Of a DNA stretch of 64,000 nucleotides, positions 1-64,000 are shown in pieces. This DNA is from an uncultured Clostridia bacterium (lineage in GTDB: Bacteria > Bacillota > Clostridia > TANB77 > CAG-508), in the NCBI GenBank assembly GCA_947632605.1, contig CANRPX010000001.1, forward strand, positions 52,535 to 116,534, read 5' to 3'. A program made the position numbers and the translations under genes. A model generated the notes under the pieces. That model saw only the letters and a program-made list of their open reading frames with translations. It made no database searches and was not told where the DNA came from. Position 1 is the first letter of the stretch. Each line of letters opens with the position of its first letter.

Positions 1-864
1 CATGCTGCAATGCACTTAATTTATGCAAGATTTATGACAAAAGCTTTACGTGATTTAGGATATTTAGATTTTGATGAACCATTTAAGAGATTAGTTCATC
101 AAGGTATGATTTTAGGTCCTGATGGAAATAAAATGAGTAAGAGTAAAGGAAATACAGTATCACCAGATGAATATATTGATAAATATGGTGCAGATATATT
201 TAGAATGTATTTAATGTTTGGCTTTGATTATAAAAATGGTGGACCTTGGGATGACAAGGGAATAGAAGCTATGACAAGATACTTTACTAGAATAGAAAAA
301 TTAATTGATTCTATTTCTAATAATGAAATAACTTATGGTGAAGAAAAAGAATTATCAATTGAAGAAAAAGATCTTTTAAGAGTAAAAGCAAGAACAATAA
401 AATCAATGACACAAGATATACAAGAATTCCAATTTAATACAGCAATTGCAAGACACATGGAATTATTAAACCAAATTAATGAATATTTAAGAGTAAGTAA
501 AAATATTAATGAAAAAATATTTAAACAAGTAGTTACAGAATATTTAGTGCTTTTAGCACCACTTGCTCCACACTTTGCAGAAGAATTATGGAAGGCATTT
601 GGAAAAGAAACATCAATTCATAAAGAAGAATGGCCAAAGGTAAATGAAGAAGAATTAAATGGTGGAACAAAACAAGTACCAATTCAAATTAATGGTAAGT
701 TAAAAGATTGTATTTCAGTTGATGCAGAAGCAAGCAATGAAGAAATATTAGAATTAATAAAGAAAAGTCCAAAAATTGTTGAAGCATACAATAATTTTGA
801 AATAAAAAAAGAAATTTATGTTCCAGGAAAAATATACAATTTAGTAACTGGTGCAAAAAAATAA
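1..864 (+). CDS. leuS: Leucyl-tRNA synthetase, C-terminal part (truncated by window start)
   Basis: Frame open from base 1; HAAMHLIYARF, KMSKSKGNTVSP (KMSKS motif) and the anticodon-binding domain are recognisable. Confidence 0.97.
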   Translation, partial: HAAMHLIYARFMTKALRDLGYLDFDEPFKRLVHQGMILGPDGNKMSKSKGNTVSPDEYIDKYGADIFRMYLMFGFDYKNGGPWDDKGIEAMTRYFTRIEKLIDSISNNEITYGEEKELSIEEKDLLRVKARTIKSMTQDIQEFQFNTAIARHMELLNQINEYLRVSKNINEKIFKQVVTEYLVLLAPLAPHFAEELWKAFGKETSIHKEEWPKVNEEELNGGTKQVPIQINGKLKDCISVDAEASNEEILELIKKSPKIVEAYNNFEIKKEIYVPGKIYNLVTGAKK

Positions 865-901
865 TATATTGATTTAAAAAAATCTATATGTTATAATCAT
901 T

Positions 902-1267
902 TTGATTTTAACAAAAGAAAGATGGGTGTTATTTTTGATATTTATAGCAATAATAATTTTGCTATTAATGATGATAGTACTATTAACTTTACTTGCTGTT
1001 GCACAAATAAAGATGGCAGGTATAGAAGTTAAAGACTTTTGGTCTTTCATTAAAGCAAATGATACTTTAAATAAATTATATGCATTTTCTGTAAAGTATG
1101 ACAAGCTTAGTCCTCAACAACAGGTTATGTTTTTACACGAAGCAGATACTATATTTGATGCTTTTGCTAAAGTACCAGATATGCTTTGGGAAGAAGAATA
1201 TCCAAAATATATGAAAATTTTAGATAAATATAAAGATATAAAAATAAAAAGATGGGAATCTCAGTAG
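902..1267 (+). CDS. Small membrane-anchored hypothetical protein
   Basis: N-terminal hydrophobic helix (LFLIFIAIIILLLMMIVLLTLLAV) then a soluble region; the exact start is uncertain. Confidence 0.55.
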   Translation: MILTKERWVLFLIFIAIIILLLMMIVLLTLLAVAQIKMAGIEVKDFWSFIKANDTLNKLYAFSVKYDKLSPQQQVMFLHEADTIFDAFAKVPDMLWEEEYPKYMKILDKYKDIKIKRWESQ

Positions 1268-1337
1268 TAAGTATATACTACTGAGATTTTTTCACACTTT
1301 TAACTCTTTCTCATATCATATAAATATATAGAAAAAG

Positions 1338-2492
1338 ATGGAAGGTATGAAAATGGATATAAAATATTTTGACCATGCAGCAACTACAGCGGTTGATGAA
1401 AGGGTATTAAAAGAAATGATACCATATTTTTCTGAGAGCTATGGAAATCCTTCTTCTGTATATAGTATTGGAAGGGCAAATAAAGAAATAATTAATATTT
1501 ATAGAATGAAAATTGCAAACATTTTAGGAGCAAAAGTAAACGAAATTTATTTTACGAGCTGTGGAAGTGAAAGTGATAATTTAATTTTAAAGGGAATTGC
1601 TTTTGCAAATAAAAATTTAGGAAATCATATAATTACTACACAAATTGAACATCCAGCAATATTAGATACTTGTAAGTTTTTAGAAAAGTTTGGATTTAAA
1701 GTAACTTATCTAAAACCAAAAGAAAATGGAATTATAGATATAAATGATATAGAAAAAAGTATAACAAGAAATACAATCTTAATTAGTGTTATGTTTGCAA
1801 ATAATGAAATTGGCACGATTCAGCCTATAAAAGAAATAGGAGAGATTGCTAAAAAATATAAAATATTTTTTCATACAGATGCAGTTCAAGCAATGGGGAA
1901 TATAAATATAAATTTTAAAGACTATAATATAGGTGCTCTATCTATGTCAGCTCATAAATTTTATGGACCAAAAGGAATGGGAGTAGCTTATATTAATGAA
2001 AATATACCATTTATGAGAATTCAAGATGGTGGACATCAAGAGAAAAATAAGAGGGCTGGAACAGAAAATGTAGCAGGAATTGTTGGAACTGGGAAAGCTT
2101 TAGAAATAGCGACTCAGGAACTAGAAAGGTATAATGCTCACATTAAAAAATTAAGAGATTTTTATATTTCAGAAATTATGAGAAGAATAAAATATGTAAA
2201 ATTAAATGGAGATATAGAGAAAAGACTTTCTGGAAATGCAAATATATCATTTAGTGGAGTAGATGGAAGTTTATTATTAGAAGAATTAGATAAAAGACAG
2301 ATATGTGCATCAAGTGGTTCAGCATGTAGTGCAGGACTTTTAAATCCTTCACATGTATTACTTTCAATAGGAGTTCCTAAAAATTTAGCTAAAAGTAGTT
2401 TAAGAATAACTTTTGGAAGAGAAAATACTTTAGAAGAAACAAAATATTTGATAGATAGTATAGAAGAAATTGTAGATAAATTAAGACATTAA
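1338..2492 (+). CDS. Cysteine desulfurase (NifS/IscS family)
   Basis: FDHAATT, SAHKFYGPKGMG (PLP lysine), SSGSACSAG motifs. Confidence 0.95.
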   Translation: MEGMKMDIKYFDHAATTAVDERVLKEMIPYFSESYGNPSSVYSIGRANKEIINIYRMKIANILGAKVNEIYFTSCGSESDNLILKGIAFANKNLGNHIITTQIEHPAILDTCKFLEKFGFKVTYLKPKENGIIDINDIEKSITRNTILISVMFANNEIGTIQPIKEIGEIAKKYKIFFHTDAVQAMGNININFKDYNIGALSMSAHKFYGPKGMGVAYINENIPFMRIQDGGHQEKNKRAGTENVAGIVGTGKALEIATQELERYNAHIKKLRDFYISEIMRRIKYVKLNGDIEKRLSGNANISFSGVDGSLLLEELDKRQICASSGSACSAGLLNPSHVLLSIGVPKNLAKSSLRITFGRENTLEETKYLIDSIEEIVDKLRH

Positions 2493-2527
2493 AAAAGTGA
2501 ACTTAAATTTTTTTAAGTTCACTTTTT
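2491..2527. terminator. Bidirectional terminator between convergent genes
   Basis: AAAAAGTGAACTTAAA / TTTAAGTTCACTTTTT hairpin between convergent ORFs. Confidence 0.8.
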
Positions 2528-2546
2528 ATAATTATTTAAATATTAT

Positions 2547-3467
2547 TTATTCTGCTTTAGGTTTCTTTTGAGAATCTTTAACTACATCAGACATTGCTCC
2601 TAAAGAACTTAGAGCTTTTGTTGCTTCAAAAGGAATAAATATTTTATTTGCTTCACCTTTTGCAACTTCTTGTAAAGCTTCTAAAGATTTTAATTGAACT
2701 AATTTATCACTAGGATCTGATTTTTTAATTGCTTCATAAACCATATTTATTTCTTGAGCTTTAGCATCTGCTACTTGTTTAATTGCTTCTGCTTCACCAG
2801 TTGCTCTTCTAATTCTAGCTTCTCTATCTGCTTCAGCATCTAATATAGCAGCTTCTTTTCTACCTTCAGCAAGTGTAATTGCAGATTGTCTTTCACCTTC
2901 AGCTTCTAGAATTAAAGCTCTTTTATTTCTTTCTGCGTTCATTTGTTTTTCCATTGCATCTCTAATGTCAGCAGGTGGTGTGATATCTTTAATTTCAACT
3001 CTGTCTATTTTGCATCCCCAAGCATCTGTTGCTTCATCAAGTATTGCTCTTAATTTATCATTAATTATATCTCTTGAACTAAATGTTTCATCTAATTCCA
3101 TTTTACCAACAATATCACGAATTGTTGTTATAGATAAATATTCAATACCCTTTTTTAAACTTTGAATTTCATAAACAGCTTTTGCTGGATCTGTAATTTT
3201 ATAGAACACAACAGTATCAATAGTAATTGTAACGTTATCTGATGTAATAACAGCTTGTGGTGGAATATCCATAGTTTGTTGTTTTAAACTAACTACTGAA
3301 CGAACTTGATCTAAAAAAGGAACAATTATTGTAAGACCAGCTTCTGCAACTTTGTGAAATCTACCTAATCTTTCAATAATATAAACTTCTGATTGTTTAA
3401 CAATTTTAATTGTTTTGTAAGCTACAATACAAATGATGACAAATAATACTAATAAGAAAGCTCCCAT
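2547..3467 (-). CDS. SPFH/Band 7 (stomatin/QmcA-like) protein
   Basis: N-terminal TM helix, VYIIERLGRFHKVAEAGLTIIVPFLDQVR, coiled-coil EAEGERQSAITLAEGRKEAAILDAEADREARIRRATGEAEA. Confidence 0.93.
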   Translation of the reverse strand: MGAFLLVLFVIICIVAYKTIKIVKQSEVYIIERLGRFHKVAEAGLTIIVPFLDQVRSVVSLKQQTMDIPPQAVITSDNVTITIDTVVFYKITDPAKAVYEIQSLKKGIEYLSITTIRDIVGKMELDETFSSRDIINDKLRAILDEATDAWGCKIDRVEIKDITPPADIRDAMEKQMNAERNKRALILEAEGERQSAITLAEGRKEAAILDAEADREARIRRATGEAEAIKQVADAKAQEINMVYEAIKKSDPSDKLVQLKSLEALQEVAKGEANKIFIPFEATKALSSLGAMSDVVKDSQKKPKAE

Positions 3468-3491
3468 TATAATAAATCCTCCTAAATTTTT

Positions 3492-3941
3492 TTATACTAA
3501 GGGTTTAACTATTGCCTTAACACCCTCAATTTTTTCAACAATTATTTCTGTGTCTTTTGAAATATATGTATTATCAAGTGATTTAGCTGACCAAGTTTCT
3601 CCATCAACTTTTACTTGACCTTTAGAATTAATAGGATCAATATCTGTGATTACTTTTCCAACTTTCCCTTCTAGTGATGCGGAATTTGTTTTTACAAAAG
3701 AATCATTAGATGTAAGTTTATTTACAAATGGTTTTGTTGCAAATAATAATACTGTTGATGAAACTAAAAATATTGCAGACTGAATAACAATATTATCAAT
3801 AAAGAAACTTGAAATCATTGCAATAAAAGCTCCGACAGAAAACCAAAATACTAGAAAACCTAAATTAATGATTTCTATTACTAAAAAAATTCCTGAAAGG
3901 ACAAGCCATATTTTCCACATATATACCTCCAATCTATTCAA
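3492..3941 (-). CDS. NfeD family membrane protein
   Basis: TM helices plus C-terminal OB fold (GKVGKVITDIDPINSKGQVKVDGETWSAKS); partnered with the SPFH gene. Confidence 0.9.
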   Translation of the reverse strand: MNRLEVYMWKIWLVLSGIFLVIEIINLGFLVFWFSVGAFIAMISSFFIDNIVIQSAIFLVSSTVLLFATKPFVNKLTSNDSFVKTNSASLEGKVGKVITDIDPINSKGQVKVDGETWSAKSLDNTYISKDTEIIVEKIEGVKAIVKPLV

Positions 3942-4131
3942 GAAACAGAATAATAGAATTTTTTACAATAACATTATACTATATTTCTTTTAAAAAATAA
4001 ACTATTTTTTTAAATTTACTAAAAATATGTCAAAAAAAGTAGATTTTTTTAAAACCATATTATATAATTTCAAACATAGAACATAAAAACTAAAATGAAA
4101 AATCTAAACGAAAATATGAGAGGAAATAAGT

Positions 4132-5223
4132 ATGAAATCAAAATTAACCGTAGTTTTAGGAATAATTTTAGGATTAATAGTGCTATTATTTATAGGCTTT
4201 TTTATATGGTATAGCATAAATTTAAAACCAGTAAGTAAAATATCTAGTGATGAAAATACGCCAATTAGATTAGAAATTCAAGAAGGAATGGGAATTTCTA
4301 GTATAGCAAACTTATTAGAAAAAAATAATGTAATAAAAAATGCTTTTGCTATGAAGTTATATGCTAAAATAAATAACATTAATAATTTAAAAGCAGGTAA
4401 ATATGATTTCAATAATAGTGAAAATGCGCAAACTATTTTAACTCATATTGTAAATGGAGATGTAGCAAATGAAGAAGTTAAAATTACCTTTATAGAAGGT
4501 AAAAATATGAGATGGATTGCTAAAACTATTGCAAAGTCAACAAATAATACAGAAGAAGATGTTTTTAATCTTTTAGAAAATGAAGAATATATAGATTCTT
4601 TAATAGATAAATATTGGTTTATTACTGATGAAATAAAAGATGATAGAATTTATTATCCATTAGAAGGATATCTATTACCAGATACTTATATTTTTGAAAA
4701 TGAAGAAGTTTCAGTTGAAGATATTTTTAATGTTATATTAAAATATACAGAAAAATTTTTAAATGAATATAAAGAAGATATAGAAAATAATAATTTGACA
4801 TTACATCAAATTTTAACATTGGCTTCACTTGCAGAACTTGAAGGAGAATCTACTGAAGATAGAGCAGAAATTGTTGGTGTTTTCTTTAATAGATTATCTA
4901 GCAAAATGAATTTAGGAAGCGATGTAACTACATATTATGCTTTTAAAGTAGATATGGGAGAAAGAGATTTAACTAAAAAAGAATTAGAAACAGAAAATCC
5001 ATATAATACTAGAGGACCAAATATGATAGGAAAGATACCAGTAGGACCTATTTGTAATCCTAGCAAATCAGCAATAGAAGCTACAATAAATTATAAGAAA
5101 ACAGATGCTTACTTTTTTGTAGCAGATAAAAATGGAAAAGTATATTTTACAAAAACAGAAAAAGAACATAATAAAAAGATTCAAGAATTGAAAGATAAAG
5201 ATTTATGGTATGTTTATGAATAA
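4132..5223 (+). CDS. mltG: Endolytic transglycosylase MltG (YceG-like)
   Basis: LASLAELEGESTEDRAEIVGVFFNRL, PYNTRGPNMIGKIPVGPICNPSKSAIEA signature. Confidence 0.95.
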   Translation: MKSKLTVVLGIILGLIVLLFIGFFIWYSINLKPVSKISSDENTPIRLEIQEGMGISSIANLLEKNNVIKNAFAMKLYAKINNINNLKAGKYDFNNSENAQTILTHIVNGDVANEEVKITFIEGKNMRWIAKTIAKSTNNTEEDVFNLLENEEYIDSLIDKYWFITDEIKDDRIYYPLEGYLLPDTYIFENEEVSVEDIFNVILKYTEKFLNEYKEDIENNNLTLHQILTLASLAELEGESTEDRAEIVGVFFNRLSSKMNLGSDVTTYYAFKVDMGERDLTKKELETENPYNTRGPNMIGKIPVGPICNPSKSAIEATINYKKTDAYFFVADKNGKVYFTKTEKEHNKKIQELKDKDLWYVYE

Positions 5224-5284
5224 ATTTTAAAATAATTCTAATAAATAATATAAATACTAAAAACTATTTAAAAACAAACGAAAC

Positions 5285-5314
5285 TTGACAATATAGGCAA
5301 AATTGGGTTATAAT
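5285..5314 (+). promoter_or_regulatory. Sigma-A-type promoter for the aspS T-box transcript
   Basis: TTGACA (5285-5290) - 18 nt - TATAAT (5309-5314). Confidence 0.7.
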
Positions 5315-5321
5315 AAATATA

Positions 5322-5566
5322 TTATAGACAAATTGCTATGAAGATGAAAGCATATTGAAAAACATTTTACAGAGAAAAAATGCTATTAGCTGAGAGCATT
5401 TTAAATAAAGTTCAATTTGTGAAACACATTGGAGCAATAACAGAAGTTGTGAATTTATGCAACAAATAAAAGTGGAAAACTATTAGTTTTCAAATAGGGT
5501 GGCACCGCGGAAGTTTAGCTTTCGTCCCTGTAACTTAGGTTACAGAGATGAAAGCTTTTTTGTTTT
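5322..5566 (+). promoter_or_regulatory. T-box leader upstream of aspS
   Basis: AGGGTGGCACCGCGG T-box sequence followed by hairpin AGCTTTCGTCCCTGTAAC...GTTACAGAGATGAAAGCTTTTTT terminator; located directly before aspS. Confidence 0.92.
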
Positions 5567-5638
5567 AGTAAATGAAAATTTACATATTACAAGTAATATT
5601 CCGTCCCTATGTAAAAATAAAAAAAGGAGTGAATTTTT

Positions 5639-7408
5639 ATGAAGGAGAATGTTTATAGAACATATAATTGTTCTGAATTACGAGAAAAACACGTAGGAGA
5701 AGAAATTAAGTTAGCAGGTTGGGTAGACACAATTAGAGATTTAGGAGGAGTTTTATTTATTGACTTAAGAGACCAATATGGTATTACACAAGTTGTAATT
5801 TCAGGAGATGAAGAAAAAGTAGATTTTGCAGCAAAAATACCAGTAGAATCTACAATATCAGTTTCTGGAAAAATTAGATTAAGAAGTGAAGAAACAATAA
5901 ATAGAGCAATTGAAACTGGAACAGTAGAGCTATTTGCAGATAAAATTGAGATATTAGGAAAAAGAACAGAAAGATTGCCTTTTGATATTTCAAATAATAG
6001 AAGTGTTAGAGAAGATTTAAGATTAGAATATAGATTTTTAGATTTGAGAGCTAGAAAGAGTTTAGAAAATTTAAAATTAAGAGCACAACTTATTCAATTT
6101 TTAAGAACTCAAATGATAGAGCAAGGATTTTTAGAAGTGCAAACACCAATACTTACTAGTTCATCACCAGAAGGAGCAAGAGATTATTTAGTTCCAAGTA
6201 GAATTTATCCAGGAAAATTCTATGCACTTCCACAAGCACCACAACAATTTAAACAATTACTTATGGTATCAGGAATAGACAAATATTTTCAGATAGCACC
6301 TTGCTTTAGAGATGAAGATGCAAGAGCTGATCGTTCACCAGGAGAATTTTATCAATTAGATATGGAAATGGCATTTGCAACACAAGAAGATGTTTTTGAT
6401 GTAATGGAAAAAGTAATTTATAATACATTTTCAAAATTTTCTAACAAGAAAATAGTAGAATACCCATTTCCAAGAATTCCTTATAAAGAAGCAATGCTTA
6501 AATATGGAACAGATAAACCAGATTTAAGAAATCCGTTAGAAATAAAAGATGTAACAAATATTTTTGAAAAATTAGATATAAAAGTATTTAATGGAAAAAT
6601 AGTAAGAACAATAACACTTCCAAATGGAGCAAATGATACAAGAACTTTTTATGATGAAATGGAAAACTTTGCAATTACAGAATGTAAAGCAAAAGGATTA
6701 GCATGGCTTAAAGTAAATGATGATAGAACTTTGCAAGGACCTATTGCCAAACTTATTCCAAAAGAATCTACTGAAGAACTTTTAACTCAAACTGATACAA
6801 AAGTAGGTGACAGTATTTTCTTCATAGCAGAACATAAAGGAATTGTTGAAAAGTTGGCAGGAGAAATTAGAAAAGAAATAGGAATAAGAAAAAATTTAAT
6901 AGATGATTCAGTTTATAAATTTTGCTGGATAGTAGATTTTCCAATGTTTGAAATTGGAGATAATGGAAAATTAGAATTTTCACATAATCCATTTTCAATG
7001 CCACAAGGAGGAATGGAAGCATTAAATATAAAAGATCCTTTAGATATTTATGCATATCAATATGATATTGTATGTAATGGAATAGAACTTTCTTCAGGAG
7101 CTGTTAGAAACCATGATCCAGAAATTATGGTAAAAGCATTTGAGATGGCAGGATATACAGAAGAAGAAATATTAAGAAAATTTTCTGCATTGTTTAAAGC
7201 ATTCCATTATGGAGCTCCACCACATGCAGGTATTGCACCAGGAATAGATAGAATTCTTATGTTACTTGCAGGAGAAGAAAGCATAAGAGAAGTAATTGCT
7301 TTTCCAATGAATTCAAAAGCACAAGATATATTGATGGGAGCACCAGGGAAAGTAAGTGATAGACAATTAGAAGATATTCATATCAAATTGGATTTAAAGC
7401 AAAGATAA
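5639..7408 (+). CDS. aspS: Aspartyl-tRNA synthetase (bacterial type)
   Basis: TYNCSELREKHVGEEIKLAGWVDTIRDLGGVLFIDLRDQYG, FRDEDARADRSPGEFYQLDMEM, GIAPGIDRILMLLAG. Confidence 0.97.
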   Translation: MKENVYRTYNCSELREKHVGEEIKLAGWVDTIRDLGGVLFIDLRDQYGITQVVISGDEEKVDFAAKIPVESTISVSGKIRLRSEETINRAIETGTVELFADKIEILGKRTERLPFDISNNRSVREDLRLEYRFLDLRARKSLENLKLRAQLIQFLRTQMIEQGFLEVQTPILTSSSPEGARDYLVPSRIYPGKFYALPQAPQQFKQLLMVSGIDKYFQIAPCFRDEDARADRSPGEFYQLDMEMAFATQEDVFDVMEKVIYNTFSKFSNKKIVEYPFPRIPYKEAMLKYGTDKPDLRNPLEIKDVTNIFEKLDIKVFNGKIVRTITLPNGANDTRTFYDEMENFAITECKAKGLAWLKVNDDRTLQGPIAKLIPKESTEELLTQTDTKVGDSIFFIAEHKGIVEKLAGEIRKEIGIRKNLIDDSVYKFCWIVDFPMFEIGDNGKLEFSHNPFSMPQGGMEALNIKDPLDIYAYQYDIVCNGIELSSGAVRNHDPEIMVKAFEMAGYTEEEILRKFSALFKAFHYGAPPHAGIAPGIDRILMLLAGEESIREVIAFPMNSKAQDILMGAPGKVSDRQLEDIHIKLDLKQR

Positions 7409-7522
7409 AATTAATTATTTTGAAAAATAAAAGATATAGAAACTTAAGTAAAAATTAGTTTACAATAAATGGAAAATAGTGTATAATACCTTAAATCAAT
7501 AAATAGTAAAGGGGCGTTTTAA

Positions 7523-9028
7523 ATGAATGAAAATGAAAACAATAATGAAGTAATCCAAACAGAAGAGGACATTAACAGATTAATGCAAATTAGAATGGAT
7601 AAATTAAAAGAATTGCAAGAAAACGGAAAAGATCCATTCGAAATTACAAAATATGATAGAACAGAATTTTCTAAAGACATAAAAGACAACTATGATAAAT
7701 ATGAAGGTAAGGATGTTTCTGTTGCTGGAAGAATTATGGCAAAAAGAATTATGGGAAAAGCTTCTTTCTGTACAATTCAAGATAGTAAAGGTAGAATTCA
7801 AAGCTATGTTAGTATAAATGATTTAGGAGAAGAATCTTATAAAGCTTTTAAAACATTTGATATAGGAGATATTATAGGATTAAAAGGTTTTGTTTTTAAA
7901 ACAAAAACAGAAGAAATCTCTATTCATGCTAAAGAAGTTGTTTTGCTTACAAAATCATTAAGAGATTTACCAGAAAAATTCCATGGATTAAAAGACGTTG
8001 ATTTACGTTATAGACAAAGATATGTTGATTTAATAGTAAACCCAGAAGTTAAGGAAACTTTCCTTTTAAGAAGTAAAATATTAAGAGAAGTAAAAAGCTT
8101 TTTAGATAAAGAAGGATATTTAGAAGTAGATACACCAATTTTAAATACTATTGCAGGTGGTGCTGCAGCCAGACCTTTTATTACACATCATAATACATTA
8201 GATTTAGATATGTATTTACGTATAGCTAATGAATTATATTTAAAAAGACTTATTGTTGGTGGATTTGATAGAGTATATGAAATGGGAAGAATGTTTAGAA
8301 ATGAAGGAATGGATATAAAACATAATCCTGAATTTACAAACATGGAATTATATGCTGCATATCAAGATTATAATGATATGATGAATATAACAGAAAATAT
8401 GATAAGAACAGTTAGTAAAAATGTTTTAGGAACAGCTAAAATTACTTACCAAGGAACAGATATAGATTTAGAATCACCTTGGAGAAGAGTTACTATGATT
8501 GAAGCAATAAAAGAAGTAACAGGTATTGATTTTAATACTATTAATACTGATGAAGAAGCTTTAAAAGTAGCTAAGGAAAAAGGTGTTGAATTAGAAGAAT
8601 CAAAACAAACTAGAGGATATATTATAAATGCATTTTTCGAAGAATTTGTAGAAGAAACTTTAATTCAACCAACATTTATATATGATTATCCTGTTGAAGT
8701 TTCACCTCTTACAAAGAGAAAACCATCAGACAAGAGATTAGTTGAAAGATTTGAAGTATTTATAGATGGTCGTGAATACGGAAATGCATATTCAGAATTA
8801 AATGATCCAATAGATCAAAAAGGAAGATTTTTAGATCAATTAAAACAAAGAGAAGCTGGAGATGAAGAGGCAAATATGATGGATGATGATTTCATTATGG
8901 CTCTTGAATATGGTATGCCTCCAACAGGTGGATTAGGAGTTGGAATTGATAGATTAGTAATGCTACTTACAGATTCTGCTTCAATTAGAGATGTAATTTT
9001 ATTCCCAACAATGAAACCATTAAACTAA
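7523..9028 (+). CDS. lysS: Lysyl-tRNA synthetase, class II
   Basis: [64 protein letters not shown]. Confidence 0.97.
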
Positions 9029-9082
9029 TAAAAATTTCTATACAACTAGTTATACTGAATTTCATGAAAGAAACTAAAGAAA

Positions 9083-11905
9083 ATGGACGAAGAAGTAATA
9101 AAAATTGTAATTGCTGATGGAGAATATATGGAAACGTATGCTCCATTTCAAGGAAGTAAAGAAGAAAATGAAGAAAAAGTTAAAAGAGGTATACTTACTC
9201 GTCTTGGAATGAAATCAGATGAAATTGATAAAGTAATTGACAGTATAGAAGTAGAGTTTGATTCAGGTGTAGATGGTATGTTTGATGATGGACCATATAC
9301 ACCAATCAAATTAGTAAGAAAGATATATAAAGAACCACCTACAATTGATATTACAGAACCACAAATTCCAGAATCAGAAAAGGAAGAGGCAAGAAAACCA
9401 AGACAAACAATGTTAGAGCAGTATTATGGAGATAGAAAATCTGAAACTAGAAGAAGAAAACTATTTGATAGATTTAAATCTCATATAGTACAAAAAGAAA
9501 TAGATGTATATGATGAAGATGGTACAAAAAGAAAAGTAGAAGCATATACAATAGAAGATTACCCAGAAAAATCACAAGATTCTGATGAATTATTATTAGA
9601 TGGTTACCAAACAAGACTTGAAAGATTATCAAGAGCACATCAAAAAGATTTTTCACCTTATGAAAGAGAACTTCAAAGATTAGAAACATCAGCTATAAAA
9701 GAAATTATCCAAAGATATGAAGAAATGCATACTGTTAGTGTAGAAAATGCTGATAAATTTAAAAAAGAAGCAATGGATTTACTTGCTACTACAAGAGATC
9801 CAGAATTTAGAAAAAAAGCAATTCAAGCATTAATAGACCAAGACACAGAATTTATAGAAACAAATAATTATACATATAATTCTCGACAAAATACAGCTGA
9901 GAATTAAAAAACACTTGGAAAAGATGGTGAGAAATCTGTAAAAGCACAAATTTCTGATGAGCAATCTGCTCTTCAAAAAGCTGGACTTAAAACAATGAAT
10001 TTCTTTATTAGTGTTAGAAATCATACAAGAGCTCCAGTAAATAAAGCAATAGGTACTTATGTTGCATCACCTATATTTAGAGCACTTATGAGAGTTACAC
10101 AATCTAAAACAGAAGAGCCAATAAGTGTTGATGGATTTTTGATTAAACCAATGGAGAGTATATTAGCTACTTCACAAAAACATTCAAGAGGAATGTTTAA
10201 AAACAAACCATCTCATAGATATCATGCAAGAAAAGACTTTTTTATAAGTAGAGAAAGAGAAGAATTAAAAGCAAAATCGGGACAAGATCAAGACTCAAAA
10301 AAAGTTCCAAGAGTAACAGTAGGACAACTTGTAAAATTAGCAATTGTTCCAAGAGTAAACGCAATTATTAATTATAAAGAAGGCAATAAAGCAGTATTAA
10401 ATGCTGGATTACATGATATAGAAGAAGCTACTGCTGAAAGACAAATGCAAATGCTTCAAAAAAGACATAAAATGAAGAGTTCTATTAGAAGAATAGCTTC
10501 ATACGAAAAAGAAATAGAAGATTTAGAAGCCTTATTAAGAACAACGAAAAAACCAGAAGAAAAAGAAAAAATAGAACAAGTTTTGAAACAAAGAAAATTA
10601 TATGCATTAAAATTAAAAGGTAGATTAGCAGAAGTAGAAAGAATAGAAGTAGACAGTGTTTCAACAGATGCAGTTTCTCTTGCTCAACATGATAAAGCAA
10701 ATAAAGCTAATATATCAACTGTTGTAAGAGGATTTAAGTTAGGTGCAAAAATTGCTGCAAGTGCTTATATTAGTAGATACATTTATGAAGAAATTGCACA
10801 TAAATCAAAAACACCTGATACGTATGAATATATTCCAGGTGAAAAAAAGGTTGTAAAAAGAGAAGTTTCAGAAGTAATTACAGAAACAGTTCCAGGAATG
10901 GAAAAAGCTGATGTAGGAAAAATTACTTTAGATGATATATATTCTAAAGGTAGTGGACTTTTAACATACGATGCTTATGGTGGAAAAACGATACAAGATA
11001 ATACATCATTTTTTAGAGGATTAGCTTTTCATTATGAAGGAAAGTTATGTTCAGGATCAGATGGAAGAGGTTTTGATCCAACAGTTTTAACAGATGTAAA
11101 AATAGATCAAGCAATAGATGGTAATACAACAATAGTATCTTTAATTAAAGAAGTAATAAAAGATAAATACGGAAAAGACCTTACAACAGATGAAATAAGT
11201 GATATGATAGTAAGAGGCGATATTTCAGGAATTGATATTTGGAGATCAACTTCTCAAGATGGTGTTCCAATGGGATGGCTTGATGCTACTGAAATCGTTC
11301 CAGATTTAGTAAGCAGTGGTTCACATGAAATTACAAAAGAAGTTGTAAAAACTGTAACAGATGTTGTTACAACTCCTGGAAAATATGTATTAAAGCCTGG
11401 AGTAGAATTTGAATATACAACAACAGAACTAAATCCATTAGCAGTAGCAGCAGAATTAGGACTTGAAGCATCTGAAATTTCTGATTTAAATGAATTTTTA
11501 AGATTTACAAGAAGTCAAGAATCAATTCAAAGAAGACAGCCTAGAATTATAGAATTAATGGCAAAAGAAAATGCTAAGAAAAGAGCTGAAAAGTCAGCAC
11601 AAGGAAAAACAGAAAAAGAAGATGATGAAAAGGGTACTGGTAAACAAGAAACAACTAAGGTTAAGAAAAAAAGAGAAATAAAATCTTTCCAAAGAAGTAA
11701 CAAATCTAAAATTAGATATTATGCACATTATAGTGAAGAAATGAGAAGAGCATCTGAAATAGAAGCTCAAAAAAGAAAAGGTGTTACTGTTTTTGAAGGA
11801 TTTGTTGGAACTAAAAAAGCTGATTTAGCAAGTGGCTATGATGAAAACTTACTTCATGTAAATGATAGAGAAAAACCTATTGATAGTGAAGAAGGAAGGG
11901 ATTAA
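9083..11905 (+). pseudogene. Large hypothetical protein split by one in-frame TAA (9905-9907); ORF-track halves 9083-9907 and 9995-11905 are in the same frame
   Basis: Both ORFs are in frame 2 and the intervening codons are open: ...NTAEN*KTLGKDGEKSVKAQISDEQSALQKAGLKTMNFF...; no independent RBS is evident before 9995. Confidence 0.8.
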
Positions 11906-11909
11906 TAAA

Positions 11910-12197
11910 ATGGATGATGCTAAAAATAAAATTATCATAGAATTATATGATAATGCAAAACAAATTCATAAATATGAATTATTAGATATTATTAATTATA
12001 ATAATAATGAATATGCTGTTTTACTTGAGCAATATTCTTTAGATGGAGAAGTGGAAATTTTTAGATTAAAACATTCAAAAGATAAATCAGCAACATTATA
12101 TAAACCAGAACTTGATAACTATATAGCATCACAAGTTTATGAAATGTTTAAAGAAGATTCTAAAAATTATTATGGTCAAAATATAAAATTTATTTAA
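11910..12197 (+). CDS. DUF1292-like small protein
   Basis: MDDAKNKIIIELYDNAKQIHKYELLDIINYNNNEYAVLLEQ resembles DUF1292; start re-assigned downstream of the ORF-track start. Confidence 0.7.
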   Translation: MDDAKNKIIIELYDNAKQIHKYELLDIINYNNNEYAVLLEQYSLDGEVEIFRLKHSKDKSATLYKPELDNYIASQVYEMFKEDSKNYYGQNIKFI

Positions 12198-12210
12198 TAA
12201 AAATAAAAAG

Positions 12211-12239
12211 AGCTTGAATTTATAATTCAAGCTTTTTTT
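12211..12239 (+). terminator. Intrinsic terminator
   Basis: AGCTTGAATT TAT AATTCAAGCT TTTTTT. Confidence 0.8.
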
Positions 12240-12337
12240 ACGAAAAATCCGAAATTTCTTGACAGAGTATATAAATTTATAGTAAAATAGTTATGTTAAC
12301 TTTGTAATATAATAAGAAATTAAGGAGAAACAATTAA

Positions 12338-13258
12338 ATGAAGAAAAATCTGCTTTTGATTCTTCTGGTCTTTTGTATTACTAGCATAGCTTTAGGAAAT
12401 TATGTTATATCAGTAAAAACAACTGAAATAGGCCAGAATTTAAATTCAAAAACAAAAGAAAGTTCTGAAATATACACAAGTAATACCTCATTAAATACTA
12501 AAGAAGAGTTAACAAATAATACAATTATTTCAATGAATTCAGAAGAGAAAGTTCAAAATATTTCAAATGAAAATTTGATTCAAAATGCAAATTCAGAAGA
12601 TGAAAATTTAGATTCGATAAAAAATTTAAGTCAAAATGAAATCCCACAAACAAATGAAAATATAAATGAAATAACTACTTCACAAGTAGTAGAAAAAGAA
12701 GAAAATATAAATACAGTAAATAGCAATGTTAATAATTCTGATGCTATGCCAAGAGAATCTATAAAATCTAATTATAGTTTTTTATTGATGCCTGAAAATG
12801 CTACATCTAGTATTTTGAAAACAGCTGAAAGTGAAATTTCTAGATTACCACAAAATGTATTAAATTCTTTTATTAATGATGGTTGGACAATTAATATAAC
12901 TAATGATAATATTGCATCAAAATATTTTGGAGGTAGCTATTCAAATGTAATGGGTGCAACAAAAATGGATTCAAAACAAATTATTATACAAAATAAAAAA
13001 AGTTGTGTTCAAGCATCAATTATTCATGAGATGGGACACTTTATAGATAATTATTTTGATTATCCAAGTTTAAGTGACGAATTTTGGGAAATATATAATA
13101 GTGAAATTGATACCTTTAGATCAAGAATTCCAAATTCATCAGCAATAAGAGATGAGCTAGAATTTTTTGCACATACATTTTATTATTCAGTTAAAGATCC
13201 ATCAAAATGTACACCAATGGCATTACAATTTGTAGAGAATTATGTTAATAATATGTAA
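12338..13258 (+). CDS. Secreted zinc metallopeptidase, anthrax lethal factor-like (ATLF / PPEP-like) domain
   Basis: Signal-like N-terminus, N/S/E/T-rich linker, then IIHEMGHFIDNYF (HExxH) with downstream ELEFFAHTF Glu. Confidence 0.75.
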   Translation: MKKNLLLILLVFCITSIALGNYVISVKTTEIGQNLNSKTKESSEIYTSNTSLNTKEELTNNTIISMNSEEKVQNISNENLIQNANSEDENLDSIKNLSQNEIPQTNENINEITTSQVVEKEENINTVNSNVNNSDAMPRESIKSNYSFLLMPENATSSILKTAESEISRLPQNVLNSFINDGWTINITNDNIASKYFGGSYSNVMGATKMDSKQIIIQNKKSCVQASIIHEMGHFIDNYFDYPSLSDEFWEIYNSEIDTFRSRIPNSSAIRDELEFFAHTFYYSVKDPSKCTPMALQFVENYVNNM

Positions 13259-13280
13259 TAAAAATAAAATTATGTAAAAG

Positions 13281-13313
13281 ATTGCTTTTTAATTGATAAA
13301 AAGCAATTTTTTT
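13281..13313 (+). terminator. Intrinsic terminator
   Basis: ATTGCTTTTT...AAAAAGCAATTTTTTT hairpin. Confidence 0.75.
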
Positions 13314-13450
13314 GTTTTAAAGTAGAACTATAAGAAATTGGCAAATTACTAGACTTTTTTTGCTTTATATGATATAGTGTGTAAAGTTAATTATGAGTTA
13401 ATTATTGTTTACATAGAAAATATTATACAAAAGAATTAAGGAGGAATTTA

Positions 13451-14191
13451 ATGTTTGGATATGGTGTAGATAAAAGAGCAATATATATTGTACTTTTAAT
13501 TTTAGTAATTTTTGAATTAGCAAGTATGACAAGTAGTGAATGGCTAAATATATTAATAACACTTCCAGCAGTTATTGTAGCAATAACATTTCATGAATTT
13601 GCACATGCAAATGCTGCTGATAAGTTAGGAGATACTACTCCTAGAAATCAAGGAAGATTAACTCTAAATCCGTTATCACATTTAGATCCATTTGGTTTTA
13701 TACTTCTTATGTTTGCACATATTGGTTTTGGAAAGCCTGTTCAAATAAATCCAAATAATTTTACTAGTAATAAATCAAGAGGATTTTGTAATGCTATTGT
13801 GGCATTAGCAGGCCCACTTATGAATTTTTTTATTGCAATTGTTGCATGTATAGCAATTGTTCTTTTAGATAAACTTGCAAGTATTACATTTATAAGTAGT
13901 TTTGCAGGACAGATTTTAGGATTATTTTTATATATGCTTATAACAATTAATATAGGATTAGGAGTTTTTAATCTAATTCCATTACCACCATTAGATGGAG
14001 AAAAAATATTCAGAAATTTGTTGCCATATAATGTTCAAGAGTGGTTAGATAGAAATTATCAAACATTATACACAATATTTTTAATATTATGGATTTTTGG
14101 ATTTTTAGGATTAATAGTTTCACCAGTTATAAATGTAATTAGTGAAGGATTATTCTTTGTTGTAAGAAATTTGATAGGTTTATTTATTTAA
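13451..14191 (+). CDS. Site-2 protease family (M50) membrane metalloprotease
   Basis: TFHEFAHANAADKLGD, NLIPLPPLDGEKI. Confidence 0.9.
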   Translation: MFGYGVDKRAIYIVLLILVIFELASMTSSEWLNILITLPAVIVAITFHEFAHANAADKLGDTTPRNQGRLTLNPLSHLDPFGFILLMFAHIGFGKPVQINPNNFTSNKSRGFCNAIVALAGPLMNFFIAIVACIAIVLLDKLASITFISSFAGQILGLFLYMLITINIGLGVFNLIPLPPLDGEKIFRNLLPYNVQEWLDRNYQTLYTIFLILWIFGFLGLIVSPVINVISEGLFFVVRNLIGLFI

Positions 14192-14192
14192 A

Positions 14193-14229
14193 GTATTTAG
14201 GGATAACTTCTTAAGTTATCCCTAAATAC
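14193..14229. repeat. 17-bp perfect inverted repeat
   Basis: GTATTTAGGGATAACTT CTT AAGTTATCCCTAAATAC; no U-tract follows. Confidence 0.85.
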
Positions 14230-14252
14230 ACATAAAAGTTAGGAGATAAAAA

Positions 14253-15248
14253 TTGAAAGATATACTTATAATGGGAATTGAATCAAGTTGTGATGAAACT
14301 TCTGTGTCTGTTGTAAAAAACGGTAGAGAAGTTTTATCTAATGTTATAAATTCTCAAATAAAAATACATGAAGAATATGGAGGGGTAGTTCCAGAAATTG
14401 CATCAAGATGTCATACTGAAGTAATTAATATGATAATGAAACAAGCATTGAAAGAAGCAAATGTTTCATTAGAAAATATTGATGCAATTGCTGTTACACA
14501 AGGACCAGGCCTAGTTGGAGCATTATTAGTAGGTGTTTCTTATGCGAAAGGTTTAAGCTATGTAATTAATAAACCATTAATTGCCGTAAATCATATTGAA
14601 GGACATATTGCTGGAAATTATTTAACTCATAAAGACTTAAAACCACCATTTATATGTTTAATAATTTCTGGTGGACATACTCATTTGGTAAATGTAAAAT
14701 CATATAACGATTTTGAGATACTTGGAAAGACTAAAGATGATGCAATAGGAGAAGCTTTTGATAAAGTTGCAAGAGTTGTAGGACTTGGATATCCTGGTGG
14801 ACCAAAAGTAGATAATTTGGCAAAAGAAGGAACTTCAAATATAAAACTTCCTGTAACACATTTTGAAAATCTAGATTTTAGCTTTAGTGGTATAAAAACA
14901 GCTGTAATTAATTTAAATCATAAAAATCCAAATATTAATAAAGCTGATTTATGTGCAAGTTTTCAAACAGCTGTTACAGAAATGCTTACAACTAATATGA
15001 GAAAAGCAGTAAAACAATACAATGCAGATAAAATTGTAATAGCAGGTGGTGTTTCTAGAAATTCATTTATAAGAAAATCTTTTGATGATTTAGCAGAAGA
15101 ATTAAAAATAAAAGTATATTATCCAGAGCCAATTCTTTGTACTGATAATGCAGCTATGATTGCTGGTGCAGGATATTATAATTTTATAAATGGAGAAAAA
15201 GCAGATTTAAGACTAAATGCTATTCCAAATTTAAAAATAGGAGAATAA
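14253..15248 (+). CDS. tsaD: tRNA N6-adenosine threonylcarbamoyltransferase TsaD
   Basis: [33 protein letters not shown] motifs. Confidence 0.96.
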
Positions 15249-15267
15249 TTTTAAGGAGAAAAAATAG

Positions 15268-15975
15268 ATGTCTATATATGTAATAGGCGACTTGCATTTA
15301 TCTTTTTCAGTAGATAAACCAATGGATGTATTTGGATATAATTGGGAAAATCATACTGAAAAAATAAAAAATAATTGGATAGAAAAGGTTAAAGAAACTG
15401 ACACTGTTATTCTTCCAGGAGATTTTTCTTGGGCTACATATTTAGAAGATACATATAAAGATTTTGAGTTTTTGAATTCTTTACCAGGAAAGAAAATAAT
15501 GTCAAAGGGAAATCATGACTATTGGTGGACAACAGTTACAAGTATGAAAAAATATTTAAAAAATAATAGTTTTTTAAATATAGAGTTTTTGTATAATAAT
15601 GCATTTTTAGTAGAAGACAAAATTATTGTAGGAACTAGAGGCTGGATAAATACTTGGAAATCAGAAGAAAATTATAAAATATTAAAAAGAGAAAATGAAA
15701 GACTTAAACTATCAATTGAAAAAGGAATTAATGAATTTGGAAATGATAAAGAAATTATAAGTTTTATACATTATCCTCCTTTTTATAAAGAGAATGTAAT
15801 TCCAGAAGAAATTGATTTTATTAAAACTCTTGAAAAATATGATATTAAAAAATGTTATTATGCACATCTTCATAGTGATTCACATAAAGAAGCAATAGAA
15901 GGAAAAATTAGAGATATAGATTTCAAATTAGTAAGCTCAGATTATTTAAATTTTGATTTATTAAAAATTCAATAA
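15268..15975 (+). CDS. Metallophosphoesterase (calcineurin-like)
   Basis: [24 protein letters not shown] motifs. Confidence 0.88.
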
Positions 15976-15986
15976 AAGGAGAAAAC

Positions 15987-17801
15987 ATGCAAGACAAACA
16001 AAAAAATATTAGAAATTTTAGTATAATTGCACATATAGATCATGGTAAATCAACTTTAGCTGACAGAATTATAGAGATGACAGGAGTTCTTTCAGAAAGA
16101 GAGATGGAATCACAAGTTTTAGATAATATGGATATTGAACGTGAAAGAGGAATTACGATAAAATCTCAAGCTGTTAAAATGACTTATAATGCAAAAGATG
16201 GACAAACTTATGAATTTAATTTAATTGATACACCAGGTCATGTAGATTTTAATTATGAAGTATCAAGAAGTTTAGCAGCTTGCGAAGGTGCAATTTTAGT
16301 AGTTGATAGTACTCAGGGAGTGGAAGCTCAAACACTTGCTAATGTTTATTTAGCATTAGATGATAATTTAGAAATTATTCCAGTAATAAATAAAGTAGAT
16401 CTTCCAAATGCAAGACCTGATGAAGTAAAAAAAGAAATAGAAGATATTATTGGGATTCCAGCAATGGATGCACCTTGTATTTCTGCAAAAACAGGGTTAA
16501 ATGTTGATGAAGTTTTAGAAAGAATTGTTAAAGATATTCCAGCACCTTCTGGAAATGCAAATGATGAACTTCAAGCACTTATATTTGATTCATATTATGA
16601 TAATTATAAAGGTGCATTAAGTTATGTGAGAATAAAAAATGGAACAGTAAAAGCTAATGATGAAATATTGTTTATGGCAACAGGAAAATCATTTACAGTA
16701 ACAGAAGTTGGATATTTTGGAGCTGGAAGTTATATTCCTACTGATAAATTAGAAGCAGGAGAAGTTGGTTATATTGCAGCTAGTGTAAAAACAGTATCTG
16801 ATTTACATGTTGGTGATACAATAACTCTTAAAAATAAGCCAGCAAAAGAGCCACTTCCAGGATATAAAAAAGCAAATTCTATGGTATATTGTGGAATGTA
16901 TCCATTAGATGGTAGTGAATATGAAGCTTTAAAAGATGCTCTAGAAAAATTAAAATTAAATGATGCAGCATTAAATTATGAACCAGAAACTTCTGCAGCA
17001 TTAGGATTTGGTTTTAGATGTGGATTTTTAGGATTGTTACACTTAGAAATTATAATAGAAAGACTAGAAAGGGAATTTGATTTAGGTTTAATTACAACAG
17101 CACCATCAGTTATCTATCAAGTTCATAAAACTTCTGGTGAAGTAATAGAATTATATAACCCAACAGAATTACCACCTCAAACTGAAATTAGCTTTATAGA
17201 AGAGCCAATAATGAAAGCAGAAATAATGATACCAAAAGAGTTTGTTGGAAATGTTATGAAGGTTTGTCAAGAACGTAGAGGTGTGTATCTAGATATGAAA
17301 TATTTAGATACAAATAGAGTTACTTTGGAATATGAATTACCTTTAAATGAAATTATATATGACTTTTTTGATACCATAAAATCTAAAACAAAAGGATATG
17401 CTTCTGTTGATTATGAATTTAAAGAATATAGAAGAGCAGATTTAGTAAAACTTGATTTACATATAAATAATGAAGCAGTAGATGCTCTTTCATTTATAGT
17501 TCATAAAAATTCAGCTTATGAAAGAGGAAGAAAAATGGCTGAAAAACTTAAAAAAGTTATACCAAGACAATTATTTGAAATTCCAATACAAGCTGTTGTT
17601 GGTGGAAAAATAATAGCAAGAGAAACATTATCTGCTATGAGAAAAGATGTTTTAGCAAAATGTTATGGTGGAGATATTACCAGAAAGAAAAAATTATTAG
17701 AAAAACAGAAAAAAGGTAAAAAGAAGATGAGACAAATTGGTAATGTTGAAGTACCACAAGAAGCATTTTTAGCAGTACTAAAATTAGATGATGAAGAATA
17801 G
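15987..17801 (+). CDS. lepA: Elongation factor 4 (LepA)
   Basis: [47 protein letters not shown]-terminal LepA domain. Confidence 0.97.
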
Positions 17802-17851
17802 TTTATAGGTATCTTAAAACCTAAATTTGAAAAATATATAGGAATTAAAAA

Positions 17852-18676
17852 ATGAAAAACGATAATAGTAGGAGAAAAATGCAAAAAATACAAAAAGTAA
17901 ATGAAAAAAAGAATAATTCTGTTCAAACATTTAAAGAAGAGTTTTATGATGATGTAGTTTACGGAAGAAATGCTGTTTTAGAACTTTTAAAATCTAATAG
18001 AGATATAAATAAAATATTTATAGAATCAGGAGAAAAACATGGATCTATAAAAGAAATTATAGCTAAAGCAAGAGAAAAAAGAATTGTTTTAGTAGAAGTA
18101 AATAGACAAAAATTAAATTCAATTGCATTATCAGAAAATCATCAAGGTGTTGCTGCAATTGTTCCACCTTTTAATTATAGTGAAGTAGAAGACATTTTAG
18201 AATATGCTAAAGAAAAAAAAGAAGATCCATTCATTTTAATATTGGATGGAATAGAAGATCCACACAATCTAGGATCTATAATTAGAACAGCAGAAACAGC
18301 AGGAGTTCATGGAATAATAATTTCTAAAAGAAGATGTGTTTCTGTAAATAGTACAGTTGCAAAAGTATCAACTGGAGCTGTTTCATATATTAAAATAGCT
18401 AGAGTGAATAATCTTAATGAAACAATAAAAAAATTAAAAGATTCTGGACTTTGGATAATAGGAACAGATGGAGATGCAGATACTTTATATTATAACCAAG
18501 ATTTGAGAGGACCTTTAGGAATAATAATTGGAAGTGAAGGTTTTGGAATGAGTAAATTAGTTAAAGAAAATTCAGATATACTAATAAAAATTCCAATGAA
18601 AGGAAAAATAACATCTTTAAATGCTTCAGTTTCTGCTGGAATTATAATGTATGAAGCTGTAAAACAAAGAACATAA
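17852..18676 (+). CDS. rlmB: 23S rRNA (guanosine-2'-O)-methyltransferase RlmB / SpoU family
   Basis: VYGRNAVLELLK, LDGIEDPHNLGSIIRTAETAGVHGIII, GSEGFGMSKLVKE, LNASVSAGI. Confidence 0.92.
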   Translation: MKNDNSRRKMQKIQKVNEKKNNSVQTFKEEFYDDVVYGRNAVLELLKSNRDINKIFIESGEKHGSIKEIIAKAREKRIVLVEVNRQKLNSIALSENHQGVAAIVPPFNYSEVEDILEYAKEKKEDPFILILDGIEDPHNLGSIIRTAETAGVHGIIISKRRCVSVNSTVAKVSTGAVSYIKIARVNNLNETIKKLKDSGLWIIGTDGDADTLYYNQDLRGPLGIIIGSEGFGMSKLVKENSDILIKIPMKGKITSLNASVSAGIIMYEAVKQRT

Positions 18677-18699
18677 TATATAATTAAATTAAAATAAAA

Positions 18700-18727
18700 A
18701 ACTTTGCAAATTTTGCAAAGTTTTTTT
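18700..18727. terminator. Terminator between convergent genes
   Basis: AACTTTGCAAATTTTGCAAAGTTTTTTT. Confidence 0.8.
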
Positions 18728-19694
18728 ATGTATATATAATATTAAAACATTTGAAATTATTTAAAGAATTACTCTCTAAACAAGCTAAGTAAATATCTAA
18801 TTCATTGAGATTTTTACAAGCTCTAATAATAACTGGATTTAAATTTGTGTTAAAAAATAATTCATTTGCTAAATTAATTGTTTGTAAAAATGGTATTTTT
18901 GATTTTTTAGCTAAATTAAAAGTTTCTTTAAATCTAGAAAAAGAAGCATTTTTAAATTTATTTAAAGAAATTGTAAATTTTTTATCTATGATTTCTTGCA
19001 TAGATGAATATTTTTCTTTATTATTTAAAAATAATGTTTCTAATTCACTTACTGAATAAGGTAAAACAGCAGTTTGATTTTTAGTAGATATTAGTAATGT
19101 TTTTTCTAAAAATTCTTGCTCATTTTCATTAAATGTAGAAGTGTCAGAAATATTAATATTACTATTTATATTAGAAATAGATTCTTCTTCATTAGTAGTA
19201 TTATCATATTCTTCTTTAATAATTTCTTTATTTTCAAATAATTCATTTTCATCTTTATCAAAAACTGGTATTGGAGGTAAATCTTCTGGAAATACAACTT
19301 CCATATATTTTAGTAAAGATTCCATAAAAGAATAATAAAAAATATTATCTTCTGAAATTTTTTCAAATAATTTAACATATCTATTATTATATTCATTAAA
19401 TAAAGTTTGTATATCAGAATCGGATTTAGAAATATTTTCTAAATCTTTTTTTAAATTTATAAGATTATCAATATTTCCTTTAATATTATCAAAACTCTTT
19501 TGTATACCATTTAAACAAGAAATTAAAGAATTATTATCTTGTGGATTATTAGCATTATAAATTCCTTCAGTTATTTTCTCAAGATATAAAAGCAAAGTCT
19601 TTTTAAGTTGTCTTTGCTCACTTAAAGTATTATTTAAGTTTTTTAATTCGTTATTTATAACACTTTCATCTATTGTAAATTTTGATCCTATCAT
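18726..19694 (-). CDS. Hypothetical protein
   Basis: Long ORF with RBS-like GGAGGAT upstream of the minus-strand start; no recognised motif. Confidence 0.7.
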   Translation of the reverse strand: MIGSKFTIDESVINNELKNLNNTLSEQRQLKKTLLLYLEKITEGIYNANNPQDNNSLISCLNGIQKSFDNIKGNIDNLINLKKDLENISKSDSDIQTLFNEYNNRYVKLFEKISEDNIFYYSFMESLLKYMEVVFPEDLPPIPVFDKDENELFENKEIIKEEYDNTTNEEESISNINSNINISDTSTFNENEQEFLEKTLLISTKNQTAVLPYSVSELETLFLNNKEKYSSMQEIIDKKFTISLNKFKNASFSRFKETFNLAKKSKIPFLQTINLANELFFNTNLNPVIIRACKNLNELDIYLACLESNSLNNFKCFNIIYT

Positions 19695-19776
19695 TTTATC
19701 CTCCGTTTACAAATAAATTATATTATAAACATTTTTAAAATACAATTGGATTTTTGTAAAAAAATCTCAAATTTAC

Positions 19777-19882
19777 TTGCAAAGGATTATATAAAATGTT
19801 AAAATAGATTTATTAGAAGAGACGAATCGAAACAGATTTAAAAAAAAAACCCATTTTTTAAATCTGTTTTTTATTTTTTATT
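19777..19882 (+). promoter_or_regulatory. pyrG promoter plus leader attenuator hairpin
   Basis: TTGCAA (19777) - 17 nt - TAAAAT (19800-19805), then AACAGATTTAAAAAA..TTTTTTAAATCTGTT + U-rich tract between promoter and pyrG. Confidence 0.55.
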
Positions 19883-19923
19883 ATATTTGTACATCTAAAA
19901 AAATAAAAATGAAAGGAGCTAAG

Positions 19924-21537
19924 ATGAGTACAAAGTATATTTTTATAACAGGAGGAGTTGTATCAGGATTAGGAAAAGGAATAACAGCATCATCTTTGGG
20001 AAGACTACTTAAAAACAGAGGATATAAAGTAGTAAATCAAAAGTTTGATCCATATATCAATGTTGATCCAGGAACTATGAGTCCTTATGAACATGGAGAA
20101 GTTTTTGTTACAGATGATGGAGCAGAAACTGATTTGGATTTAGGACATTATGAAAGATTTACTGATGTAAACTTAACTACGAATTGTAGTGTAAGTTCAG
20201 GAAAAATATATCAAAGTGTTATAAGTAAAGAAAGAAGAGGGGATTATTTAGGCAAAACTGTTCAAGTAATTCCTCATGTTACAAATGAAATAAAAGAAAA
20301 TATTTATAGTTTTGAAGGACAAGCAGATATTGTAATAACAGAGTTGGGAGGAACAATTGGAGATATTGAAGGATTAGCATTTGTAGAAGCTATTAGACAA
20401 GTTGGCTTAGAAAAAAATCCTGATGATGTTATGTATATACATGTAACTCTTTTACCATATATAAGTGGTTCAAATGAATTAAAATCAAAACCTACACAAC
20501 ACTCTGTTAAAGAATTACAATCTTTTGGAATAAAACCAGATATTTTAGTTTGTAGATCAGAAACAGATATACCAAATGAAATAAGACAAAAATTAGCTCT
20601 TTTCTGTAATGTTAGACCAGAATGTGTTATACCAAACCTTACTGCTGAAAATCTTTATGCAGTACCACTTATGCTAGAAAAGCAAGGACTAGCAAAAGCT
20701 GTTTGTGAAAAATTAAAATTAGAAAATAAAGAACCTAAAAACGGTGAATGGGAAAAATTAATAGAAACAATTAAGAATCTAAAAGGTGAAGTAAATATAG
20801 CACTAGTTGGAAAATATATGCAACTTCAAGACTCATATTTATCAGTTGCAGAAAGTTTAAGACATGGTGGATTTGCAAATGGAGTAAAAGTTAATGTAGG
20901 ATTTATAGATTCAGAAACAATTAATGAAGACACAGTTTGCGACATTCTTAAAAATTATGATGGAATTTTAGTTCCAGGTGGTTTTGGAAATAGAGGTATT
21001 GAAGGAAAAATAACAGCAATAAAATATGCAAGAGAAAATAAAATACCATTTTTAGGAATTTGTTTAGGAATGCAAATGGCAGTTGTTGAATTTTCTAGAA
21101 ATGTTTTAGGATTAAAAGATGCTAATTCAGCAGAATTTAGTGATGATACTAAAAATCCTGTTATACATATAATGGAAACTCAAAAAAATGTTACTAAAAA
21201 AGGTGGTACAATGAGGCTTGGAAGTTATCCTTGTACTATAAAAAAAGGAAGCTTAGCTTATAAAATCTATGGAAAAGAACATATTGATGAAAGACATAGA
21301 CATAGATTTGAATATAATAATGATTACAAAGAAAGATTAGAAAAAGCAGGACTTATTTGTTCTGGAACTTCACCAGATGGAACTTTAGTTGAAATTGTAG
21401 AAAATATAAATCATCCATTTTTTATAGCAGGACAATTCCATCCAGAATTTAAGTCTAGGCCAGATAAACCAGCACCACTTTTTAAAGCTTTAATAAAAGC
21501 AGCAATCGAAAATAAAAAGCATAAGGGTGTAAAATAA
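19924..21537 (+). CDS. pyrG: CTP synthase
   Basis: [44 protein letters not shown]; likely start 19924, downstream of the ORF-track start 19909. Confidence 0.97.
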
Positions 21538-21539
21538 AA

Positions 21540-22238
21540 ATGAATTATAAATTAGTAAATTTTGAAGACACAATTGACAATGAAAAAATAATAAAATGTG
21601 GAAAATTAAACAATGATATTATTTTTATGAAATATGATGTTTCATTAGGAGATGTCATTATTGCTTCTGAAAATGAATTTGTTATATTAGTTAATAAAGG
21701 ACAAGTATATGATTATAAAGAGAATGAAGGAAACTATTTGGTAAAAGAAATTGACTTAGAAATAGAAGAGCAATGGAAAGATTTATTCATTAGAGATGCA
21801 GAAAATAATGGCTTGTGTGTTATATTTTTTAATAAAAATATAATTAAAAATAATAAATTATTAATTAATAAAGAAGTAGAAAAAGAAAAAACTTTTAACA
21901 ATAAATTAATAAAATATAATATAAATATATATGTAGAATACGATTTTAGAATAGAAAATCCAAGGAATTTTTTAGACAGAATTATAGGATTAAGAAAAGT
22001 ATATACAAAACAAGAAATAATAGAAAAAGTTAGAAAATATATATTAAATTCTATTGAAAAAAGAATAAATACTGAACTAGAAGAATATAAATTAGATATA
22101 GAAAAATTATCTAACAATACTAAAATGATAGATAATTTTAATGAGTATGATTCAAAGCTATTAGAGTATGGTGTTAAATTAATAAGCTATAAAATTGTAA
22201 GATATGAAATAATCGATAAAAAAAATAAATTTTTTTAG
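21540..22238 (+). CDS. Hypothetical protein, possibly SPFH/YdjI-type N-terminal domain
   Basis: Pattern FMKYDVSLGDVIIASENEFVILVNKGQVYDY; low-confidence family guess. Confidence 0.45.
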   Translation: MNYKLVNFEDTIDNEKIIKCGKLNNDIIFMKYDVSLGDVIIASENEFVILVNKGQVYDYKENEGNYLVKEIDLEIEEQWKDLFIRDAENNGLCVIFFNKNIIKNNKLLINKEVEKEKTFNNKLIKYNINIYVEYDFRIENPRNFLDRIIGLRKVYTKQEIIEKVRKYILNSIEKRINTELEEYKLDIEKLSNNTKMIDNFNEYDSKLLEYGVKLISYKIVRYEIIDKKNKFF

Positions 22239-22276
22239 AATATATATTGACATTTTAGTAAATAGGGTATAAATTA

Positions 22277-22303
22277 TTAGCAGTCACAGATAATGACTGC
22301 TAA
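22277..22303. promoter_or_regulatory. CIRCE-like HrcA operator upstream of groESL
   Basis: TTAGCAGTC-9 nt-GACTGCTAA; differs from consensus TTAGCACTC-N9-GAGTGCTAA by one symmetric change; TTGACA at 22247. Confidence 0.85.
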
Positions 22304-22316
22304 TTTTAAATTATAA

Positions 22317-22646
<330 letters not shown>

Positions 22647-22650
22647 ATAA

Positions 22651-24309
<1,659 letters not shown>

Positions 24310-24312
24310 AAT

Positions 24313-24348
24313 AAAAAGTGTTAAGCTAAAAAAGCTTAACACTTTTTT
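24313..24348 (+). terminator. Intrinsic terminator of groESL
   Basis: AAAAGTGTTAAGCT...AGCTTAACACTTTTTT. Confidence 0.85.
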
Positions 24349-24372
24349 AATTTGACAAAAGATTAAATTTAA

Positions 24373-24495
24373 TTAGCAACAACCTCTATTACCATTATTT
24401 CCACAACAACAGAAAATAATAATTAAAAGAATTATTAATAATAAACAATCATTATCTCCTCCAAATATTCCGCAACAACCTCTGTTTTCTGGCAT
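24373..24495 (-). CDS. 40-aa Cys-rich single-TM microprotein (MPENRGCCGIFGGDNDCLLLIILLIIIFCCCGNNGNRGCC)
   Basis: Short minus-strand ORF absent from the track; strong RBS AAGGAGGATTTTAAA-ATG; symmetric NRGCC/CCC motifs around a TM helix. Confidence 0.75.
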   Translation of the reverse strand: MPENRGCCGIFGGDNDCLLLIILLIIIFCCCGNNGNRGCC

Positions 24496-24784
24496 TTTAA
24501 AATCCTCCTTAAATAAAATATGTTATTATAGAAAAATCTATAATTTATTCTAGATATTAAATTTGATGATATAATTTAATATCTAAAAAACTTTAAAAAT
24601 CTTTTGTATGTTATATATTATGAATTCTAAAAAAAAGTGTTACTAATAGTGGTAAAGTAGAAAATAAAATTTTAAAAAAGTATACAAAAAATAATTTTAA
24701 TGATATAATTTGATAAATTGTAAAAGTATGCAAAAGAAAAGTTATTAAATCACATAAGGCACCTAAAAGAAAGGAAAGATAGAA

Positions 24785-27406
24785 ATGGGAAACATAGTTT
24801 TATTAGATGATTTAACTATAAATAAAATAGCAGCAGGTGAAGTTATAGAAAGACCAGCTTCAGTAGTAAAAGAAATGCTAGAAAATTCAATTGATGCGGG
24901 AGCAAAAAATATAACTGTTGAAGTAAAAAATGGAGGAATTTCTTTAATAAAAATAACAGATGATGGCTGTGGAATATCAGAAGATGATATGGAAATAGCC
25001 TTTGAAAGACATGCTACAAGTAAAATAAGAAATGCAGAAGATCTTGAAGTTGTAAGAACAATGGGGTTCAGAGGAGAGGCATTAGCTAGTATTGCATCTA
25101 TTGCAAGAGTTGAAATGATTTCAAAAACACAAAATGAAGATGTAGCTCATAAATTAGTTGTTGAAGGTGGAAAAACAATTGAATTTATGGATACAGCAAG
25201 ATCTGTAGGAACAACAATTACTGTTCAAAACTTATTTTATAATACTCCAGTTAGATATAAATTTTTAAAGAAAGATTATACAGAAGCAGGATATATTGAA
25301 GATATAGTTACAAGAATAGCATTAGTAAATAGAAATGTTGCAATTAAACTTATAAGTAATGGTAAAACTATTATACAAACAAATGGAAATGGTGATTTAA
25401 AAACAGTTATATATAGTATATATGGAAAAGATGTTGCTGCAGAAATTATAGAAGTAGATTATGAATTTGAAGGAATAAAAATAACAGGAGCTATTGGAAA
25501 ACCAGTTATAGCTAGAGGAAATAGGGCAAATCAATTATTCTTTTTAAATGGAAGATATATAAAAGATAAAAATTTAACAGCTGCAGCAGACCAAGCATAT
25601 AAAGGAATGATTCCTGTCGGAAGATTCGGATTTATAGTTCTTAATTTAGATATGGATCCAAAATTAGTAGATGTAAATGTTCATCCAGCTAAATTAGAAG
25701 TAAGATTTGAAGATGAAGCTAAGGTATTTAAAGCGGTATATCATGCTATAAAATCAAATTTAGCTCAATCTGAACTTGTTGCAGATGTTGAAAAAACAAT
25801 AGATAGTTCTTCAATATTAAATGAAATTTCTAGTAACAATAATTTAGAATCTGAAAATTTATCAAAACAAGGAACTATAATAACAGAAAATGTTGGTGAG
25901 CTAATAAATGATAAATTTATGGAGAAATATGAGAAAAAGAATGGTTTAACAGGATTTTTCAAAAAGATAATGAAAGAACCAGAAGAAACTCAAGAAGAAT
26001 TAAATAATAATACATTAGAAGAAATATTTAAATACAGAAATAATATGGTAAACAGTGAAAAAACTGATGTAGATAATTCAGAAGAAGTAAAAGATGACTT
26101 TCTTAAAAAAATCTTGTCTTCTAACAATGAAAATAAACAACAAGAATCTGACAATAAAACAGAAGATGGCTTTTCATTAAATAAAACATCTTTTGATGAA
26201 ACAAGAGAAATAAATGTAGAAAATGTAAATAAATTAATTAAAGATGCAACAAGAGATATAGAATCTACTAAAATGATGGATAAAGAAAGTACACAAATAA
26301 TAAATTCACAAGAATTAAAAAATGAAGAATTAGAAAAAACACAAATTTTAGATGTGTCATCATTAAAACAAGAATCCTCTCAGGACACAGTAATTGCAGA
26401 AACAAATAAAATAAATAATCTACCAGAAAATACAATTTCTTTAAATGAAAATATAAATGAAGAAATATCAAAAAATGAAGAAGAAAAAGTAGAAGTAATA
26501 GAAAATACTACTAATAATAATGCAGAAATTGATAATGATGATTTTTCAAAAATAGCACAAAAATTATTTGAAGAAAGAACAAATTTAGATAACACACAAT
26601 CCATAGATACTTCAAAAGTTAGAGAAGCTATAAATGAAACTAAATTTGAAGAAAATCCAGAATTTGATCAAATGTATAAAAAAACATTTGGTAGTGATAC
26701 ATCAGCTGTTAGAAGAGAAAAAGAATTAGAAGAGGAAGAAAAGAAAAAGATAGATGCTTCAAATGATTTTTCTTATGCTTCAGAAAATATGAATGTATTT
26801 GAAGAAGAAAAAGAAGAAGCAGTTAAAGAAATTCCTTATAAATTTATTGGAATAGTATTTTCTACTTATATAATTATAGAAATAAAGAATGAGATGTATG
26901 TTATAGATCAACATGCAGCACATGAAAGAATAATGTATGAAAAAATAAAAGAAAATTATTATAGTGATGAACAAAAAGATGAACAATTTTTATTATTACC
27001 AGATGTTATTACATTAACACATAAAGAAATGTCTATTGCAAAAGAAAATGTTGAAATGTTTGCAAAGGCAGGATTTACATTCGAAGAGTTTGGAGAAAAT
27101 ACAATAAAATTAATGTCTGTTCCTAGCATGTGTGAAGATTTAAATACAAAGCAATTATTCTTAGATATTTTAGATGAAATAGATACAGTAGCTGTTACAG
27201 CAAGACAAGAAAAAGAAGATAAATTTATTGCAACTGTTGCATGTAAATCAGCAGTAAAAGCAAAAATGAAATTGGATGAGCAAGAAGTTAAAAATTTAAT
27301 GAATAAATTATTAGAACTTCCAAATCCTTTTACTTGTCCACATGGTAGACCAACAGCTATAAAAATGACAAAATATGATTTAGAAAAAAAATTTAATAGG
27401 AGATAA
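24785..27406 (+). CDS. mutL: DNA mismatch repair protein MutL with an unusually long acidic linker
   Basis: IAAGEVIERPASVVKEMLENSIDAGA, GFRGEALASIASI, C-terminal DQHAAHERIMYE and CPHGRPTAI. Confidence 0.96.
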   Translation: MGNIVLLDDLTINKIAAGEVIERPASVVKEMLENSIDAGAKNITVEVKNGGISLIKITDDGCGISEDDMEIAFERHATSKIRNAEDLEVVRTMGFRGEALASIASIARVEMISKTQNEDVAHKLVVEGGKTIEFMDTARSVGTTITVQNLFYNTPVRYKFLKKDYTEAGYIEDIVTRIALVNRNVAIKLISNGKTIIQTNGNGDLKTVIYSIYGKDVAAEIIEVDYEFEGIKITGAIGKPVIARGNRANQLFFLNGRYIKDKNLTAAADQAYKGMIPVGRFGFIVLNLDMDPKLVDVNVHPAKLEVRFEDEAKVFKAVYHAIKSNLAQSELVADVEKTIDSSSILNEISSNNNLESENLSKQGTIITENVGELINDKFMEKYEKKNGLTGFFKKIMKEPEETQEELNNNTLEEIFKYRNNMVNSEKTDVDNSEEVKDDFLKKILSSNNENKQQESDNKTEDGFSLNKTSFDETREINVENVNKLIKDATRDIESTKMMDKESTQIINSQELKNEELEKTQILDVSSLKQESSQDTVIAETNKINNLPENTISLNENINEEISKNEEEKVEVIENTTNNNAEIDNDDFSKIAQKLFEERTNLDNTQSIDTSKVREAINETKFEENPEFDQMYKKTFGSDTSAVRREKELEEEEKKKIDASNDFSYASENMNVFEEEKEEAVKEIPYKFIGIVFSTYIIIEIKNEMYVIDQHAAHERIMYEKIKENYYSDEQKDEQFLLLPDVITLTHKEMSIAKENVEMFAKAGFTFEEFGENTIKLMSVPSMCEDLNTKQLFLDILDEIDTVAVTARQEKEDKFIATVACKSAVKAKMKLDEQEVKNLMNKLLELPNPFTCPHGRPTAIKMTKYDLEKKFNRR

Positions 27407-27409
27407 TTA

Positions 27410-28327
27410 ATGAAACCTAAAATTGTAGTTATTGTTGGACCAACTGCGTCTGGAAAAACATCTTTGTCAATTGAACTTGCAAAAAAAATAAATGGGGAAA
27501 TTATTTCTTCAGATTCAATGCAGATTTATAAAGATATGAATATTGGTACAGCAAAAGTTACAAAAGAAGAAGCACAAAATATAAAACATTATTTAATTGA
27601 TTTTTTATCTCCAGAAGAAAGATATACAGTTTCAGATTTTAAAAAAGATAGTGAAAAAGCAATAAGTGAAATTTTATCAAAAGGAAAAATGCCAATTGTA
27701 GTTGGTGGTACAGGATTATATGTTAATTCTTTGATATATGGAATTGAATATCAAGATATGGAATATGATGAAGAATATAGAAATGAATTAATGAAAAAAG
27801 CAGAAACACCTGAAGGATTAAAAGAACTTTATGAAGAAGCAAATAAAATTGATTCAGAAGCTATGAAAAAAATTAGTGAAAATGACAAAAAAAGAATAGT
27901 TAGAGTTTTGGAAATATATAAAGCAACAGGAAAAACAAAAACAGAACAAGAAATATTATCTAAACAAAAAGAATTGAAATATGATTTTAAAATTTTTGGA
28001 ATTACGTTTGATAGAGAAAAACTTTATAACAGGATAAATCGTAGAGTAGATATAATGATTGATCAAGGTTTAGAAGAAGAAGTAAAAAATTTAATTTCAA
28101 AGTATTCAAAATTTCCAACAGCTATGCAAGGATTAGGATATAAGGAAGTTGTACAATATTTTGATGGAGAATTATCTCGCGAAGAAATGATTGAGAAAAT
28201 AAAACAAGAATCAAGAAGATATGCAAAAAGACAATTAACTTGGTTTAGAAAAAATAAAGATATTATCTGGCTTAATGGAGAAGACGATGTTTCATATAAT
28301 GTAAGTCAAATTATAAAGGAGTTATAG
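27410..28327 (+). CDS. miaA: tRNA dimethylallyltransferase
   Basis: VIVGPTASGKTSLSIELAKKINGEIISSDSMQIYKDMNIGTAK. Confidence 0.97.
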   Translation: MKPKIVVIVGPTASGKTSLSIELAKKINGEIISSDSMQIYKDMNIGTAKVTKEEAQNIKHYLIDFLSPEERYTVSDFKKDSEKAISEILSKGKMPIVVGGTGLYVNSLIYGIEYQDMEYDEEYRNELMKKAETPEGLKELYEEANKIDSEAMKKISENDKKRIVRVLEIYKATGKTKTEQEILSKQKELKYDFKIFGITFDREKLYNRINRRVDIMIDQGLEEEVKNLISKYSKFPTAMQGLGYKEVVQYFDGELSREEMIEKIKQESRRYAKRQLTWFRKNKDIIWLNGEDDVSYNVSQIIKEL

Positions 28328-29550
28328 TGAAAAAAGTACAAGACGAGAATAGTAAATTTAAAGTTTTTGCAACAATATTATGTATGGCTTTTATTATTTT
28401 TTTAGTAACAAATAGTACAAAAGTTTTCAAAAAACCAACTAATGTATATGTAGTTGCAAATGGTTCTTTGTCAGAAGAAGAAACAGCAGAAGGATATATT
28501 ATTAGAGATGAAATCGTTTTGCAAGGAGAAAATTATAAAAATGGAATGGTGCAAGTTCTTTCAGATGGAGAAAGAGTTGCAAAATCTGAAATAGTTTTTA
28601 GATATTATTCTAATAGTGAAGAATCAATTTTAAATGAAATAGCAAAATTAGATGAAGAAATAAGTGAAATCCTTGAAAATAGTGGAATGAATTTACCTTC
28701 AAGCGATATAGTTAGTATAGAAAAACAAATAGAAACAACAGTTGATTCAATGTATGATTTAAATTATTTACAAAAAATTCAAGAGAATAAAAATAAAATT
28801 GAAGCATATATATCTAAGAAGGCACAAATTACTGGAACATTAAGTCCATCTGATTCTTATGTAAGACAATTAACAGATAAAAGAAATGAGTTAGAAAAAG
28901 AAATAGAAAATGGTTCAGAAACAATGTATGCACCAATTTCTGGAATGGCATCTTATAGAGTTGATGGTTTGGAAAACATACTATTAGCAGATAATTTTGA
29001 TTATTTAAATTCGGAATTATTAGATAGTTTTAATTTAAAGATTGGAGCAGTTGTGCCATTAAGTAGCGAAAAAGGAAAAGTATTTAATAACTTTGAATGT
29101 TATATAGCAACATCTATTAATTCAGAAAAAGCTATGCTTGCACAAGTTGGAGATGAAGTAACTTTAAGGTTATCTGATTCAAATGAAATTGATGCAGAAA
29201 TTGTTTATATAAAAGAAGAAAATGAAAATAGAATTTTAGTTTTTAAAATAAAAGAAGATGTATCAGAACTTATAGAATATAGAAAGATATCTTTTGAGAT
29301 TATATGGTGGAAATATTCAGGATTAAAAATAAGTAATTCTTGTTTAACCGAAGAAAATGATATAACGTATGTAGAAAAAGATAGGACAGGCTTTGTGGAA
29401 AAAATACCAATAAAAGTATTAAGACAAAATGACACTTATTCAATTGTAGAAAATTATACTGATGAAGAATTATTAGATTTAGGATATAGTGAAGAAGAAA
29501 TTGAAGATTTAAATAAGATTAGATTATATGATGAAATAATATTACACTAA
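28327..29550 (+). CDS. Membrane-anchored HlyD-like periplasmic adaptor-type protein
   Basis: N-terminal TM helix, AEGYIIRDE, coiled coil, lipoyl/barrel-like region. Confidence 0.65.
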   Translation: MKKVQDENSKFKVFATILCMAFIIFLVTNSTKVFKKPTNVYVVANGSLSEEETAEGYIIRDEIVLQGENYKNGMVQVLSDGERVAKSEIVFRYYSNSEESILNEIAKLDEEISEILENSGMNLPSSDIVSIEKQIETTVDSMYDLNYLQKIQENKNKIEAYISKKAQITGTLSPSDSYVRQLTDKRNELEKEIENGSETMYAPISGMASYRVDGLENILLADNFDYLNSELLDSFNLKIGAVVPLSSEKGKVFNNFECYIATSINSEKAMLAQVGDEVTLRLSDSNEIDAEIVYIKEENENRILVFKIKEDVSELIEYRKISFEIIWWKYSGLKISNSCLTEENDITYVEKDRTGFVEKIPIKVLRQNDTYSIVENYTDEELLDLGYSEEEIEDLNKIRLYDEIILH

Positions 29551-29718
29551 GCACAAAAAAGTTACAAAAAAAATACAAAAGAATTACAAAAAAATTATTT
29601 TTTTATAACAATTGGCAAAAATGGGAAAAAATGCTTGACTTTATGAAAAAAAAGATAGATACTATATACATATTAAAGCTACAAATGAAGAGAAAAAATT
29701 AGGAGGTCTTTTAAAAAA

Positions 29719-30198
29719 ATGGCAGGAATATCATCATTTAAAAAATTTGTTGATTCATTATGGGGAGAACCAGAAGATTCTCAAGAAGATTATGAAGAAG
29801 AAAACATCTACAATACTGATTATGCAGATGATTATGAAAATGAAGAAGAAAATGAAGGAAATGGTGGCTTTTTCGCTAAAAAGAAAAAGAATGTTGTGCA
29901 AATGCCACAAACACAACAATTAACTATGAAGATAGCTAAGCCAACTAATTTTGACCAAGCTGATGAGATTATTATGCAATTAAAAGCTAAACATGCAGTT
30001 GTTATAAATTTAGAGTATGTTAGCAAAGATGTAGGAAGAAGAATCGTTGATGCTGTTTGTGGTGCAGCTAAAGCTTTAGATGGAAATATGGAAAAAGTGT
30101 CTAATTCAATATTTGTTGTTGCTCCATATAACTATGACATTATTAATGAAATTACAAAAGAGAAAATAGAGAGCAAATTTTCTAATCCATGGAGATAG
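29719..30198 (+). CDS. sepF: Cell division protein SepF
   Basis: KKFVDSLWGEPED...; TNFDQADEIIMQLKAKHAVVINLEYVSKDVGRRIVDAVCGAAKALDG. Confidence 0.93.
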   Translation: MAGISSFKKFVDSLWGEPEDSQEDYEEENIYNTDYADDYENEEENEGNGGFFAKKKKNVVQMPQTQQLTMKIAKPTNFDQADEIIMQLKAKHAVVINLEYVSKDVGRRIVDAVCGAAKALDGNMEKVSNSIFVVAPYNYDIINEITKEKIESKFSNPWR

Positions 30199-30221
30199 AA
30201 TAACAGGTAGGAGGAAAGGCC

Positions 30222-30671
30222 ATGTTAACACCGTTAGATATAGAAAATAAGAGATTTTCAAAAACCTTAAAAGGCTATAATGTTGATGAAGTTGACGACT
30301 TTTTAGATCAACTTACAATAGATTATGAAAAATTATATAAAGAAAATTCAGAATTAAAAGAACAAGTAGAAGAAAGTAAAAAAGATTTAGAACATTATAA
30401 AAATGTTGAGCGTACACTTCAAAATACATTAGTTATGGCTCAAACAACAGCAGAAGATATAAAAACAAATGCACAAGAAAGAGCAACACAAATTATTAGA
30501 GATGCACAAAGTGAAGCTAAAAGAGCAACAGAAACAATATCTCAAGAAGAATTTGAAATAAGAAAAAGAACAGAAGAATTAAAAAGACAATTTGATGTAT
30601 ATAAAGCAAAAATGGAAGCATTATTAATATCACAATTAGAATTATTACAAGATAAACATGATGAAGAATAA
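30222..30671 (+). CDS. divIVA: DivIVA domain protein
   Basis: LTPLDIENKRFSKTLKGYNVDEVDDFLDQL then coiled coil. Confidence 0.93.
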   Translation: MLTPLDIENKRFSKTLKGYNVDEVDDFLDQLTIDYEKLYKENSELKEQVEESKKDLEHYKNVERTLQNTLVMAQTTAEDIKTNAQERATQIIRDAQSEAKRATETISQEEFEIRKRTEELKRQFDVYKAKMEALLISQLELLQDKHDEE

Positions 30672-30687
30672 TATTTAATAATAGATG

Positions 30688-30709
30688 GAGTGCAAAAGCA
30701 CTCTTTTTT
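30688..30709 (+). terminator. Intrinsic terminator
   Basis: GAGTGC AAAA GCACTC TTTTTT. Confidence 0.8.
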
Positions 30710-30893
30710 ATTTTTTATAAATTAAAACTAAGTTTTATATCATAAAAAAATAGAATGTTACATTCTTAAAAGTCTTGTTAAATCAAGATTACAGTAGAAT
30801 TAAGTATGTATTACATTTGTGTTAATCTTATTGACTTATCCATATTTTGGAATAAAATATTATATATAGTATAATTGTGCGTATAGGAGTTAT

Positions 30894-31460
30894 ATGAGAA
30901 TAATAAGTGGAACTTTAAGAGGAAGTAAACTTTTTACTTTAGAGGGCGAAAATACAAGACCAACACTAGATAGAGTAAAAGAAGCACTTTTTAGTAAAAT
31001 AAATTATAACTTATTTGATGCGAAAGTTTTAGATTTGTTTTCTGGAAGTGGTGCTTTAGCTTTAGAATCCTTAAGTAGAGGCGCAGAAATTGCTTATTTA
31101 TGTGACTCTTCACGAGATGCAATAAAAATAATTAAACAAAATATTGATAAAACAAGAATGCTAGATAAGACTGTATTACTTAATTGTGATTATAAGAAAG
31201 CTCTATTAGAATTAAAAGAAAAAAATTTAAAGTTTAATATAGTTTTTTTAGATCCACCTTATAAAACTGATTTTGCAGAAAATGCTGCAAAAGAAATAAT
31301 AAAAAATAATTTGCTAGATAATGAAGGTACTATTATTTTAGAAACAGATAATAAGGAAAAAGTAATAGAAAACTTAGATTTAGATTTACTAAAGATAAAA
31401 GATATAAAAAAATACGGAAGAATATATCTTCTATTTTTAGAAAAGAATATACAAAATTAA
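30894..31460 (+). CDS. rsmD: 16S rRNA (guanine966-N2)-methyltransferase RsmD
   Basis: MRIISGTLRGSKL...TRPTLDRVKEALF, LDLFSGSGALALESLSRGA, FLDPPY. Confidence 0.94.
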   Translation: MRIISGTLRGSKLFTLEGENTRPTLDRVKEALFSKINYNLFDAKVLDLFSGSGALALESLSRGAEIAYLCDSSRDAIKIIKQNIDKTRMLDKTVLLNCDYKKALLELKEKNLKFNIVFLDPPYKTDFAENAAKEIIKNNLLDNEGTIILETDNKEKVIENLDLDLLKIKDIKKYGRIYLLFLEKNIQN

Positions 31461-31492
31461 TTTTTGTATACATTGGAAAGGAATGAAAAAAG

Positions 31493-31972
31493 ATGGAAAT
31501 CTTTGCACTACTTGAAGCCTTGGAAGATATTTTAGAAAAAAGTAAAACATTACCTTTTACAGATAAAAGTATTGTAGAAAAGGATCAATTTTTAGATATA
31601 ATTAAAGAAATAAGACTTAGATTACCTGATGAGCTAAAACAAGCAAAATGGATAAAAGAAGAACGTGAAAGAATTATTAGTGAAGCTCAGAAAGATGCAA
31701 ATGATATAGTAAAAGAGGCAGAAAACAGAATTATTTCAATGATAGATGAACATGAAATAACAAGAAAAGCTTATGATAAGAAAACAGAAATAATCGCTGA
31801 TGCAAATGAAATGTATAGAGAAATTACTCAAGGAACAAATACTTATGTAGATGGAATTTTAGCAAATATAGAAAACAATATGATGGAATTAGGAAAAACT
31901 TTAAGTGGTGTGGAACTATCAATTCAAAATGCATTAGAAACAATACAAAATAATAGAAAAGAGTTGAAATAA
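31493..31972 (+). CDS. Coiled-coil hypothetical protein
   Basis: ORF with heptad-like EKAE/KDAND regions; common neighbour of rsmD in Clostridia. Confidence 0.65.
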   Translation: MEIFALLEALEDILEKSKTLPFTDKSIVEKDQFLDIIKEIRLRLPDELKQAKWIKEERERIISEAQKDANDIVKEAENRIISMIDEHEITRKAYDKKTEIIADANEMYREITQGTNTYVDGILANIENNMMELGKTLSGVELSIQNALETIQNNRKELK

Positions 31973-31977
31973 ATAAA

Positions 31978-32020
31978 AGCCAGAATCAAAATCAATTAAA
32001 ATTGATTCTGATTCTGGCTT
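31978..32020 (+). terminator. Long terminator-like hairpin
   Basis: AAGCCAGAATCA...ATCAATT AA AATTGAT...TGATTCTGGCTT AAAAAAA. Confidence 0.7.
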
Positions 32021-32068
32021 AAAAAAACAAAATTACTTTAAGAAAATCCAGTTTAGGAGGATGTATCA

Positions 32069-34543
32069 TTGGGAAGAAGAAAAAAGAAAAATTCTAATAA
32101 AACATCAAATAATAAAAAAAGTACAGGATTAAATATAGATTTAGTAGTAATAATACTATTTGTAATTAGTATATTACTATTTATTTTGATATATGGAGAA
32201 AAAGGTGTAATAGGAGAAATATTAAGTCCAGCTTTAGGAGGAATAATAGGTTTTATAAAATATTTAATTCCAATTGGATTTATGGCACTTGCTATTTGTA
32301 CAGCAAAAGATGACAAAAGTTATATTACATCTAAAATAATTCAATTTGCTGTTTTACTTTCATGTGTGGCAGCAACAATGTCTATATATCAAATTTCAAA
32401 AGGAATTATAAATCCCAAATTAGAATTTGATGATGTAATAGAAGTCGCTTATGATTTAGGTGTTAAGAATATAGGAGGTGGAACAGTTGGTGCAGTTATT
32501 GCATATCCTCTTATAAAATTACTTGGAATGTTTGGAGCAGCAATTACAACTGCTGGAATTGTTGTAGTACTTTGTGTATTCACTTTTGGATTACATCCAT
32601 CAGAATTTTTCCTTGATATAATGGATGAAGCAAATGTTAGAAGAGAAAAAAGAGATGAAGAAGTTCTAGCAAGACGTGAGCAAAGAATGGCAGATAGAAG
32701 AGAAAGAATGAATGGAAATATACAACTTGATTTATTAGATAATAATTCTCAAAAATCTAAGACTACATTATCTAATTTTGATGAAGATGAGATAACAATT
32801 AATTTAAATGGTACAGAGCAAAAAACTGAAAAAACTAAAGGAAAATTAGCAAGTATATTTGGAAAAAATAAAACTGAAGAAAAAAATCCAGATGTTATAG
32901 AAGCAAATATTTATAAGAATACAGCAAAAGCTCAAGAAGAAAAAAGTCAAAATGCTATAAAAGAAGATAATTTATTTACAGTAGAAGAAGAACAAAAAGA
33001 AAGTAAAACAAAAGCTGTATTACAATTAGAACATACAGTTTCAATAGAAGATGAAAATTATGAATATCCACCAACTAGCTTATTAGGAAAAAGTAGTAAA
33101 AAGGTAAGTAAAACAGGAGCAAAAGCTCTAACAGAAAAAGCAACTCAACTACAAAGAACATTACATAGTTTTGGTGTATCAGCTAAAGTAGAAAATATTT
33201 CTGTTGGACCTGCTATTACAAGATATGAATTAAAACCAGCAGAAGGTGTTAGAGTTAGTAAAATAGCAAATTTAGCAGATGATATAGCATTAAATTTAGC
33301 AGCAGAAAGCATAAGAATTGAAGCACCAATACCAGGAAAACAAGCTGTTGGTATTGAAATACCAAACAAAGAAAAAGAATCAGTTCCATTAAGAGATGTT
33401 ATAGAAAGTGATGAATTTGAAGATAATAATTCTAAACTAACTATTGCACTTGGAAAAGATGTTGCTGGAAGTATAGTTTTAGCAGATATTGCAAAAATGC
33501 CACACGTTTTAATTGCTGGTTCTACTGGTTCTGGTAAATCTGTATGTATTAATACAATAATAACAAGTATAATATATAATGCAAAACCTAGTGAAGTAAA
33601 ACTTGTTATGGTTGATCCAAAAGTTGTTGAACTTTCTGTATATAATGGAATACCACATTTATTAATACCAGTAGTAACTGACCCTAGAAAAGCAGCAGGA
33701 GCACTTGCTTGGGCAGTTCAAGAAATGGATAATAGATATAATTTATTTGCAGCAAAAGGTGTTAGAGATTTGAAAGGATATAATGCAGCAGTAGAACATG
33801 CTCAAGGTACTGAAAATGCAGGTAAATTACCACAAATTGTAATTATTATAGATGAGCTTGCAGATTTGATGATGGTAGCAGCAAAAGAAGTAGAAGATTC
33901 TATTTGTAGATTAGCTCAAAAAGCAAGAGCTGCAGGAATGCATTTAGTAGTAGCAACTCAAAGACCATCAGTAGATGTTATTACAGGATTGATTAAAGCA
34001 AATATTCCTTCAAGAATTGCTTTTGCTGTATCTTCACAAATAGATTCAAGAACAATCTTAGATCAAATTGGCGCTGAAAAATTATTAGGAAAAGGCGATA
34101 TGCTATTTTATCCAGCTAGTGCATCAAAGCCTACAAGAGTGCAGGGTGCTTTTGTCTCTGATAGTGAAGTAGAAAAAATAGTTGATTTTATTAAATCAAA
34201 TGGTGTTGCAACATATAATGAAGACATTTTAGAAGAAATTGAAAGATCAAATAAATCAGATGGACAACTAGAAAAAGAAGCAGAAGAAGATGATACAGAT
34301 CCATTATTAATGGATGCAATTGATACAGTTGTAGAAATAGGGCAAGCTTCAACATCTTTTATACAAAGAAGATTTAAAGTTGGATATGCAAGAGCTGGAA
34401 GAATTATAGATCAAATGGAAGCAAGAGGAATTATTTCTGGTTATGAAGGTAGTAAACCAAGACAAGTTTTAATTACAAAAGAACGATTAGATGAGCTTAA
34501 AATGGCAAAACCACTTGAAGACAATAGTAGTGAAACTGAATAA
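32069..34543 (+). CDS. DNA translocase FtsK/SpoIIIE
   Basis: N-terminal TM helices, [42 protein letters not shown]-terminal gamma winged helix; likely alternative initiation (TTG) at 32069. Confidence 0.95.
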
Positions 34544-34563
34544 AATAAAAAAGGAGGACTTTT

Positions 34564-36087
34564 ATGGGATTATTTTCTAAATTAAAGGATTATCATGCAG
34601 AATTAGAAGAAGTTTTAGATTCAAAATATTTTTCTGCAAGCATAAAAAGTCTTCTTTTTAGTATGATTTATAAAAGTGAAATTTGTTATGAAGATTTTCA
34701 AAAAGTAAAAAAATCTGTAAGAACAAAAGAAGATTTCTTAAATGAAATAATTGAAGTAATTAGATTATATTGTGATAATATAAAAGTAGTTGAGCCTGAT
34801 TCCAATCAGGCTAAATTGCTTATTAAAAACAATGTAAAAGCACTTACTAATGAAAAAGAAAGAAGTATATTAACTTATCCTACTGAAAGTTCATTATTAT
34901 ATGCAATATCAGACATATCACCAAAATATTTTTATATTAATGGGAATTTTCCATTAAAGACTCTCTTACAAAACATACTTGTAAATGGATATAATTTAAA
35001 TAATGAAGAAATTTTAAGAGATTTTAATGGATGGTCTTGGGATAAAGTTTATGATGATGAATTTAGATATATTGATAATCTAATTTATCAAAATTTGTTA
35101 GTTATTTTGGGAGAAAAATTTCTTTATGAATGGAGAACTTATGGTTCTACAAGAAAAGATTTTTTAGAAGATGCAAAACAATTTATTAAATATTTTACAA
35201 ACAATGAAAAATACATTAAAGATTTATATAAAATGGTGTATTTAGCTTCAAGTGAAAAAGATAGAGAAAAAATTGATGAAGGCTTAAAAGAAAAAGCTAA
35301 ATTGCTAAAGAAAATGGAAAATAAAATTAAGTTTATAGATGATGCAAAAAATAGAAAAATGAAACTTAATAATAAAATTCAAAGAATGGATTTAGCTTTA
35401 AATGATAAAAAAATACTAATAAAAGAATTAAAGAAAGTAAATGCAAAATTAGAAAAAGATAAAAAAATAAAATTAGTTTCAACATATAGAAAAAGATTAA
35501 CAAAAGAAAGAGAAAAATATGTTAATGAAATAAAAGAAATTGATTATATTTTAAAACCATCAAATTTTTTAAATGAAAAGAAAGCAATAGAAGAAACACT
35601 TAACTTTTATAGATGCAAAGATAAATTTGAAGAAACATTAATAGATTGGCAAAAAGAATTTCTATATTTTATTGATAAAAAAATAAATAAAATGAATACA
35701 AGAGATGAACTAATCGATATTTTATATGAGATTAGATATTATAGTAAATTAAAAATTTCTAAAGATACTTATCTTTCAGATTTTGAAGAAATTGAAAATT
35801 CAATAGATAAAATATTAAAAAAAGTTATAACAAAACTTTGTAAATTAGGTGCGATGAAAATCTTTAGTATGGATATTAATTTAAATTGTGAAATCATAAA
35901 ATATGCTTTAGATACTAATATAATAGAATTGGAAGATACCAGAGTTGCACTTAAATGTGATAATGAAGGACTTATTATAAAAGTATACGATAAAGAAGCT
36001 TTTGAAAAACAAGGAAGAAAAAGAACTAAAATTACAGAAAATTCTTTAGAAGTAAAACAAAATAGAAAAATAAAATTATTTAATTAA
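34564..36087 (+). CDS. Hypothetical coiled-coil protein
   Basis: Long ORF with RBS (AAGGAGGAC); no recognised domain. Confidence 0.75.
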   Translation: MGLFSKLKDYHAELEEVLDSKYFSASIKSLLFSMIYKSEICYEDFQKVKKSVRTKEDFLNEIIEVIRLYCDNIKVVEPDSNQAKLLIKNNVKALTNEKERSILTYPTESSLLYAISDISPKYFYINGNFPLKTLLQNILVNGYNLNNEEILRDFNGWSWDKVYDDEFRYIDNLIYQNLLVILGEKFLYEWRTYGSTRKDFLEDAKQFIKYFTNNEKYIKDLYKMVYLASSEKDREKIDEGLKEKAKLLKKMENKIKFIDDAKNRKMKLNNKIQRMDLALNDKKILIKELKKVNAKLEKDKKIKLVSTYRKRLTKEREKYVNEIKEIDYILKPSNFLNEKKAIEETLNFYRCKDKFEETLIDWQKEFLYFIDKKINKMNTRDELIDILYEIRYYSKLKISKDTYLSDFEEIENSIDKILKKVITKLCKLGAMKIFSMDINLNCEIIKYALDTNIIELEDTRVALKCDNEGLIIKVYDKEAFEKQGRKRTKITENSLEVKQNRKIKLFN

Positions 36088-36101
36088 ATTGGGGGAAAAT
36101 A

Positions 36102-37751
36102 ATGAAAATAACTTTTTTAGGAGCTGCAAGAACAGTAACAGGTTCAAATTTTTTAGTAGAAGCTACAGGAAAAAAATTTTTAGTAGATTGTGGTATGTAT
36201 CAAGGAAAAATTACAGATACATTAGATAATTCAGATCCATTTGCATTTGATGTATCAGAAATAGATTTTATGTTATTAACACATGCACATATAGATCATT
36301 CTGGAAGAATTCCTAAACTATATAATGAAGGATATAGAAATCCGGTTTATGCGACAAAAGCAACTTGCGATTTATGTGAGATAATGCTTCCAGATAGTGG
36401 TCATATACAAGAAGTAGAAGTTGAATGGAAAAACAGAAAAAGAATGAGAGATAATAAAGAATTATTACCTCCTTTATATACAGCAGAAGATGCTTATAAG
36501 TGTTTGGAAATTCTTAGACCAGTAAATTATGATGAAATAGTAGATATTGATGATAATATTAGTGTGCGTTTTAATGATGCTGGACACATGCTTGGTTCTG
36601 CTATTATAGAAATATGGATTACTGAAAATGGAAAAACTAAAAAACTTGTATTTACCGGAGATTTGGGAAATAATGATTTACCACTTTTAGATTCTCCTAC
36701 GATGATAAGCAATGCAGATTATCTTATAATGGAATCTACTTATGGTGGAAGATTACATGTAAGAAATGATGATAAAGCTAAAATGTTTTTGGACATTGTT
36801 TCAGAAACATTAGATAATGGAGGAAGAGTAATTATACCATCATTTGCAGTAGGAAGAACACAAGAAATTTTATATGAATTAGATAAACTAAAAGATGACT
36901 TAGGACAAGATGAAGATTTTGCTAGAAAATATGAAAAAATAATGAATGTACCGGTTTATGTAGATAGTCCTCTTGCAATTTCTGCAACTGAAGTATTTAA
37001 GAAAAATACAGAATTATTCGAAGATGAAATTCAAGAAAAAATAAAAAGAGGAGACAATCCACTAGAATTTAGAGGATTACAATTTACAAAAACTGCAGAT
37101 GAATCTAAAGAATTAAATGAAGATACAAGACCTGCAATAATACTTTCTGCAAGTGGTATGTGTGATGTAGGAAGAATAAAACATCATTTAAAACATAATT
37201 TATGGAATCCAAATAGTACAATTTTATTTGTTGGATATCAAGCACCAGGAACTTTAGGAAGAACAATAGTAGATGGAGCAAAAAAAGTTAAGATTTTTGG
37301 AGAAGAGATAGCAGTAAATGCAAGAATAGAATATATTGAAGGATATTCTGGACATGCAGATCAAACATGGCTTTTAAATTTTATATATTCTTTTACTAAT
37401 CCTCCAAAGCATGTATTTTTGGTTCATGGAGAACCAGAAGGACAAGATATATTAAAACAAAAAATTGAAGAAACAAGTGAATGCAAAGTTATAATACCAG
37501 AATTTTGCGATAGTTATGAATTAAGTGAAGATGGACCAGTTCTTGTTGAAACAACAACAAAAGTTGAAATGTATAAGAAAGAATTTAAACGTTTAGATTT
37601 AATTGAAAAAATTGAAGAACTTAAAGAAAATATTGCTGATATGGAAAGTACAATTATGAATAAAAATGTAGATACACAAAATACAGATTTAGGAAGTTTA
37701 GAAGATAGAGTAAAAAATATACAAGAGCAAATTAAGAACTTAATGAAATAA
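36102..37751 (+). CDS. MBL-fold metallohydrolase with beta-CASP/RMMBL domain
   Basis: LTHAHIDHSGRIPKLY, ESTYGGRLH, YSGHADQ, FLVHGEPEG. Confidence 0.93.
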   Translation: MKITFLGAARTVTGSNFLVEATGKKFLVDCGMYQGKITDTLDNSDPFAFDVSEIDFMLLTHAHIDHSGRIPKLYNEGYRNPVYATKATCDLCEIMLPDSGHIQEVEVEWKNRKRMRDNKELLPPLYTAEDAYKCLEILRPVNYDEIVDIDDNISVRFNDAGHMLGSAIIEIWITENGKTKKLVFTGDLGNNDLPLLDSPTMISNADYLIMESTYGGRLHVRNDDKAKMFLDIVSETLDNGGRVIIPSFAVGRTQEILYELDKLKDDLGQDEDFARKYEKIMNVPVYVDSPLAISATEVFKKNTELFEDEIQEKIKRGDNPLEFRGLQFTKTADESKELNEDTRPAIILSASGMCDVGRIKHHLKHNLWNPNSTILFVGYQAPGTLGRTIVDGAKKVKIFGEEIAVNARIEYIEGYSGHADQTWLLNFIYSFTNPPKHVFLVHGEPEGQDILKQKIEETSECKVIIPEFCDSYELSEDGPVLVETTTKVEMYKKEFKRLDLIEKIEELKENIADMESTIMNKNVDTQNTDLGSLEDRVKNIQEQIKNLMK

Positions 37752-37774
37752 TTTAAATTAAATGGAGATAAATG

Positions 37775-39676
37775 ATGAATACAAAATATTTTAATGATGC
37801 AGTAGTAGGAAACCATAGAATTAAAGCAAGTTTTACTAAAACTGGTGAAATGATAAGAATACTATATGGAGGTGCTGACTATAAACAATTCTTAGATTTT
37901 TTCCATACAGGAGTAAAAATAAATGATTCTGCTTTAATTTATTTACATGATGATATAAATAATTTATATTCTCAAGAATATGTTGGAGAAACAAATATTT
38001 TAAAAACTGAAATATTTAATACATATTTTAAGACTAGAATTACACAAATAGATTTTGTACCAATAGAAGAAGATATTTTAATAAAGAAATATATTGTTAA
38101 AAATGAAAATGATATTGATTTAAATATAAATTTTTTAATTCATTCAAAGATTTTAACAAATTTGAATAATGACACAGCAGGATTAGTAAAAAATAATTCT
38201 TTAATTCAATACAATCATGATTTTTCAGTGTGCACATTTTCAAATATGAATTTATTAAGTAAACAAGTAAATGATGCACAAAGTAGTATTATGAGTGGAA
38301 TCATAGAAGGAAAAGATTATGTAGGAATGTCATCAGATTCTGCAATAAGTTATGATTTGAATGTAATCAAACCAGGAAAAGAAAAAGAAATAGTTATTTT
38401 CGTATTAATAAATAAGAATAAAGAAAAAGATACTATTATTTCTTTATATAATGAATTAGATAGAATAAAAAAGTTAAATGTAAATGTTTTACAAAAAAAT
38501 ACAGCAAAATATTGGGAAAATTATATAAAATCACACGATATATCTAAAATTAATTCAAAAAAAATAAATGAAAGAGTTAAACAAATATATAATAGAACAA
38601 TTTTATTATTTCCACTTCTTATTAATGAAAAAACTGGTGGTATTTCAGCAGGAATAGAAGTTGATGAAAATAGAACTAAATGTGGAAGATACTCATATTG
38701 TTGGCCTAGAGATGCTGTGTTTGTTACAGAAGCACTAGATATTGTTGGAATGAGTGAAGAAGCAAATAAATTTTATTCAAAATTTTGTAAAATGACTCAA
38801 AGTAAAAATGGTATGTGGGAACAAAGATTTTTTACAGATGGAAGATTAGCTCCTTGTTGGGGTTATCAAATTGATGAAACAGCAAGTGTTATATTTGGTT
38901 CTTATGCACATTATAAATTTACAAAAGATATAGAATTTTTAAAAAGTAATTTGAAAATGTATGAAAATGCAATAAATTTTCTTCAATTATATACAAATGA
39001 TTTACTTGAAGATAAAGAGATAATACCAAAAAGTTATGATTTATGGGAAGAATTTGAAGGCATTTCTTTATATTCTATTTCAGCAATTTTTGCAGCATTT
39101 AAATCTATGACTAGAATATATGATAAATTAAAAGTCCTATATTCAGAAACATCTACAAAATTTAAGAGTATAGTAAAAAAAGAAAAAGTATTAGAAAAAT
39201 ATTTGAAAAGAATAAAAGAATATTGTAAAGAAAATTTTTATTGTGAAGAAAAGAAATCATACGTTAGAAATAATGTAGACAAAAAAATAGATATAAGCAT
39301 ATTGGGAAGCATAGTTCCATTTCAAATGTTTTCAAAAGATGAAAAAGAAGTTATAAATACAATTGAAAAAATAAATATGACAATTAGAACATACACAGGT
39401 GGCTATGTGAGATATGAAAATGATGGTTATATGGGAGGATATAATCCATGGCCTATTGCAACTTTATGGATGGCGTGGTATTATTTAGAAACAGGAGAAA
39501 ATGATAAAGCAATAGAACTATTTTTGTTTGTTACTAACTCATCATCAAATCATGGCTTTTTAGGAGAACAAGTTAATAATGATGAAATGAAACCATCTTG
39601 GGTTATAGGTTTAACTTGGAGCCATGCAATGTATGTATTAATATTAGATAAACTTTTAAACAAAGGTCTTATTTAA
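37775..39676 (+). CDS. Glycoside hydrolase family 15-like protein
   Basis: GRYSYCWPRDAVFVTEALDIVG, YDLWEEFEG, NPWPIATLWMAWYYLETG. Confidence 0.88.
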   Translation: MNTKYFNDAVVGNHRIKASFTKTGEMIRILYGGADYKQFLDFFHTGVKINDSALIYLHDDINNLYSQEYVGETNILKTEIFNTYFKTRITQIDFVPIEEDILIKKYIVKNENDIDLNINFLIHSKILTNLNNDTAGLVKNNSLIQYNHDFSVCTFSNMNLLSKQVNDAQSSIMSGIIEGKDYVGMSSDSAISYDLNVIKPGKEKEIVIFVLINKNKEKDTIISLYNELDRIKKLNVNVLQKNTAKYWENYIKSHDISKINSKKINERVKQIYNRTILLFPLLINEKTGGISAGIEVDENRTKCGRYSYCWPRDAVFVTEALDIVGMSEEANKFYSKFCKMTQSKNGMWEQRFFTDGRLAPCWGYQIDETASVIFGSYAHYKFTKDIEFLKSNLKMYENAINFLQLYTNDLLEDKEIIPKSYDLWEEFEGISLYSISAIFAAFKSMTRIYDKLKVLYSETSTKFKSIVKKEKVLEKYLKRIKEYCKENFYCEEKKSYVRNNVDKKIDISILGSIVPFQMFSKDEKEVINTIEKINMTIRTYTGGYVRYENDGYMGGYNPWPIATLWMAWYYLETGENDKAIELFLFVTNSSSNHGFLGEQVNNDEMKPSWVIGLTWSHAMYVLILDKLLNKGLI

Positions 39677-39706
39677 TTCTAAAATATAAAAAGAAAAGGA
39701 GAATTT

Positions 39707-41072
39707 ATGGCAAAAAAAGCTAGTACAGTATTTGTTTGTAATAGTTGTGGATATGAATCTAGCAAATGGCTTGGAAAATGTCCAGCCTGTGGAGAATGGA
39801 ATTCTTTTGTAGAAGAAAAAGCTATAACTGTTACAAGTTCTTCTAAAGATAAAAACAGACCTAAAACAGAGGTTGTTAAATTAAATGAAGTTGTAAAAAA
39901 AGAAACTTTTAGAATAAAAACAGATGTTGATGAATTAGATAGAGTTCTTGGAGGAGGTTTTGTAACAGGATCTCTTACACTTTTGCGGTGGTGAACCAGG
40001 AATTGGTAAATCAACTTTAATTCTTCAAATTTGTAATAACATAAAAGTAGATGGAAATATTTTATATGTTTCTGGAGAAGAATCTGCAGAACAAATAAAA
40101 AGCAGAGCAGATAGATTAGGAATAAAAAAAGATAATTTATTATTTTTAGCAGAAACAGATATTGATAATATAGAACTTGCTTTAGATAAAACAGGAGCAA
40201 AATTCGTTATTATTGATTCAATTCAAACTATATATTCAGATGAGATTACTTCAGTAGCTGGTAGTGTAAGTCAAGTAAGAGAAATAACTGCAAGAATTAT
40301 GAAAATGTGTAAACAATCTGGAATTACTACTATAATAATTGGACATGTTACTAAAGATGGAAACATAGCAGGTCCAAGAGTTCTAGAGCACATGGTAGAT
40401 ACAGTACTATATTTGGAAGGAGAAAGATATTTCTCTTATAGAATTTTACGTGGAGTAAAAAATAGATTTGGTTCTACAAATGAAATTGGTATGTTTGAAA
40501 TGCAAAATGAAGGTTTAGTAGAAGTAAAAAATCCTTCTGAACTTCTTATTTCGGAAAGAGATGGAAACCCATCTGGTTCTGTAATTGTTGTAAGTTTAGA
40601 AGGGACAAGACCACTTGTATTAGAACTTCAAGCTTTATCTACACCAACAATTTTTGGAATGCCAAGAAGAAATGCAAGTGGAATTGATTATAATAGATTA
40701 ACTCTTTTAATGGCTGTTCTAGAGAAAAGAGCAGGATTAAATTTAGGTTCACAAGATGTTTATATAAATTTAGTAGGTGGAATAAAAATAAATGAACCAG
40801 CATTAGATTTAGGTATTATTTTAGCTGCTGCTTCTAGTTTTAAAAATATAAGTATAAAAGAAAATGTTGTTGCTATTGGAGAAGTAGGTTTAACAGGAGA
40901 AATTAGAAGTGTAAATATGATAGAAAAGCGTATTAAAGAAGCAGAAAAGTTAGGATATAAAACTTGCATAATTCCAGAAAGTAATAAAAAACTATTGAAA
41001 GAAAATTTCAAATTAGATATAATAGGTGCGAAAAATATTATTGATGCTATGAAATATTTAGGATTAAAATAA
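39707..41072 (+). pseudogene. radA: DNA repair protein RadA, interrupted by +1 frameshift at about 39986
   Basis: N-terminal zinc finger CNSCGYESSKWLGKCPACGEWNSF and VLGGGFVTGSLTLL in one frame; GGEPGIGKSTLILQICNNI...GNPSGSVIVVSLEGTRPLVLELQALS in the next frame, open from 39987. Confidence 0.93.
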
Positions 41073-41102
41073 TATGATTGACAAAAGATTTAGGAGGAAA
41101 AA

Positions 41103-41909
41103 ATGAAAAAATTACAATTTGTTATATGGATTATTATTATGGTTGCTATATTAGCATTAATAGGAGTATATGGATATTTTACTTATTTAAGAATTACAAG
41201 CACTGTTCAACATCCAGAAGCAACATTTGAAATTGAAAATTATGGAAAAGTAGTAGTAGAATTATATCCAGAATATGCACCAAATACAGTTACTAATTTT
41301 ATAAAATTAGTAGAAAAAGGATATTATAATAATAAAGTTTTTTATGGAAAAGATGAAATATGTATGTATTTAGGAAGAAATTCTACAGGAGAGATAGAAG
41401 AAACAAAGTTAAGCTTAATATCAGATGAAGTTGAGCCAGATTCAGAATCAGATTATGAATATGCAATAAAAGGAGAGTTTGTTGCAAATGGTTTTGAACA
41501 AAATACATTAAGACATGAAAAGGGAATTCTTACATTAATAAGAAATGATTATTCACAACTAATTAATAGTTTAACAGACGAAAGTTATAATTCTGGAAGT
41601 TCTCAATTAGCAATAATGATGAGTGATGATTCAAGAAATTTAAATGGAGCTTATGCTGCTTTCGGAAGAGTAAAAGAAGGTATGGATGTTTTAGAAAAGA
41701 TTTATAATGAAACAGAAATAAAACAAGAATCAGCAGAGGGAGAAGAAGCAAATGTAGCAGATAATATTAGCCAATTTGCAACATATCCAGTTATCACTTC
41801 TGCAACAGTTGATACACATGGTATAGATTTTGGAGATCCAGAAGTTATAGAAGCTTTTGATTATGAATCATATATGTATAATCTAATGAATTCTACTTAC
41901 TCTAATTAA
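41103..41909 (+). CDS. Membrane-anchored cyclophilin-type peptidyl-prolyl isomerase
   Basis: TM helix; ATFEIENYGKVVVELYPEYAPNTVTNFIKLVEKGYYNNKVFYG. Confidence 0.9.
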   Translation: MKKLQFVIWIIIMVAILALIGVYGYFTYLRITSTVQHPEATFEIENYGKVVVELYPEYAPNTVTNFIKLVEKGYYNNKVFYGKDEICMYLGRNSTGEIEETKLSLISDEVEPDSESDYEYAIKGEFVANGFEQNTLRHEKGILTLIRNDYSQLINSLTDESYNSGSSQLAIMMSDDSRNLNGAYAAFGRVKEGMDVLEKIYNETEIKQESAEGEEANVADNISQFATYPVITSATVDTHGIDFGDPEVIEAFDYESYMYNLMNSTYSN

Positions 41910-41934
41910 TTAAAATTTTAAATTAAAATATAAT

Positions 41935-42024
41935 AGGACTTCTTTATTTTGGAGTAAACCTCAAAATAAATACTTGCAAAAGATTAATTGAGGCAGAATT
42001 CTTCATAAAAAGATGTCCTTTTTA
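41935..42024 (+). promoter_or_regulatory. Structured leader with terminator-like closing stem, upstream of pilin-like gene
   Basis: AGGACtTCTTT...AAAGAtGTCCT closing stem, internal CCTCAA/TTGAGG, then TTTTTAT. Confidence 0.4.
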
Positions 42025-42041
42025 TATAAGTGGAGAAATTA

Positions 42042-43586
42042 ATGAAAAAAGAAGAGGGAATTACTATATTGAAATTAGGAATAATTTTAATTATTAGTAT
42101 AATGCTTATGACAATATGTATAAGCACTATTAGTGTTTCTCATAAAATATATCTTTTAAGAAATTATGTATCACAAATGAATACAATTCAAGAAAAAATA
42201 ATTCAAATAAGAGATAATTATAAGGTTTGGGAAAATTATAATCCTAATGAAACTGGAAATTTTAATACATATCTTCAAAGTTTAGAATTTATTAATGCAA
42301 GTGGAGCATCTAATTTATATATAGATGAATTTAATAAAATAATTAATGAATTAAATAAAAATAATACAATATATTGGGAAAAAAGCGTAGATTCAATAAT
42401 TGCAAATTATTATTATTTTGAGCCAGAAAAAATAAAAGAAGTTTTTGGAATAGAAAACTCTAAATTATTTGTTATAGTTAATTTTTATACAGGAAATATT
42501 ATTTCAAGAGATGGAATTGAAGATGTAAAAACACATAGAATAATTTATAGAGGTTGTGATGCATCAAATGGAAATAAAGCAAGAATAAATAGTATTTATA
42601 ATGAAAATATTCAAACAAAAATTGAAGTAGTTGAAAATAGAGGTTTATCTCAAACAGTAAAAATTAGCTTATTAACAGAAAATGAGCCTAATGCACTAAA
42701 TATTTCTGAAATTTATTATTTTGAAAATGATAATGATGAAGTTAAGAAAAAATGTAGTATGCTTACAGATTATAGATATGATGAAACAGAAAAATCTGCT
42801 TATTTTAAAATAAAAACTTCTGGTGAATATAAGTTTATTATAGAAGATACAAATTCTGTACAATATAAAGAAATAAAAAAAGATTTCAAACTTTGTAATC
42901 CACCAATTTTATCAGAAAATATGACTGGAATATATTATAATGGTGATGAAGAAAAAGAAATAGAAAATATATATGATAGCAATTGGTATAATTATTCAAT
43001 GAATGAACTAAAAATGGCAAATGCAAAAACAAAAGATGGTATTTATTGGGTTTGGATTCCAAGATTTATTTTTAGAGAAACTGATGAGGGAACAGAATTA
43101 GAATTTGTTTATGATAAATCAAATACACCAACTACAAATATTGCAAGTAATACATATAATTTACAAGAAGCTTTTTCAGAAAATGGGGAAATTACAGGAT
43201 ATTGGATAGCAAAATTTCAATCTAATAGTGAAGATAGTGTAATTATAAAACCAGGATTAACTTTAGCAATTACAGACAAAACAAGAGCTACACAAAATTC
43301 TGAAAAATATTTAAATGATAATAAATTATACTCAAGCTTACCAACTTTAAATAAATTAAATGCTATTATCATATTAGCAAATTCTTATGATATTGAAATT
43401 GTAAATGATTTAGTAAGTTATGCTGGTGGTTCTACTAATGAATTAGGATATATGGATAATGTAAAATATTCTTCTTCAAATAATATATATGGCGTTTATG
43501 ATGTTATAACTTCTGAAAATGAACTTTTGCAAGAATCAAAACCAAATGAGAAGGGAAGATTTAGACCAGTATTAATGCCAAAATAA
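42042..43586 (+). CDS. Prepilin-like protein with type IV pilin N-terminus and large C-terminal ectodomain
   Basis: MKKEEGITILKLGIILIISIMLM prepilin-like N-terminus; GIYWVWIPRFIF and YWIAKFQ repeat-type ectodomain. Confidence 0.6.
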   Translation: MKKEEGITILKLGIILIISIMLMTICISTISVSHKIYLLRNYVSQMNTIQEKIIQIRDNYKVWENYNPNETGNFNTYLQSLEFINASGASNLYIDEFNKIINELNKNNTIYWEKSVDSIIANYYYFEPEKIKEVFGIENSKLFVIVNFYTGNIISRDGIEDVKTHRIIYRGCDASNGNKARINSIYNENIQTKIEVVENRGLSQTVKISLLTENEPNALNISEIYYFENDNDEVKKKCSMLTDYRYDETEKSAYFKIKTSGEYKFIIEDTNSVQYKEIKKDFKLCNPPILSENMTGIYYNGDEEKEIENIYDSNWYNYSMNELKMANAKTKDGIYWVWIPRFIFRETDEGTELEFVYDKSNTPTTNIASNTYNLQEAFSENGEITGYWIAKFQSNSEDSVIIKPGLTLAITDKTRATQNSEKYLNDNKLYSSLPTLNKLNAIIILANSYDIEIVNDLVSYAGGSTNELGYMDNVKYSSSNNIYGVYDVITSENELLQESKPNEKGRFRPVLMPK

Positions 43587-43630
43587 AATGGAGATTAATT
43601 ATTACATTAAAATAATTAATTAAAATTTAC

Positions 43631-43669
43631 AAAAAATATCTATTATAGTTTTATAATAGATATTTTTTT
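43631..43669 (+). terminator. Intrinsic terminator
   Basis: AAATATCTATTATA GTTT TATAATAGATATTTTTTT. Confidence 0.8.
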
Positions 43670-43740
43670 AGTTAAAATACTTGACAAATAAAACAAAATA
43701 GTGTAAAGTATATTAGCATTACAAAATAAGAGGTGGTCAA

Positions 43741-44091
43741 ATGGAGAAAAATGTTAAAATAGGTATTCTACTAGATATGTATGGAAAACTATTAACAGAA
43801 AAACAAAAATGTCTTCTAGAAGACTACTATAATAATGATTTATCTTTGTCAGAAATAGCTGAAAATGAAGGAATAACAAGACAAGCTGTTAGAGATAATT
43901 TGAAAAAAGGTGAAAATAACATTTTAGAATATGAAGAAAAATTAGAACTTATGAAAAAAACTTCTTTAAGAGAGAAAAAAGTAAGTTCAATAATATCTGA
44001 GATAGAGAAAATAGAGGAAAAAAATTCATTCAATCTAGAAATGAAAAAACAAATTGAAAAAATAAAACAAGAATTAAACTCTTTAATATAA
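43741..44091 (+). CDS. ylxM: YlxM-type HTH protein
   Basis: LLTEKQKCLLEDYYNNDLSLSEIAENEGITRQAVRDNLKKGE; directly upstream of ffh. Confidence 0.93.
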   Translation: MEKNVKIGILLDMYGKLLTEKQKCLLEDYYNNDLSLSEIAENEGITRQAVRDNLKKGENNILEYEEKLELMKKTSLREKKVSSIISEIEKIEEKNSFNLEMKKQIEKIKQELNSLI

Positions 44092-44106
44092 TTTTAGGAG
44101 GATAAT

Positions 44107-45456
44107 ATGGCTTTTGAAGGTTTATCAGCAAGATTGCAAGAAATAACTAGAAAGCTTAAAGGAAAAGCTAGAATAACTGAAGATGATTTAAAAGAAGTTT
44201 TAAGAGAAGTAAAACTTTCTTTATTAGAAGCAGATGTTAACTATAAAATAGTTAAGGATTTTGTAAAAACAATAGAAGAAAAAGCTCTTGGACAGGATGT
44301 TTTAAAATCACTTACTCCAGGTCAGCAAGTTGTTAAAATAGTTAAGGATGAATTAGTAGATTTACTTGGAGGAGAAGAAAGTAAAATTAATTTTACTCCA
44401 AATCCACCTACAATAATTATGCTTGTAGGACTTCAAGGTTCTGGTAAAACAACAACAGCCGGAAAATTAGCAAATATTATTAGAAAACAAGGTAAAAAGC
44501 CTTTATTAGTTGCTTGCGATGTTTATAGACCAGCAGCTATTAAACAATTACAAGTAGTTGGAAAACAATTAGATATTCCAGTTTTTGTAAATGAAAATAC
44601 TAAAGATGTTAGTTTAATTGCAAAACAAGCATTATCAACTGCAATTTCAAAATTAAATGATGTTATAATCATAGATACAGCAGGTCGTTTACAAATTGAT
44701 GAAGTATTAATGCAAGAATTAAAAAATTTAAAATCAAATGTGAAACCACATGAAATTTTGTTAGTAGTAGATTCAATGACAGGTCAAGATGCTGTTAATG
44801 TAGCAGATACTTTTAATAAAGAACTTGGAATTGATGGAATCGTACTTACAAAGTTAGATGGTGATACAAGAGGTGGTGCAGCATTATCTGTTAAAAAAAT
44901 TACAGGTAGACCAATTAAATTTGCTGCAACAGGTGAAAAATTAAGTGATATAGAAGTATTTCATCCTGAAAGAATGGCATCTAGAATTTTAGGTATGGGA
45001 GATGTACTTTCTATTATAGAAAAAGCAGAAGAAACTTTCGATATGGAAGAAGCTGCTAAATTAGAAAAAAAGTTAAAAAAGCAAAGTTTTGATTTAGATG
45101 ACTATTTAGCTCAATTAAGACAAATGAAAAAAATGGGTTCATTTTCATCACTTTTAAAATTAATACCAGGAATGAATAAATTAAAAGATGTTCAAGTTGA
45201 TGAAAAAGAATTTGTTAGAATAGAAGCAATAATTTGTTCAATGACAAAAGAAGAAAGAAGAAATCCTAAAGTTTTAAATGGAAGTAGAAGAATAAGAATT
45301 GCAAAAGGTAGTGGAACAACAGTTGAACAAATTAATAAATTTATGAAATCCTTTGAAATGACTCAAAAAATGATGAAAGATATGACTTCAAACAAAGGTA
45401 TGATGAAAAACTTAATGAAAAATATAAATATGGATGAATTAAAAAATTTTAAATAA
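44107..45456 (+). CDS. ffh: Signal recognition particle protein Ffh
   Basis: MLVGLQGSGKTTTAGKLA, DTAGRLQIDE, Met-rich M domain. Confidence 0.97.
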   Translation: MAFEGLSARLQEITRKLKGKARITEDDLKEVLREVKLSLLEADVNYKIVKDFVKTIEEKALGQDVLKSLTPGQQVVKIVKDELVDLLGGEESKINFTPNPPTIIMLVGLQGSGKTTTAGKLANIIRKQGKKPLLVACDVYRPAAIKQLQVVGKQLDIPVFVNENTKDVSLIAKQALSTAISKLNDVIIIDTAGRLQIDEVLMQELKNLKSNVKPHEILLVVDSMTGQDAVNVADTFNKELGIDGIVLTKLDGDTRGGAALSVKKITGRPIKFAATGEKLSDIEVFHPERMASRILGMGDVLSIIEKAEETFDMEEAAKLEKKLKKQSFDLDDYLAQLRQMKKMGSFSSLLKLIPGMNKLKDVQVDEKEFVRIEAIICSMTKEERRNPKVLNGSRRIRIAKGSGTTVEQINKFMKSFEMTQKMMKDMTSNKGMMKNLMKNINMDELKNFK

Positions 45457-45531
45457 GTTATTAAATTTTAATTCTACTTTAAATAAGAATTAAATTTATT
45501 ATATATATAGAATATTCAGGGGGTGAATTTT

Positions 45532-45768
45532 ATGGTAAAAATAAGATTACAAAGAGTTGGAAAGAAAAAAGCTCCTTTCTACCATGTAGTAGTAGCTGAT
45601 TCTAGATCACCAAGAGATGGTAAAATAATAGACCAAATTGGAACTTATGATCCAATGACAGATCCAGCAACAATTTCTTTAGATAAAGAAAAAGTTGAAA
45701 AATGGATTAAAAATGGTGCTAAACCAACAGATACAGTTAAAGCATTAATAGAAAAAGCAGCTAAATAA
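45532..45768 (+). CDS. rpsP: 30S ribosomal protein S16
   Basis: [31 protein letters not shown]. Confidence 0.97.
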
Positions 45769-45792
45769 TCATATCAAAAAAGAGGTGCAAAA

Positions 45793-46023
45793 ATGAAAGA
45801 TATACTTGAAGTAATAATTAAAAATTTAGTAGACAATACTGAAGAAGTATCTATTACTGAAAAATCAGAAGCAAAATCTATTTGCTATGAAGTAAAAGTT
45901 GCTAAAAGCGATATGGGAAAAGTAATAGGAAAACAAGGAAAAATGGCAAAAGCTATAAGATCAATTGTAAAAGCTATTGCTGTTAAAGAAAATAAAAAAG
46001 TTAATGTTGAATTTCTTGATTAG
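45793..46023 (+). CDS. khpA: KH-domain RNA-binding protein (KhpA/YlqC)
   Basis: YEVKVAKSDMGKVIGKQGKMAKAIRSIVKA; location between rpsP and rimM. Confidence 0.93.
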   Translation: MKDILEVIIKNLVDNTEEVSITEKSEAKSICYEVKVAKSDMGKVIGKQGKMAKAIRSIVKAIAVKENKKVNVEFLD

Positions 46024-46032
46024 GTGTTAAAT

Positions 46033-46536
46033 ATGAATAAATATTTGGAATTAGGTCAAATAGTTAATGTTAAAGGGTTAAAAGGTGAAGTTAAAGTTAA
46101 TTCTTTTACAGATGATAACACAAAGTTTGAAAGAATATCAAAAGTTTTTATAAAACAAAAAAACAACTTAGCTGAATATGAAATTGAAAAAGTAGGATAT
46201 GCTAAAAATCAAGTTATAATAAAATTTAAAAATATAAATACAATTGAAGAAGCTGAAAAACTTAGAAATTCTTTTATTGTTATAGATAGAGAAATTTTAG
46301 GAGATCTTCCAGAAGGTGTGTATTATATAGCAGATTTATTAGGACTTGATGTATATACAGAAAACAATGAATATTTAGGAAAAGTTGATGATATTTATAA
46401 TACAGGAAGCAATGATATTTATGTTGTAAAAGATGAACTTGGAAAACAAAAACTTTTACCTGGAATTGATGAAGTTATTAAGAAAATAGATTTAGAAGCA
46501 AATAAAATAATTGTAAATCTAATAGAGGGACTTTAA
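46033..46536 (+). CDS. rimM: Ribosome maturation factor RimM
   Basis: MNKYLELGQIVNVKGLKGEVKV...LLPGIDEVIKKID. Confidence 0.94.
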   Translation: MNKYLELGQIVNVKGLKGEVKVNSFTDDNTKFERISKVFIKQKNNLAEYEIEKVGYAKNQVIIKFKNINTIEEAEKLRNSFIVIDREILGDLPEGVYYIADLLGLDVYTENNEYLGKVDDIYNTGSNDIYVVKDELGKQKLLPGIDEVIKKIDLEANKIIVNLIEGL

Positions 46537-46537
46537 T

Positions 46538-47260
46538 ATGAAATTTGATGTATTGACTTTGTTTCCAGAAATGTTTGAACCAATAAAACAAAGCATTATT
46601 GGAAGAGCTATGGATAAAAGTTTAATAGATATTAATTTAATAAATATTAGAGATTTTTCAAAAGATAAGCATAAAAAAGTTGATGACACAATATATGGTG
46701 GAGGAGCAGGAATGCTAATTAAACCAGATGTTGTATATGATGCTTATAAATCTGTGAAAACTGAAAATTCAAAAGTTATATATTTAACTCCACAAGGGAA
46801 AAAACTTAATCAAAGTAAAGTTGAAGAATTAGCTAAAGAAGAACATTTAATATTATTATGTGGTCATTATGAAGGAATAGATGAGAGAGTACTTGAAAAA
46901 ATAGTTGATGAAGAAATTTCAATAGGAGATTATGTATTAACAGGAGGAGAAATACCAGCAATGGTATTAATAGATGCAGTATCTAGATATGTAGAAGGAG
47001 TTCTAACAAAAGATTCAACAGAAGAAGAAAGCTTTTCAAATGGACTTCTAGAATATCCTCAATACACAAAACCTAAGGAATTTGAAGGAATGAAAGTTCC
47101 AGAAGTACTACAATCTGGACACCATGAAAATATAGAAAAATGGCGTAGAAGAGAATCTATAAAAACAACTTACATAAAAAGGCCAGAACTTTTAGAAAAA
47201 GTTAATTTAAATGATGAAGAAAAAAAATATTTAGAAGAATTAAAAAATAAGAAGGATTAA
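46538..47260 (+). CDS. trmD: tRNA (guanine37-N1)-methyltransferase
   Basis: [50 protein letters not shown]. Confidence 0.97.
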
Positions 47261-47295
47261 CATCCTATCCATTATTTAAAGAAGGAGGAAAGAAA

Positions 47296-47865
47296 ATGGA
47301 TATTTTAAAATCTATCGAACATGAACAATTAAAAAATAAAATACCAGATTTAAAAATTGGTAACACAGTTAAAGTTCATGTAAGAATTAAAGAAGGAAAC
47401 AAAGAAAGAATCCAAGTTTTCGAAGGAATTATAATAAAAAAACAAGGAGGAGGAGTAAATCAAACATTTACAGTAAGAAGAATTTCTTATGGTGTTGGTG
47501 TTGAAAAAACATTTTTAGTTCACTCTCCAATGATTGAAAAAGTAGAATTAGTTAGAGTAGGTAAAGCAAGAAGAGCTAAATTATATTACTTAAGAGATAG
47601 AGTAGGTAAAGCTGCTAAAACTAAAGAAAGAGTTGGTGCAAGAATTGAAGATAAAGAAATAGTTGTTAAAGAAGAAGTTGTACCAGGAGAATCTGAAGTA
47701 GAAGAAACAGTTACTGAGGAAGCTGTTGCAGAAGCAGTAGAAGCTGAAGCTAAAATAGAAGCAGAAAAAGCTGAAGAAGAAGCAAAAAAAGAAGTAAAAG
47801 AAGAAGCTAAAGAAGAACCAGCAAAAGAAGAAAAAACAGAAAAAGAAGATAAATCAGAAGAATAA
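47296..47865 (+). CDS. rplS: 50S ribosomal protein L19 with long acidic C-terminal extension
   Basis: [57 protein letters not shown], then about 70 aa Glu/Lys/Ala-rich tail. Confidence 0.96.
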
Positions 47866-47925
47866 AAATAAGAAAGAAATTAGAATGTAAAGAATAAATT
47901 ATTAGTTATTTCGCTAAATTTACTC

Positions 47926-47954
47926 TTGACAAATAGTTTCAAATAAATTATAAT
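47926..47954 (+). promoter_or_regulatory. tRNA promoter
   Basis: TTGACA (47926) - 17 nt - TATAAT (47949-47954). Confidence 0.85.
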
Positions 47955-47977
47955 TTATACTTGTTAGAAGGAAAATT

Positions 47978-48051
<74 letters not shown>

Positions 48052-48093
48052 ACAGATAATTTATTATCTGTATAATCCTTCTAACAATTATAT

Positions 48094-48167
<74 letters not shown>

Positions 48168-48291
48168 ACAAGTAATTATACTTGTACCACTTAAATTAGT
48201 CATTGTGCTAAAGTTATTTTAGTATGATGGCTTTTTTAGTTTTTATTCATTGCAAAGAAAGAAAAAAATATGTATAATATAAATATATGAT

Positions 48292-48365
<74 letters not shown>

Positions 48366-48477
48366 CAAAAGGCATTTTAGCCTTTATTTTTTTGTTTCAA
48401 TGTGTCACTGTAAACCGCTAAAAATGGGCATTTTATAAAAATAAAAGAGACAGATTAAAACACTTTAAAACGAAAAA

Positions 48478-48528
48478 TTGTCAACAAAATTGTCAACAAT
48501 AAAAAACGTGTTGACAATTTGTTGACAA
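48478..48528. repeat. Paired inverted arm-type repeats (TTGTCAACA x2, TGTTGACAA x2)
   Basis: TTGTCAACA at 48478 and 48490; TGTTGACAA at 48509 and 48520. Confidence 0.85.
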
Positions 48529-48723
48529 AATGCCCATGTAATCTTACAGTATTAAGAGATACAAAGGTCAGTATTTTTAATGCTTTACATAAATAAGTTT
48601 AAAAGTGGAAATTTAGTGGTGAATTTTTTAAAAAAGTTTTGACATTAATCTATTAAAGTATTGATATATAAATAAAAAATGACATAGGGAAAAGCAGTAT
48701 TCAAAAAGAATACTGCTTAAATA

Positions 48724-49935
48724 TTATCTTGCTAAATCATTATTGTCTAATAATTCATAATTGGTTGTATTTAATTCTCTTGCTTTATTGAATATATCAT
48801 TATTTAAATAATATTCATGTAGTTTTTCCATTTCTTTTTCTTTGTATTTATTTAAAACAGAAGTATAAGTGTTTAATGTTATATTTATGTCAGTATGACC
48901 AAGTAATCTTTGAAGTGCAACAGCTCTCATACCAGATTCAATACAACGAGTACCATAGGTGTGTCTTAAAGTGTGTGTAGAAACTGGATGTGTAATATTA
49001 ACTTTTTTAGCAATACCTTTTAGTTGATTGTTAATAGTAGAGTGTAAAACTAGTTTTTGATTTGGTGTTAAAAATAACATGTTGTCTTTATTGTTTTTAG
49101 AAATTTCTAATTGTTCCATTATATAAGGTAATATAAAATCAGGTATTGGTAAATCTCTTTGCCCAGCAAAAGTTTTTGTAGTTTTTCCTACACATACTTT
49201 ATCGTTTTTATCAGTTGTTAATGTTCTTCGTACTTTTAGTATTTTTTTATTTAAATCAAAATCACTAGATTGTAAAGCAAGAGTTTCGCCAACACGAAGT
49301 CCCATATATAGTTGAATTAGAAATACATTTCTGTAAGGTACATCTTGAACATCAACATTTAGTAAATAATCAGTTAGTCTTTGTTGTTCATCAACTTCTA
49401 AAGCATTGCAAATTTTATCTTCCTTTTTACTTCTAGGTTTTATCGTTTCATACATAGGGTTTTCATGTATATAACCTTTATTTAGAGCATATTCAAAAGC
49501 ACTTTTAAATTGAAAATAACTTTTTTGAATTGATGAATTACTGTAATTTTCAGTTAATGAATTAAAATAATTTTGTAATTCATCTGTTGTTATTTCATTT
49601 ATGTTTTTATTTGCTAAATATGTCTTTTCGATAGTCCTTATAGTGTTCATACTTCTTGCATAAGCTCTATCGGTTATTAAATTAGAATCAACTTTTTTCT
49701 GCAATAACATTTTTATAAGTTTAATTAAAGGTATTCCATTGTTTTGAATAAATATAGAACTATTTTTTTGCAAGTTTATATCTTTTAAAAATTCTTTTGC
49801 CGATTCTTCTGTTGAAAATGATTTTCTTATTCTTTTGGGTTTAGCAGTATTTAAATCTTGTATAATATAAGAAGCTATCCAGTTTTTTCTATCTTTATTA
49901 TAAAAAACACTGCCTTGAGCTTGTTTATTTGCCAT
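48724..49935 (-). CDS. int: Tyrosine recombinase/integrase
   Basis: C-terminal HPVSTHTLRHTYGTRCIESGMRAVALQRLLGHTDINITLNTYTSV (HxxR...H..Y); start at 49935 after AGGAGGTGTG RBS. Confidence 0.95.
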   Translation of the reverse strand: MANKQAQGSVFYNKDRKNWIASYIIQDLNTAKPKRIRKSFSTEESAKEFLKDINLQKNSSIFIQNNGIPLIKLIKMLLQKKVDSNLITDRAYARSMNTIRTIEKTYLANKNINEITTDELQNYFNSLTENYSNSSIQKSYFQFKSAFEYALNKGYIHENPMYETIKPRSKKEDKICNALEVDEQQRLTDYLLNVDVQDVPYRNVFLIQLYMGLRVGETLALQSSDFDLNKKILKVRRTLTTDKNDKVCVGKTTKTFAGQRDLPIPDFILPYIMEQLEISKNNKDNMLFLTPNQKLVLHSTINNQLKGIAKKVNITHPVSTHTLRHTYGTRCIESGMRAVALQRLLGHTDINITLNTYTSVLNKYKEKEMEKLHEYYLNNDIFNKARELNTTNYELLDNNDLAR

Positions 49936-49946
49936 AAACACACCTC

Positions 49947-50222
49947 CTAAACTCGTCTTTGCATTTTCCAAATAGTGTAGGCAAGAAGTGTTATGTGCCA
50001 AGATTGACCTAGATTTACAGACGGAAAATCATTTCTTTTAAAAATTTTATAACTTGCATTTTTACCAATGTTTAAATCTTTTGCAACATCTTTTACTGTT
50101 AATGTAGCAAATGGATTTTCTAATTTATCTATAGCAACTTTTGCAAGAACTTCTTCAAATGAGATTTTTTCTTTAGTATCAATTAATTCTATTTCTAAAT
50201 TATCTTGTTTTAATTCTTTCAT
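49947..50222 (-). CDS. Small HTH DNA-binding protein, excisionase-like
   Basis: LTVKDVAKDLNIGKNASYKIFKRNDFPSVNLGQSWHI resembles Xis/HTH_17; adjacent to int. Confidence 0.75.
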   Translation of the reverse strand: MKELKQDNLEIELIDTKEKISFEEVLAKVAIDKLENPFATLTVKDVAKDLNIGKNASYKIFKRNDFPSVNLGQSWHITLLAYTIWKMQRRV

Positions 50223-51189
50223 CTTTATCTTTCTCCTTTATAATATAATCTTTTACTAATTTTTTAAGTCTGTTAAGTGGAAAATCAAATAGAATACTTA
50301 CATATTCAAAAGTTTTATTCAAATAGTGTTTTAATAAGTTATTAGTGTTTTTTATTTTTGAATATTCTTGTTTTAAATTATTGTAGTTATATTCTAAATT
50401 TTCTATTTTTTCTAAAGTAGTATCATTTATGACTTTAATTCTAGTATATTGTTTAGCTAGGGTATTGAATTTTTTGATAACTCTACGATAATCAGTTTGT
50501 AATTCATTAAAATTATTAGTGTTAATTTCTTGTTCATATTTTATTGATTTAGTTTCAAATTGTTGTACTTCATGATTAGTTATTACTTTTAACTGCTTTA
50601 TCGGAATATGTTCATTTTCGTCGTTTTTACCACGTTCTAAATTAAAACCAGACCTAGTCATATATTTGTAAAAATTATCTTGTAAATTTTTATAACTATT
50701 TTTTCCTTTCCAAAATTCAGAACAAGAAAGTTTATCTATTGAATTTCCATTTTTATCTTTAGTATGAACAACAGGGAGAAATACTAAATGCATGTGTGGT
50801 GTTGTTTCATCCATGTGGACTTTTGCAGATAAAATAAATTGCTCTCCTAAATTTTTGTAGTTTGCAACAAAAGTATAGGCAGTTTTAAAAAATCTTATTG
50901 TTTCATCAAAACCTATTTCTTCAAAAAAATCTTTATCAGAAGTAATGATATATTCACAAGCAATATTACTTGTCTTTTTAATTTGACCTTTTAATCGATA
51001 ATCATTTCTTAATTGATTAAATCTTTTTGAATATGGGGTAGTACAGGACTTAATTGAAAAATTGTATATACCTTTACTTTTATCAATGTCTTTGTTTGAA
51101 TAATTAGTATTTCTCCTTTCATTGTGTCTATAAGCTAAATTTAGAGTATTTAACTTATGCTTTGTGTTTCTAATTATTGCAAAACTCAT
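50200..51189 (-). CDS. MobV-family relaxase (Pre/Mob)
   Basis: MSFAIIRNTKHKL..., AKVHMDETTPHMHLVFLPVV catalytic His-triad motif, C-terminal coiled coil. Confidence 0.93.
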   Translation of the reverse strand: MSFAIIRNTKHKLNTLNLAYRHNERRNTNYSNKDIDKSKGIYNFSIKSCTTPYSKRFNQLRNDYRLKGQIKKTSNIACEYIITSDKDFFEEIGFDETIRFFKTAYTFVANYKNLGEQFILSAKVHMDETTPHMHLVFLPVVHTKDKNGNSIDKLSCSEFWKGKNSYKNLQDNFYKYMTRSGFNLERGKNDENEHIPIKQLKVITNHEVQQFETKSIKYEQEINTNNFNELQTDYRRVIKKFNTLAKQYTRIKVINDTTLEKIENLEYNYNNLKQEYSKIKNTNNLLKHYLNKTFEYVSILFDFPLNRLKKLVKDYIIKEKDKDERIKTR

Positions 51190-51313
51190 TTTGTCTCCTT
51201 TCTTAAAAATATAGAGACTTCGAAGTCATACTTTTGTATTGAGCACTCATGCTTACTAAATAACAGCACTAAAAAGAAAACAACATAAAAATTATTTTTT
51301 CTTCAGTGCTATA

Positions 51314-51395
51314 ACATACTAGAGGACTTTTAGGGAAAGTCCTCTGTATGATTAGGGGATACCCCTAATAACCCCCTAGAGTGTTTTAATTTGGA
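51314..51395. promoter_or_regulatory. Candidate oriT region (hairpin cluster upstream of relaxase)
   Basis: CATACtAGAGGACTTT-TAGGG-AAAGTCCTCTGTATG and ATTAGGGG-ATA-CCCCTAAT, followed by CCCCCTAGAGTGTTTTAATTTGG. Confidence 0.5.
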
Positions 51396-51524
51396 AAAGT
51401 TCTCTATAGCGAACTTTAATTTTTCTTTAGTATTGCTTATAAGCAATTTATATGAAGTAAGAGATTCTAGAAATCTCTTTTGGTTTACAAGTTAATGATA
51501 CCAGAAACAATTGATATACAGCGT

Positions 51525-51575
51525 ATTTATAAGAAAATTTTATAATTTATAAGAATTTATAAGAAAATATAAGAA
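51525..51575. repeat. Iteron-like tandem repeats ATTTATAAGAA
   Basis: ATTTATAAGAA at 51525, 51545, 51555 and variant AAATATAAGAA at 51565; 10-bp phasing. Confidence 0.7.
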
Positions 51576-51706
51576 AAATAAACAGATTTTCGCATTAAAA
51601 AACAGCAGTAAATATACTATTTCATCAATTTTTAAAAGTGTGTTTACGTAAGCATTACAAAATTCAATTTAATAATACTATTTTTATGTTAACTAGTTTA
51701 AAAATT

Positions 51707-51731
51707 AAAAACTGCACACAGTGCAGTTTTT
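51707..51731. terminator. Bidirectional terminator-like palindrome
   Basis: AAAAACTGCAC ACA GTGCAGTTTTT. Confidence 0.75.
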
Positions 51732-51843
51732 AATCGAAAGTATTGAGAAATATGGAAAATTAATTTTGAAATCTTTACATATAATAATTCGTTATTTTAG
51801 TATTTATTTCTGTTGCAAAAATCGACAAATAATAACAAAAATA

Positions 51844-51871
51844 TTGATTTATTATTATTTTATTATATAAT
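51844..51871 (+). promoter_or_regulatory. Promoter of cargo operon
   Basis: TTGATT (51844) - 16 nt - TATAAT (51866-51871). Confidence 0.55.
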
Positions 51872-51906
51872 GATTTTGACATAAAAGTAGCAATGAAAGG
51901 ATTAAT

Positions 51907-54624
51907 ATGAAAGATATTTATGAAAAAAATATTAAAGAATTAGAAAATATTTTATTGCAAGATAAGTTAATAGGTAATAGACTTTTACTGTATTATGATG
52001 ATAATGAATTTTTTAATTATGTTAATGAAAAAGCAGAAGATCTATTATTAAATTCAATAAATACACCTTTGAATGAAAAAAAGAATTATTATATAGTTAT
52101 TATATCATTGTCTTTTATATCACTAAAACTTTATGATGGTAGTCTATGGGAGCATGTTAGAAGTATCTATAAAAATCTTTATAGTAAGTATAGTGAGCAA
52201 AAGATTTATAGAAAAATACTAGATATTTTAAATTTATTTAGCAATGAAGATAAAAAAAGGTATATTAATTTTCCAATATCTAATGCAATAGTACCTGAAA
52301 AGTATTTAGATAAATATTTTGAATTTATGTTTGATATTTACAAAATAAATTTTCAAAAAAGTTTGCCTGATAATATTAATGAGGAATTAAAATTTGTTTT
52401 TGAAGGATTGACAGATAGTATTTCCGGAGAAAAAGATGATTTAGAGATTGCTGTAACCAATAAAACATATAAACTAATAAGAACAACACTTAATATTATA
52501 AAAAATAAAAAGAATATAGATTCACTAATTGAATTATCTTCAAATATTTTAAAATATATTGATTCATATTATTGGAATGATCCTACAGTTGATTATATAT
52601 CTACATCTTTTTATGAAGAAGCTTTAAAAAAATGGAAAGAGCAAAATAGTGAAGAAATTGATAAAATTAGAAATATAAATGACTTTGGTAATAAAGAAAA
52701 TAGATCTGCATGGAAGTTAAAATTTAAACTAATAGAGAATGAAATTTATTTATTTACACCTGTACATAGAATACCCAAAGACTATGATCCAACTGATATT
52801 AATATTTTTGTATATAACGGAGAAGAGCCATTGGCATTAGAAGAAAGACCTATTGTCGAAGAATCAATTGGTTATTATATTGTAAAACCTCAAAATGTAA
52901 AAATAGATAAACCAATTGGAAAACTAACATATGTTTTATCTGCTGGGAAAAATGAGATATATAATAGTAAAGATATTTTATATAGAAACTATATAGCATT
53001 TGACAATAAAGGAAATGAATTAAAAAATAACACAGAATATGAAGGAGATCTAATTATTGCAAGTGATGTGATTAATAATTCTGAAATTTATATTATAAAG
53101 AGAACTGAAGGATATATTTTAGGAGAACTAATTGCTAACATAGGTGATTGTGTTAAGATAAATAATAATTATTTGAACTTAAGTAAAAGAATAAAAAATC
53201 CTTTTATAGAAGGTAATCAATTAGAAAAAGTAATTGCTTTAAATGAAAATAAAAAAATAAAAGTGTTTAGAAATGTCGAAAATATACTATTTGATACAAA
53301 TGAACAATTAAGTAATATAATGATTGTTATTGATGGAAAAAGATATAGAATTGAAGATCTTAAGAATTATATAGAAAATAAAAATACTTATAATTTAGTT
53401 TCAGTAAATATAAGTGATCTAGAAGAAGGATATCATTTTATAAAAATAAAGAATATTAGTGATGAAAAAAATATAGCTCTATTTGAATTTATCGTAGATA
53501 AAAAATTTGATTTTGAATGTGAAAAGGTAGAAGATAAAAAATTTGTAATATTATTAGATTCTTCTTTTAGATTATATGATAATAAAAAAAATGAAATTTC
53601 AGAAGTGGTTATAGATATAAAGGAAGAGATAGAATCAAAAGTATTTTTTTATATAAATGAAAAAAAGTTTTTTTATATAATACCTTTATCAATTCCTCTT
53701 TATAAAATAGATGATACAAATTGGTGTGAAATTAACGAATTTATTTGGGGAAAAGATATAAAGTTTTATTCTAGACTTATGTTGAGAAATATAGATTTTG
53801 ACAAAATAATATTAGAAGACTTACAAAATAATGAATTAAAATGTTTAAATATAAGTGGAGAAGTTATTAATATAGATTTTTTAAGAAAATATATAGAAGA
53901 TTTTGATAGATTAAAATTAAAATTTTTAAAACAAGAAATAGAATTGGTAAGCATTGATATATTAAATGCGTGCGAATATGATAAAAATAATAGTTTTATC
54001 CAATATGATGAAGATAATAATATTTTGAAAATAAAGACTGTTTATATAGGAAAAGACAAAATGACATTGAAAATAATTAATACTCATACAAGTGAAATTG
54101 AATTTACTAAAGAATTAAAAGATAATATTACAGAAAATTTAATTGAAGGATTACATGCTTGTTGGGAATATAATATTATTTTTGAAAATATATCTTCTGA
54201 TTTATTTTCATTACCTAAACAAATATATAATGAGATAGTAACATTATATAATACTAATAATTTACAAAGAAAGTATTATAGTATTAACAAAGTTTATTAC
54301 GGCTATCCTATAGATAATTTAAAAGATTTTGAACTAAAAAATACATTTATATGGTTAAATAGTAAAATTGGTGATAAGAGATATGAAGCCGAGATATATC
54401 AAATGGGAAAGAATCATATTAGATTATATAAAACAAATATAAATCCTGTAATAATGGAAGTCATATCTAATCCAAAGGATAATACAATTGAAGCAATGAT
54501 TGTTGATAAGAACGATGATGGATTATTGCTAGATAAAGAAAAAAGAACTGTATATGATGGAAATAAAAATACTTTGAATGATATTTACATATATGAATTA
54601 TTATTAAATAGAAAGAAGAATTAA
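51907..54624 (+). CDS. 905-aa protein of unknown function; possible Druantia DruH-like partner of the helicase
   Basis: Helical N-terminus then beta-rich repeats; 2-nt gap to the downstream helicase gene; no motif recognised. Confidence 0.7.
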   Translation: MKDIYEKNIKELENILLQDKLIGNRLLLYYDDNEFFNYVNEKAEDLLLNSINTPLNEKKNYYIVIISLSFISLKLYDGSLWEHVRSIYKNLYSKYSEQKIYRKILDILNLFSNEDKKRYINFPISNAIVPEKYLDKYFEFMFDIYKINFQKSLPDNINEELKFVFEGLTDSISGEKDDLEIAVTNKTYKLIRTTLNIIKNKKNIDSLIELSSNILKYIDSYYWNDPTVDYISTSFYEEALKKWKEQNSEEIDKIRNINDFGNKENRSAWKLKFKLIENEIYLFTPVHRIPKDYDPTDINIFVYNGEEPLALEERPIVEESIGYYIVKPQNVKIDKPIGKLTYVLSAGKNEIYNSKDILYRNYIAFDNKGNELKNNTEYEGDLIIASDVINNSEIYIIKRTEGYILGELIANIGDCVKINNNYLNLSKRIKNPFIEGNQLEKVIALNENKKIKVFRNVENILFDTNEQLSNIMIVIDGKRYRIEDLKNYIENKNTYNLVSVNISDLEEGYHFIKIKNISDEKNIALFEFIVDKKFDFECEKVEDKKFVILLDSSFRLYDNKKNEISEVVIDIKEEIESKVFFYINEKKFFYIIPLSIPLYKIDDTNWCEINEFIWGKDIKFYSRLMLRNIDFDKIILEDLQNNELKCLNISGEVINIDFLRKYIEDFDRLKLKFLKQEIELVSIDILNACEYDKNNSFIQYDEDNNILKIKTVYIGKDKMTLKIINTHTSEIEFTKELKDNITENLIEGLHACWEYNIIFENISSDLFSLPKQIYNEIVTLYNTNNLQRKYYSINKVYYGYPIDNLKDFELKNTFIWLNSKIGDKRYEAEIYQMGKNHIRLYKTNINPVIMEVISNPKDNTIEAMIVDKNDDGLLLDKEKRTVYDGNKNTLNDIYIYELLLNRKKN

Positions 54625-54626
54625 TA

Positions 54627-57600
54627 ATGAAAAAAATGAATCCAATAGAACAATCAAGTTATATAGAAAATAAATTTAGAGAATATATTCAATCAACATT
54701 TCAAATTGAAGATGAAATATATGAAAGAGAATTTAAAGAGGAACTGAAAAAAGCAGAAATATGCAAAGGTCCATTTATAAGTACAACATTACCTTTTAAA
54801 AGAGGACACTCAATTAGAGAATTAATCGAGCAAGGCTTAATTAATAAAAATTTTTTGAAGTTATCTGATATTGATTTTGATAGAAAACTTTATTTACACC
54901 AAGAAAAAACTTTAGAGTTAATAGAAAAAGGGCATAATGCAGTAATAACAACAGGAACCGGTTCTGGAAAAACAGAAAGTTTTTTATATCCAATTTTGAA
55001 TCATATTTTGAAAGAAATTGATAATGGAAAAGGTGGAAGTGGCATCGTATCTTTATTTTTATATCCCATGAATGCACTAGTTAATGATCAAATCGATAGA
55101 GTGAGGAACATATTAAAAGAATATCCAGAGATTACTTTTGGCTTTTTTACAGGAGAAACAGAGGAAAAGGATGTCCCAAACTTAAGAGAGAGATTATCTG
55201 AAAAATATGGTATAAAAGTTCCTCAAAATGAAATCGTATCAAGGGAAGAAATAAGAAAAAACACTCCTAATTTGTTATTTACTAATTATTCTATGTTAGA
55301 ACACTTATTAATAAGACCTACTGATTTTAATATATTCAATGAGTCAAATATTAAAAGATGGCAATTTGTAGTTTTAGATGAAGCTCATACATATACAGGT
55401 GCATTAGGAATTGAATTGGCACTTCTATTAAGAAGAGTAAAAGGAATTGCCAAAAGGAATCCACAGTTTTTGTTAACAAGTGCTACTTTAGGTGATGAGA
55501 ATAAAGATATTGATAAAATAATAAATTTTGCTGAAAGTCTTACGACAAGCAAATTCGAAAAAGAGGATATTGTCTTCTCAAAAAGAGAAAAATTTTTTGC
55601 AGATTGTAGTTATAGAATTAATCCAGAAGAGTATTCTAAAATTGTTGATTCTATCAAAAAAAATGATTTAAAAACAGTTGTTAAAAATATAAATTGCAAT
55701 ATAGATATTAATCAACAAGATGATGAAATATTATTTGACTTATTAATAAATGATAAAAATGTACTTGAATTGTTTAATATTTTAAATTCAGGAAGTATAA
55801 AAACTTTTAAAGATGTATATTTTAAATTTTGTAATATAATAAATATTACAGAACAACAATTAGTAGATTTTATTTTTATTATTTCAAAAGCTAACAAAAA
55901 AGGAGCAACATTATTTGATTCAAAATATCATACTTTTATTAGAACTTTGGATGGAGCTTTTATTTCAATTGGTCAAAATAAAAAGATGAAATTGACAAAT
56001 TGTAAAACTATAGACGATATGGTTGCATTTGAAATAGGTCTTTGTAAATATTGTAATGAAATTTATATTATTGGTAAAAAATATCAGGATAAAAATGGTT
56101 TATGGCATTTACACCAAAATTCAGATGTTGATATTGATGAAAATTATGGAGATATAGAGGAAAATACTAAAGTTGATTATTTTTTATTAAAAAATAATGC
56201 CAAAGTTAATGATAAATATATAACAGAAGTCGAAGAAGAAGTAGTATGTAGTAAATGTGGAGTTATTTATAATAGTGCAGACTTAAATGCGAGAAGTTGT
56301 AAATGTGGAGAACAATATAAAGTAGAATTATTGAGAGTAAAAAATGATAAAGAAGTAAAAAATAATCTAACCACATGTCCTTGTTGTACTAGAAGTTCAA
56401 GAAACAGTATAGGTATTGTTTCAGGATTTCATTTAAGTAAAGATAGTGCTACAGCATTGTTATCTCAAATTTTATATGAAACTTTGGATTATAAAGAAAA
56501 TAAAAATAGTAATTTTAAAATTGTAACTGATTTTTGGAATTCCAATAATGATCAAACAAAAATAAAAAAAGATGATAAAAAAGTTAAGCAATTTATAGCT
56601 TTTTCGGATAGCAGACAACAAGCAAGTTTTTTTGCAACTTTTTACAATTATACTCATAAACGTTTTCTTAGAAAAAGAATTATGTGGGAAGAATTAAAAA
56701 ATAATGAACATGAGTCAATTTCATTTACTAATTTATTAAATAGAGTGAAAAATAATATATATGATAATAAATTATTTGGTGTGAAAGATGATATAGAAGA
56801 TGCTGAAAAAGAAGCTTGGATTACTTTGATGTCTGAATTACTTAATATAGATGGTAATTATACTGCTGAAGGACTAGGAATTTTTTATTTTAAATTAAAT
56901 CAAGAAGATATAAAAAGAAGGATAAAAGAATATGGATTAAGTGAAGCTTTAAATCAATTTTTAAATAAATATGATTTAAAAGAAAATGAATTTTTTAATA
57001 TGCTTCAAATAATTTGTCAAATTTTTAGAAATACAGCATCACTAAACTATAATGAATCTAATCTTGATATGAGCATTCGAAAAGAAGAATTTGGCTTTAG
57101 AAGATTTGATAATTTTGTCGTTGAAAAAAGAGCGGATTTAAAGGATGATAGTGATGAAAATCAGAAAAAAGGTGAAAACAGAACAAGCTTTCTTCCTGTT
57201 AAAGAAAATATAGTGACTAGAAATTCCAATTATGTTGAAAAAGTTTTAAAATGCTCTAAAGAAAAAAGAAATGAGTTTTTAAGTGATACATTTAAATTAT
57301 GTAAGACAGTATTATTTAAAGAAATTGAAGGAAATTATGAAAAATTATATCAAATAGAAGCAAAAAGATTTGAGATTGATAGTTATATAAAAAATAAATT
57401 TTATTTTTGCCCAAAATGTAAAAAAATTACACCATATAATGTAAGAAATGTATGTCCAACTAAAAAATGTGATGGAAAATTAGAAAAATGTAATTTAGAA
57501 GAACTTTTTAAAAATAATTATTATAGAAAAGAATACATGAATAAAACTATTGAGAATATTGTTGTTAAAGAGCACACTGCACAAATTGATAGAGATAAAG

Positions 57601-59702
57601 GAAGGCAATATCAAAATGAGTTTAAAGATCAAAAAATAAATGTATTAAGTTGTTCTACCACTTTTGAAATGGGTATTGATATAGGAAAATTAGAAAATGT
57701 TTTTTTAAGAAATGTACCACCTACACCTGCAAATTATGTGCAAAGAGCTGGTCGTGCTGGCAGAAGCAAAGATTCTTCAGCGTTTGTTCTAACATTTTGT
57801 GGAGCTTCATCACATGATTTTACATATTTTAATGATCCTTCAAAAATGATTTCTGGAATTATAACTCCACCTAATTTTAAAGTTACAAATGAAAAAATTA
57901 TTATTAGACATATTACGGCATCTGCTTTTGGATTTTTCTTTAGATTATATCCTGAATATTTTGAAAATGTAGAAGCTTTAATTTGTAATAATGGAATAAA
58001 AAAATTTCAGGAATATTTGGAAAGTAAGCCGGATGAACTTAAAGATTATATCGACAATAATGTTTTAGATAATAATTCTAGAATGATATATGGAAATTTT
58101 AAATGGTTAAATAATTTGATTGATGAAAATGGTATTTTAAATAATTATTACAACTATAGAAAACAAAGATTAGATGAACTAGAAGATGCAATGAAAAAAG
58201 CAAGTAATAATTCTAATTTTTATAATGCAAAATATTATCAAGATGAAATAAATAAAGAAAAAAATGAAAATGTTATAGAAAGCTTATCTGAATTTTGTGT
58301 TATTCCTAAATATGGTTTTCCAGTAGATGTCGTTGATTTGAAAGTCTATGAGAAAAACGGTAGGCTAAATTCAAATTATAATTTATCAAGAGATTTATCT
58401 ATAGCTATTTCTGAATATGCACCGGATTCTGAAATAATTGTTGATGATAAAAAATATACTTCAAGATATATATTAAAACCTAGAAATGTTTCTGACTTAA
58501 CAAAATATTGGTATTTTATTTGTAGCAATTGTGAAAGATTAAATAAAGACATAATTAAAGAGCATTTATCCAAATGTAAGTATTGTGGTGATGAATTTAA
58601 CACCGCTAATATTCTTAATTATTATGTCGATCCAATATATGGTTTTGCTACAGATATTAAAAATAAAGAATCAACTACCAAAAAACCTAAAAAGACATAT
58701 TCTGGTGAATTTAAATATATTGGAGAAGGTATTAGTAACAATGATAGATTTTCATTTAATGATTTTGTTTTTATTGAATCATCAAAAGATGATAAGTTAT
58801 TAATTATGAATACGAATCCATTTTACAGATGTAAATTATGTGGATATACAAAACTAATAAAAAATAAAACTGGTATGTATGAAAAAGAAAAACATAAGAA
58901 TCATATGCAATATGATTGCGAAAATGATATTTTAGAAAAGACATCATTAGGTCATGAATTTAAAACTGATGTTGTGAAAATAATAATAATGAATTTAACA
59001 GAAAAAAAACATGCATTATCAGCATTATATGCTATTTTAGAAGGCATTAGTAATGCATTTGATATAGAAAGAAGAGATATAAATGGTATTACATATAAAA
59101 ATGAAGATGGCATTTATGAAATAATTATATTTGATAACGTTCCAGGAGGAGCAGGACATGTTAAAAGAATTTTGGAAAGAGAAAATTTAAAACTTGCTTT
59201 TTATAGTGCTTATAATAAAGTAAATAGTAATTGTTGTGATGAAGAAACTTCATGTTATAATTGTTTAAGAAATTATAGTAATCAAAGAATTCATAATGAA
59301 TTAAAACGTCGATATGCAAAAGAAGTACTAAAGGATGTAATTAATAGTTTTAATATTGAAGATATGAATAAAAAACAAGTAGAATTAAATATTTTAGTTA
59401 ATGATTCATATTTTTTAGATGAGTATAATGTATGGGAAGAAATACAGTATTTTATAGAAGGTATAAAGATTGATGAATTTATAAGTAGAGAAATTAGAAT
59501 ACCAGATTATGCAACTAGTGTAATAAAAACGGAAAATGATACTATTTCTGCATTAGCAATATGGCAAAATGAAAAAATAGTTTTATTTGATAATGGTATT
59601 TCAGATGATAAATTAAATCAATACAATTCTTATGGTTGGACATGCTATAGGATTAATGATATAAATTATGATAATATAAAAAAGATAATGATCGGAGCAT
59701 AA
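54627..59702 (+). CDS. Giant DEAD/DEAH-box helicase with DUF1998-like C-terminus (DruE/DrmA/MrfA-like)
   Basis: AVITTGTGSGKTESFLYP, VVLDEAHTYTG, LLTSATLGD, STTFEMGIDIGKLENVFLRNVPPTPANYVQRAGRAGR, several Cys4 pairs, FDNVPGGAGHVKRI...CCDEETSCYNCLRNY. Confidence 0.92.
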   Translation: MKKMNPIEQSSYIENKFREYIQSTFQIEDEIYEREFKEELKKAEICKGPFISTTLPFKRGHSIRELIEQGLINKNFLKLSDIDFDRKLYLHQEKTLELIEKGHNAVITTGTGSGKTESFLYPILNHILKEIDNGKGGSGIVSLFLYPMNALVNDQIDRVRNILKEYPEITFGFFTGETEEKDVPNLRERLSEKYGIKVPQNEIVSREEIRKNTPNLLFTNYSMLEHLLIRPTDFNIFNESNIKRWQFVVLDEAHTYTGALGIELALLLRRVKGIAKRNPQFLLTSATLGDENKDIDKIINFAESLTTSKFEKEDIVFSKREKFFADCSYRINPEEYSKIVDSIKKNDLKTVVKNINCNIDINQQDDEILFDLLINDKNVLELFNILNSGSIKTFKDVYFKFCNIINITEQQLVDFIFIISKANKKGATLFDSKYHTFIRTLDGAFISIGQNKKMKLTNCKTIDDMVAFEIGLCKYCNEIYIIGKKYQDKNGLWHLHQNSDVDIDENYGDIEENTKVDYFLLKNNAKVNDKYITEVEEEVVCSKCGVIYNSADLNARSCKCGEQYKVELLRVKNDKEVKNNLTTCPCCTRSSRNSIGIVSGFHLSKDSATALLSQILYETLDYKENKNSNFKIVTDFWNSNNDQTKIKKDDKKVKQFIAFSDSRQQASFFATFYNYTHKRFLRKRIMWEELKNNEHESISFTNLLNRVKNNIYDNKLFGVKDDIEDAEKEAWITLMSELLNIDGNYTAEGLGIFYFKLNQEDIKRRIKEYGLSEALNQFLNKYDLKENEFFNMLQIICQIFRNTASLNYNESNLDMSIRKEEFGFRRFDNFVVEKRADLKDDSDENQKKGENRTSFLPVKENIVTRNSNYVEKVLKCSKEKRNEFLSDTFKLCKTVLFKEIEGNYEKLYQIEAKRFEIDSYIKNKFYFCPKCKKITPYNVRNVCPTKKCDGKLEKCNLEELFKNNYYRKEYMNKTIENIVVKEHTAQIDRDKGRQYQNEFKDQKINVLSCSTTFEMGIDIGKLENVFLRNVPPTPANYVQRAGRAGRSKDSSAFVLTFCGASSHDFTYFNDPSKMISGIITPPNFKVTNEKIIIRHITASAFGFFFRLYPEYFENVEALICNNGIKKFQEYLESKPDELKDYIDNNVLDNNSRMIYGNFKWLNNLIDENGILNNYYNYRKQRLDELEDAMKKASNNSNFYNAKYYQDEINKEKNENVIESLSEFCVIPKYGFPVDVVDLKVYEKNGRLNSNYNLSRDLSIAISEYAPDSEIIVDDKKYTSRYILKPRNVSDLTKYWYFICSNCERLNKDIIKEHLSKCKYCGDEFNTANILNYYVDPIYGFATDIKNKESTTKKPKKTYSGEFKYIGEGISNNDRFSFNDFVFIESSKDDKLLIMNTNPFYRCKLCGYTKLIKNKTGMYEKEKHKNHMQYDCENDILEKTSLGHEFKTDVVKIIIMNLTEKKHALSALYAILEGISNAFDIERRDINGITYKNEDGIYEIIIFDNVPGGAGHVKRILERENLKLAFYSAYNKVNSNCCDEETSCYNCLRNYSNQRIHNELKRRYAKEVLKDVINSFNIEDMNKKQVELNILVNDSYFLDEYNVWEEIQYFIEGIKIDEFISREIRIPDYATSVIKTENDTISALAIWQNEKIVLFDNGISDDKLNQYNSYGWTCYRINDINYDNIKKIMIGA

Positions 59703-61394
59703 ATGGCTAGAATAATTCCAGAAAAAGTTTATTATTTTAATAAAAGCTATGGAGAAAAATTAGTATATGAATCTCTTAAAAGTTTATCTGATGATTATAC
59801 AATTTTTTATTCTGTACTATGGCAACAAAAAGAAAGAAGAAATGAAAATATAGTATGGGGAGAATCTGATTTTACAGTTTTTCATCCTAAAAAAGGTATA
59901 TTAGTTATTGAAGTAAAATCTGGTGGAATTTCATATAAAGATGGAAAGTGGTGGCAAACTAGATTAGATAATAATGAAATAAAAAGCATGAAAGATCCAT
60001 TAATTCAAGCTAATAAAAGTAAATATAGATTTATTAGTGTAATAAATGAAGTGCTTGAGATAAATCAGTTTTGTAATATTGAATCTGTTGTGTGGTTTCC
60101 ATCAATTGTAGATAATATTAAAAACATTAAATTGCCTTTATCATATAACAAAGACATAATTTTTACTCAAGAGGATTTAAAAAATCCGGAAAATGCGATA
60201 AATAAAGCATATCAATATTATAATGCAGAAAAGAAAACAAGGCTAGATAGTAAAGCAGTGCAAAAAATAATATCTGTATTAGCACCAGAATTTGATTTAA
60301 TTAAGAAGATTGATACAGAAAAGCAAGAAAAAAACTATGCATTTTTGAGATTAACTAGAGAACAGAGTACATTATTAGATTATTTAATTGAACAAAAGAA
60401 AGTTTGTATTCAAGGGTCGGCTGGAACAGGAAAAACTTTGATAGCAATTGAAGAAGCTAAAAGACTGGCACTAGATGGAAGAAAAGTATTATTTTTATGT
60501 TTTAATCATTTTTTATATAAATATTTAAAAAGTAATTTTGAAAATAATAATATAGATTTTTATAATTTACATACACTACTGTTTAAATACTCAGGTAGAT
60601 ATGATATAAAAAATGAAGAAATTGTAACTTTGTTAAAAAAATATGAAAATAAATTTGATTATAATGATGTAATTATAGATGAAGCCCAAGATTTTAATGA
60701 TGATGTTATAGAATTTTATTCAAGAAAAACGGAAAAATGTAATGGAAAATTTTTTATATTTTATGATAGAAAACAATTATTATTTCAAAAGGAAAAATCA
60801 AACTGGATTGAAAACGCAGAATGTAAATTAGTATTATCTAAAAATTGCAGAAATACCCAACAAATAGCAATCACGTCCAATAGTATTATTGATGCAAATA
60901 CATATTTAAATGATAATGCTATTCAAGGAGAAATGCCTACATTAAATTTTGTTAATAACAGAGAAGAAGCAATTAATAAAATTAAAGAGTTAATAGATAA
61001 ATATAAATCAGAAGGTTTTGAAAATAAAGACATAATAATTTTGACACTTGAAACAGAAGATAGATCTATTTTAAATGCTTATACTTATATAAATAATAAT
61101 AAAATTGTATCTGAAATAGATGGAGAAAATATATTATTTACTACATCAAAAAAATTTAAAGGATTAGAATCAGATGCTGTTATTATTATAGATATTAAAC
61201 GAGATGATTTTATAGATGAAGAAAAACGCCGAAACTTATATGTAGCATCTTCTAGAGCTAGACAAAAATTAGGATTGGTTTTTGAAAGTAATGATGAGGA
61301 TATAGATTTTTTAGCAAAAGAAATCAAAGAAATTAATAATTCAAATGGTATAGCGAAAATTGCAATGAAGTTAAAAGTTAAACCTATAAAATAA
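59703..61394 (+). CDS. NERD-domain nuclease fused to SF1 (UvrD/DUF2075-like) helicase
   Basis: GESDFTVFHPKKGILVIEVKSGG (NERD), CIQGSAGTGKTLIAIEEAKRL (Walker A), VIIDEAQDF, SKKFKGLESDAVIIID, LYVASSRARQKL. Confidence 0.92.
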   Translation: MARIIPEKVYYFNKSYGEKLVYESLKSLSDDYTIFYSVLWQQKERRNENIVWGESDFTVFHPKKGILVIEVKSGGISYKDGKWWQTRLDNNEIKSMKDPLIQANKSKYRFISVINEVLEINQFCNIESVVWFPSIVDNIKNIKLPLSYNKDIIFTQEDLKNPENAINKAYQYYNAEKKTRLDSKAVQKIISVLAPEFDLIKKIDTEKQEKNYAFLRLTREQSTLLDYLIEQKKVCIQGSAGTGKTLIAIEEAKRLALDGRKVLFLCFNHFLYKYLKSNFENNNIDFYNLHTLLFKYSGRYDIKNEEIVTLLKKYENKFDYNDVIIDEAQDFNDDVIEFYSRKTEKCNGKFFIFYDRKQLLFQKEKSNWIENAECKLVLSKNCRNTQQIAITSNSIIDANTYLNDNAIQGEMPTLNFVNNREEAINKIKELIDKYKSEGFENKDIIILTLETEDRSILNAYTYINNNKIVSEIDGENILFTTSKKFKGLESDAVIIIDIKRDDFIDEEKRRNLYVASSRARQKLGLVFESNDEDIDFLAKEIKEINNSNGIAKIAMKLKVKPIK

Positions 61395-61431
61395 TTTTTA
61401 TAAATTACAATTTTTGAAAGGTTGAAAATAT

Positions 61432-62199
61432 ATGGATTTAGCATTAAATTATAGTTTAATAGAAAATTATAAAAATAATTCTCAAAAAGCTAGAATTTTA
61501 ACAGAAGATTGGGTAAAAAGAAATGCTTTTTGTCCGATCTGCGGTAAAGCAAATATAAATAAATTTGAAAATAATAAACCAGTATCAGATTTTTATTGTG
61601 AAAGATGTAAAGAAATTTTTGAATTAAAAAGTAAAAATGGAAACTTTAGTAATATTATTAACGATGGTGCTTATTCAACTATGATTGAAAGAATTACAAG
61701 TAACACGAATCCAGATTTCTTTTTTCTTACTTATAATATAAAAAAATATATTGTAGAGAATTTTCTAATAATACCTAAATATTTTTTTACCCCAAACATT
61801 ATATTAAAAAGAAAACCATTAGCTCCAACAGCTAAAAGAGCAGGTTGGATTGGGTGCAATATTAATTTAAGTTCAATTCCAAATGATGGAAAAATATTTA
61901 TTATAAAACAATGTAGAGAAATTCCAAAAAAAGATGTTATAAGCAAAATGCAAAAGAATATCTTTTTGAAAAATTCAGAAGTAAGTTTAAGAGGATGGAT
62001 TTTAGACATAATGAGATGTATTGATGAAATTAAAAAAGAAGAATTTACTTTATTAGATATATATAAATTTGAAGAATATTTACATATATTACATCCAAAC
62101 AACAATAATATTCAAGCTAAAATAAGGCAACAACTACAAATTTTAAGAGATAATAATTATATTGAATTTTTAGGAAAGGGAAAATATAGAAAGGTTTAA
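61432..62199 (+). CDS. DpnI-like methyl-directed restriction endonuclease (Gm6ATC-specific, predicted)
   Basis: NSQKARILTEDWVKRNAFCPICG, NNKPVSDFYCERCKEIFELKSKNGNFSNIINDGAYSTM, NPDFFFLTYN, RKPLAPTAKRAGWIGCNI, KIRQQLQILRDNNYIEFLGKGKYRKV; recalled as closely similar to pneumococcal DpnI along its length. Confidence 0.95.
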   Translation: MDLALNYSLIENYKNNSQKARILTEDWVKRNAFCPICGKANINKFENNKPVSDFYCERCKEIFELKSKNGNFSNIINDGAYSTMIERITSNTNPDFFFLTYNIKKYIVENFLIIPKYFFTPNIILKRKPLAPTAKRAGWIGCNINLSSIPNDGKIFIIKQCREIPKKDVISKMQKNIFLKNSEVSLRGWILDIMRCIDEIKKEEFTLLDIYKFEEYLHILHPNNNNIQAKIRQQLQILRDNNYIEFLGKGKYRKV

Positions 62200-62204
62200 A
62201 AATC

Positions 62205-62444
62205 ATGAATAAATATATTTTTTTGACAGACGAGGGGTATACATATTTGCCTAATTCAGTAAGTACAGAACCTGATTGTGAGAATTCACAAGTATTAGGA
62301 ATAGTTGAAGCTGATTCAGAAGATAATGCTTATAAAAAATTATTAAAAGAAAATGTTTATTTATTAAATAAGCAATTTAGTCAAATTTATTGCTACAAAA
62401 TTGAAAAAAATTTTGAAAAGAAGTATTTTTATATAGAAGACTGA
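62205..62444 (+). CDS. 79-aa hypothetical protein co-transcribed with dpnI-like gene
   Basis: 6-nt gap from the upstream gene; YIFLTDEGYTYLPNSVSTEPDCENSQVLGIVEADSEDNAYKKLL. Confidence 0.7.
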   Translation: MNKYIFLTDEGYTYLPNSVSTEPDCENSQVLGIVEADSEDNAYKKLLKENVYLLNKQFSQIYCYKIEKNFEKKYFYIED

Positions 62445-62508
62445 ATGTATGAAAATTTAAAATTATACAAATTGATAAATAAGCATATAATATTATAATG
62501 TTAAATTA

Positions 62509-62537
62509 TTGACATTTTTGAAATTTTACTTTATAAT
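62509..62537 (+). promoter_or_regulatory. Consensus promoter of type III TA locus
   Basis: TTGACA (62509-62514) - 17 nt - TATAAT (62532-62537). Confidence 0.88.
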
Positions 62538-62551
62538 TAATTTAACAATGA

Positions 62552-62658
62552 AAATATGTGTCGCTCTTGGGTGGTGCGACTAATAAATTATCCCAATCGA
62601 TAAATATGTGTCGCTATTGGGTGGTGCGACTAAACAAAATATCCCAAATGAAAATATG
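62552..62658 (+). ncRNA. cptI: Type III antitoxin RNA (CptI-like), two 50-nt repeats plus 7-nt partial
   Basis: Repeats start at 62552, 62602, 62652 (period 50); each has GTCGC/GCGAC stem and TTGGG/CCCAA pseudoknot pairing. Confidence 0.88.
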
Positions 62659-62694
62659 GCCTTCCTTTGAAATACAAGGAGGGCTTTGCATTTT
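62659..62694 (+). terminator. Terminator between antitoxin RNA and toxin ORF
   Basis: GCCTTCCTT TGAAATAC AAGGAGGGC TTTGCATTTT. Confidence 0.82.
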
Positions 62695-62708
62695 AATAGG
62701 AGAAATAT

Positions 62709-63188
62709 ATGGAAATAAAAGAAGGATATGTATATCATATAAAAGATGAATATTTTGAAGTAGTAAAAGATGAAACATTAATGAAAAATCATGAAAATGG
62801 TAAAGCGAGACCAACATATTTTTGTATAAAAGATAAAACATCAGATATTCTTTGGTTTATTCCTATGAGTAGTAAAGTGGAAAAATATAAAAAATTAAGA
62901 GATAAAAAGATTACTAAATATGGAAATTGTGATTCTATTTTAATTAAAGAATTTTTAGGACAAGAGTCTGTATTTCTTTTACAAAATATGTTTCCAACTA
63001 TCGAAAAATATGTTGATCATGTACATATAGTTAATGGAGTAGAAGCTAAAGTTATTAGTAGGATTGAAAAAGAATTAGAAATAAGTTTTAATAAACTAAT
63101 GATTTTGATAAAACAAGGAAAAAAAGTTGTGTTTACGGATATAGATAAAGATTTAAAGATAATGAAAGATGAATTAGAAAGAAAATAA
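62709..63188 (+). CDS. cptN: Type III toxin-antitoxin system endoribonuclease toxin, CptN/ToxN/AbiQ superfamily
   Basis: GYVYHIKDEYFEVVKDETLMKN...RPTYFCIKDKTSDILWFIPMSSKVEKYKKL; preceded by the RNA repeat array and a terminator. Confidence 0.88.
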   Translation: MEIKEGYVYHIKDEYFEVVKDETLMKNHENGKARPTYFCIKDKTSDILWFIPMSSKVEKYKKLRDKKITKYGNCDSILIKEFLGQESVFLLQNMFPTIEKYVDHVHIVNGVEAKVISRIEKELEISFNKLMILIKQGKKVVFTDIDKDLKIMKDELERK

Positions 63189-63215
63189 ATATATTTTATT
63201 GATAAAGGAGAGATT

Positions 63216-63569
63216 ATGGAATTTGAGAATTTAAAAAATTTTTTTCAAAAAGAATATGGAAAAGAAATTACTGACCAAGAATTTTTAGAAAAATTAAAAA
63301 TAATAATAGATGACATTGATTTGCTAGTAGATATGGCAGAAGTAATAAGAAAACAAATTAAAAGTATTTTAATGAGAGTTGAATATTCGATAGAAAATCA
63401 TAAAAATTGTAGAATAACTATAGAAGAAAGAAAAATAGTAATAAGCGCACTTAAAAAATTAAGTAAGATAGTAGTTGATAACAAAGATGCAAAAAGATTT
63501 ATAGAAGTTTTGGCTGAATATTTTTTAGAATGTTTGAATTTGATTCAAAAAAATAATAAAAATTTATAA
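63216..63569 (+). CDS. 117-aa helical hypothetical protein at the right end of the IME
   Basis: ORF with AAGGAGAG RBS; no motif. Confidence 0.65.
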   Translation: MEFENLKNFFQKEYGKEITDQEFLEKLKIIIDDIDLLVDMAEVIRKQIKSILMRVEYSIENHKNCRITIEERKIVISALKKLSKIVVDNKDAKRFIEVLAEYFLECLNLIQKNNKNL

Positions 63570-63572
63570 ATT

Positions 63573-63593
63573 TTGTCAACATCTTTGTCAACA
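63573..63593. repeat. Arm-type repeats TTGTCAACA x2 near attR
   Basis: TTGTCAACA at 63573 and 63585; the same 12-bp spacing as the pair at 48478/48490. Confidence 0.85.
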
Positions 63594-63627
63594 AATAAAA
63601 AAATGCAACAATAAAACTATATAAATA

Positions 63628-63666
63628 GCGGGTAATGAGAAAACTTGCTTCTGGTTACCCGCTCCA
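63628..63666 (+). repeat. attR region with acceptor-stem-like inverted repeat
   Basis: GCGGGTA-21 nt-TACCCGC-TCCA; contains direct repeat TACCCGCTCCA. Confidence 0.82.
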
Positions 63667-63990
63667 AGTGAAAAGAGAAACTTTTTGTTTTTCTTTTTTT
63701 ATTTTTATAGATTGATAGTAATTATCTTTTATGATATATAATTGTTAAATGGATCTCAACTAATCGTTGTTTTATTCACTAATAGATCAATTCTTAAGAA
63801 CTGTAAAAGCATATATATTAAGACACAAAAAAGAAACTGATAAAAAGAAAAAATAGTAAAAAATGAGAATGCATTGAAAAAATATATTTTTAGTATGATT
63901 TATAATGAAAATATTTCTAAGATTGCTAATTATATTAATTAATGTTAAATTAATAATATAATAAAAATTTGATTTAGGAGTGATTAATAT

Positions 63991-64000
63991 ATGAGTAAAA
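63991..64000 (+). CDS. Start of a gene cut by the window end
   Basis: TTAGGAGTGATTAATAT-ATGAGTAAAA. Confidence 0.4.

Follow-up and report, generated by a model that had tools for sequence, protein, structure and literature searches.

A CptIN-family type III toxin-antitoxin locus in a tRNA-Gly-integrated mobilizable element of an uncultured Clostridia bacterium

Introduction

The question raised by this locus is whether a short array of 50-nt repeats and the gene that follows it constitute an intact type III (RNA-protein) toxin-antitoxin system, to which family the pair belongs, and what it may do for the DNA that carries it. The locus lies in a stretch of 64,000 nucleotides from an uncultured Clostridia bacterium, the whole of which is called the window here. 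The original prediction was of a CptIN-type system with the architecture of ToxIN/CptIN abortive-infection loci. We found that the locus is an ordinary, intact-looking CptIN type III toxin-antitoxin system, one more member of an already known type, an assignment based on a curated family model, homology to a CptN of solved structure, the layout of about 80 homologues and covariation in the RNA. With a probability of roughly 0.93, we regard it as a functional-looking CptIN module that serves as addiction or defence cargo and lies towards the right end of a mobilizable element integrated at a tRNA-Gly gene.

Organization of the locus

All parts of the locus are read from the plus strand. It begins with a sigma-70-like promoter, TTGACA-N17-TATAAT (62509..62537), which matches the consensus at 12/12 positions. 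As a class, promoter-like matches were no more frequent than expected for such AT-rich DNA (8 observed vs 10.6 expected), so that the weight rests on the perfect match and on its conservation in homologues; upstream of homologous arrays, scores of 12/12 and 11/12 were found in 33 and 43, respectively, of 87 regions, which include three copies of the window locus. The array itself (62550-62658) has a period of 50 nt, comprises 2.2 copies and outscored every other tandem repeat in the window (167; runner-up, 104). Repeat 1 (62552..62601), whose exact 5' and 3' ends we infer, and repeat 2 (62602..62651) are 97% identical over the compared segments, 62552-62583 and 62602-62633, and the third copy amounts to about 7 nt (AAATATG, 62652-62658), with the terminator hairpin coming next.

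The hairpin (62658..62685), with a 10-pair stem and a weak U tract, is predicted to act as a leaky intrinsic terminator between the antitoxin and the toxin. One Rho-independent terminator was observed vs 0.2 expected, and the hairpin alone folds at -14.8 kcal/mol (z -2.56). A ribosome-binding-site-like motif, AGGAGA, precedes the 159-aa toxin gene, cptN (62709..63188). The promoter, the spacing of the repeats at 62552, 62602 and, for the partial copy, 62652, the passage of that copy into the terminator, the hairpin and the toxin gene with its ribosome-binding site had all been named in the original prediction, and each was recovered. Immediately 3' of cptN lies a 117-aa ORF (63216..63569, plus strand) without a convincing family; a role as a third component was ruled out, as it had no homologue beside cptN in the fetched loci.

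Family of the toxin

The toxin scored 163.2 bits against the NCBIfam CptIN model NF047359 (cut-off 90), and its sole strong match among solved structures was Eubacterium rectale CptN (PDB 4RMO, E=6.9e-23), in agreement with the predicted CptIN type and with homology to the ToxN/CptN fold. Against Pfam ToxN (PF13958), it scored 21.9 bits (E=2e-4), without reaching the cut-off of 25. Judged from these matches, the protein is a predicted CptN-family RNase of the Kid/ToxN fold. In the alignment to 4RMO (numbering of PMC4627078), the catalytic Ser51-Ser52-Arg53 of E. rectale CptN corresponds to Ser54-Ser55-Lys56 of the window toxin, Tyr104, the adenine-recognition residue, is aligned to His106, and Asp81 is not retained. 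Residues W49, P52, S54, Q92-N93, F95-P96 and Y101 were invariant across 85 homologues. Searches of plasmids and phages returned no match, and a search of viral contigs returned one relative, 44% identical, from a viral collection (L082); a weak Mob_Pre-like match lies close by, and this contig may be a mobile element instead of a phage.

Pseudoknots in the repeat RNA

In each of the two repeats we found the segments GTCGC/GCGAC and TTGGG/CCCAA, which would pair in the RNA as stems S1 (GUCGC/GCGAC) and S2 (UUGGG/CCCAA) of an H-type pseudoknot with an A-rich loop L2, UAAUAAAUUAU in repeat 1 and UAAACAAAAUAU in repeat 2. Two pseudoknots scoring jointly as well as these were reached in 0/200 shuffles of the region, and a single one as good in 3/200. 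In a sequence-based alignment of 31 distinct homologous repeat units, the S1 and S2 partners could pair in 93.2% of cells, vs 75.2% in shuffled alignments and 30-47% in slid controls with the partners moved by 1-3 columns, which keep the relatedness of the sequences, whereas shuffles do not. The covariation score of the pseudoknot was 0.526 (0.178 in shuffles), 58 cells were compensatory (14.8 in shuffles), and changes on both sides were seen in 8 of the 10 pairs, spread over both stems. Separate loci, moreover, carry different stem pairs, such as UUGGG/CCCAA, CCGGG/CCCGG, UCUGGA/UCCAGG and CCUAU/AUAGG. Since the slid controls keep relatedness and the stem pairs differ between separate loci, there is little doubt, on this comparative evidence, that CptI repeats are built to form the predicted H-type pseudoknot, with covariation support across the family.

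Single-strand folding without pseudoknots was no better than for shuffles (z -1.19 and -0.07), a result that is uninformative because pseudoknots are beyond the reach of this method. No type III antitoxin match was found in Rfam at either gathering or permissive thresholds.

Two units per array

Nearly all homologous arrays consist of two units, with a period of 44-52 nt; in one locus (L011), the automated period scan was misled by a TTGATAT-like repeat 5' of the array that outscored the array. The 2.1-unit array of the window is thus the norm of the CptIN family and no peculiarity. In at least 69 of the 87 homologous loci, three processing-like boundaries stand at unit spacing and enclose two units, the last boundary being GAAAAT. 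In the window, the third-repeat remnant, GAAAATATG (62650..62658, plus strand), matches 62550-62558, and this match, together with the boundary spacing in homologues, suggests that it is the 3' processing site of repeat 2. The simplest reading of the "partial third repeat" is therefore that it would provide the second cut for the last unit, giving two units per transcript. The middle boundary, UCGAUAAAU, differs from the GAAAAU of the outer two, so that the exact position of the cut is uncertain. An arrangement of three boundaries and two units fits the 2:2 toxin:RNA complex formed by E. rectale CptIN (PMC4627078), and it may explain the usual array length of about 2.1 repeats, since three cut sites would yield the two units of a 2:2 ring.

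The element that carries the locus

The locus is enclosed, near the right end, in a 15.3-kb element (48355..63666; no strand assigned). Within the window, the core sequence TACCCGCTCCA was located at just two places, the 3' end of the third tRNA-Gly gene (48355) and 63656, while TTGTCAAC occurs as only two pairs with 12 bp spacing, one at each end of the element (48478/48490 and 63573/63585). Its genes include those of a tyrosine integrase (PF00589), a helix-turn-helix protein, a Mob_Pre relaxase (PF01076), a DruE-like helicase, a NERD-helicase and DpnI (61432-62199). By its predicted integrase and relaxase and its direct-repeat attachment sites at a tRNA, the element is predicted to be of the integrative and mobilizable type. 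CptIN scored above the cut-off in only 10 of 53 genomes of the genus, indicating that the module is accessory.

An operon-like block (51907-61394) in the same element encodes a 905-aa protein that matched no family, a DruE-like helicase of 1691 aa bearing an MrfA zinc-binding domain, and a NERD-helicase similar to those associated with reverse transcriptases; it is possibly an undescribed defence system. The helicase (54627-59702) matched the PADLOC DruE model at 571 bits, and no other Druantia proteins were recognised among the neighbouring genes scanned around it.

Related integrases were found at tRNA-Gly in other species, each with its own attachment-like ends, and elements with the same layout of integrase, relaxase and tRNA attachment ends were present in G015, G020, G029, G034 and G065. 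Within the sample of six elements compared, which were picked by integrase similarity, cargo differed: CptIN was found in G000 and G029, ToxIN in G034, and restriction-modification genes in G015, G020 and G065. The cptIN of G029 is 39% identical and has two 48-nt repeats. In G034, a ToxN (131 bits, cut-off 25) with three 36-nt repeats 5' of it (L151 6036-6688) adjoins attR, occupying the place of the window cptIN. G020 carries a DpnII restriction system and a relaxase 99% identical to that of the window element, and in both G015 and G065 a cytosine methylase lies beside a 174-aa protein, which in G015 has a weak likeness to Bsp6I endonuclease, under the Pfam cut-off.

DpnI in the window and the DpnII system (L129 5935-8839, in an element at L129 1211-10741) are cargo of two related mobilizable elements, each in a different species, that have relaxases of 99% identity and share a tRNA-Gly integration site, a difference in cargo that recalls how DpnI and DpnII cassettes are exchanged in pneumococcus. 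No clean empty attachment site was found; those relatives studied in most detail have elements there. In L083 (6340-6440), about 96 bp with 80% identity to the sequence just 3' of the tRNA-Gly recur 2.1 kb past attR, which suggests that elements inserted here in tandem or one after the other.

Possible mechanism and role

One promoter would drive synthesis of the repeat RNA, with most transcripts ending at the hairpin and a few continuing into cptN. CptN would cut the repeat RNA at A-rich boundaries resembling GA|AAAU, and with the third-repeat remnant providing the cut at the 3' end of repeat 2, each transcript would give exactly two pseudoknots of about 50 nt. Two pseudoknots and two toxins would then assemble into a closed, inactive 2:2 ring. 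Should the element be lost or transcription be blocked, the short-lived RNA would be depleted and the RNase freed, which would amount to addiction. Such a role is suggested by the related elements of sister species, which carry other cptIN, ToxIN or restriction-modification genes at the same tRNA. As type III modules and restriction-modification systems alike are known to act as addiction modules, we favour a role in element retention, and phage defence may be a by-product. There is perhaps an even chance that the genus harbours small, tRNA-Gly-integrating mobilizable elements with interchangeable addiction cargo between the relaxase gene and attR, and that chromosomal retention is the natural job of CptIN.

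A different selected role, anti-phage abortive infection, in which phage takeover would halt the antitoxin supply and CptN would degrade transcripts, can be proposed only tentatively. It would accord with the defence-like neighbours of the locus (the DpnI nuclease, the DruE-like helicase and the NERD-helicase) and with the mode of action of ToxIN relatives (PMC5086642). However, the only CptIN tested against phages, that of E. rectale in a foreign host, stabilised a plasmid yet protected against none of more than 200 coliphages (PMC4627078), no PADLOC model matched the toxin, and for a cptIN that rides a mobile element stabilisation alone would be enough. The original prediction of a CptIN-type system stands, whereas abortive infection is not established as a property of CptIN.

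That the locus is degraded or inactive, through loss of key toxin residues or too short an array, is very unlikely. The changes from Tyr104 to His and from Arg53 to Lys, the loss of Asp81 and the array of just 2.1 repeats might point that way, but the same residues occur in close homologues, ToxN of Pectobacterium also uses Lys in its active site (PMC5086642), arrays normally hold two repeats, the ORF is intact, and the covariation indicates selection on the RNA. We also rejected, as extremely improbable, a true ToxIN-family system: the toxin does have a weak Pfam ToxN match, but this falls below the cut-off, whereas the CptIN cut-off is far exceeded and the repeat is 50 nt long rather than about 35. 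Taken alone, the locus contributes little: a further well-formed CptIN and a large collection of covarying CptI repeats, which gives the family pseudoknot statistical support. The element provides a natural setting for testing whether CptIN serves element retention or phage defence, and the element family is a more interesting lead than cptIN itself.

Relation to known type III systems

One close likeness is to CptIN loci from uncultured gut Clostridia (L002-L006), which have 49-50-nt repeats, the same stems and the same promoter. Aligned with these gut CptN proteins, a comparison proposed in the original prediction, the window toxin proved 75-79% identical; the DruE-like, NERD-helicase, DpnI, 79-aa and 117-aa ORFs of the window, in contrast, were not found in the fetched flanks. 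E. rectale CptIN shares the order of two tandem repeats, terminator and toxin, a toxin homologous over nearly its full length, and an H-type pseudoknot with a short L1 and a long A-rich L2; the L2 of the window resembles, in sequence alone, that of the A-minor twist of E. rectale CptI (PMC4627078). The window system differs in repeat length (50 nt vs 45), in L2 (11-12 nt vs 9), in L1 (two nucleotides vs one), in having Ser-Ser-Lys rather than Ser-Ser-Arg, and in the His that replaces Tyr104. ToxIN and AbiQ are loci of the same kind and share the toxin superfamily; unlike them, the window toxin lies under the ToxN cut-off, and ToxIN has shorter repeats, of 34-36 nt, and forms a 3:3 hexamer complex (PMC5086642).
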